From Fragilariopsis cylindrus CCMP1102 (lineage: Eukaryota > Bacillariophyta > Bacillariophyceae > Bacillariales > Bacillariaceae): 52,452 bases of DNA. The position numbers were made by a program, and so were the translations under genes. This document shows positions 1 through 52,452 of the stretch, piece by piece. Each line of letters begins with the position of its first letter. Position 1 is the first letter of the stretch. Location of the stretch: the NCBI GenBank assembly GCA_900095095.1, contig FMBT01000130.1, forward strand, positions 1 to 52,452. The letters are read 5' to 3'. The notes under the pieces were generated by a model, which saw only the letters and a program-made list of their open reading frames with translations, was not told where the DNA came from and did no database searches.

Positions 1-560
1 AGTATTGTAGTAGATCAATCTGAAAGCCGTGATGTGACGATCATGCTGTGAGGAATAGAATGATAGAATGGCTGAGACGACGAATGCATGAGAGAAGAAA
101 TACAAAAATGAAAACATCTCAGATGCATTATTTTCCAGTTCAGACATGGATAAAGTCTGTCCACCTTTAACCCTAACCTTTACTTATGCTTTCTGTCAAA
201 AGTAACGGCTTTTTTTCATTTTTAAATTATTTCATTAAAGTATACTGTTTGATAAAGATAAACCATAGAATCACATTGAAAACTATGCAGAGGAAAGTTT
301 TGATAAAATGAATACACGTTAAAGAGTGTTGTTTACAATTTGCGAGCATGACATCGTTTTTTAAAAATTTGACAGCTCAAATCTAAATCGTTGTGAACCC
401 TTTGAATTATTGTAGTTAATCATTATTTACGACAGGAGTGTTCGTTTATTATCATTGACAAGACATCCATTGAACATAATTACAATCACTGGCTGTGCTA
501 GTACAATCATCGTATCAACTCTGTAAAAATTTATTAGTTTTACTACAGTCCGTCGTTACT
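1..560. other. Upstream region of CSE1, no gene seen
   Basis: AT-rich sequence upstream of the exportin-2 start. I see no coding region. It holds a telomere-like AACCCTAACC motif at about 169-178 and otherwise unremarkable A/T-rich sequence. The promoter of the CSE1 gene must lie here, but I recognise no TATA box or other core element with confidence. Confidence 0.5.
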
Positions 561-3500
561 ATGGCAAGCTTAGATCAGATCGTCGCGGAGACATTGTCTC
601 CCATTTCAAAAGTTCGTAACAACGGTGAGTATGTAGAGTCAACCAGTCGAATCGAATCAAATCAAATCGAATCAAACTTGTCTTAGAGTCGAGTACTAGC
701 TTTTCATCATTCAACCTTGCGTTTAGAAAAAAAAAGTGCATAGTGTCGTCTTTATCTCACTGTTATAATTGTTGCTTTTTTTATTTCTGTTTCTGCTTTT
801 GAAATATTATGATTTCTATTTACATTGTGCAGCCGAAAAGATACTGGCAGAATCAACGAAGCAACCTGGTTTTCTGTTACAGTTGCTTCAATTGATTGAT
901 AATGTTGCTTTTCCAGATGCTGTACGACAGGGAGCAGCTGTATTTTACAAAAACACGGTCAAAACCGCATGGGACGAATCGAAAGAACCAGAGGAACGGA
1001 AGGGGATCGTTATTTCTCAACAGGATCGTACAATGATCAAAACAAACCTGGTCGAGCTAATGTGTACAGTTCCACCACAAATCCAGTCACAAATCTCGGA
1101 AGCGATTAGTATAATTGCCGAAGTTGACTATCCTGAAAAGTGGGACGGACTATTACCGAATCTCATAGGGAAATTTAGCTCAAACGATGACAACGTTGTC
1201 AATGGAGTTTTAATGACAGCAGATTCTATCTTTCGTAGATTCCGCCACGTACAACGAAGTGATGAACTATACCGTGTTATCATTTACACACTAAATCAAA
1301 TACAGGATCCTCTGATGAAACTTTTTGTGCATACTGGAACCTTAACAGATGCGTTGGTAAATGATCCAGCTCGACTTAAACCAAAAATGGAATCATTAAG
1401 ACTTGTAGCAAGTATCCTATACTCTCTGGTTTTTCAAGATCTTCCTGAATTCTATGAGGACAATATGGGAGCATTGATGGGAATCCTAGCGAATTATTTG
1501 AAATACAACAACCCGTTGTTGGTAGACGATTCGGAAGACGATGAACCAGGGCCGATTGACAAGCTACAGGCCGGTATAATTGATATTCTCAAACTCTTTG
1601 TTGAACGAGACGAGGAACCCTTCCAACCTTTCTTAAAAGAATTACCACTCTCGTTTGGAATCTCTTGATTAGTAAGACCACATTACCAAAACACGACCAG
1701 TTAGTTGTTGCGAGTATGAAGTTCCTCAATATTTTGATAGGAAGACAGATTTACCGTGATCTTTTCAAGGATTCTGCTACATTGCAGCAGATTGTGGCAA
1801 ATATAGTTATTCCTAATATGACTATTCGCGATAGCGACGAGGAAAATTTCGAAGACAATCCGCAGGAATACATCATGACCGAACTGGAAGGTTCAGACAA
1901 CGAGTCTCGGCGTCGGGGTAGTCGGGAACTCTTGAGCGCGATGTGCCGTCAATTTGAAGGCGAGACGACTTCCATCTGTAGTGAGCATATAACAAAAATG
2001 TTAACAGATTTCGGTGCCGACAGCGACAAATGGGTTGCTAAGGATACGGCCGTAAGTTTTTTCCTCCCGTGTTTCAACTTTTTTTTCAAAACGCTTTTTG
2101 CTCGAGCTAGCTCTTGTGCTACTGCTAATTACTGGTTTTAACTTTTTTGTCTTCATTTCTTTTGATTTGAAATAAATAGATTTCGCTTATGTTGGGTATC
2201 GTCATTCGCAAACAGAGTTCTCATGGAGTTTCTGAACTAAACCACAATGTCAATCTGATGGAGTTCTTCAGCAATCATATCTTTTCGGAGTTGCAAGACA
2301 AGAATCAATCCAGTCGTCCGATGGTAAAGGCAGCATCATTAAACTTCATCTGTACCTTCCGCAACCAATTCTCTCCTCAACAGTTCATCGAGCTTTTACC
2401 GTTGTTGATGTTTAATCTCAGTAGTCCCTTTGTGGTCGTTCATAGTCTCGCTGCAAATACGATTGAACAAATCTTACGGAACAAGAAACAGGATGGTTCG
2501 GGTGCACAACGTGACAAGATCGCTCAAGCTGATATCCAACCATACCTCCAGAATCTCTTTGAAGGCTTGTTCCATATTGTCGATAATGCGGTTTTGAACG
2601 AAAATGAATACGTTATGAAATGTATCATGACAACTATGGATAAGGCCGGAGAGAATATCATTCCTGTGACAAATATTGTCTTTGAAAAGTTGTCAGCATC
2701 ATTAGAACGTGTGTGCAAAAATCCTCGTAATCCCGGGTTCAATCACAATCTTTTCGAATCAATAGCAATCCTCGTAAAGAGCATCTGCTCGAAGGATGTG
2801 TCTCAAATCAGTCAATTGGAGCAAATGTTGTTTCCTCCTTTTCAGAATATTCTTCAGATGGATATTTTGGAATTTACACCCTATGTCTTCCAGATTTTGG
2901 CACAGCTACTCGAATATCGTCCAACCGATGCTGGACTCGGGGAGGCATACACCAGTTTGTTTGCTCCACTTTTGACAGCATCGCTCTGGGAAAAGAATGG
3001 AAACGTTCCAGGACTTACACGTCTAATTCAAGCCTATTTGAAGAAAGCGGCACCGTTTGTAGTCACGAACAACCATCTGGTTCCGATTCTTGGTATCTTT
3101 CAGAAATTGAATGCATCAAAATCCTCAGAAGGGTCAGCTTTTAATTTGCTTTCATCACTTGTGCAGTATGTTCCTCGAGAATCCACGGCACAGTATATGA
3201 ATACGATATTCACACTCATCATGACACGACTGCAGGGTACAAAATCTAATCTATACCCAATTCGATTCAATCAATTCTTGGCCCTCTATTCTGGATTGTA
3301 TGGTGGCCAAGCTCTTGTCGATGGTTTGGACGCAGTCCAACCAAATATTACGATGGTGATACTCGTACAGGTTTGGTTACCAAAGGTTCAAGGTTGCGCG
3401 AGTAATAAGGTACAGGCCAAATCCCAAGTAATTGGTCTAACAAAAATTCTTTGTGATCTATCTGCAAAATTATTAGGTGGTCCTGATGGACAAAAAGTCT

Positions 3501-3820
3501 TTGCGCAAGTCATTCTTGCCATTACCTCTATTCTCGCATCACCAACTTTTTCAAAGGAATCGAAGGAACTTCCAGATGAAGCACACGTTGTCTACGATGC
3601 AACTTTTTCACAATTGAAGTATGCTCAGCAGATCCCCGACGACCCTTTCGAAGCTGTTGCCGATCCCGTAGAATACTTTGTGGGTTCTTTGAATGCCCTA
3701 AGCTCGTCGCATCCTGGAGTCGTCATTCCATTGATTCAACAAGCTCTTTCTGGCGGTGACCCAAAACTTGCCACTATCTTCCAGACGATGTGTCAGTCAA
3801 AAGGTGTCAACCTTATCTAA
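561..3820 (+). CDS. CSE1: Exportin-2 (CAS/CSE1), importin-alpha re-exporter
   Basis: A karyopherin-beta family exportin that returns importin-alpha to the cytoplasm with RanGTP. Exons are 561-624, 833-2051 and 2180-3820, with GT-AG introns (GTGAGT and GTAAGT donors). Joined, they give about 974 residues, close to the usual 960-971. The N-terminal AEKILAES segment fits the importin-beta N-terminal domain. The central block NIVIPNM, DEENFEDNPQEYI, LEGSD then RRRGSRELL is the strongly conserved CSE1 signature. FRNQF and VVHSLAANTIEQIL follow as in CAS. The frame changes by -1 at about 1635-1638: the conserved VWNLLIS stretch lies in the next frame, and one extra A in the A4 run restores continuity. 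I read this as a sequence error rather than a real break, because the rest of the gene is intact. The start at 561 is the first ATG, in good N-terminal alignment. Confidence 0.93.
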
Positions 3821-4022
3821 TAAAAAAGAGTACATATTATTATCTTCCGCTATTGTACAATATCGATGTTTTGCAGGCACCAAAACTCGGTTTTACAACA
3901 TCATCTAAAAATAATAGTATTAAAGAAAACTTTAAATGAATTATAGGAATACTGACACAATAGTACTATTTTTTTGAATGAACTAAAATTCTACTAGGCT
4001 TATTTGTTTCATATTTAACGCA

Positions 4023-4565
4023 TTATTTACTCTCAATTGTCCCTTCAAATCCTATTTCCCCTTGTGCTTGCTGAGATTCAATGAATTGAAGTCCAAAAAG
4101 TTGACAATCGTTGTCATCGTCGTCGTATAGTTCCTCAATAAAGTGCTCATGATGAGTAGCATCACTCTCAGAACAAGATGCGCAGCTTGCAGATGCCTGC
4201 CATTGTAGCGCGACCTTGTCAGAAAGTTCTGTACAGCATGTGATTTTCCTTCTCTTCTGGCTGGTTTTGTTACATTCATTATTACTATCCCCATTGGTTC
4301 GATACTGATACTGATTGCGCTGATCTCTAGGAATGAACCAGAAAAGATTTTTTGTTTTCACTTTTCGTGGATAAACAGGAAGGGATGATGTCCGTTTCGT
4401 AAGAAAAGGAGGCTTCTTCGGATTGGCACTATGTTTTGTCATCATCATCATCTCCATACTTTTCTCTTGTAGAGTCATTACGTTGCTGTTGATAAGGATT
4501 GTGGTGTCGGAATTTTTGTTTGAAAAACGAAAGTTTGGGTCGTTGTGTTGCTGAATAAGAATCAT
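4023..4565 (-). CDS. Hypothetical protein, doubtful
   Basis: An open frame of 180 codons, convergent with CSE1. It has a basic middle (SQKRRKITCC), a Cys/Ser patch (CASCSES) and an acidic tail (EELYDDDDND). I recognise no domain. Two further open stretches upstream on the same strand (4429-4638 in another frame and 4643-4846) could be earlier exons or frame-broken parts of the same gene. I could not find a convincing GT-AG splice that joins them. The codon pattern of the C-terminal half looks protein-like, but it could be chance in this AT-rich region. Confidence 0.3.
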   Translation of the reverse strand: MILIQQHNDPNFRFSNKNSDTTILINSNVMTLQEKSMEMMMMTKHSANPKKPPFLTKRTSSLPVYPRKVKTKNLFWFIPRDQRNQYQYRTNGDSNNECNKTSQKRRKITCCTELSDKVALQWQASASCASCSESDATHHEHFIEELYDDDDNDCQLFGLQFIESQQAQGEIGFEGTIESK

Positions 4566-4890
4566 CGCTATTGAGTAGTAGGTATGATGTAGATTTTAAT
4601 ACGGGGTAGAGAAAATAAACGCTTGTTGTTTCAACCACTTGCTTAGTTGAATTTTGTGGAGCATTCTATCCCGTGGGAAGGATCACGAGAGCGTATTCGC
4701 TGTATTTCTTTTGTGTCGTGATAGTCATCGGAAAGCAACGGCATCCGCATAAGTTCATGTGTGTGGGATGCATTGTCGCTTTCTGATTTATCAGCTTTTT
4801 CCACGATTGCTGCACAAAATAGCACGAATGAATCCGAATCACACATGAAATAGCGTCATTGACATTTAGCACGATTAAATTTTTCTGCAT

Positions 4891-5928
4891 TTATACTTAG
4901 TAACGTAGGGATAGATAGGCTAGACAGTACATTAGGATCATAGTACGGACAGTACAATGGAATCACGGCATTTTGGTTCTTTGCCTAAACTCATTAGAGC
5001 TGGCTACTAGCTAAGTTTGAAGTAATAACATGAGGTAGGATAGATAATTGTTGATATAGATACAGTAAATTAGGAACTCCAGACATACTACTGTACTACA
5101 GACAGAATTCAAATCAGCTGGGACTGAAGTGAAAAATTAAAAAGATTTATCCTAATCACACAAGTTAATAGGCAGTATGTTCGTACTATCAGTTTGTTGC
5201 CCAATTTTTTTTAAAACTCTTCTAGGCAGATAAAAAAACTTCCCTGCTTATATGTATGAAAGCTGGCTTGAATTCCACAGTAGATGTAAGATAAGGTGAG
5301 AGAGTAGACTGCTACTGACATTGACTGGATGGATGCACAATAATACAGTCTGCTCTGTTTCTAGGATGGCACAACACTCTGGTACCTTTGCAAATGACAC
5401 AAAAGTGGTCTATAGGGACAAGATATCAACATAAAACGAGCTGAGTACATCCCTATTGGTGACATTCCTATTGGTTTATATAATGTCTGTTATACAATGG
5501 CTCCTGTCTGATAGTCTGAGAAGACCTCAGATCAATCACAGAGGGCTATTCCTTTGATCTTGAAGAATAAGGGATTATTGATAATTCTCGTTACTACTAA
5601 GATTGTAGCATCATACTATTACTATGAGTAATGATCGCGTTGAAGGTTGGGATGTTTTTAACTGAGACGTGACTCTCTCAGCAAACAACCAGTGTCAAAA
5701 GTACTTGTTCCTCATAAATTTCAATAGAATGCTGTGTCGTGATAGGTCCTCTTCAGCTGACCAAACGCCTAAATTAGTTATCAGTCGAACTAGTTAATCG
5801 CACACTTATTGGATTTCATTGCATCTGCTGCCATTTCCCCGTAGCAATTAGCTCAGAGTGAGTGATCAAGCTGTATATAAATATGCACAAGAACAAGTAG
5901 TACGTTTCTATCTCTGTATTTTGTATAT

Positions 5929-5961
<33 letters not shown>

Positions 5962-5979
5962 CATATATATATGGGGAAA
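4891..5979. other. Gene-free interval with TA/CATA microsatellite
   Basis: No supported gene. A microsatellite of TACA/TA units spans about 5925-5970, just beyond the end of the RraA-like gene. Short open frames here (for example one at 5858-6115) run through the microsatellite into the antisense of the RraA-like gene and are not supported. Confidence 0.5.
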
Positions 5980-6861
5980 TTATATTCGAAATTCAATATT
6001 TGATAATTTGCCCTCTAGTCTGTGTCGGACGTGTTCTTCGATGTTGGTCATCAATGCCAAAGATTTCTCCTCCGACGAAGTTATTCCTGCAATCAATTTG
6101 CTTTCAATTTGTTGAATCTTCTGGGCAATCGGAATTAGCTTCGAAAATGTGGATGCTTCTCCTACAATAATCCCGTCGTCATCACCCACCACGATGTCTC
6201 CCGGTCGGACTTCGATCCCTCCACACACCACAACTTCCTGTGTTTTCCCCGGAGAGTCAGTTGTGCCAGAATACGGTGTAACGCTCGTCGCGTAGATTCG
6301 CATTGTTGTTGTTGTTGTTGCTGTTCCTTTTCCCTCATTATTCGAAGATAAATAACTACAATCATCGAGATGAGCCGTATCACGTATTGGTCCATCGATG
6401 ACGATCCCAGCGAGTCCCTTACGTCTAGCTTCGGCGACGAATATTTCACCCGCTACTGCCCGTGTCGAGGACAATGTGTCGACGACCAACACTTCGTCTG
6501 TTTTTGCTTCCAGCGCCAATACCCGCATCACTGGAAGAAAATCGTTGGGTTCTGTAAAAGATATGGTCCTTGCTACGCCTGCCATGACACTACCTGACTG
6601 CAGGTGGTTCTTTGGTTGAATCGTATAGTTCATCAGTTTGATAACGCTTTCGTCGTCATCGTTGCTGCCCAATGTCTTATCAGCATCACACAAGGATGAA
6701 ACATCCAGTTGTCGAAGTTCAAGCAAAAGATTTTGTACTGACGATGACGACATCGATCGTCGTTGGATGGGATAATGGCCGAAGACGTATTTCCTGTAAT
6801 TATGAATATTGCCTGAAGTTGTTGTTTTGAGTAGCTGTATTATTGTTCTTTTCGGAATCAT
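5980..6861 (-). CDS. RraA-like family protein, probably organellar
   Basis: A single-exon gene of 293 residues. The family (RraA, formerly MenG-like) includes RNase E regulators and metal-dependent HMG/CHA aldolase or oxaloacetate decarboxylase enzymes. The first ~40 residues are basic and Ser-rich without acidic residues (KRTIIQLL, NYRKYVFGHY, IQRRSMSSSS), which suggests a mitochondrial presequence. The core then follows: SSLCDADKTLG at about 55-65, VLVVDTL near 124-130, AGEI at 137-140, and GIVIDGPIRD ending near residue 161. That last motif contains the Arg and Asp that bind substrate and divalent metal in family aldolases. A CGGIEVRPGDIVVGDDDGIIV block follows, as expected. A Thr/Gly-rich insertion lies between the two halves. 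Which activity it has cannot be told from sequence. The start is the first ATG and leaves room for the presequence. Confidence 0.85.
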   Translation of the reverse strand: MIPKRTIIQLLKTTTSGNIHNYRKYVFGHYPIQRRSMSSSSVQNLLLELRQLDVSSLCDADKTLGSNDDDESVIKLMNYTIQPKNHLQSGSVMAGVARTISFTEPNDFLPVMRVLALEAKTDEVLVVDTLSSTRAVAGEIFVAEARRKGLAGIVIDGPIRDTAHLDDCSYLSSNNEGKGTATTTTTMRIYATSVTPYSGTTDSPGKTQEVVVCGGIEVRPGDIVVGDDDGIIVGEASTFSKLIPIAQKIQQIESKLIAGITSSEEKSLALMTNIEEHVRHRLEGKLSNIEFRI

Positions 6862-7286
6862 TATACTCGCCTCTTTTATTTATTTCAGTGTTCGATCAGT
6901 GTTGGACTTATGATTTATGTGATGGTCTGCATGATGTTGTGAGTTGTGAAAGTTGCTGATTTTTTTGCTAAGATATATCTCTATGCTTTTATTATTATAT
7001 ACTCACCCGACTAAACTTGACTAGTTCGATTAGAAAATTTAACAATTGCTAGATATTTATTTTCCAGAGATATCATTCTTTTACTTTGCTTTCTACTTTT
7101 TACAGTGAGGAGTGAGGTAAGCTAGCTAGCTAGCTAGTAGTATGAATTTGAAATGGAATGCATACTACAATATTTTATATCCATAACATATAATATTATA
7201 TAACACCTATTGAGTTAACTATGTATACTGTACATACCGTGTGTGTGTGTGTGTTTCTCTCTCTCTCTCTCTCTTCTCTCTCCTTA
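6862..7286. other. Intergenic, (CTAG)n and (GT)n(CT)n microsatellites
   Basis: It lies between the RraA-like gene start and the cyclin gene end, both on the minus strand. It holds a GCTAGCTAG tandem at about 7122-7138, then a (GT)n tract followed directly by a (CT)n tract at about 7238-7283. No gene is seen. Confidence 0.6.
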
Positions 7287-8747
7287 TTAACATGAGCATT
7301 CCAATCGTCGTATGATCGAATCAAATTCTAATTCATAAACATTGACAACTCCCTGAATATTTCGTAGAAATGTTTGTAGGGCAATATCACTACTACCAAT
7401 ACCATCATTACCATCATCACCAATACCATTGCCGCTACGTGATGCATCTGTGGCTAACAATACCACCGCTAATGCAATCACAGAATGGGGTTTATCTAAA
7501 AAGAAATCATCGTCTAAAACAATCTCTGTTGTTATATACTTGCATTTACATTGTACCATTTCTTTTTCTTTTTCGTTTCCTCCTGATGCAAAGGGAATAG
7601 GTTCAAGTATATATCACAATAGTCAATAACGGTTGGTGGATTTACATGCCAATTTAATGCTGATAATATATCTCGTTCGGTTGTTGTTATATCATTTTCG
7701 GTAAAATACCCTTGTGTCATATCGATCAATATAGGTACGTCAGTAGTAGCATACTATTATCTTGATTGTTACTACTTTTGTTGCTCCGATGATGATTATG
7801 ATGATGATTATAATGAGTACTTCGATTGGTAAATAACTTACTTGCAATGTATATAGATACCATGGCAAAAAGTTGAAAGTCTTCTCGTGTTATGCGAAGA
7901 GCATCATGAGCATCGTCGTTATTGTTGTTGTACAATTCCACAGCAACATATCGATCTAATATATTAAAAGCAACCTCCAAAACTACATTATTCACATCAA
8001 AGAATCTTTCATTATCACGTACTGCACATGCCCAATCAAACATCTGATGTCTCCAAGAACTTAGACAAAGTGTCTCATGACATGATAATTGACGATGACG
8101 ATGACAATTATTTCGTTGTCTGCTGCTACTAAAACAATAATAATCATGTGGGCTTTGCTGCTGTTCCTGTTGTTTTTGTTGTTGTTGGGTATCATCTGTG
8201 CTTATCGAGTGTGATGATATAGTAGTAGTAGTTGTTGTTGTTGTTGTTTTGTCTTCGTAAAGATTATCTGAGCTACTGACAGGTGAAGTACATTTTTTAC
8301 CTTTCCGTTGGTTTTTGTCTTCTCCATCTTTGTTTTTGTTATTGTTTTTGTTATTGTTGCTGCTACAGTAATCGTTGTTATTGTGGTGCACAATAAACCG
8401 AACGTCAGTAACTAAATTAGCAATCTCTTCAATCATTTCCCACGATGATGATGGCGATGGTGATTGCGGTTGTATGAATGATGTGGTAGATTCATTGCCA
8501 TTGCCATCACTATTGTTGTTGTGCTTATTATCATTCGTCGCTGTCTCGTTCTTGTTGCCCCAGGTAGTACTATTGTTGTTGTTGTTGTTGTTGTTGCTGT
8601 GGTAAAGATAATTTGGGCATTTATAATTTCTTGCCTCTTGCAGGATCATAGCTTTGAGAACATCTCGTGAATCTTCTATTTAGCGGTACTTGTATTGTTA
8701 CAAGTACTACCACAATAACAACCTGAATTTTTGTTTGATTGTGCCAT
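7287..8747 (-). CDS. Cyclin, diatom-type, frame-broken
   Basis: A cyclin-fold regulatory subunit of a cyclin-dependent kinase. The N-terminal part has RDVLKAMILQEARNYKCPNYL. A long Asn/Gln/Ser-rich insertion follows. Then come the cyclin box (SSWRHQMFDWACAVRD, VVLEVAFNILDRYVA, DFQLFAMVSIYIASKLF), the second-fold start LIDMTQGYFTENDI, the motif LSALNWHVNPPT, and a C-terminal YITTEIVLDDDFFLDKP with SVIALAVVLLA. The order and spacing match the expanded diatom cyclin family (dsCYC). The gene runs through four frames. Breaks lie at about 8679-8681, between 7726 and 7760, and at 7559-7561; each is cured by one added base, the first and last in short A runs. Adding three bases gives 487 codons. A GTAAGT/TAG pair (7841 to 7754) looks like an 88-nt intron but does not restore the frame. 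The start at 8747 assumes the first break. It could be a recent pseudogene, but conserved sequence after each break argues otherwise. Confidence 0.75.
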
Positions 8748-10371
8748 TTTATCATTAAATAAATCAGAAATTTTTAATTCTGAATATGTGAATACGACTG
8801 GCAAATTAACTAACTTTGTTTGTTTGTTTGTTACCGGTATACATTTAATTTATGAGTGATTACCAGGTACTGTAACACGAGTTAATTAAGTTAGTACATC
8901 TCGTTTCAGATAGTGTTGACGACGCCGATAAAGAAATATTTCCGCTTATGATGTGAGGCACATTGTATTCTGTATTTGCGTCGAGTATACTGTACCGGGA
9001 CCGTCGTTGCTTTTCCTTACATCATTCCGAATGTGAAGGCGAAAAAAGACATCAGTCTCGTCAGAAAACAAAGGCAATAATTTTAGATTTAAATTTTCAA
9101 TTTCAACCTGTCACAAATTTAAGGTATGACGCACCATGAAATTTATTTCTACCTTAAGTGTTTTGCCTTTCGTTTTAGTTATAAATAAAAATATGGCGCG
9201 GACCTTTTGACTCATTTTTAGTCATGTTTTGTTCTTTTTTTTCTTCGCTGTTTCCGACCTCCTCTAAGAAATGATGAAAGGGTACGTCGTATGATGTTTT
9301 AAATGATAAAAAATCTTAATGATAAGATGAAAAATAACAGAATAGTGTTCTGGCATCTACGTCATTCTACCATATCTCGTCTGGAAGGGAATGATAGGAC
9401 GTTACTTGAAGGGGCAAGGAAAATTAAATAATAAATGAAATCTTCAGGAAACTTTTATAGAGCTTTGTTCTATCGAAGAATCTCCACTATTCTTCTATAA
9501 TATAATATGTATGATATATTATCATATCGGCATGAAGGGAATGTAGAAGAGTTAAGTTGAAAGAGTGTATAGAGAAGAGAGACATACTTCCTGTTGCTGT
9601 TCAAAGAGTAGTGGCGTATGCCATCGTCGACGTCGTTACTGGGCATTAAAGGAAAATTTGTTCATAATGAGATGATAATGGCGATAATGGGATAATGATG
9701 ATCCAGAGAAGAAGAATACCATACTGAAACCGACCGGGTTTGAATAGAATGAATCAATCGAATCGGAATGGCTATATAATATTATATAATACATATTATA
9801 TTCCGGTCGAAGGATGTACTTCTAGACAGAATCATCTTCAAAAACAACTGATTCTTTATTGAATTTAATAAGTTGAAGACGTTGAGTTGATTCGTACAAA
9901 ATATCCAAATCACTTCACGAGTTAGTTTGGTGAGGGTAACTTGTTTTGCTTTACTAGCGGTATTCATTAAAACTACTACTACTTGCATCAGGAATGGTAC
10001 AGAGAAGATCTATTTATTTAATATTCTCTTTTCAAACGACAACCTAGTATATGGACATGTGTGTATGTGTAAAATAAATGATAGACAGTAGAATTAATAC
10101 ATAAACAATAATAAACATTATCTTATCCTGAAGTAGACATATAATCACAGATATAAAACCAAAATAATATCGTCCAATAATTTCTCATAGATCTCATAGA
10201 GTAGAAGAATATTATTGGATATAAAAATATATTGATAGACTAGAAAAGTTTGATCTTAGATTTTTAAAGCCAGAACTAGAACTAAAAGGTACAATTGTTT
10301 TTCATTCATACCGTTTCTTTATTTGACCATGATAAACTTGATTTCTTCCTTCCGATATTATGTTTCTTTTT
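8748..10371. other. Gene-free interval
   Basis: About 1.6 kb between the cyclin start and the V-ATPase end. It is AT-rich with short A/T tracts and a TATAATATAATAT-like patch near 9498-9530. A 68-codon open frame at 9782-9988 has no recognisable features. I see no gene or RNA. Confidence 0.5.
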
Positions 10372-13171
10372 CTAAGCAGCATCATTGATGATCTGTTTGA
10401 AAGAGTATGGAGAGAAACGAATACCATCTGCCTTGAAAAATTTACTTTGGAATCGACCCAATGAAGACGAAGAGCGTGAAGGAAACATTCCAAGACATCC
10501 ATCATCAACAACACACCGAAGGTCACAGCAGCAAAAAGTCCAAATCCAAGGTACGTAGCAAACCAATTCACACTAGCGTACTGAGCATACACTTTTCCCA
10601 AAAGACAGTAGCAAGTTCAGAGTGGGCAAGAGAAAGAGCCCAAAGACGAAGGTAGGAGGCAGTGTTGGACACCATACCAAGGACAAATTCAATAGTTTCA
10701 ATGGCCTGATGAATAATAATCTCTCCCATTCCATGGTCTTCTTCTTCTTCACCGTGAGGGCCTCGACGTGCTCCTCGGTAGGAGGATGAGCACGGGCATT
10801 ATGTTGTCTACTGATCATGTAAGGCTTGGCAAACAACAAGATAGGTACAGAGGCAAACGCAAGGAAAAGTAGTACGTTTTGGACTTCAGCTTGACCTTTA
10901 TAATAGGTTCGTCACATCTCCAGGAGCAAGAGCAATATTGATAAGGGATGTAATCAAGTTAGGAGGTTGGCAACCGTCACCAGAACCACCGTAATCCAAA
11001 GGGCATTTGTCGGCAGTAGTATCCCCATCGACACAACTGTAACCCCATGGAGTACAGTAACCATTACCAGATTGATCACAAACAACCCAATCAGCTTGCC
11101 ATTCATCACCAGCAGGATCGTAACAAGTGGCGGATCCCATACGTTCTTGCCAATTAATACTCCACTTCATGAAGATTAAGATGACCATATAGATAAACAA
11201 CGCGGCAGCAAAAACCATCATGGGCAAGACCTCTAAGTATAAATCAAGTTTCTCTCCAAAATAAACAGCATTAACACCCTTTAAACAAGTACCCATAAAC
11301 ATTTGTAAGATACCAAAAATAACACTCAGCTTCATCTTGAAAGAGTTAAAGAAAAGAGTTCATTTTGAGTGACATGCCACATGGGATCCAAACCGAATGA
11401 ATAAACAGATTCAGCAGAACCATAGTCGGCAAGTTGATAGGCAACATCACCTTCTTCGACGCTCATATCCTCTTGTCCTTCAAACTCCCAACGACTTTTG
11501 AAGAGATTAAGACCAAGAGAAAAGCAATCATTGTACACCAAACCAGCATAGACAGCGAAAAATCCCATCATGAGGATCATGTAACGTCCAATGTGAAGAC
11601 CTTCCGATAACTCGTCCTGTTTAACACCTTCATTCTTCTTTTCGTTCCATACCAAACTGCATCCTGCTAAGAATAAAAATGTACCATGACCGATATCACC
11701 GTACATAACACCAAAGAGGAATGGGAATGTAGCTGCAGTGAAAAGAGCAGGATTGGCTTCTCTATAACGAGGGATACCGTACGTATTGACAAACTCTTGG
11801 TAAGCGTATGTGAACTTGTTTGTCACAAAGTGCGTAGGAGGAGTCGGCCAGGGTTGGGCAACGTTGTCGATAAGACTAGGCATTGACATGTCCATGTTTG
11901 CGTGTGCCTTTTCAACGGTACCCTTAACTTCATCAAGATTCTCTCCAATGACCCATCCTTCTCCACGGAGCATACCGGACACATCAGCTTTGAACATATT
12001 GAGAGAATGGTAGATTGCTTTCTCCTTCAATACATGCCAAGTCCAACGTTCACAATGCTTTGCAAGCATTTGACAGAGACGATAACGAGTATCCTGGTTC
12101 TTCAAAAGAACAGTACGCGAGTCGACGAGTTCTTGGGCGTTGTCTGTTAGCATATTATCAACAGATGCAGCATCGTCCATATCGGGAAGACTGTATCGGT
12201 GAGCCTGGAAGGCGTCACAGATCTTCTTTAGCTTGATTTCAATGGAATCGGATTTGTAGAAGATAATGAACACAGATTTTTCCATTAGCTGTCCAGTTTC
12301 TGGGTCGGTGATGGGTTGCTTAATGGGTGCAAATCTGATGAAGCAATTACCACGAGTGGCACGGAAAATCATACGTTCGAAGTTTGAACGTTCCTCGGTG
12401 GAAACTACGCCAGTAACAGAAGAGAATTTCATATCTAGATCGGGACGGCCTTCTTCCGATTCCAACAAGTTTTCTTTGTTCGCAGGTGTTTGTCCGGAAG
12501 TTAATTCACTGACAGCCAAACGAGGAGCATCGGTGATGAAGAAACGACGTGCCTTCTCCAATACTTCCTGTAATTCAACCTTTTCATTGTACTCGATTGT
12601 TAGCTTTTCGCTATACGAGTTCAGTTCCTTCAATTGACTTTCGTATCCCTCAAGTTCACCTTCCAAATTTTCCATAATCTTTCCAGAGGAAGGTGTTTCA
12701 GCGGTACCACCAGTACTGGATGCTTGATCGGATTCTAAAAATGTATCAACAGTTCCTGCCGATTCGCATTCGATGTTAAACTTGCCAATTTCGGTTGAAA
12801 AATAACGAAGCTTGCGCTCCAATTCGTCGCAACGCTTGACATATGAGACATATCGACGTTGGAAAGGAGTCAAATCGGGGTTTAACTGTACAGAAAAAAG
12901 GCGAGAACATAGTTATAACATAACAAACAGTGAGAAATGCATCTCAAAAATAAAAGGTGGCATTCGACAAAGTGAATGGTAATCATTATCTACAAGACGC
13001 AACAGAAAACAACACAACAACACAAGACTAAAGTGCAAATTAAATTAAACTTACATCGGTGAATTGGATTACACCCAATTTTCCAAGGTCTCCCAAACAG
13101 TCATGAGCAGCATCCTCATTCATAATGAGGGAGATATACTCCATCGGTTCGGAACGGAACCATTTTGCCAT
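10372..13171 (-). CDS. V-type H+-ATPase subunit a (Vph1 family)
   Basis: The membrane stator subunit that forms the proton half-channels of the V-ATPase. Exon 1 is 13055-13171 ([20 protein letters not shown]). A 169-nt intron follows, and exon 2 starts at 12885 with [12 protein letters not shown]. The soluble N-domain is continuous and ends with the membrane entry [20 protein letters not shown]. The second half breaks frame at about 11352-11355, 10912, 10755, 10593-10596 and 10452. All conserved parts remain readable: [40 protein letters not shown] with the essential Arg, [15 protein letters not shown] with the second Arg, and a [14 protein letters not shown] tail. Four breaks need one added base. 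The one near 10912 needs one removed or two added. The repaired length is about 877 residues, normal for the family. A six-Cys insertion follows the FMKW helix (10954-11161). Confidence 0.9.
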
Positions 13172-14331
13172 ATTGCTAGTTTCTTATTCCACTTCGCTTA
13201 TAGTGAAAAAGAAATAAAAAGAAAAAATTAATAGGAATTACAAGATACAATTGTATTGTTTTCCAATAACAATTTGCTTCACTTCTTGTTGATGATTGAT
13301 GGTGATAATAAAATATATTCGTTGGTTTTTGAATGTTCCTACACATAGTAGTTTACGGTTACTATTTGTAGGTAGGTGATCCGTGTATTTGCACGCATGA
13401 TTTGTCGTAAACGTCAAAACAGCGAGAAAAGCTCACTCACGCTCGCCTACTTGGCAGTTAAAAGCGCATGCCAACCCTCCAAAGACGATAGTAGCGATTA
13501 TTTTTAGTCGAACTAGTCGATTGAGGCTTCTTCAAATTTATTGTATTGTATTGATTTGTATTATTGATAGCTAACCTCCTTTCCTAGTTTGAGGTACTAC
13601 TGTAGTAATAGATTGTTAACTTTACTTTAAGTCCTTCCATTATCATATGAAAGAGTACAGTATACACCAATAATTGTTTAATGTTATAGACAATATACTT
13701 TTTACAGTACAACATGAATTGTGAGATTCCTGCTTAGAAATTTATATTTATGACAGACTTCTTCACATAGCTTCCTTCACAAAATTTCTTCCACACAGTA
13801 TAATGGTATCAGTAGGTAGGAACCCTGATAAGTATGGTAACGTTAAAATAATAAAAACATAAATCAATTGAGTTACAATTGCTTGTAGTTGGAAAATCTG
13901 ACTGCAAAATTTCGATGCATATCGATTACTAGGACCTACTACTAGTACTGTACTGTACACGCAATCATTTCATTGAGCACGACGCCACCACTTGCCATCA
14001 ATCATGATGATGATGTTTGTGCGTTGTGTAAAAAATCTTTACTTAGATTTTATACAGTATCGTCAACGCACACAAAAACATAGCCCTAACTCCTACAATT
14101 TCAAATTGTACCGCGCATAGCGCCTGAGGCGAGAATTCATATTTGTTCCTCCTCTATTCCTAGAGTTTTGTATTTTTAAATTCACATACCGTACAGCAGT
14201 AACACATCATAACAAATATAAAATCCATTCTTGGCATCATTGATGTCCGATGTGAGTAAGCTCAAGGCAAAGGTTTGAGACAACATTTCGAAGCATCAGG
14301 ACATAGAATAACGAAATACTATCCTCTCATA
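13172..14331. other. Divergent intergenic region
   Basis: About 1.15 kb between two divergently transcribed genes (V-ATPase subunit a and the ABC transporter), so it must hold both promoters. I recognise no core promoter motif. A 65-codon open frame at 13763-13960 on the minus strand has no support. Confidence 0.5.
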
Positions 14332-17300
14332 ATGTCGTCTAAGGAGTCCGAAGGCGAACACGATAGAGCCGAGGAACGATCAGATCCGAATACAAGTAGT
14401 AACAATAATGACAATTCTGCCAGTCGTCGCCATACATTCGATCAAAGCGCAAGTTCGGGTGACTTTATCTCAGATGTGGGAACAGAAGAAACACCTTCGG
14501 AGCCAAAGAAGAAAAGACCAACTGGAATCGGAAGTTTTATATTTAAATCTAACCGAAAGAACAATCTGAAGAGGAACAAAACTGGCAAAGGCAATGATAA
14601 CGTTAACGACAAACAAGACGATCAATCATACCTTTTCAGTCTTGTACGTCAACAAGAAGCAATTAATAAATATACCAAGAATCTTCTTAAGAGTCAAAAA
14701 AAGAGTTCAGTATGTAGTGCCGTGGACCAACCAAATGAAAAAGTGAAAGCGGAAGCTACTAATGATGATGATGATGATGATGCGACGGGAATAGTAGAGG
14801 AAGGACGAATGAAATTGATAATATCGAAACCGAATCTAGGTCTACTATTGAATCATATGGTGGCAGTAAAACTTCAATTGACACGACTGGTACAGTCGTA
14901 ATAAATCGGTAGTGCTTACAGATGATCAAAAGGAAGAAGCATCGAAAGGAATTCTTCTCTTAGAGGAAGCATTTAAGGACTATATCGGCTTTATATATCG
15001 TTTCCCGATCGAGATTCGGATGGAAAAACTTTCTTATTCCGTTCCATATACCGAGGCCTCTACAAAGATCACAACTGTTTACAATTCGAGTTTTCTTTAT
15101 AAGATAATCAAACCGCTTAAGTCACTAACTAATGGAGCAAAAGAAACGAATCACGCAAACGTGAGCTACACCAAGCACGTTCTGGACAATATCTCGCTGA
15201 GCCTCAAACCTGGAAAGATGTATTTGGTATTAGGTCCGCCGGGGTCAGGAAAATCTAGTCTCTTAAAGGCCATTGCAGGACGGCTATTTCGGAAGGGCAA
15301 AGAAGAGTTAGAGGGAAGTGTCACGTATAACGGCACGGAGTTGTACGATAGTAAAGGTTTTTATGACCAACCGAACGTACACCTCGAAAATGCTATCTCA
15401 CTCATAGACCAATTGGATCGCCATGCTCCACGATATACTGTAGAAGAAACGTTCAATTTCGCTTTCAAGTGCAAACGTCGCAATGGTAGGCATATCGACT
15501 TTCGATTTCAAGACGACACTCCAAAAAATCGAGAGCTTGCAAAGAAAGCTGACGACAGCAATATGTTAGTTGATACCTACATCAAACTTCTTGGAATTGA
15601 TCACGTTAGACATTCCTTTGTCGGAAACGATGAGATTCGTGGTGTTAGTGGAGGGCAGCGTCGGCGTGTGACTATCGGAGAAATGCTTATGAATAATTCA
15701 CCTGTTATTTGTGGCGATGAAATTTCCAATGGGCTGGATGCGGAATCTACGTTTGACATCATCAGCACGATGGGTTATATTGGAAAAGGACGGCAAAAGC
15801 TACAGGTGATTTCACTATTGCAACCTAGCCCGGAGACGGTCGCTCTATTTGACGAGGTCATTTTGTTAGCAGAAGGCAAAATATTGTATGCCGGGCCTAT
15901 CGTTCATGTTGAAAATTACTTTGCATCACTTGGATACGTTGCTCCTCGGTCAGTGGCGCTTCTACTGTTTTTATTGGGTTTGCGCGTGTGTCCTCTTTCT
16001 TACTAACATCACTTTCCCTATTTTCATAACCTTCTTGATATCACATACATACAGGCATATGGACGTTGGCGATTTCCTTCAACTTATTTCTACTCGCGAT
16101 GGAGAGGAACTGTATGACCCTCCCCCTGACATGGCCGAAATCCGACCAAAACAAAATCCATACACTTTGAATGAATTGGCTGGGAAATTTCAAGAAAGTC
16201 GCTTCGGAAAGCGTATCGATCTGCATCTCAAGGAGCCCAATCAACGGGTTTGGGGTAGTGCTCATGAGGATATTCTCAAATCTGATGACAAAGATGGCAC
16301 GGAGTACTTAGACGATACTAAATATAAGACTAGATATGAAAATAATTTTGTTACTTGCATGCGGCTGAATCTGAAGCGTCAAATTACGCTCTGGAGACGC
16401 GACAAACGAGTTCTGATTGCAAATGCTGTGAAGAACACCATCATGGGCATCAGTGTTGGAGGTGTGTTCTATCAAACTGACGACGTCATATCAATTTTGG
16501 GTGTACTCTTTCAGGGTATGCTTTTTGTGATGCTTGGAGGAATGGTTACAGCACCAGCTTTTGTTGACGAGCGACTTATCTACTATAAGCAAAATGATGC
16601 GAATTATTTCGGTGCCTTCTCTTTCGTCTTTGCGAAAGTGATTTCAAAATTACCACAGGTGCGTACTCTTAATTGTTGATAACTTTCTTTCGTTTGTACC
16701 AAATCTGATCCGATCTCATATTCCAATTGCTTTTGTTCCTGTTGACAATCAGACTGCAATGGATTGTATCATTTTTGGTACAATCTTGTATTATATGGTT
16801 GGACTTGCACCACAACCTATGTATTATTTCAGTTTCTTGGGGATCGTATTTGTCTTCAATATTTTGATGTCGGAATTTCTCTTCGTTTTTTCGACATTTG
16901 CCGCCGCCAAGTCGATGGTACAAACAGCTAGTGCATGTGTCGTCTTCATATTCATGCTTTTTTGTGGTTTTCTCATTCCGCCCATAACGATCCCTAACTA
17001 CTTTCAATGGATTTATTGGTACAATCCTCTTGCATGGGCGTATAGAGCAGTGGTTGTCAATGCATTCCGGAACGATGACTACACGGATGAAGAAGCTGAT
17101 AGAATCTTGACGCGTAATGGTTTTGTCGACCACAATGGCGAACCATTTTCAAGAGATTGGATTGTTTGGGGCTTTATTTTTATGGGTGGTCATATTTTGT
17201 TGTCTGTGTTGGTATCAGCAGTCATCCTTGCGTCTGTAAGGGTCCAAACAAAATCCCCACCATCATTCGAATCAATCGAAAAAGTAGATGAAGATTTCCG

Positions 17301-19497
17301 TGAACAAGCTGAGGGAGACGAAGCCATCGGTAGCGAGGACGCGATCATCCCATTTAAACCCATTACGCTTAGTTTTGAAGATATTTGTTACGATGTAAAG
17401 GCTTCGACAGGTGATGAAGATCTGCGTCTACTTCACAATGTCAATGGTTACTTCAGGGCAGGACGAATGTGTGCGTTGATGGGAGAAAGTGGGGCTGGGA
17501 AGACTACACTGATGGATGTGATTGCATTAAGAAAGAATTCAGGTACTATAAGTGGAGATATTCGCGTTAACGGATTTCCACAAGACCAGAAGTCGTTCCG
17601 ACGATGTTCCGGATATGTAGAACAGTTTGATATTCAATCACCCCAGCTCACTGTTCGGGAAACTATACTATTCTCTGCTCTTCTCAGATTGGATGCAAAC
17701 AGAGTGAAAACAAACGAAGAGAAGGAGAAGTTTTGTGACACGGTTATTAGGACACTTGAGCTAACACCGCTGGCTCATTGCTTGGTCGGAAGTGACGAAG
17801 AAGGGGGGCTCAGCTTCGAACAAAAGAAGCGACTCTCAATTGCTGTAGAACTTGCTGCATCTCCATCGATTCTGTTCCTGGATGAGGTAAGATTAAATTA
17901 GCGTATATCACCCTTTGTCCATTTTGCAGTGATTTGTTGCTCACTTAACTTATTTCTACTTCTTCAATTACTCCACCATAGCCTACAACTGGACTTGACG
18001 CAAGGAGTGCTTCATTAGTTGTTAAATTGCTACGAAAAATTGCTGACCAAGGCAGGACTATTTGCGCGACAATTCACCAGCCATCGTCGGCTGTTTTTGA
18101 TATGTTTGTAAGGTTTAAGTTTCGAATCATGCCTTGAAAAAGAAATGCTGGCTCTGCGCTTTCTCATTCTTTTCTTTTTGAATTTACGTTCTCTATTTTT
18201 TAGGACGATCTATTGCTGCTAAAGAAGGGAGGGCGTTCCGTGTACTGTGGGGAGCTCGGATTCCAGTCTAGGACCCTGATAGAATATTTCGAAGGACATG
18301 GTGCAACCAAAATTAAGCCTGGAGATAACCCTGCTAACTGGATGTTGAGAGTGATGCCAGAAAGTGAAAATGATTTTGCCGAGATCTACATCCAAAGTTT
18401 AGAATATACCCAATTAAAAAAACAGATTGAAGCGGCGAAAGTCGACCCTCCCAAAGAACTTGAAATCACATATTTAACAGAGTTCGCAGTGCCTACATCT
18501 ACACGACAAAAGTTAACGAACAGGCGGCTCCAAAATATATACTGGCGGTCTCCCGCGTACAATTATTCAAGGCTTATGGTTTGTGTTGCCATTGCATTCA
18601 TTCTAGGGTCTGTTTTCGTCACGGAACGCAATTTGGAAATACTTACCGAAGATCAAGTCAGAGCATATTTTTCGGTGACGTTTTTGTCGTTTATCATCAT
18701 CGGGATCTTGTCCATCACATCTGTACTACCGGTAATGTTAGCAATAAGGGACGTGTTTTACAAACAACTTGCAGCTGGTATGATTGACAACAACTCACTT
18801 GGGTGGGCTTTGGGTGTTGCAGAAAAGGGTTTTATAGTTTTGGCTTCTTTCCTGTTCTGTCTATTTTACCTTTCTACTGCGGGTACAGTTGCTCACATGA
18901 CATTCTTAAAAGCATTCAAGTTTTGGGTAAGGAAAGAAAAGATAGGAAGAAAAAATCGGTCGTGATTTAATCTGCATACAATTCCTCAACTCTCTTTACA
19001 CATCTATTCCTCTCCTATTTCAGGGTTTCTTTACTTTTAATATCGCGATATACTCTTATTTTGGACAAGCATTTATGTGCCTGGTACCCACCATGGCTAC
19101 TGCTCAAATTCTTTGCAGTGTCTTTATTGGATTGAATAATTTCTTCTCTGGTTTAATCGTCCGGCCACAATATATGAAGAATGTATTTGCCTTCACGTAC
19201 TGGATTACGCCCGGCCATTATGTGTACGAGGGGCTTATCTTGTCTCAGTACTGGGATGACCAACGACCCGTCGTTGCTTCACCAGGTAGTCAATTTCATG
19301 AGTGGCTTGGATGCGAGAGACTTGACTCGGGAGATGATTGCGAGGGAACTGTGGAGCAATACGTCTGGGTATTTTTCGGCGAAAAGTTCAACGAAGGTAA
19401 TATCTATATGGACGTTTTAGTTCTGGCACTTTATTTGCTCGTAGCTAGAGTTGCGACTTTCTTCGCACTGAAGAAGTTCCAATATACAAATACGTAA
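14332..19497 (+). CDS. Full-size PDR-type ABCG transporter
   Basis: A pleiotropic drug resistance type ABC exporter, NBD-TMD-NBD-TMD. Exons: 14332-15948, 16055-16658, 16753-17886, 17982-18107, 18204-18926, 19024-19497 (introns 94-106 nt). NBD1 has Walker A GPPGSGKSS, signature VSGGQRRRVTIGE, Walker B GDEISNGLDAES and LQPSPET, with Gln at the H-loop as in PDR proteins. TMD1 follows. NBD2 has Walker A GESGAGKTT, signature LSFEQKKRLSIAVELA, LFLDE/PTTGLD across an intron, and TIHQPSS with the switch His. TMD2 ends with FAFTYWITPGHYVYEGLI and a Cys-containing loop before the last helix. The N-terminal ~190 residues are hydrophilic. Two -1 breaks at about 14827-14829 and 14903-14905 separate them from NBD1. 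Adding two bases gives exactly 1560 codons. The ATG at 14332 is the first true ATG in the frame. Substrate unknown. Confidence 0.92.
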
Positions 19498-19684
19498 CTT
19501 TACAAAACGATACAAGAATATGGACGGAAATTTCGTATCATCTAGGACTATGGGTACTACCTGGGTTTTTAATCAAAAGTTGTTTAATTTCTCGATTATA
19601 TTTCTTACGTAGCCTAGCTAGATAGAATACATTATACATCGGTTTTTTTTTAATTGAAATATAAGGTATGTATACTATAAAAAA

Positions 19685-20974
19685 TTATGCCTTCGCTTGA
19701 ATGGCTTCAACTCTTGTTACTAGTTCTCGCAAGTATTCAGCCTGAACGCGTTGTGCCATACTGCCATTTTCTAATCCTAGAACCACAGTTTCCTTTAAAG
19801 AAGAAGAAGAAAAAAAGGGCAGCATTAAAACAAAAAACAATGCAATTGAAAAATAACATATGTAAGGAACAGTTTGACACCCGAAAAGTAGCAATAATGA
19901 AAAGCAACGAGTACCAGAAGAATCTAAATTATTATTTGTTCAACTAACGGAACGGGGAACCTGTATATTCATGTTATGCTTTAGACGTTGTCGTTGTTGT
20001 CATCGTTGTGAACAAAATAGAACAAAACAAAACAAAACAAAAAACGTACCATTGTTTTTTGAATCTCATTAATAAGTTTCTGTGTTGACATATCACTTAT
20101 CGATGACATTCCTTTTTGAATTTCTTCATCCCATATTGCTGTATCAATTTTTAATAATTTTTCGAATAGTTCACTGGCGGCGGTAGTAGTAGTAGCAGTA
20201 GTAGAAGACTCCGATGATGATGATGACGATTCCTTATCTTTTTGTTGTTGCTGATTTTTTCGGGCACGTAGAATAGATACACCACTATATTGCTGTAAAC
20301 ATTTTTGAAGAATCTCTACCATGCCATCCATACCATCCTGATGACTTTTATTCATAAATGCATCTACTGTTGATAAGAATCCTTCATCCAATGAATATGG
20401 TTCTAAATTTTCAACAACTACTCTCATTCTTTGTACCTGTTCTGGTAATAATGGAACTAAAAATTCACCAGTTTCTAAATCGGCAGCTGCCTTTAAGACT
20501 TCTTCCACCTCCTTTGCACGTTCATCTAATGTTTCTTCTGTTGTTTCAACAACAACCTCTAAGGTTGCTACTAAATTAGATGCTAATGCTGCAAGTTTTT
20601 CTATTTCATCTTCGTCAATTGCAGTATCTGCCCGTTCGGCAATACGTAAAAAAAATTGTGGACTGGATACAACACGAAATGCACGTCGTACTGCATTCGG
20701 TAACTCGTATGGTTTTGCGTCAGCAAGTTTTGTTATCATTTCATCCATTAATTGTTTCTCTTGGTCAGATGGATTGCGTTGATTACCCTCAATAAGCGAT
20801 CCTTTATTTTGCTCAAACAATCGACTTGTTGTTGCTGCTGTTGCTGTCATCTTTTCTTTTCTGTAAACATTATTCTTCACATTCCGACTTCGTTGTTGGT
20901 TGTTGCGGTAAAAATGCCGTTGCAGACGGGACGATGGAAGAAAGAAGTAGGACAGCTGCTGAACAAAACTTCAT
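19685..20974 (-). CDS. Plastid-targeted protein of unknown function
   Basis: Exon 1 is 20050-20974. A GTACGT donor at 20049 opens a 256-nt intron with an acceptor before 19792. Exon 2 is 19685-19792 (ETVVLGLENGSMAQRV and a short helix). The first codons encode a signal peptide, MKFCSAAVLLLSSIVPSATA, followed at once by FLP. This is the AxA-F cleavage motif of diatom plastid preproteins. A Thr/Ser-rich transit-like stretch ending TTSRLF follows. The mature part is acidic and helical: ELPNAVRRAFRVVSSPQFFLRI, a Glu-rich coiled region, GEFLVPLLPEQVQRMRVVVENL, and a low-complexity Gln/Ser/Thr linker. I do not recognise the family; the pattern suggests a conserved algal/plant plastid protein. The frame between signal and mature part shifts by +1 (or -2) near 20890-20905, so the link is inferred. 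Without it the gene would start at 20850. Confidence 0.7.
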
Positions 20975-21496
20975 TGTTATGTGTATGTAATTTTGACGAG
21001 GAATGTATGGTATTTTTTTGTATGAACCGTAGACGAATGAATGTTATGAACTGCCTAGACTTTAGTTGGAGTATTTAGTAGATTGGAAGGTATGATTGTA
21101 TCACAAGAATGTTTGGTTCTCAGTCTAAATTAATTTTCAAGTCACCTGCTGTCGGAATGTAGTACGGTAATGTGAGGCGTGAGAGCGATGAGTACGCACG
21201 TTTTTACCTGCTAGTTTTTCATGTCTCGAATTTTTTCAATTGCCCGTGGGGGCTTATCCAAAAAATTTCACGAACAAAACACGGAAATATAATACAGACG
21301 CTTCGGAGAAGTCGGTGAAATCAATCCACAAATCGCTTCTCTTGAGCGATCTGTAAAAATACGTATTTATAAATAGATACCTAGCAAACAACTCACAAGA
21401 CATATAGATTTAGTATAGTCTTTTTTGTTACAACACCATACTCATCATAAACTAAACGTAGTAATACAGTATACAATATAATACAAGAATAGGTAG
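20975..21496. other. Divergent intergenic region
   Basis: About 520 bp between the plastid protein (minus) and the ankyrin gene (plus). It probably holds both promoters. No gene or recognisable element was seen. Confidence 0.5.
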
Positions 21497-22117
21497 ATGA
21501 CAACAGGAGGGGAATGGAAAGAATTATTGAGAGCATCCGCGGATGGCGATATCCCTCTCGTAAAATATCACCTGTCACACGGCACAAATCCAAATTGGCA
21601 ACATCCGGAATACTTTACCGCACCAATCTTTGAGGGTATTCGTAATGGACAGGTGGAAGTGGTCAAAGTATTGCTGGAGGAGGGAGGAGCCGATCCATCC
21701 CTTGTGGAAGAAATGACGGATTCCCAGCCTCTAGAGGTTGCCATCGAAGAAAGACGACACGAGATTGTCGATCTGCTGTTGGAGAAACTTCCCCCAGAAC
21801 AAGCTTCACTGTTTTTGAAGAACATCCTTGTGACGACGACCACAGGAAACAACAAGAATAGTGTAGTCTATAATAACTACACTGAACTCGTAAAGGAACT
21901 TCTGAAATCTGGCCATAGAGTAACGGTCCTCTCGGAAGATGATGAGGATACAAAGAATGAGGATGTGCTACCATTAGCGGAAATATTGAAAAAAGAGACC
22001 GGAAATAAGAAACTCCATTGGATATTAGATATGCAGAAGCTGCGCATCACTGATACTAGTCAGCAGCAACAACAAAATTCACATAATGTTTGGATTCATA
22101 TTCATGATGAAACATAA
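21497..22117 (+). CDS. Small ankyrin-repeat protein
   Basis: A single-exon gene of 206 residues. The first ~100 residues hold about three ankyrin repeats: WKELLRASADGDIPLVKYHL with GTNPN, APIFEGIRNGQVEVVKVLLE with GADPS, and PLEVAIEERRHEIVDLLLE. The rest (TELVKELLKSGHRVTVLSED onward) is less regular and ends in a Gln-rich tail. Ankyrin repeats bind other proteins; no catalytic domain or targeting signal is visible. The start at 21497 is the first ATG and immediately precedes the first repeat. The specific role is unknown. Confidence 0.85.
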   Translation: MTTGGEWKELLRASADGDIPLVKYHLSHGTNPNWQHPEYFTAPIFEGIRNGQVEVVKVLLEEGGADPSLVEEMTDSQPLEVAIEERRHEIVDLLLEKLPPEQASLFLKNILVTTTTGNNKNSVVYNNYTELVKELLKSGHRVTVLSEDDEDTKNEDVLPLAEILKKETGNKKLHWILDMQKLRITDTSQQQQQNSHNVWIHIHDET

Positions 22118-23578
22118 ATTCAGCTGCTGCTATTAATAGCACAACTACTACTAGTACTACCACTGCATTGAACGAGTTTCTGGATGCGACGTGTCGAAAA
22201 ATTAACATTGTGCCAAATAGAAGGCAAGCAACAACAAAGCATTATTAACGTCGCTCAAAGATTACATCAATTCGTCGTCCAGTGATGCAGCAGTACGACG
22301 AGTGCTATTATTTACATAATTGAACCCAACGTCAATTCATGGTACAATCAACTAACCTGGTCGTGGTGGTACCCAAAGTATCTTGCAACCATCGTTAACT
22401 TTGTAAACAACAACTGTGTATGTGAACAAAGATGATGATTTACGAGGTAAAGTATACAATTACCAAGGAGTGGAGATGTAACGCAGCTATTAGATAATAA
22501 TAATAATAATAAAATAATAAATAAACCACCCATGTACAAGTATCACACGTTTTGTATTATTATAAATAAGAAAGTCGACTTGACTGGTGTATTAAAACTA
22601 TTTGAACAATACATGCTGCTCGTTTGGGTGCCGTAACACCGTAACATGTGTCGTTTGCCCGTTCAACAATACAAATATGTAGCTGTGAACCAATTATGAC
22701 TGGACAGTGGTGTCAGACCGGAGATCCACACTATTGTCTTTCTACGTCTTCATCAAAACATGAAAAGCACACCGATAATTGTTTTGGGGAATGATGTAAG
22801 GTATAACTATTATTTGATTTATTAATGATATTATTTACTAGAACGTGCTACTAAGAAGAGTAGAAACAGTTAAGAAGATACAGGAAGACATTGGGAATTG
22901 GGAGTCAATTATTTAGCGCTATGGTTCTGTGGTTACATACTCCTCGATTAAATCGGAATGTAACTGCTGGTCATCATATATCATTATTATTTGAAACTTA
23001 TTATTATATATATTATTTTGGTCATAAATGATCCCTAGCTAATTTTAAAATTATGTATATATCTGCCGTTCCTATGACATTTTTGGTGAGCACGACTGAA
23101 ATCTTTACTCATTTTTTTCTTCGCCGTGATACGTTCGTTACAATAAAGGCCCTAATGATCGTTCTTGATACCGTATTCTATTTACTACCGTATCTCGTTT
23201 TTTACTACTGTATATACAGCGTTGATAAAAAAGCAAGATAAGAGCTACTTCACTTCTATGATGATGTACTTGCATTAGAACAGGAATCTTTATTTGTAAG
23301 ACGTCCATTCGACCAACAGATACTGATCGAAGAGGAGCGATAGCAGTAGCAGTAGCAGCAACAGTAGCAGCAACAGTAGTATAATTGTTGTTATTATATA
23401 TTTATTGTCGACCAACATTTATCATCGTATAGTATAGCATCAAGCAATCAAGCATCAAGCAATCAAGCATCCAATCGGCAATCGGCAATCAATAAATATA
23501 TAAACAATATACTACCGTAGTACACCAATAACAACAATAACAAACAATAAGTAATAACTACTAACTAACTAACTAATA
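22118..23578. other. Gene-free interval with simple repeats
   Basis: About 1.46 kb. It holds an (AAT)n tract at about 22494-22522, a GCAGTA/GCAACA trinucleotide-type repeat at about 23341-23375, and tandem ATCAAGCA units at about 23440-23475. A 62-codon hydrophobic open frame at 23053-23241 is not convincing as a gene. Confidence 0.5.
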
Positions 23579-24950
23579 ATGTTTGAAATTATATTATTCC
23601 TTACATTTGCAGTATTATCTGGAGTGCAACCATTATTGGTGAAGTGGTTTATGCCAACAACCGTGAAACGGAATGTGATAATTTTATGTCAAGAATTAGT
23701 GAAATTAATTATCAGTTATTAGTCTTATTGATAACATCCGATTATTGTATTGATATACCAGATTGGACCTTCAAATCAGCAATAGTAGCAGCAGGTGTAC
23801 CATCCATTATGTTTGTGATACAAAATCATTGTAATTTATTTGCAAATCAAATATTACAACCAGTAACGTTTGTGGTATTAAATCAAACAAAAATTGTGTG
23901 GACGGCAGTATGGTGTTTTCTATTATTAAAACAAAGTCAATCTACAATACAAATATTTCATTACTATTAGTTATAGTAGCAACATTATATTTAAGAAAAA
24001 TATTACCATTATGTTGTTGTTGTTCTACTACTAGTCCTACTACTAGGACATCTACTAGTACATCCAATTCTTCTACTACTACTATAGCGAAAGCATAGGC
24101 ATAGGAGAAATAGAACGAAACAAAGACGGAGATGATTGTGAATTACAATTAGAACAATTAAATGTACCATTGCTAACGAGTAGGCCTAGCAGTCAAAGTC
24201 CAACTAATAATAGCATATCAAAAAATAATACAAGAACAACAACAATAAATAATAACAATGACGTCGAGGAAGATAACAACAACAATAATAATAATGATGA
24301 TGATGATAACGAAATATACGAAGCTAAACCTAAAAATACAATCAACAATTCTGAACGTTTATTGTCATTGGGTGTTACATTGGCTTTGTTTGCAAGTTTT
24401 TTAAGTGGATTATCAGGTTCAATGTCACAATTAACTCTTCAAGTTAAGAATCGGAATCCACATCTATTCAATATTGAACTTTCTATTGTTTCTATTGTAT
24501 TATTGATTATAAGTACTTGGGGACATCTATTTTTGGTGGTAGTAGTGGTAGTGGTAGTGGTAGTAGTGATGGTGGTAGTTCTTCTTCCGCATCTTCTGCA
24601 TCTTCTTCGATTAGTAGTAAATATCCTAGAAAACCTACTACTGCTCGCAGTAGTCCTAGTAGTAGTGGTGGTGGTGGTGGTGGTGGATTATTCATAGGGT
24701 GGACGTGGCAGGTTTGGATCCCAATTGTAACACAGGCATTTAGTGGGATACTTGTTGGGTTAGTACAAAACATTTAGGTGCAGTTACTAAAAGTTTCGGT
24801 AATATATTTGGAATTGCTATATCTAGTTTATTACAACAGTTATTATTAACAGATCGAAAATCAGGACAAGATGGATTATCTATAGAAGAATTGGTTGGTG
24901 CATGTCTTTGTGCTGTTTCATTGTGGTTACATGTAACGAATCCAATATAG
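23579..24950 (+). CDS. Nucleotide-sugar transporter-like protein, frame-broken
   Basis: Similar to the UDP-galactose/CMP-sialate transporter family of the Golgi (drug/metabolite transporter superfamily). The start MFEIILFLTFAVLSGVQPL is followed by ILCQELVKLIIS. The hallmark core VPSIMFVIQNHCNLFANQIL, PVTFVVLNQTKIVWTAVW and LLKQSQST comes next. After a cytoplasmic low-complexity loop come LGVTLALFASFLSGLSG, then IPIVTQAFSGILVGL, KHLGAVTKSFGNIFGIAISS and a last helix near GACLCAVSLWLHV. Coding runs through all three frames with five breaks: about 23640-23720, 23935-23965, 24085-24105, 24500-24525 and 24755-24766. Every one is a -1 step. Adding five bases gives exactly 459 codons. Either this is a pseudogene or the sequence lacks single bases; conserved motifs on both sides of the breaks favour the latter. 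No introns are seen. Confidence 0.7.
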
Positions 24951-25548
24951 AAATTTATATATAGATAAATATACTATATATATATCGTAACACATGCATG
25001 GCTAAAGATCTTTTTTTTTCTACCACACAGAAAGCAATTCATGATACAGTATACATTTTAGAATTGTAAATGTTATAAATATAATACTAGTATAGAATTA
25101 GAATTTTCTTCCCATCAAAAAAAATGTATTAAATAATAATAGGGTCTAAAACAAAAACAAAAAAAACATATAAATGATAAGCTGCTGTCATCCATCTTTA
25201 CGATCCTAATTCTCGATGATTTCCGTAGACTAAAGTCAAATGTTGCTTTTTAATCGTCATGGTCATTACTGACAATAGTAATGGTAGTAAAAATAAAGGA
25301 CGACGTAGCCCTTATATTGGTGTACGGTAGATACTTCGTATTGAGAAAGTGATTATATATAACATTTAGATTTTTTTGTTTTATTTTATTTTGGTATATA
25401 ATTTAGTTTAATTCTTCAAAGATGCAAGAAATGTTTTCAATGATGCGCTCATCGTTTGCGATGAGTGAGCTGTCGAAATAATATTTTATGTAGTACGGAT
25501 CTGATCACATTATTTTGGAAATAACGATGCAAATTTTTCTATTCGTCA
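24951..25548. other. Convergent intergenic region
   Basis: About 600 bp between the 3' ends of the transporter-like gene (plus) and the LURP-one-like gene (minus). It is A/T-rich. No gene is seen. Confidence 0.5.
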
Positions 25549-26232
25549 TTAATCAGTCAAAGATTCAAGTCCGATAACGACCATCAATGCCAGACCGACA
25601 TCATCAGTATCGCTGATGTCGATAAAGTAACAGTCATTGATGGGTGTAATCCATTTCTTGTGAACCTTAACAATCACTCTACCATCCTCCTTGATGGTGA
25701 AGTCGTGATTTAGGATGGATCCATGGATTTTCCAGTTATCATTTCCTCGGATCTTCACAACGAAATTATCCCGAACGACACCAATAGCTTTCTTCTTGAT
25801 TTCAGCAATCTTGTCACCATCAGCGTTTTCGATCGCCATGGAATCACGGAGACGGGCTTTCCGTTCTTGGATGGAGTACAGAGTTTTACCTCCACGACTA
25901 GTTCTGAGGTGGAATGTTTCACGAAGACGTGCAATCTTGTTGTCGCAATAAAATGCAGGTTTGCCCCTACCTCGACGACGGCTCATCTTGTTAATAGTAA
26001 AGTCATTACCGAATGCTAAAAGCTTTTCACGCATTGCGAATGTTACAGGACCACCTCCCTCGTCAGAAGAACTTCCAGGAGAAGAACTACGCCCACCACG
26101 ACGTCTTGCGACTCCTGCTACACCAGCTACAGCTGCACCAGCAACAGCTACACCAGCAACACCAACAGCAACTTTAGCGACGGGACCACGATCTTGTCTG
26201 CGTTCCTGTCTTCTTTCACGTCCGCCTCTCAT
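25549..26232 (-). CDS. LURP-one-related (tubby C-terminal-like) protein
   Basis: A single-exon gene of 227 residues. After a basic N-terminus (RGGRERRQERR) comes a Val/Ala/Gly-only segment of about 25 residues (18-42), then a Ser-rich linker. The LOR beta-barrel domain fills the rest: FAMREKLLAFGNDFTI, TLYSIQERKARLRDSMAIE, DGDKIAEIKKKAIG, WKIHGSILNHDFTIKEDG, VIVKVHKK, NDCYFIDI and LALMVVIGLESL. This domain is related to tubby and scramblase folds and is common in plants and stramenopiles. In plants LURP1 is linked to defence, but most members have no known function. The V/A/G segment is hydrophobic enough to sit in or on a membrane, but its composition is unusual for a transmembrane helix. 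No signal peptide is visible. Confidence 0.88.
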   Translation of the reverse strand: MRGGRERRQERRQDRGPVAKVAVGVAGVAVAGAAVAGVAGVARRRGGRSSSPGSSSDEGGGPVTFAMREKLLAFGNDFTINKMSRRRGRGKPAFYCDNKIARLRETFHLRTSRGGKTLYSIQERKARLRDSMAIENADGDKIAEIKKKAIGVVRDNFVVKIRGNDNWKIHGSILNHDFTIKEDGRVIVKVHKKWITPINDCYFIDISDTDDVGLALMVVIGLESLTD

Positions 26233-26827
26233 TATTAGATATTATGTGTTTTAGTTTTGTTTATGATTATTGATCTGGTTGGAAGAAAAATGGAATATAG
26301 AAGAGAAGAGACATCAAACAAAAGTTAGATAATGTACCATGATTCATTCAAATCAGCAACACATCGGAGATACTACTCTGCATCATACACTTATTTCACT
26401 CACTGTTTTTGTTTTTACAAAAATGATTACTGTGAGAGATGTGTATCGAATTGAGAAAAACATGAAATACACAAAAAACGGCGTCGTAAGTTTGGATTTT
26501 GGATCTTTGACAACACCTTCGCTCGTTTGATCGATCGTTTGATAGTACTTGAAGTACTAGTACATTTTATTGTACTGACGTGAATGAACTGAATTTTATT
26601 AGCAGAACGAGCATTCTTCCGTTTGAATGACGTTATTATATTTTTTAGAAGGCTGTTGGAGCTTACCTTTGTTCTTTATTTTTCTAGTATCAGTATTTAT
26701 GATACGAAAAAACAAACTATTAGCGTGATTCGGTGAATCTTAAACGCCACTGTACAATTGACACTTGTACAGAAACAATTCTTCCGTTTGATCAACAAGA
26801 AGATCGTGTTTTTTTTGGTAGTTACTA

Positions 26828-26852
26828 CCATAACAAAGTGATTTTGTTATGG
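26828..26852. repeat. 10-bp inverted repeat, 5-nt loop
   Basis: CCATAACAAA and TTTGTTATGG are perfect reverse complements separated by GTGAT. The right arm overlaps a GATTTTGTTATGGCAAT unit that recurs with one extra T about 33 bp downstream. Confidence 0.9.
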
Positions 26853-27040
26853 CAATGAAATCAAAAAGAACGATTTTGTTTATGGCAATTTTGCTTCGAC
26901 GACAAAAGAAGCGAAGCCGAACCTACGCTTGTATGACGCTGTAGGTGCGGCCCATACAAAGCAACCGGGACTTAATCTTAAAAGAAAGCACGCGCTTTTG
27001 AACGGATTTGTATTGTATATTAATAGAACTGTTTGTAAAG

Positions 27041-27060
27041 TGGCGCCGTTAACGGCGCCA
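27041..27060. repeat. 20-bp perfect palindrome
   Basis: TGGCGCCGTTAACGGCGCCA equals its own reverse complement. It stands out as GC-rich in an AT-rich gene-free region. No function is known; it could be a protein-binding site or a cruciform or hairpin element. Confidence 0.95.
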
Positions 27061-28065
27061 TAACCGGAATTCTGTTAGAACTATGACATGATCATTAACT
27101 TCTTGCTCTTGCTTGGCTGGATGGCTTGGCTTGGCTTGGTATGTATTGAATTGGATTGGATTGGATTGCATCTAAATGCTCCTCCTCAGATTTGCTTACT
27201 CCAAAAAGTGCAAGGTTTATGGTTTGAAGTTTACTTCATATTGTGCCTGTTACATCATCTCTCAAAACTTATTGGCATTCCTATCTATTGTGATCATTAC
27301 TCTTGTATGTCTACTTTGACTTGCATTTGTTAGGTCTAGCTAGTATAGGAACTGAAACAAATCATCCATGCATCTGCTACAGCTTGAAACAATATTGTCG
27401 CTTTGTAGTTGTGCTATTGAGTTCTAACTGCAAAGTAATTATTGAAGATGGAATATGTTTTCCAAAATGTAGGTGCATTGTTTGTTGTGCATAAAATATA
27501 TATATATCCACCTTGAAACAAAGTCAGATCCTTCAGAACAAATAGATTGCTGCATAATAGATAGTATGAACAGCGGGTACATATTTATCATCAACCATTA
27601 AACAAAAGAGGTGTTCGAAATTTCGGGGATGATGTTTGATTTACAATACTTAACATTGTTTTCCTCAAAAATTTGTGCTAGTTCCTTATTACGTTGAATA
27701 ACGTTGTTTATCTCATACAATCAATGTATTGCTGCGAGACACGGAATGAACAATGATCGAATTCTACTACCGGAAATCCAAATCCAGGTTCAAAGCAGAA
27801 ATGGGTGATTAAGAGTAATGACAAGACAGAATTGGAGTTCAATGCACTCACATGCATCGACCCCATCACCGATCTCAGATCCAAGACCCAACAAGTGCAG
27901 TACATACTCGTAAAGCAGAGGGTATTCTTGTGTTCAGTACCACTATGAATAATACTTTAGCAAGTTTTAAAATACAAAAAATAATATTCAATAAACTAGA
28001 TATATATGTATTTATAATTATCATCATCGACTGGTTTTCCCGCACGGTATCAAATTTATTTCTCT

Positions 28066-30416
28066 TTACTCAACCTGGCTGAAGGTATTAAAATCTCTTA
28101 CTTCATTAACGATTTCCAAAGCCTTACCTAAAAGATCTCTCATTTCTTCGCAATTTTGACGTCTTTGTGCAACATCGTCAGCCTCTTTCATCAGAGTTTC
28201 GACCTCTGATTCTCGATATAGTTCCGACACCAACTCATTCTGTAATGCATCTTTCACATGATTGACCAGGAAAAACATGATAGTTTTGGGAACCATATCA
28301 ATGAAGGTTTTTCGTACAACCTTGAAATAGGATTCAATCAAAGACTTAATGACGTGCATTTCAGAAAGTTCGCGATCTGAAGGCGGAATATCAGTTTGTT
28401 TCATAGTTGTTGGTACAGATGGGAGATGAACAATAGTAGGTGGTCCTCCCTGTCCAGATCGGTCCGCAAGAGGAGTCTGTTTCCCTCTAAAGATGAAGCT
28501 CATTATTCCACCATTGTTGTCGCTACCGTATGGTGTTTGTTCTCCTTCGTTTTCTCCTTCTGCATTAAAGAATTGTGAATTGGTGGCTTGAGAGGTAGGT
28601 GTTTCCGAAGTTGATCCCTCAGGAAGTTCCGAAGTTCTAATCGGTTGCAAATTTACTGACCGATTCGTCACAGCTGCAACGGCCCTTGCACCACCAATAA
28701 AATCAGGGTGGCTAGTATTGATGTACTGGAACAAATCATATAGTGTGAGAATGAATTTAACGGAACAGGCTAACATAGATATTTCTTGGTCGTCATCGTT
28801 TTATTAATTAACTTACCGCCAATTCAATCTTGACAAGATTTTCTACCATCATTTGGGTTGGACTCATACAACGTTTCAATAAATTCGAAACGACATCACA
28901 AAGGCGTTCCCTCAGAAACGGAAACCGATTTAATTCCTTAGGTTCTGATTGACCCGCAATACGTTGTAATTCTTCATAGACCAAATCCACGCATTCAATA
29001 CCGGGTGATTCCAATCGAGCGATTTGTCGTCGAATTAAAATGTCGAAGGCGATTTCAGGAACGAACAATGCTCGACGTGTACCCATGGCATTCGTGATTG
29101 TAGTTCGTACTTCCTCATCAGTTAATCCATCAAATGGACCGACAGTCATTAGACTCGTAGAAAATATATCATTAAAGATATAATTTATACGGGCACCACC
29201 AAAGAGCTCTACAAGGGCTAAGTTTTTCGTGTTTGCTTCACCACTTCCCAATTCTCCACCCTTACCATCAATGATAGAGGCAAAGTTAGTAGCAAACTTG
29301 CTAAGCAAACCAAGTAGGGTTCCACCTAATGTATTTCTAGATTTTTGACCTGGTACACCCAATGCATCAAGTTCTAAGGTGACATCCGTCATCATGGTTG
29401 TGATTCGATTTTTGACATCAGGTAACACGTCTCGAATGTGATGCATCAAAATATTGTTGAGATTCTTGGCTAAGATTTTTGTTCCACATTTCTCCATTAG
29501 GTTACGATCGGTTGAATATACGGGATGGTTGCTGAAAAATTGTTCTTCCTTACTGAGTCCATCTCGAATACTAAGGTCTTCATTGATATCCTTTTGACCA
29601 CGGTTGACGGTGCCAATGTATCCGCGTCGTAATGGATATACACGATTTAAGAGTACATCAGATGCATCCGTTCCAGGATCCATTAAATCGCATTTCGTTA
29701 ACACACCAATAGTTCGATTACCGTAGGGGTCAACTGCCTTGGCCATTCGTAACGCATCACTGTTGGCAACATCTGTGTTGGCTGCAGTAACGGCCAAAAT
29801 AATTGCATTGGGATTACTAATGAATTCCAAAAGCATTTCTTGGATTTGTTCTTCAATGTTTTCTGGTTGATCACCAACAGGAACTTTAGTGATACCGGGT
29901 AAATCGACGAGGGTCAATGCCAATACATGTGGGGAGTAAATTTTGAGACTAATGGGATCATTCGAAATACCCTTGTTACTGCCGGTGAGTCGGTCTGTTT
30001 CACGGACTATTTCCACTCGGATCTGTTGAAATGAATGGAATTTCCGTCCGGGCATATGAACAAATTCACCCCATTCAACTCCAACGTCATCGGAATCTGA
30101 GTTAGGGTCTTGATTTTCTGATGATTCTTGGGAATGTTCATACCCTGGTGTACGGGTGTTAACCAGAGTCAAGATAAGGGGTCGACGGGTAACGATACCG
30201 GTTCCTCGAGGAAGGAAACTTCTTCCTACAATGCCTTCTAAGACACTGGATTTTCCCGAGGATTGACCACCGACCTATATCGTTACAGAGTTTGTAATTG
30301 ATTGATTGATTCGATCGAATAATGGGGGGAGAAATGAAAAATCAATCCGACAGTAGAAAGAATGGTTAGTTAATATTCGTAGTGTGTATCTACGGTTTGA
30401 ATATGTATATATATAT

Positions 30417-30451
<35 letters not shown>

Positions 30452-30599
30452 TGGTACGGTCATTCTCCGAGAAAATCGGAGGTAGAAAGGAAGTAAAATC
30501 ACGTACCACTACAATCTGCGGAAGATCTAATTGTGTGTTTTGACCGACGGCACCCAAGACATCTTGAAGCTTGGAGGCAATAGGGATCAACTGTTCCAT
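28066..30599 (-). CDS. Dynamin-related GTPase (Vps1/DRP1 class)
   Basis: A large membrane-remodelling GTPase, 736 residues. Exons: 30507-30599 (MEQLIPIASKLQDVLGAVGQ), 28817-30274 and 28066-28725. Introns are 232 nt (with a long TA microsatellite) and 91 nt. Motifs: G1 GGQSSGKSS starting right at exon 2, RGTGIVTRRPL around G2, LVDLPGITKVP (G3) and LTKCDLMDPG (G4). The middle domain follows (FGGARINYIFNDIF, MSPTQMMVENLVKIELAYIN across the intron, NTSHPDFIGG). A variable linker precedes the GTPase effector domain (IKSLIESYFKVVRKTFIDMV, FFLVNHVKD, LYRE). There is no PH or Pro-rich domain, so it is closer to Vps1/Dnm1/DRP1 (mitochondrial, peroxisomal or vacuolar fission) than to classical dynamin. 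All frames are continuous. Confidence 0.94.
30409..30451. repeat. (TA)n microsatellite in dynamin intron 1
   Basis: A nearly pure TA dinucleotide tract inside the 232-nt first intron of the dynamin-related gene. It is likely length-variable between alleles and assemblies. Confidence 0.9.
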
Positions 30600-31226
30600 C
30601 TTTATTTTTATTTTTCTAGTAAACTTAATGTGGAATCGAATCAAATCAAATCGTCGTTCTGACTGTAGCGGCAATGATGAAAACAATGCTGTTAACGATA
30701 CAATAACCAATCCTATATATATATACTATATATAGTAGGTGTACAGTATTGTTTTGGCTGGGTGATTATTTGCTGTAATGATTACTTTGAGTTATGTGTA
30801 TTGGAAGGATGCCATTACGGGCAGACAACTGAACTAACTGTTTTGTTCTTCACATCTCTCATCGCATTTTTAATTTCAAACAAAAGGAAGTTTTTAAAAA
30901 ACTTACTGACGCGCAAGCGCGGCGGCGTGCATCATATGTTTCTTACCCTTTAATCATACTAATAAACCGCAAAAAACTCTCTTTTATTCAGTAACCACGT
31001 TACGTACAGTCGTACAGCGTAACACAATTAATTATTACGGTAGGACTATCAAAAGTAAAGGTATGTGATGACCCATTACTACTAACAACAACTGGAAAAC
31101 GCCGATCACAGCATATCACAACCTGACAAGAAAAGAAAAGAACGTTTAACAAGACAGAGTTACAATTGTAGATAGTAACTGCATTATCATTCATTCATCA
31201 ACAAGGTACAACCAGCAGTAATAAAT
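30600..31226. other. Divergent intergenic region
   Basis: About 630 bp between the starts of the dynamin-related gene (minus) and the ArfGAP gene (plus). It holds a short GAATCGAATCAAATC-like repeat near 30632-30655, similar to one in CSE1 intron 1, and a TATATAT tract near 30713-30737. No gene is seen. Confidence 0.5.
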
Positions 31227-32451
31227 ATGTCTTACAATATATCAGGGAATCTTCGAAATGACGGAACCTTTACCGCAGCTGGCAAGGGTAAAGTTTGTGT
31301 TCCAACCAAAGATAAGAATGTGCAATTCAAAAAAATTAAAGCGATGAATCAAAGCAATCAAGTTTGTTTCGATTGTCCTGCTCCCCGTCCTACTTGGGCG
31401 TCGGTAACGTACGGTACGTTATTATTGATTAATTAACTGTATGGTTGTTATGAATTATTGTGTAGAAACGGGAAACGAAACAAAAATAAAATGAAATTTA
31501 ATCCAATGAACCTCCCTCTCACAACTTTATTAATCTTGTTTTGCTTCTAAATAAAAAATTAAAAACCCAGGTGTATTCTTATGTCTTGATTGTTCGGCAA
31601 CACACCGTTCATTGGGTGTTCATACGACATTTGTTCGATCGGTTGATTTAGATGAATGGACGCAACGGCAACTTGATACAATGAGATTGGGAGGAAATGG
31701 TAATTGTCAAAAGTATTTTCGTGACCATGGATTGACGGATATGCATGGAAAGATTGAAAAAAAGTACACAGGCAAAGCCGCTAAACATTACCGGGTCGAA
31801 TTAGAAAAACAAGTAGAGATCGCTGCCGTACAACGTGGAGAAGGAACGGGGAACGGTACCGTAGACCATAGTGCTGCTGCTGCTGGGAGTTTGTTAGAAA
31901 ATTTATCATTACAAGATCAACAAAATGCAGCAGCGGCAGCATCACAAGCCAGGAATGCAGGAATACCAGGAGTTGCAACTGCCGTCCCAACAGCAAAGAA
32001 AGCATCGGAATTAGCGGGAGCGAAAGGTAGACTAGTAGTAACACCACCTACCAGTGGAAACCTACTACGAAAGCCAGCGGGTTCATTGTCATCATCTGCG
32101 GGAATGCTACGAAAACCAGCTGGGAAAACCTTGAACTCAAAGATGTTACTAAAAAAGCCAAGTGGTGGTGGGGGTAAAGGTATTAAATTGGGAGTAAGCA
32201 AGCTCTCTGTTACTAAAAAGGATGTTGATGCTAATGGCATTGTTGATAATGATAAAATGATGGGATTTGATGAAGAGCCAGCAGCGACACCCGAACCTGT
32301 AGTAGTAGCAGTAGCTCCCCCAAAACCTGTTGTCGTTGTTGCTGCTGCACCGGTACCATCTCCAAAGAAAGTGGAACCACCAAAATCGTCTATGGCATCT
32401 TCAATGTCAAAAATGAAGAACATGAACCAAGATTTCTTTTCGGGACTTTAG
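31227..32451 (+). CDS. ArfGAP2/3 (Glo3)-type Arf GTPase-activating protein
   Basis: A GTPase-activating protein for Arf1, acting in COPI traffic at the Golgi. Exons are 31227-31413 and 31571-32451 with a 157-nt intron that splits a Gly codon inside the zinc finger. The product is 355 residues. The zinc finger CFDC, sixteen residues, CLDC spans the junction. It is followed by [13 protein letters not shown], which carries the catalytic Arg, and then by [18 protein letters not shown]. The central part is low-complexity (Ala, Pro, Val) with basic repeats KPAGS and KPAGK. The C-terminus ([11 protein letters not shown]) ends with a short aromatic-Gly motif, as Glo3-type proteins often do. No other domain is visible. 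Confidence 0.92.
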
Positions 32452-33464
32452 TACTAAACTCGTTCAACGTAAACTGGACTAGCTTATAATGTTTACCTGT
32501 TTACCACGCATGTAATCAAAACATCGCCGACATCATACGGCGGAACGCGAAAAAATTGCATCATGGCTTGATCTGATCGCAACTATGAGGCAGCTGTCTA
32601 AAATAAATAAATTATAATAGAGAAACGATTTTTAATACTTTCAAATGTTGTGTATATATCTTATATTAATACGACAGACGCAAGATTTCCTCTCGCTAGT
32701 GCCTTTTATAATTTGCCCTCAGAAGGATATGAATAGCTGGTCATATGACATAATCCTTTTCCTACTTTTTAATGGCCCCGTCAAGTTCATGCTAAGTGAG
32801 TTGTTGGTGTATGCCTATGAGATTGGAAGATGACTCACTAGCAAAATATGAATTGATAAAAGCTAAGCTTTAGGTAACCATCAAGTCAAAAATTTGACAT
32901 TCTGTAGTCCATATTTTGGTGAAAATAACAAAGGAACTTTTTGGGTGGATAATAACCATCATGCATTGATATTAAAATGATACTATCTATATGCTTCCCC
33001 TAGCTAGACATGACAACAAATATTTCCTCCTTTTTTGTAACAAATGATTGAGTGGTGCATGCTGCATGATCAGTACAAAAATATCCACACATAACATAAA
33101 ACTCCTATAATTTTTCCTAAAAAAGCTAGTGTTTGCTCAATAATCTTTCAGTTTGCATTCAACATACACAACCTTAATACAGGGCATTTTCTCAGAAACA
33201 TCCGTTGATTATTACGATAGAATGGTACAGAGAGAGGATTTCTTCTTCAAACGTGGTTCATCAGCCATTCATTGTTTCTCAAGAAAATTTTTACATAAAA
33301 AAATCCCGACAATAATTATGGGAAACATTCTAAACTTGCCGAAGCAATAAATACAAAATACAGTAACGAAAACAAATAATAAGACAAGAATAATAATATA
33401 TATTATATTGGAGACAATAAAACGAACTGTAAAACACTAAATAAAATTCTGAACATAACCAGCC
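32452..33464. other. Gene-free interval
   Basis: About 1 kb between two plus-strand genes. Two short open frames (32645-32833 and 33153-33350) are not convincing. It presumably contains the ArfGAP 3' end and the promoter of the NOL12-like gene. Confidence 0.5.
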
Positions 33465-34463
33465 ATGCCGCCAAAACCAGCAAAGTACTCTTCATTGAGA
33501 AAAGACAAAGGAGGAAATGATAATAACAAGAAAAGCAAAAAAAATAAGCTCATGGACCCGAGGAAAAAATACAAACTTCCGCCCTCGATGATAAAACGTG
33601 GGAATAAGAAAGAGGTGGTATTTGACCCGGAGGCACGCAGAGACCACCTTCGTGGATTTTCGGACCGTAAAAGACAACGACGAGCGTTCGGTTTGGCTAT
33701 GCAAAAAGTGAAGGATCGCAAGGGAAAAATTGAACAAAGAGCAGCTGAAAAGAAGGACGAGATACAAAAAATAGAAGTTCTGGAACGACAAAAGGATGAA
33801 TTGTTGGAAGAAGTATTCCGGATGAATAACGCTACCGTAGCTTCTTTTGGTGGAAATGAGAACGATTCGGAGGAAGACAGCGATCACGAAAAAAGTGACA
33901 AGAACATGATCAAGATCAAGAGCAGCAGTAAGACAAAGTATAGCAGCGATACCGTCGATGATGATGATGATTCCCGTTTCGAGAACAAGAACAAGAAGAA
34001 AAAACAGCCAGCCAAGAAACAAAAACAGGCATCAGATGTTATTGATAGTAAGGTGTATGATGATAAAAAAACAGAAAAACACTGGGGTGGTCAAGTCACT
34101 GTAACAACATCAGTAGTTGAACTAGATGATCTCGGCGGTTCTGATAGTGAGGAGGACGATGACGACGACATCGATACCTCCATTCATAGAAATAACAGCA
34201 AACCCAAAGGTGTCGATAAATCTCAGAAGTACGCAGGAAATGTAAAGAGATATATGAACGAACTGAAAGGGAATATGCCAGGAAAGAAAAATAAAGATGG
34301 TAGTAAGACATTAAAAAGAAAGGGTAGAGATGGTGCTGACGGAATGAAAGGCGTTGGCGGAAGTGGAAGCTTAAAGATTGCTTCTAAATTACTATCAAAA
34401 TCGAAGGAAAGACGCCCACAAGGGTCTGACAAACAGAAAGGAAAGAAGGGGAAAAAACGATAA
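33465..34463 (+). CDS. NOL12/Nop25-type nucleolar rRNA-processing protein
   Basis: A single-exon gene of 332 residues. The N-terminal third matches the Nop25 (NOL12, yeast Rrp17) family: basic start, then VVFDPEARRDHLRGFSDRKR and a Lys/Arg/Glu-rich predicted helix (QKVKDRKGKIEQRAAEKKDE, EVLERQKDELLEEV). The family acts in 60S ribosome maturation; Rrp17 has exonuclease activity. A Ser/Asp/Lys low-complexity centre follows. It includes HWGGQVTVTTSVVELDD, a short conserved element often seen near the family's C-terminus. The tail is very basic (KGKKGKKR), fitting nucleolar localisation. The frame is continuous. Confidence 0.85.
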   Translation: MPPKPAKYSSLRKDKGGNDNNKKSKKNKLMDPRKKYKLPPSMIKRGNKKEVVFDPEARRDHLRGFSDRKRQRRAFGLAMQKVKDRKGKIEQRAAEKKDEIQKIEVLERQKDELLEEVFRMNNATVASFGGNENDSEEDSDHEKSDKNMIKIKSSSKTKYSSDTVDDDDDSRFENKNKKKKQPAKKQKQASDVIDSKVYDDKKTEKHWGGQVTVTTSVVELDDLGGSDSEEDDDDDIDTSIHRNNSKPKGVDKSQKYAGNVKRYMNELKGNMPGKKNKDGSKTLKRKGRDGADGMKGVGGSGSLKIASKLLSKSKERRPQGSDKQKGKKGKKR

Positions 34464-34952
34464 ATTGCATGTACTATATTTCTTTCTTTCAAAATCGAAT
34501 TTACTTATTTATTTTATGAATTACAAAATATTATTGATTAACAACAACACAGCACCACTGTCACTTGTATGTGCAATAATTTGTTTACTGATTGCCTTTT
34601 CCATCGTTCTTCACCACTTTTGGAGAAGAAATAGGAATTTCTTTCTATACTTTTATCTTATGAATTATTAAATTTATACTTTCCATCGTTCTTTACCACC
34701 TTTGGAGATGAAGCGAGGACTTGTTTCTTTACTTTTTTACCTTATGAATTGTTAAATCTGTACTTTTCCAACGTTCTTTGTTCACCACTTTTGGAGAAGA
34801 AGCGAAGATTTCTTTCTTTACTTTTTATCTTATGAATTATTAAATTTATACTTTTCCGGTACAATAATTTTGTTAGCGTCAATTACAACTTCACTTTTCT
34901 GGGGATTTGTTTAACCACGATCCAATCCCTTCAGAATATGTAACCATCCTCA
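34464..34952. other. Convergent intergenic region with tandem repeat
   Basis: It lies between the 3' ends of the NOL12-like gene (plus) and M14 paralogue 1 (minus). Most of it is a tandem repeat listed separately. No gene is seen. Confidence 0.6.
34596..34850. repeat. Tandem repeat, three copies of ~82-90 bp
   Basis: Copies start at about 34596, 34678 and 34761. Each contains CCATCGTTCTT or a close variant, then CACCACTTTTGGAGAAGAAG-like sequence, a pyrimidine-rich TTTCTTTCTTTAC stretch and CTTATGAATTATTAAATTTA. A degenerate partial copy of the tail lies at about 34480-34530. The copies differ by point changes and small indels, so they are not an exact assembly duplicate. Confidence 0.85.
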
Positions 34953-37429
34953 TTATGCCCATCGGACTGACTCTTGACTTCTAGCCAAATGCAAATCAAC
35001 ATCGTCCAAACTACCATTGTCATCCACATCCATATCCATATCCGATGATTTTATTTCTTGGACATTATAAGTAGTAATAGGCAGTCCACTATTATCGGTC
35101 GGCGTAGTCTTGAACATACCATCGCCATCGCCATCGATTGCTACTTGTCTACTCTTGCGTCGACGACGTGTCCGTCTGGCCAAGATGAAAAAAGTAATAC
35201 AGCTGATGGCAACCAAGAAAAATCCAATTGAGACACCCAAACTAACCCAAACTACATTTTTTGACGAGTCTCCGTTATCGTTGTCAGAATTAAAGATGCT
35301 AATGGGACGGCTAACAGGTTTTGCATATCCATTATCTGGATCGAATCTTTTATACATTTCGATGCCACCGACAAGCTTATCGATATCCTCAACAACGACT
35401 GTCACAGGAATGGAAAACCAGCGCATACGACCTTCCACTTCCTTTCCATCTTTTGTTGTGTATTTATAATTTGGATTAGTCCGCATGTTGGCTAAGTGAC
35501 TTTGTGGAGGAACCGATGGCTAAAATTTGATATCGACAGAGAATGATTTGATGTTAGGAGGAAAGAAAAAAAGAGTATGCAAGACGAAGTTTCTGCCATA
35601 TTTATTTATCATGTAAGTCTCTCTTACCTGATGATATTCCACCGGGGATTCCTTCCAGTTCTGATCGACAGTAGCACCAGCAACCAAGATAAGTCTATCG
35701 CCTACTTCATAGTCCCGTAGGTCTATTTCAGTCCGGAAAACAGGTCCCAATAGACTGGCGGATCTGGTGCCATAATTGTCATCATTACTATTCTTTATAA
35801 TATTCCTGTGGCCACCCATAGAGTTAGTGTCTATGAGAGTTACTGAATTGTGCCTAGAATTCAAGATACTGAATGGCTTTGTAACTGAGTCCATAGGAGA
35901 TGGATTTGGACCAGTTTTCGAGAAAAATCCTTTACCATTTGTTCTATGGGTAGGATATTTTTTGAAAGACTCTTCAATTTTTCCAAAACTGTCGTAGAGA
36001 TTATCTTCAGAACAAGCTGACGAATCGTCGGGGATATCTTCTTCCCTGACACCCATAGATCAGTATCTCCTATGTTCAAACCACCTCCAACAGTCCATTC
36101 AACAATGACGGTTTTAAGCGAATGGGGAACGGCCACTATTCGACTTTTATCACAAATATTTTCAGGGTTTCGTGTTAAAGGTACTATATCCTCAGAAATA
36201 GAAACACTATTTATGCCAAATATTGATACATATGGTTCGACGAGATCTGCCGATACAAGTGCAAGTCGCATGTTTCGTGCAATATCAAGGTTATCCACAT
36301 CATCCTTTGCGTGAAAAACATCTCGCATACTTCCAAGATCTTCCATCGTGACATCACTCGATACCGTCAATGAGACTGCTCGATTAGATTTTGCAGTATA
36401 CTTTGTCTTACTAGAGTCGTACCCTCCAAAGCTTTCTGGATTACACTGCTTAGTGCGAGGATTTTCCCATGATGCAGCATAAGCCCAGTCCTGGAAGGCC
36501 ATTTTGGGATCTGTGTTTTGAAAATACAAATCCAAAATTTTGCTGTTGCTAGGGGCAAATGGGTATACTTCCTCACCACCAACGGTTCTACTAAGGGATT
36601 CTGCGATGTCATGTAAAGTCACATGGTCTGGAGCCGAATATAGTTGAGAACCCCAGCTATAACTGATTTTATTTTCTTCTCCCTCCGTAAACGAAAGAGC
36701 AATCTGGAAAACATGGTCACGAAAGATCTCATTCATAGTTCTAGCAGTAATTGTTCTCATACAAGATTGTGATTCGTCGTTATTGTATGGGAAGTCCTCC
36801 AGTGGATCAACGGTCCCTTCTAAATGCGTCTGCCGATACTGTCCAAGAGCATTAGGATTCGGTACAACGACAATCTTTCGTGTTACAACCAACCGAGCAA
36901 GCCATTGACGATAAGCATCATCAATTCCTTGTGATCTGAGCTCTGATCGACATGATTGAGCTTCAATTATTTCTTGCTGCCAATTCTTTGCTTCCAGATT
37001 AGGTTTCGCCTCACACGCCGCCGCATTCAGCAATATAGATGCTGCTTCCATCACTACAGAAGGACCGAACTGCTGATCTCCGTGCATACTTCCCGTCCAT
37101 AGAATCTCGGGTAGGGAGGCAGCAGAATTGGAACCTATTGGGTGGGCGACATAATCCTGGATCGTAAAGAAATGATTCAAACAACCAGAATGATGCACAT
37201 CGTATGGGCAGTCTTCACTCGTTCCAGCTTGGTCCAATCCATATTCCTGTTGAGATGTTGAGACTTTTACAAGATTAGGGTATTGTTTTTTCCAAGCAGA
37301 TAACGTCTCAACAATTTCGTTCGGTTCCCATAGATGAAAAGAATCTATTGCAGAAGTTGATGATGCAACGAAGTAGACAAGTGAAAGAAAGGAAGGTATA
37401 ATAATACGTCTAGCCATGATGATGTACAT
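34953..37429 (-). CDS. M14 carboxypeptidase-like pseudoenzyme, membrane-anchored
   Basis: Exons 35628-37429 and 34953-35519 (108-nt intron); about 789 residues. The signal peptide lies in the first 28 residues (PSFLSLVYFVASSTSA). Met5 could also be the start. The M14-like domain follows, then a beta-rich domain, a TM helix (VVWVSLGVSIGFFLVAISCI) and a basic/acidic cytosolic tail. It is a paralogue of the gene at 40876-43776, but active-site residues are changed. The zinc motif reads HGDQ (116-119) instead of HGDE. The DPNRDFP motif reads DPLEDFP. The third zinc His is Thr (248). The catalytic Glu position is Val (356). The protein is therefore unlikely to be a metallopeptidase and may bind peptides. 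One frame break at about 36045-36050 is cured by one added base (G run); the second-frame part continues through GPVFRTEIDLRDYEVGDRLI. Confidence 0.88.
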
Positions 37430-37787
37430 GTGCTTTATCTTCTAGTTGGCTTGTAATGAACGAAGAATTGTAATCGACTACGAGAATTTGTTTATTTATA
37501 TTCTATTATTTGTTGGCATCATACTTGTGAGCGAGGATAATTGTGTTTTGATCATAAGCAATTAGCGATCAAGCGATACAGTCGTACATGCAAGAGGTTA
37601 ATTTGGGGAGGTGGAGTGCTTGGTTAATTAAAAAGGAGGGAGGTGTTTAAAACCCTAACCTTAATAATCCGAGACTAACACTCGTGACCGAAACAACAGG
37701 ATTGTTCGATGACGATCGAGTTTTTCTCATAAAAAGATACGATCAATCAACAACAACAACAACAACAATAACAACTTCACTGCTTCG
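37430..37787. promoter_or_regulatory. Divergent promoter region with telo-box-like motif
   Basis: A 358-bp gap between divergently transcribed genes. It contains AAACCCTAA at 37650-37658, identical to the plant telo-box, about 130 bp upstream of the kinase-phosphatase start, and a CAACAACAA tract at about 37747-37770 just before the ATG. Regulatory meaning is inferred only. Confidence 0.4.
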
Positions 37788-40576
37788 ATGCTAGTAACTA
37801 GATGGATAAATGACATCTGTAACAGACCAAGGGATTCAATGATGGTGGCGATATTTGCTTTGGGTTGGCTGTTGCTCACGCAATTCCCTACTGCTGAATC
37901 TTTTATATTGCCGAAAACAACATATCCGCCGCCTCCGACTGATACTATTTCTCACCTACAAAGAAGACGACAAACACTGCGAATTCGTACTGAGCTCTTT
38001 GCGGTAGAACAAAAGGACCATATATCAACAGAAAACGTATCAAACAAAGAAGCAAAAGAAAGTTTCGTAGCAGCAAAAGATGACCTTTCTATAGGGAAGA
38101 ACATTGGATCTGGATCTTATGGTACGGTCCATTTACTTCAGTCTACAACAAAACAATCTACAAGTAATTTTGTCGGCAAACGTCCATGGCGATACGAAGA
38201 ATTATTGCTTAGAAAGCGGGAGAAGGCGCCGGCGGAGGAGGAAAACGTCGACGTTGTAGCAATGAAAGAACGTGCGGAACGTTGTATGTACTACTGGAGG
38301 GTTGAACAGCACTGCTTTACAAAGTTAGAACCCCATCCACAATTGCCACTCTTTCTGGGAACATCAACTACTAAAAAGATAAGGAAAATGATGGTAACGA
38401 ATGGATGATGTTTGGATTTGTGGGAGAAATCCAACAAGAACCATCCGGAGATGATACAATGATAGAAACTCCAGTTCCTGCACCTACTATGCAAGATCTG
38501 ATGAAATTGGACATCAAAGAATCAACCCTCGCTAAGCACGAATTACGAAATATCGCTAAAGCATTAGGTACAGCATCATACGAGGAGACCTTAGACACGA
38601 TCTTACCATCTTTATTGGTCGTTTTACAACATGTCCATAAGAATAAAATTGTCCACAGAGACATTAAGCCTGCAAATCTATTGGTACATGATAATAACCT
38701 ATTATTAATGGATTTTGGTAGTGCCGCAGATCTAGAACCATCCTCGTCGTCATTGACACGTGGTAGTGGATTAATGAGTTCCCTCTTATCCTCAAAAAAA
38801 CAGCGTGTGGGTCTCGAAAGTGGGAATCGCGTCGCTGTATCACCCGTTTATACGGCACCGGAAATTTTCATCGATATAAATGATGCACCGACTTCATTCG
38901 ATATCTTTTCGTCTGGACTTATTTTCTGTCAGCTTTTATTTGGTTATCTAGAGGACCGAGTCGATGCGGGATTTCGACAGCAACTCGTAGATGATGCCGA
39001 TTGCGATCTGAATTTATGGCTAAACAACTTATTATCATCGAAGTTACGTCCTGCAGGACTCGGCCAAGCCCTTGATTATTTAGTAGAACGACCTGGACTT
39101 TGGGATTTGTTAGCAGAGATGCTCTCAAAGGAACCAAGGAAGCGTCCGAGTGCCCGAAAGGCATTGCAGCGATGGCAGGATATACAATCTTATCGGGATG
39201 GAGAAAATGACGAGAATGAGAACATCAACGCTAACAATGACCATTCTTATTTCTCTCTTGTGGTCGAGGCATTAGAAACATGCGAAATTCCTTCCATCAG
39301 TCGCCCGCTGCATTTTGTTGCGACTTTTTCGAGAGCGAGGTCACTTGGACTAGTTTTATCAGAAAAAGACGAAGAAGCAGATGATAGCGATAGCGATAAC
39401 GATAACGATAACGAAGAAAATCAGTTTCTATGGAAGGCAGCTACCAAAGATTCCTTCCCAGGAGAAGTGTTTGTCAAGGATATCGTGACTGACGGTCAGG
39501 CAGATGAGCTTGGTATCTTTGAGATAGGCGACCGATTATCTGGTATTGGAGAGCTTCCCTTCATTGATGGAGGATTCGAAAAGGCAGTTGGAATGTTACA
39601 GGATCAACCGAAGGCAACCAAGAATGTTCGACTACATTTCGATCGGACATCAGTCCGCTTCAATGAGGCTATAGACATGAAACCCCCTCAAGCTAGTATC
39701 CAAATAGCCGACCGTGGAGCCTGGTCTTCGAAGGGTCGGAGGAAAGCACAAGAGGATACCTTCATCTTACACGAGATTCATGATGCAACTGATCGATCTG
39801 TATTGGTGGGTGGGGTTATGGATGGCCATGGTGGAACGAGTGCATCCCAAGTTGTATCAGAAGTCCTTCCAAGTTTGCTTTCTAATCAGCTTGTGATTAA
39901 AGATAGATCGCGATCGGTCTGTGATGCGCTAGAAGACTCTTGGATTTATATCTGCAAAACTTACCAGCAAAATTGCCTGGACGATGGAGAATGCATTGCG
40001 GACTATGATGCTATGGAAGGGATTCTCCAAGCCGACACGGGCAGCAAAGATCTGAAGGCCGGAACGACTTGCTCTCTGATGGCTTTAGACGAAACCTCAA
40101 GTGAGTTGACTTTGTTAAACTGTGGAGATTCGCGGAGTCTTGTTGTTAGAGAGGACGGTAAGGTGAAGTTTGCTACACTAGATCATACGCCACAATCTGA
40201 AGAAGAGCGATTATTACAGGGTATACAACAAGGCCTTGACTACTCGTTACCGAAATGTCGATTATCTCGCTGGTCACTCAAAGTAGGTGATTATGAATAC
40301 GCAGTGGGCAGATCACTCGAGGGCGTCTTTGCGACTTCCAAGGGGATTGTTAGTGATCCAGACTTATCAACTTTGACAGTCCAAGCTGGTGAACTTTTGG
40401 TGAGCGCCACGGATGGCTTATGGAATGTCATGGATTCCAACGAGGTTGCAATGCATCTATACAAGATGCGAACAAAAAATGGAATGTCAGCCCATGATGC
40501 TGCTAGTACACTTTGTTCAATGGCTATACGGAAAGGATCCTCAGACAATGTCAGTGCCGTTGTAGTATATTTGTAG
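37788..40576 (+). CDS. Kinase-PDZ-PP2C fusion protein, predicted plastid
   Basis: One single-exon gene of about 929 residues joining opposing enzymes. A signal peptide (hydrophobic VAIFALGWLLL) ends in AES-F at 36-39, followed by a Pro-rich, basic transit-like segment, as in diatom plastid preproteins. The Ser/Thr kinase domain (about 100-480) has G-loop GSGSYG (107-112), AMK with the ATP-binding Lys, HRDIKPANLL, MDFGSAADL and SPVYTAPEIF. A PDZ domain (about 510-605) has VFVKDIVTDGQADELGIFEI then GDRLSGIGELPF. The PP2C domain (about 625-929) has RRKAQEDTF, GGVMDGHGG, GTTCSLMALDE, LLNCGDSRS, ATDGLWNVMDS and GSSDNVSAV, all metal-binding positions present. A single -1 break at 38373-38377 (A5 run) splits the kinase domain between lobes; one added A gives 930 codons and reads through EWMMFGFVGE. 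Both enzymes look active. The substrate is unknown. Confidence 0.9.
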
Positions 40577-40875
40577 GGCTAAACTCCTTACGTGTAGCGA
40601 ACATTGTAGTAAAAATATAAAGATGACTATACTAAAAATATTGGTCTAGTAGCACATGAGTACAATTTTTGATGTAATCCGTGGCTAAACTAGGATCTAA
40701 TATTTATTCATATCTGACATTTCAAGCATTATTGCATATATACGATTGGATCAAATTAATCTACACGATGAAAATCTGATCCTACGGTTCTATATTGGAA
40801 CACATTTAGAAAAATCAAGATATATTAAGTAAATAGAGGTACAATTGACAAAAAGAAATACAGAAAATAGTTTGA
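40577..40875. other. Convergent intergenic region
   Basis: About 300 bp between the 3' ends of the kinase-phosphatase gene (plus) and M14 paralogue 2 (minus). A/T-rich, no gene is seen. Confidence 0.5.
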
Positions 40876-43776
40876 CTAATTGATACTGGGAATTTCTATG
40901 CCATCGTAACTTTCATCGTCACCATATTCGTCATTAGTTCGGTCAGAGTACGGTTCAGGATCAAAAGAAAGATCGTCCAGGCTGGCATCGTAGCTATCTC
41001 CTTGTTTGAGTTTAATTCCAGAATGACGGCAACAAAAGCACCTTATACAACAAATTGAAAATGCCACAAATAGTAAAATTCCAACTAGATACTGCCACAA
41101 GGCTACCGGAAACCACAATTGATCTTTTTGTGCAACCTTCGAAGGTTTGACTCCACCATCTTTTTGCGCAGGCTGTGATGGTTTGACTCCACCCTTGTTG
41201 ATACTACTTTCACTAAATCTTGGATACAACTCAATGGTATTTACAGAATGTTCGTTCCGTGTCCCAACATTATCGTCAAAGTCGCCGATTACAACAGTAA
41301 CTGGAACCGAGAACCAGTCTATTCTGCCTCGAATGTGTTTACCGTTACTCTCGTGGTGATAATTTGGATCGGTACGGGCGTTGACAATGTGACTTTGAGG
41401 AGGCACATTAGGAAGTATGTTGGGCGGTTGGTTCTTCCAAGATTGGTCAACCCTTGCGGATGCCATCACCATAATCTTATCTCCTTCCTTCATGTTTCCT
41501 AGGGGAATGCTCGTGCGGAAAATGGGTCCATTGGTCATTTTAATACCAGTTACGCTTTCTTCCGGACGTGGATAAGAACCTTGTACCGAGAAGAAACCAG
41601 TTCCGTTCGTTGCTCCTCCTACTCTTTGCAATTTGTCGGTACTCGAGGGTTGCATCCAACATCCTACCTCTCCGGCCACATCGTCCCACTTCGCATACCA
41701 AAGCTCTGTAGAATCAATCGTCATTGCACCTCCTACCGACCATTCAATATCTACCATTTTTGCATTTTTGGCGACCATAACCGCTTTGGTGTCCAAACAG
41801 CTATTCGATTTCCTTTCTGTCATTGAAACTATATCATCAGTCAATGCCAGCTTGTTGACACCCACGACAGTCACGTAGGGCTCAACCATGTCAGCTGCTA
41901 ATAATGCTAAACGAATATTACGAGAAACGTGTCCATTGCCTTTAGTATCACGACTCAAAATGTCCGCGGAGTTACCAAGATCGCTCTTTGGTTCCTTACT
42001 ATTACTAGTTTCTACTAGTACGTTGAAGACTCGTAAGGTGGAATTATTGTATATAGTCTTTTCTTTGGGATAACCTCCAAACTGCGTGGGTGTGCAGGGA
42101 GTAACTTTATCTGGAGTCCATGAGCCAGCGTAAGCCCCTGTGTATTCAATTTAAGAAAATTATTATAGGAGTACGATACACCCAATTTTGGAATGAAATG
42201 AAATGAAATGAAATGAAATGAAATGAAATGAAATGAAATGAAATAAAATGAAATAAAATACAAGATAAATCAAATGAGACAAAAATTGCTACTGCAAATT
42301 TGCTTATTGAATAGACTGGCAGTGAAAGTTTTAGAAAAATGACAGAGAGACAATCAGTTACAGATAGTATTGTGTATGCAACTTACAATCTTCCATACCA
42401 CCTCTAACGAAGTATACTTCGTCATTCATGGTCCCGTATTCGTATGGTTTACTATTACTCCAACCAGCTCCATAACGGCTGTACGCACCACCGATAGCTG
42501 CCTGTGCTTCATCGTCAGGAGAAAGATGATCTAACCATGAGGGGGAACCCCATTCGTACGCAACAACTTCCATACCAGCATGGAATGTTAGTGCTAACTG
42601 GAACATATGTTCTCTGTAGATTTCGTTCGCAGTTCGTCCAGCGATCGTTTGCATACATTTACTAGAATCGGTTAAATCATATGGAAAATCTCGATTAGGA
42701 TCAATCGTACCTTCCGTACGTTTATTCCGATAATATCCGAGAGCTGCAAAGAAGAAGAAAAAAAAAGCAGGGGTGATTAAGTACAAGCAAAAATTGAGTC
42801 TTCGTAACGTCTTAGATAAGTTATGTATACAACTCTCCCAGATCTAGATATCAGATTACATAGTAATAACATTGGTTACGCATGAAATTATTTGGGATGG
42901 GAAGTTCTTGTGACTAACAAAAAGAAGAATATAAAAAAGAAAGGGTCAAATCTTACCGTTCGTGGTAGGAGCGACAACGATACGTCGGGTAGTAACCAAC
43001 CTCGCTAACCATTTACGATGAACGTCGTCGATTCCTTTGTTTTTAAGTGTTTGTCGACATTTTTTTGCTTCCTTTAATTCCAAATCTAAAGAAGATGCCG
43101 ATAATGATAATGATGATCGACGTGGTAATCCTTCACAATGTGCCGACTCCAATAATAATGATGTTGCCTCCATAACACTTGTCGGTCCGACACGTTCATC
43201 ACCATGAAGGCAACCACTCAAAAAAACTTCAGGTAGGTAGGAAGAAGTAATACTATCTATTGGATGTGCAGTATAATCTTGTAGTGTAAAGAAATAATTA
43301 GGACAACCATCAGATTCTGTATAGAATGGACAATCTTCTTTATTTCCTGCTGCTGGTAACCCATATGCTTCCTGAGCAGTTGTAACTTGAATCAAATGTG
43401 GATACTTCTTCTGCCATTCATCTAATATTTCAGAAATCTTTGATGACTTCCAGAGTTCGTATTCTATCACGTTGTTATTGTCTTGTTGTTCTTCTTCCGC
43501 TAGATTACGTGGTTGTTGTTGTTGTTGCTGCTGTTGTTTGTCAATTATTTCTGGTTCATTATTATTATTAATATTATTATTATTACTATGCGATTGTTGA
43601 TTGTTTCGTAACTGATGATTCATGATAGGATCAGTTGATTCGGTCACAGTGGAAGAAGAAGATCCACCAACATCGTCGATAAGTAGCAATGAAAATAATA
43701 ATAATAGTAGTACATATCCGGCGGGGAAAACAGTCCTTCGCAAAAGATAATCGAGACGGTAGCAATCCTTTAACAT
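40876..43776 (-). CDS. M14 zinc carboxypeptidase, membrane-anchored
   Basis: Exons 42957-43776, 42387-42743 and 40876-42137; introns 213 and 249 nt; 812 residues, frame continuous. An N-terminal hydrophobic segment (YVLLLLLFSLLLIDD) is a signal peptide or anchor, followed by an Asn/Gln-rich linker with a Q8 run. Peptidase motifs are complete: HGDER with zinc ligands His191 and Glu194, APTTNALGYYRN, TIDPNRDFPYD with the substrate-binding Arg, FHAG with zinc ligand His328, and VLVETSNS with the catalytic Glu435. It most resembles the CPN/CPE-type (M14B) carboxypeptidases that remove C-terminal residues. A beta-rich domain follows, then a TM helix (YLVGILLFVAFSICCI) with Cys-rich flanks and an acidic tail. 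It is predicted to be an extracellular or lumenal type I membrane enzyme. It is a paralogue of the gene at 34953-37429. C-terminal specificity cannot be told from sequence. Confidence 0.92.
42187..42257. repeat. (AAATG)n pentanucleotide repeat in M14 intron
   Basis: About a dozen AAATG units with a few AAATA variants, inside the second intron (42138-42386) of M14 paralogue 2. Likely length-polymorphic. Confidence 0.92.
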
Positions 43777-44320
43777 TATTACAGCAGCGGATAGTAATAA
43801 ACTCTAGCTAGCTAGATATGAGCAACTCAAGTCACAGTACACAATTTGTTAACGTGGTAGTATCTTGCATACCAATACCGTAGTACAGATTTTTATATGT
43901 TGTGAATTTTGTTGTTGTAAAATAAAACAGAGTATGAAATAATGCCTCCAGTATAAATCTCAAATTGAAAATCCAAGGAAGAGCGAAACAGCAGGCCGGC
44001 CCTTCTAGGATTTTACATGATTTAGTTCTTTAAAAGTGTAGACTGATTTGAAGATGGCCTAAGAAATCCTAAAGTAAAGGATAGCTATTTGCTAGTTAAT
44101 CACAGGACCCTTCAGCAGCGCAAGAATATCTAAACAGAATGCTTTTACACGCGGCGATATGAAAATTGAACATCAACGACACAAATCAACGAAGAATCAT
44201 CAGCAACACATCACAAATCTAACGTTCTTTTTTAACCTTGAAGGAAACTTTTAAACTTGTACTCGGACGAGCATCATAATAAAACATATACCATCATACA
44301 AAACAAAACAAAAATCAATC
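43777..44320. other. Divergent intergenic region
   Basis: About 540 bp between M14 paralogue 2 (minus) and the TPR protein (plus). No gene or clear motif is seen. Confidence 0.5.
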
Positions 44321-45523
44321 ATGATGATTGGTTACAATTGCTCGTTCTTCGTTCTATTGATATTATTATCACTGACTTTCTTTGATATTATAATAACTGA
44401 AATTGTCGCTTTCGTTCCATCGACGTCGTTATCGTCGTCGCCAGCGTCGTTATCGTTATCGTTATCAGCAAGAAGAAGACCAAAATCAAAAATAACAACG
44501 AGATCATGCTGTTTTATTATACCTGTTCACAATCGAATAACAGCCACAGCAAGTACGAAGACGACAACGATATTGTACGGTGTCACTGGTGGTGAAGATG
44601 CAACAAACAAGAATAGTAATAATAATGATGACGATGACGACGACGACAGCACCGGAGACGGAAATCGTCAGTCGTCGCTTGAGAATGTTGAAAACACTCG
44701 TCAACGACTTGAGAACTTACTAAATATTGAAACCGATAATGATATCATCGAATCTAATGATGATGGTAAAAGTACGACGATGACGTTTTCGTTTTCAGAA
44801 CTACTTTCTGCTTATAGTAATGATGGTATTGATTTTTCATTATCTGCCTTACCAAAACCACCACCTCTTTCTACCATTGAACGTGATCGTAGAAATGTTG
44901 AAATCAAATTATTAAAATCATTAGATGTTGGTGATGACGGATTAGCATTTTTATGGGACCATTGGTATTCTGAACGTGGTATAAAAGCAAAATCACTTTT
45001 AAAAGAAACTGATAATATGTTTACTGATCCAACATCATGGGTACAATGTGAACAAAATTTAATTCAATTAATTGATGAATATGGGATATATTTTGTTGAA
45101 CCTGTAAATCGTCTTGCAACCCTTTACTACTTACAAGGGAAACTACCTGTATCATACAAATTATGTCAATTAATATTATCTATTAAACCATATCATATAG
45201 GTGCCTTATCAGGTATCGTTCAAGTATGCGTAAATTTACAAGATCCGATTGAAGCCATTGAATGGGCAAAAAAGAGATTGCCGAGTTTGGGAGCGGTAGA
45301 CCAACAACAACAAGAACTCGAAAGTCCTAGACGTATCGAATGGGTTGAATGGGCAGTTGTTACTGCAAAAGAGCAACTAGATGAAGCAGAACAAAGGACT
45401 CAAGATTTCTTTGAAAAACCGGATACCAATTACGACAATCGCAATAACAGCAACAACAACGACGGCAGCAATAACAACGATAATAGTACCAACAATAATG
45501 AGACGTTGGATGCCTGGCAATAA
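44321..45523 (+). CDS. TPR-type protein, predicted plastid-targeted
   Basis: A single-exon gene of 400 residues. The N-terminus is a signal peptide (SFFVLLILLSLTFFDIIITE) followed by IVAFVP, the AxA-F type cleavage motif of diatom plastid import, then a Ser/Lys/Thr-rich transit-like segment. An acidic linker (NNDDDDDDDS) precedes a helical domain. In it, WVQCEQNLIQLIDEYGIYFV, AVNRLATLYYLQGKLPVSYK-like and QLILSIKPYHIGALSGIVQV pairs, ending in DPIEAIEWAKKRL, look like two or three TPR-type helical repeats. The tail is Asn-rich low complexity. TPRs usually scaffold protein complexes, in plastids often photosystem assembly; I do not recognise an exact family. The frame is continuous. Confidence 0.78.
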   Translation: MMIGYNCSFFVLLILLSLTFFDIIITEIVAFVPSTSLSSSPASLSLSLSARRRPKSKITTRSCCFIIPVHNRITATASTKTTTILYGVTGGEDATNKNSNNNDDDDDDDSTGDGNRQSSLENVENTRQRLENLLNIETDNDIIESNDDGKSTTMTFSFSELLSAYSNDGIDFSLSALPKPPPLSTIERDRRNVEIKLLKSLDVGDDGLAFLWDHWYSERGIKAKSLLKETDNMFTDPTSWVQCEQNLIQLIDEYGIYFVEPVNRLATLYYLQGKLPVSYKLCQLILSIKPYHIGALSGIVQVCVNLQDPIEAIEWAKKRLPSLGAVDQQQQELESPRRIEWVEWAVVTAKEQLDEAEQRTQDFFEKPDTNYDNRNNSNNNDGSNNNDNSTNNNETLDAWQ

Positions 45524-46024
45524 TCGTTACAGTTTTTTCTTCTTCTTCTTTGCAAGAATTTAATTTGTATCTGCTGTAACAGTATAATTAATCAATAACG
45601 AACATGCTTTATTGATTATAACATGTATTATTCTATAATAGTTCTAAAAGTTAGATGTTATACACACTATCTTTCTTTAGTTATTTCACACTCACCATTT
45701 TTTCTTGGAAGGGTTATTTTTTATCAGAAATAAAAAATCATTTCTGTCTCCTCTCCCTTGACTAAAGTAACACCCAAAGCTTGTCTCTCTATCACTCACT
45801 CAAACTGGCCCAAGTTCTCTTAGAGCAGAAGCCAATATAACACTGCCAGTATGTTAAGATGTCTGGGAGATAAAATACACAGATTATAATATTATATACA
45901 TAATGTATTACATTTTACATACAGAACACATTATCTCACATCACATACAATGAAAAACGTCATAGACAAATTGTGTCAGCAAATCTTAAATAGACGCATA
46001 CATCTTTATCTGTATACATACATA

Positions 46025-46055
<31 letters not shown>

Positions 46056-47023
46056 GGGGGGGAGGGAGAGAGTTCTCCTATATACAATATATGATACTTA
46101 CTCTTGGAGCTCATGCATAGGTTGTCGCATGTCATGATCGAGGTACTGAATCATTGCGAGGAGAAGAAACAGATACAGTAGTCAGTAGTGTGGGTTCCCT
46201 CCTGTGATGGATCCAGAATACTAGTAAGCCTTTTGCCATAATGGTATGTCACTATATTTTAATTAAGGCTACGGCTGTCACCCCCTTATTGTGCAGCTGT
46301 TGTGTAGAACTTAGATTGAGGATCAGTAGAATAATGAAAGATATGCTAACCTACCTCAAAACTACACGAAGAGTAGGAATGTAGTAGTATTCTATAAACT
46401 CAACAAAGGGGCATTTGTATCTGTCATGGTTTATATATAAATGATGGCTTCTTACCTTGTAAGCTTTCTGTATAAATGACTCCTACATTCTGTCACTTCT
46501 TCCTAGTTTCTAATGGGTATTTTTTGCTAGTAAAAATAATCTGTGTCGTGACGTCATAGCTGCTGATACTGTTGTTCGCGCGGAGTTCGATGTGCTCGTA
46601 GATAGAGACGTTGAGAAAGGAAAAGAACTGGAAAAAAGTTTTCTCTCATTTTATTTTTTATCACGTGCTACTGTATCCATTGAATTTCACAGGCATCATT
46701 ATAAAGCAAGCGAACTAAAAACACGTGCATTCGTGCTTATTTCTTTGTTTAACATAACATATCCTACGACTACCTCAATAGTTATCCTATCATCGCTCAC
46801 CTGCTGTGTGGGCCCGAGAACGTCGTAACACAATAGTCGCCAGACGGAACAAATCAACAACAGCATAATTACTCCCACCCACGGAACGAGATCAAAAAGT
46901 AAGAAGAGGAGTATAGATAAAATAAGACTCGTGCCGTAACAACTAAAATAGATAATCCAATAAAAATAATTTATTGAGAAACGAGATCCGCACAAGTACA
47001 AAAAACAAACGACAATTTTCACC
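45524..47023. other. Gene-free interval with TA repeat and TGACGTCA
   Basis: About 1.5 kb upstream of the UBR gene. It holds a TA microsatellite followed by a G-rich run at about 46030-46072, and a TGACGTCA palindrome (bZIP/CRE type) at 46549-46556, about 470 bp upstream of the UBR start. The 78-codon open frame at 46592-46828 has no support. Confidence 0.5.
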
Positions 47024-50000
47024 ATGGATGATGCCAATATTGACTCTGAGATATCCAGGCCGAATGTGGTAAACGTTGGTGCTGCTGCGACCCTCTCCTC
47101 TGTTTCCAGCCCACTACCTACGACGACTGCTACGACAAATACTACTACTGCGGTTCTTCCAACCTATCCCATACCAGCCTATCTCAAGTTTGCACCTGGC
47201 GGAGTAAGTTTTTCAAAAACGAACAGCATCAAAGGTACGAAATCGCTTGGAACAGCATCACAAATAGACAATCCCGGTACCGACGACGAAGCTAATGCAG
47301 ACACATACTTGTTGGCAGCATTTTCGGAATATTCGGAACGATCGTCGTCGTCGTCAGGTGGAACTACACCACGATCCAATCGACGAAGCAGTGACAGTTT
47401 AGTGAACTTTTCTGTCAATGACGAAAATAATACCAGCAGTAGTATCAGCATACGAAATACCGACTCGTTGGTCCATAAGGCTAAATTGGCAGATGATCGG
47501 TTGCAGTCGTATATTCGTCTTTTCGTGGGAGCAGCAGCAGCAGCAGCAGCAACAACAGACGAAAAAGATGGACAAAAGATGGACGCTCCTATATTTTTAC
47601 CTTCCTTATCTGTTTTGGCCAATGCAACATTTGGAAGATTAACGGGAGTCCCCCCAGCGAGCGCAAAAACTTGGGCAGATGCAATGGTCCTGCAATATCA
47701 CATCAGTAAAGAGGAAGAAAGTCGTATCTCTTGGCCTCGAACGGAAGAGGAGGTTGCACAGGAAAAACCGGCTGCTGTGAAATATGTAACAAAAAGTGGT
47801 GAAACCACCGTTGCTCTATTAAAGCGTCTTTTGGAGGAGGAACATGCATCAGAAATGGATGGAACGGGAACTCGTCATCGTCGGCCCTGCGGATACGTAT
47901 TTAAAAGAGGTGACATTGCATGGAATTGTCGAACCTGCCAAACCGATTCCACATGCGTTATTTGTGACACTTGTTTTCGAAATTCAAATCATGACAACCA
48001 CGAAGTTTACTTTCATCGTACAACGCCGGGAGGATGCTGCGATTGTGGAGATGCTGAAGCCTGGAAGGTCGAAGGATGCTGCGATGCACACAAACCGATG
48101 ACGTCCTCTTCGCCTGCTGGTGATGACTCCACAAAGAACGATTCAGTCGGTGGTGTCGGAGAAGCTGATCCAGAAGAAGCGGTCCGGATGGCCCTTCAGG
48201 GGAGGAAAGATGGAATTGAAACATTGCAAAAGTCACCGACTAAACTCCCACCTCGATTAGCGGCGGCATTAGGGGTAGTTATTGGAGCTGCCGTCCGATG
48301 TCTCGTAGATAGTGTTGACGGTGCTGGTGTTGGAGCAGATCCTGTTCAATGGAAACTGCGTTGGGCCGATGAGGTATGTCGGATTTGGAATGGAGCGGCA
48401 CAAACGGAAGATTATCGTCATCCTTCGAACAATAATATCGATGTCTCTCACGGAGAAGATGCGCAGCCACAACGACCTTGGAAAACACCCAGCGACTTTC
48501 TCTCCGAAACGAAGATTAGTCCAAGTTTTCCTGGTAATTATCGTTTGCAACTGCGACTTCATAATGACGATGTTCATACTTTCGATGAGGTAATTGAAGC
48601 ACTGCGTAGTACAAATACTCATCGAAACAATAACAGTACCGACGAATCGCAATCGCAACAATCTTTAGTTCCGCGTCGAGAGGCTGCAACCGAAATGACG
48701 CATCACGTCGATGCCGATGGACAAGTTCCCGTTAAGACATACTCTTCAATTCAATCGGCCATGAGAGGATACAGAAGACTCAAGTCGCGGGGATTACATT
48801 GCTCGGTTGTCAGTTCTGCACAAATCGATATGGAATTACGAGCTCGTCACTTGTCGTCGTGGTTGGCAGAAATTAGTGCTGCGCATCCTTCCGCGGCCGT
48901 TTTGGTCGTTCATGCGTTACTTCAAATCAAATCAACCCAAGATTTGGGTGGTATTGCTATTTGGCAAGAAGCTAGAACCATTCCTCCCTGGGTAACACCC
49001 GATGAAACTGATGAAATCCAAGCTTGCCGGAGACGCTTTCAATCTTTCCCTCCACACCTAGCATCAAGTTACGTTACAAGTGACGAGGCAGAAAAGCTCC
49101 ATCAAATAGCTATGAAAATGAATGCCAATGCGTTTTTGGAGATGACGGGTAAGGTTCCTTCTCTCTATGTATCAATGTTTTCGTTCAGTCGTATGTTTCA
49201 TTCTTCTTGTTTTTGGGTCAAGAAATAATGTCCACACTGTAATCCGCTTCTAAACCCGTTTCTATCTGTATTTTGTTTTTTTTAATTGTCCGTTTGTTTC
49301 TGGAAGGTGCCGAGCCGAGATTTTATACCAACGTTCCATATAGACTTCCATCCGAGAAATACCGAAAGTCGCCTCATTCACTTTGGGGGACACTCCCATC
49401 CATGTATACTGATCCAGTGCCGATTGCAAAAAAGCACCCTTTGCTAACTTTGTTGACATCTAGACAATGGGATATGGAAACGCTATCGATCAAAAATGAT
49501 CTAACGGAAACTGTGTATGTGGTTGATACCGATTTAAGAAAACAGCAGGAGGCTGATCGAATAACATCCAGTGTCTTCCCGCATAAGCTACCAGGCCTTT
49601 ATTTGATAAGCGGCGTTGGGATGATACGAACCGAGGACATTACTGTCAATCGTCCACCTCCGCCAAATCCGATGGAATATAGACATTTACTTGCAGCTTC
49701 TTCTTTTCGAGCTCCCATGTCACCAGCTATTTTACTACTCCTTCTTGATCCCTACCCAACAAAACAATTGCGAGGAGCAATTCACGCCCTCTTTTTGTCG
49801 CTTTTAACTGATGCAAGATTTAAATGTCGATTTGCGGCAGCCCTTGGAATTGCATACCGGCCCTTGAGTACTCTATTTTGTGCCGGAGTAGGAACCGAAG
49901 CCGACACGCCTCTTGGTTTTACAGTACAAATATTTACAGCTGGTAGCTTAGTTCGAGCTCTTGGAAGTGCCCCAGCAGCAGCCAAGCTCTTGCTTTCCGA

Positions 50001-52452
50001 CGATGAACGCGATGCTGCATACCAAGAGTCATCAATAGGAGTTTTTACTGTGCCAATAGCCTTAACTGTGGTACGATGTATCCACACCAATCTACTCGGT
50101 GCGACGAAGGAGGTACATATGATTTTGAACAACACAGCATCTGGCAACGACAATGACAGTCATGAAAATGTACAAGGAGCTAACGATAGCCTTCTACCTG
50201 CCTTGACGTACGTGGCCGGTGAACATCCTATTATGACCTTGCTTCCAACTGCTTCTGACGACGGATTTCTTGATTCTAGATCAACTAGGCATAAGCGACT
50301 TCCGCATTTGCTACGTGACTTGGAGTATGTTATTGAAACGCCTGGGACTGCTATGCGAATTCTTCTACCGAAACAATTTCCACCTTACCAAGGAATTTCT
50401 TTCTCGTCGCGTGGAGAGGAGATCTTGACCTTTTGTACCGTATGGGCTCGTTTGCTGAGATTAGCACAGGGAATGGATCCACAAAAAAGGAAAATTTCAG
50501 GTGGTCACGTGGAGTATGAACAGAACAGATGGCTCGAAGCGTTTGGGTTAAGTTTGAATTTTGCAGGTACAAGAGATGCACTTGCCGAAAGTCCGACTAA
50601 CAGCAGCAGTGCTGCTCTCGCTCCTGTTTCAGAAGATGGATCTCATCTCATAAGTATTCGAGAAGCTATGGGTAGTATTATGGCAGCGCTTTTGAAAGAA
50701 ATGAAGCAATGGCTCTACAGAGAAGGAATGCTAGAGACGGGACTTCCTGTTCCACCTGGAGGTGCCCATGGTGCATCTGACTTATCTCAAGTTGAAGCAC
50801 TGCAACGTAGTACTTTGCACGTCGCAGCGTCGCAACTTGCCTCTTCATCATTGCCGGAAGGTCAAACAGCTTCTCCGACCAGTGGCAGCGTCAGTACTGT
50901 TGCTTTATCCTGTGCAACATCCGTTAAGATGACAGAATCACAATTGAATCTCATCGAAAATTCATTAAAGCTCGAAGGTGCTCATCGACAATACAAATCA
51001 TCAGGAGGCGCTAGGAAGGACGGAATGCCAATTTCTAACACAGTATCGTCAAGTTCAAATTCAACTAGTGGAGCAGTGATGGGTGATTGGCTACGTGTTC
51101 CTCATTCACCCCTTGCGGGAGACTCGCTATCTTTCCATTTGCCCTTACATAGAGCATTAGCAAAAACGATCAAAAGTCTTTGTGCCGTCGTGGTGCCCGA
51201 ATCGATTCGAAATAGCGACACCCTAGGCTGGTGGAAATTACCAGTGTTGGATACAGAGAATGGTGTAATAGATTCAAACGGAAGTAACTTGCAGCACCCA
51301 CTAGTACCACTCATTCGACCCATCCTAAAGTCATCGAATTGCAGAGTAGTGTGGTCTGCTGGTCCTGACTGCATTCGCAAGAAGCCCAACGTCGACGTGC
51401 TCGTTCTAGGACAGTATCTGCGAACATCGCTGTCGCAAAAATTATTCATTCCTTGGCGGACCATCCCATCAGATGCTTGCTGCAGCGCAACAAATAGAAC
51501 GCCATCTCTGGGCACGTAATGGGAGTTCAGTCGCAGGAATGGCATTGAACTATTCAAATGCACCACTTTGTCGTTCATTTCGAGATCTCGATTTGGCATT
51601 GGTGCAACTATCAGCTTCTGGCATGAGTGTTGGTCTTGGTGCTCGCCGAGTTTTGTCGTTGCTTATCAATCGTTTTAGCTTGGACGGTTACCTATGCGAT
51701 CCGGAACGACGATCGGCTGCTAGTGCTGGCGGAAATGGATCATATGTAACCGGACTTGGTGCATGGGTCAATCCTCCTAGACTTCAAGACACTGAACATG
51801 CGACTATACTTTCAGAATCTCTGTTTTCAACTTTATGTATTTTGGTCACAGAGTTACCACCACCTCCTCCAATTTCATCATCCGATGAGACATGGCTCAG
51901 ACAAAGCATTCGAAGAGAACTCATACATGCATTAGCAGCTGAACCTAGGTCACATAGCGCAGCTATGACCGCCGCGTCGTGTGCTGTTGGTCGTCGTGAT
52001 GAGAGTGACGGAAGTGCTGGAACAAGTGGTGGTGGTGGTCTATTTAGAGACGTCTTCGCTAAAGTTCTTAAAGAAGTAGGGAAACAAAAGAGCCAAGGAT
52101 CTCGAGCAAGCTCTGGTCCTGCCTCATTTGAATTGTCTCCACTATGTTGTGACGAGTACGATCCGACATTCTTCCACTTGCGTCGTCAAGAACATCAACA
52201 TGCGATGGATGTTATTGCTGGTTTGCGCAAACAAAAATTGAACAAGAAGAGAAACAAAAGTCTTGGATCGGATGCATATTGCTATCCACTGGTTTGCCAA
52301 CCCCCAAAAGCTCATCCACGTTTTATTGCATGCCGTTTGATGCTACATCTACCACCAATGGATGCTGCACTGCGCAGAGCTTTGTTATTTGCGCTTTGCG
52401 GTGGCTCTTGGTTACCCCCATCTGAGCCAATGGAAAAAACTGATAAATTAAA
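47024..52452 (+). CDS. UBR1/PRT6-type N-recognin E3 ubiquitin ligase (partial)
   Basis: Incomplete at the window end. Exons are 47024-49148 and 49307 onward (158-nt intron, Gly codon split). N-terminal ~280 residues: Ser/Thr-rich, with an Ala run. The UBR box zinc finger at about 288-355 (CGYVFKRGDIAWNCRTCQTD, CVICDTCF, GGCCDCGDAEAW, CCDAH) binds basic N-degrons. A ClpS-like domain at about 505-620 (LQLRLHNDDVHTFDEVIEAL, then MTHHVDADGQ) binds bulky hydrophobic N-degrons. A long helical region typical of UBR1/PRT6 follows, including GHGALL-free LAAAQQIERHLWARNG. The frame steps by +1 (or -2) between about 51397 and 51475, near an A5 run at 51437-51441, and then stays open to 52452. The RING and UBR auto-inhibitory domains must lie beyond the window. 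The start at 47024 has a good context (CACCATGG). Confidence 0.9.

Follow-up and report, generated by a model that had tools for sequence, protein, structure and literature searches.

A candidate diatom gene in which an STN7/Stt7-like kinase is joined to PDZ-like and PP2C phosphatase domains in Fragilariopsis cylindrus

The window, by which we mean the whole 52,452-nucleotide stretch of DNA that was analysed, is contig FMBT01000130.1 of the diatom Fragilariopsis cylindrus CCMP1102 (assembly GCA_900095095.1), and corresponds to contig C394 of the genome searched (67.9 Mb, 818 contigs). The gene content of this genome marks it as a diatom's, with 27 matches for silicon transporters (best 1.1e-226) and 104 for light-harvesting proteins. 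On its plus strand, at 37788–40576, lies what we term the kinase–phosphatase gene, which has a signal-peptide-like start with an AES-F motif, followed in order by protein kinase, PDZ-like and PP2C domains. It is flanked by two related genes on the minus strand, at 34953–37441 and 40876–43803. In the former the reading frame changes near 36040, and inspection by eye showed no intron there. One exon of the latter matches Pfam Peptidase_M14 (9.3e-8), while three other stretches gave no match; an apparent intron of the latter, placed by eye, holds an AATGA repeat of ~13.6 copies (42192–42259). A tandem repeat of ~3 copies of an 82-base unit is found at 34596–34857.

The window has a second copy in the same genome, on contig C99, with two blocks that are 99.2–99.5% identical and a stretch at 8879–13953 that is 95.6% identical. 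Across the aligned parts of C394 and C99 there are 414 difference events, none of which falls between 33227 and 50000, and the C99 copy of the kinase–phosphatase gene is identical over 5199 bases. Elsewhere, the prokaryote contigs gave one weak bacterial kinase match and the viral contigs none, neither set being informative on diatoms.

The gene is written in two overlapping open frames. The first (37788–38408, plus strand; 231 residues from stop to stop, or 206 from the first ATG, which was used) encodes the signal-peptide-like start, a transit-peptide-like stretch and the kinase N-lobe, and alone gave 0 Pfam matches. The second (38375–40576, plus strand; 733 residues) encodes the remainder of the kinase, the PDZ-like domain and the PP2C domain, and alone matched Pfam Pkinase (1.5e-22) and then PP2C (1.9e-20) on the same strand. 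They meet at five consecutive A (38373–38377, plus strand), where the frame shifts by one base; the sequence there is the same on C99. When the two were read jointly as a 929-residue protein, the matches were 1.1e-23 for Pkinase and 3.2e-20 for PP2C. We rejected two separate genes at this position in view of the overlap of the frames, the first of which holds no part of the kinase other than its N-lobe. The initial annotation had proposed a single polypeptide running from kinase through PDZ to PP2C; the order on one strand stands, but the coding sequence is split between overlapping frames, with no convincing intron to join them among the 40 shortest of 243 candidates.

Every motif that was sought in the two enzymes could be located, in keeping with the earlier claim that both have their catalytic motifs. 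In the kinase N-lobe (38079–38378, plus strand), encoded by the first frame, these are GSGSYGTV (38106–38129), VVAMK with the kinase Lys (38253–38267) and WRVEQ with the alpha-C Glu (38295–38309). The second frame encodes the others, HRDIKPAN (38654–38677), MDFG (38708–38719) and TAPE (38852–38863), within the part matched by Pfam Pkinase (38540–39169, plus strand). The PP2C domain (39716–40552, plus strand) contains MDGHGG (39818–39835), NCGDSR (40118–40135), DGLWN (40412–40426) and SSDNVS (40538–40555), as well as KAQEDTF, so that the metal-binding Asp/Glu motifs are kept, although many relatives have a D at the place of the N in DGLWN. The motifs located in both domains are presumed to have their usual catalytic roles. 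The NCBIfam matches were to generic kinase and PP2C families and fell short of the family cut-offs.

Between the two enzymes lies a divergent PDZ-like domain (39314–39667, plus strand) with an SLGLVL loop (39341–39358) and an acidic insert (39383–39418, plus strand) that contains a GATAAC repeat (39383–39414). Pfam gave no PDZ match here even at E 10, also when the acidic insert was removed. By contrast, a phmmer search of the segment against the PDB (E up to 10) matched 29 distinct chains, all of which we take to be PDZ-bearing, although PDZ appears in only a few of their names. The best match (1.9e-7) was a chain with two PDZ domains whose best single stretch reached 1.1e-3; the best chain with one domain reached 1.9e-4. 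A profile was also built from PDZ segments of this genome (30 loci, of which 22 were read; 3 were discarded because of stops and 3 because they were duplicates, leaving 16). It gave the segment 14.4 bits, whereas none of 1000 shuffles exceeded 6.1 bits. PDB matches and the genome profile speak for the earlier call of a PDZ domain and the Pfam result speaks against it, and we describe the domain as PDZ-like. Single-sequence structure models were unusable (mean pLDDT 35.1 and 32.5), and a search of the genome for further copies of the segment returned that on C99 and no other.

The most informative point, absent from the earlier note, is the likeness of the kinase to STN7/Stt7. The STN7 query was a provisional sequence; against the PDB it retrieved MsStt7d (4ix3) at 8.2e-35, far ahead of the next kinase (1.1e-11), and it can therefore be taken as STN-like. 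Searched against the whole genome, it found a kinase on contig C88 (1.5e-16) and the kinase–phosphatase gene (3.8e-15), followed by the next kinase at 5.5e-8. The C88 kinase, the nearest relative in this genome of the kinase studied here, is a stand-alone STN7/Stt7-like kinase of 453 residues in one open frame, on the minus strand (C88:296726–297310 region; L003:1330–2691), with a signal-peptide-like start and no PP2C match in Pfam. In the C-lobe tail, the kinase–phosphatase gene scored 93 with C88 and 90 with STN7, whereas its scores with seven further kinases from this genome were 56 or less. From the side of STN7 the lead was smaller (90 versus 78 with a kinase that we label CDK1-like), and the MsStt7d tail did not discriminate (48 versus 42–50 with others). 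A profile of STN7 and MsStt7d gave the kinase–phosphatase gene 55.3 bits, versus 48.6 for the next genome kinase, CK2-like by our own labelling. With the kinase of this gene as sole query, MsStt7d was not among the best 60 of 846 PDB matches, nor was it among the best 60 of 1223 when that kinase was aligned to C88.

STN7, MsStt7d, the kinase–phosphatase gene and C88 formed one group in a tree of 11 rows (support 98/95) and in one of 20 rows (100/99). The background of the latter comprised seven kinases of this genome and nine from prokaryote or virus contigs, with no STN8 or CDKB row. The seven were drawn from ten loci (L055 and L070 repeat L054, and L075 repeats L074), with other kinases from the STN7 search omitted; the nine were drawn from 11 loci, omitting L059, which is the L058 match, and L064, which has 98 residues and a stop. 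In a 19-row tree without the provisional STN7, the group of MsStt7d, the kinase–phosphatase gene and C88 was supported at 95/92, and without C88 the STN grouping held at 100/98; on removal of both C88 and STN7, support dropped to 86/82 with a long-branch warning. When the second-frame part of the kinase was used by itself, with three long rows omitted, support was again 100/99, and the kinship is therefore independent of how the frames are joined. By these sequence comparisons, the kinase of the kinase–phosphatase gene groups with STN7/Stt7.

As to the frame step, breaks of this kind are not rare in this assembly. In a control restricted to genes expected to work (CCT, HSP70 and silicon transporters), a hand count that took each likely haplotype pair as one locus found overlapping or touching pieces in different frames, with no room for an intron, at 8 of 36 loci: 3 of 13 for CCT (C347, C655 and C451, of which C451 lies at the end of its contig), 2 of 14 for HSP70 (C693 and C70) and 3 of 9 for silicon transporters (C600, C639 and C77). 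Some of these loci may themselves be pseudogenes. An assembly error is the simplest reading of the step at 38373–38377, and is likely though not proven. Were the step real, the locus would be a recent pseudogene or allele, or would yield a short product of the first frame or a PDZ–PP2C protein from a later start, and the strain would have no working kinase/phosphatase. Both assembled copies do carry the step, and among 243 frame-compatible GT/GC–AG introns that could join the frames, none of the shortest 40 was convincing. The C99 copy is however no independent witness, because the two contigs are identical there over more than 16 kb and perhaps derive from the same reads; moreover, both the N-lobe before the step and the 733 codons after it are open, with their motifs intact. 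We hold a real step to be unlikely, while granting it some weight.

A second alternative takes its precedent from oomycetes. Five kinase–PP2C proteins with cyclic-nucleotide (cNMP) domains are described in Phytophthora sojae (PMC10925823), and P. infestans is credited with four PP2C-bearing kinases in all, two of them PKG-like (PMC3019232). The kinase domains of that PKG-like pair are reported to be inactive, with a proposed role in binding phosphatase substrates, and the same role is proposed for PP2C–cNMP–kinase proteins of oomycetes and plants more widely (PMC3019232). One of the two enzymes described here could likewise have ceased to be an enzyme, the kinase-like domain, for example, serving to bind substrates of the phosphatase. 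Against this, both the kinase and the PP2C domain retain all motifs sought; we consider the loss of one enzyme quite unlikely and expect that both would be active.

The site of action is predicted from the N-terminus. A signal-peptide-like stretch (37788–37901, plus strand; by sequence and hydropathy) ends in PTAES and is followed by F, so that the AES-F motif of the initial annotation is indeed present, with F directly after AES and behind a hydrophobic stretch. A transit-peptide-like stretch follows (37902–38078, plus strand; by composition), whose first 35 residues include 2 acidic ones and 7 K/R/H. As this assignment is based on motif and composition, AES-F might have arisen by chance and the protein might be secreted or reside in another compartment. 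The hydrophobic start, the F directly after AES, the acidic-poor stretch behind it and the kinship of the kinase with thylakoid kinases all speak against this, which we regard as very unlikely, and the protein is predicted to locate to the plastid.

Alternative splicing, by an intron at 38284–38378 or elsewhere that would join the frames and shorten the kinase domain, is highly improbable: this 95-base candidate has the best donor (GTATGT) and leaves both frames open, but it would remove the alpha-C helix that is also present in the C88 kinase, and its acceptor, AAAAAG, is poor, since CAG or TAG closes each of three introns that we placed by eye nearby.

Taken together, these data point to one nuclear diatom gene for a plastid protein of ~929 residues, in which PDZ-like docking and PP2C phosphatase domains follow an STN7/Stt7-type Ser/Thr kinase, and whose frame would be continuous in the living cell. 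We put the probability of this reading at about one half.

The known systems nearest to such a protein are found in plants and green algae, where antenna and photosystem proteins are substrates of STN7/Stt7 and STN8, and where distinct PP2C proteins, PPH1/TAP38 and PBCP, counteract these kinases (PMC11314055, PMC9237682, PMC6056723). According to one review, neither red algae nor diatoms have homologues of STN7/STN8 (PMC3525998), and another sees no evidence of plant-like state transitions in diatoms (PMC9237682); elsewhere, state transitions are described as differently realised in diatoms (PMC13287000).

The kinase–phosphatase protein resembles STN7/Stt7/STN8 in that its kinase groups with them and in having, by motif, a plastid-type start. 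It differs from them in that its chain also bears PDZ-like and PP2C domains, and in its relation to the membrane. STN kinases have a transmembrane segment beside the kinase (PMC3525998), whereas the protein described here has none beyond the signal peptide: over both frames, the strongest hydrophobic stretch is the signal peptide itself (1.63), with a stretch of the kinase C-lobe in second place (1.39). Nor does it have the lumen-exposed cysteine pair that precedes the membrane segment of STN7/Stt7, since the one cysteine before the kinase lies inside the signal-peptide stretch. Because both the membrane segment and the cysteine pair are absent, we would not expect it to sense redox state in the manner of STN7.

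With TAP38/PPH1 and PBCP the gene has in common the PP2C fold family and a would-be opposing role; in plants these are separate proteins (PMC6056723), whereas here the PP2C domain is on the kinase chain. In a PDB search with the PP2C domain, TAP38 (PP2C 57, 4yzg) ranked 48th of 55 rows by E-value, behind PPM1B, PPM1K and others. By this ranking, the domain does not appear specially near TAP38, and the fusion need not therefore be one of the green STN/TAP38 pair.

The PP2C–cNMP–kinase proteins of plants and oomycetes, which the initial annotation had named as a known order and which the oomycete papers bear out (PMC3019232, PMC10925823), likewise combine a kinase and a PP2C domain in one chain. 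They differ in having a cyclic-nucleotide domain, with PP2C before the kinase, whereas here the order is kinase, PDZ-like, PP2C, and no cNMP match was found in Pfam. The passages of these papers that deal with such proteins mention neither a PDZ domain nor STN kinship (PMC10925823, PMC3019232). The oomycete TKL kinase PITG_11566 has a C-terminal PDZ domain after its kinase, and thus the kinase-then-PDZ order found here, but belongs to a different kinase group, and its description mentions no PP2C domain (PMC3019232).

If the chain is made as proposed, the PDZ-like domain would hold one plastid protein, perhaps a thylakoid protein, by its C-terminus, and the kinase and the phosphatase would act in turn on the docked protein or on each other. 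Phosphorylation of the docked target would then track the ratio of the two activities, and would fall back without a separate phosphatase. In this sense, we infer that the protein could work as a self-resetting switch.

In the open-access papers searched, we came across no account of a kinase–PDZ–PP2C protein or of a diatom kinase resembling STN7/STN8. What is new here, on sequence evidence, is that a kinase fused to PDZ-like and PP2C domains is akin to the STN kinases. We tentatively suggest, as a possibility that we rate well below even odds, that diatoms keep STN-type kinases and that one of these bears on its own chain both a docking domain and the phosphatase that opposes it, forming a single-molecule plastid switch that would replace the two-protein STN/TAP38 system of green plants. 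It is still debated how diatoms regulate their light harvesting, and two STN-like kinases in a diatom, one of them fused to a PP2C domain, would give named genes for direct tests of plastid protein phosphorylation.
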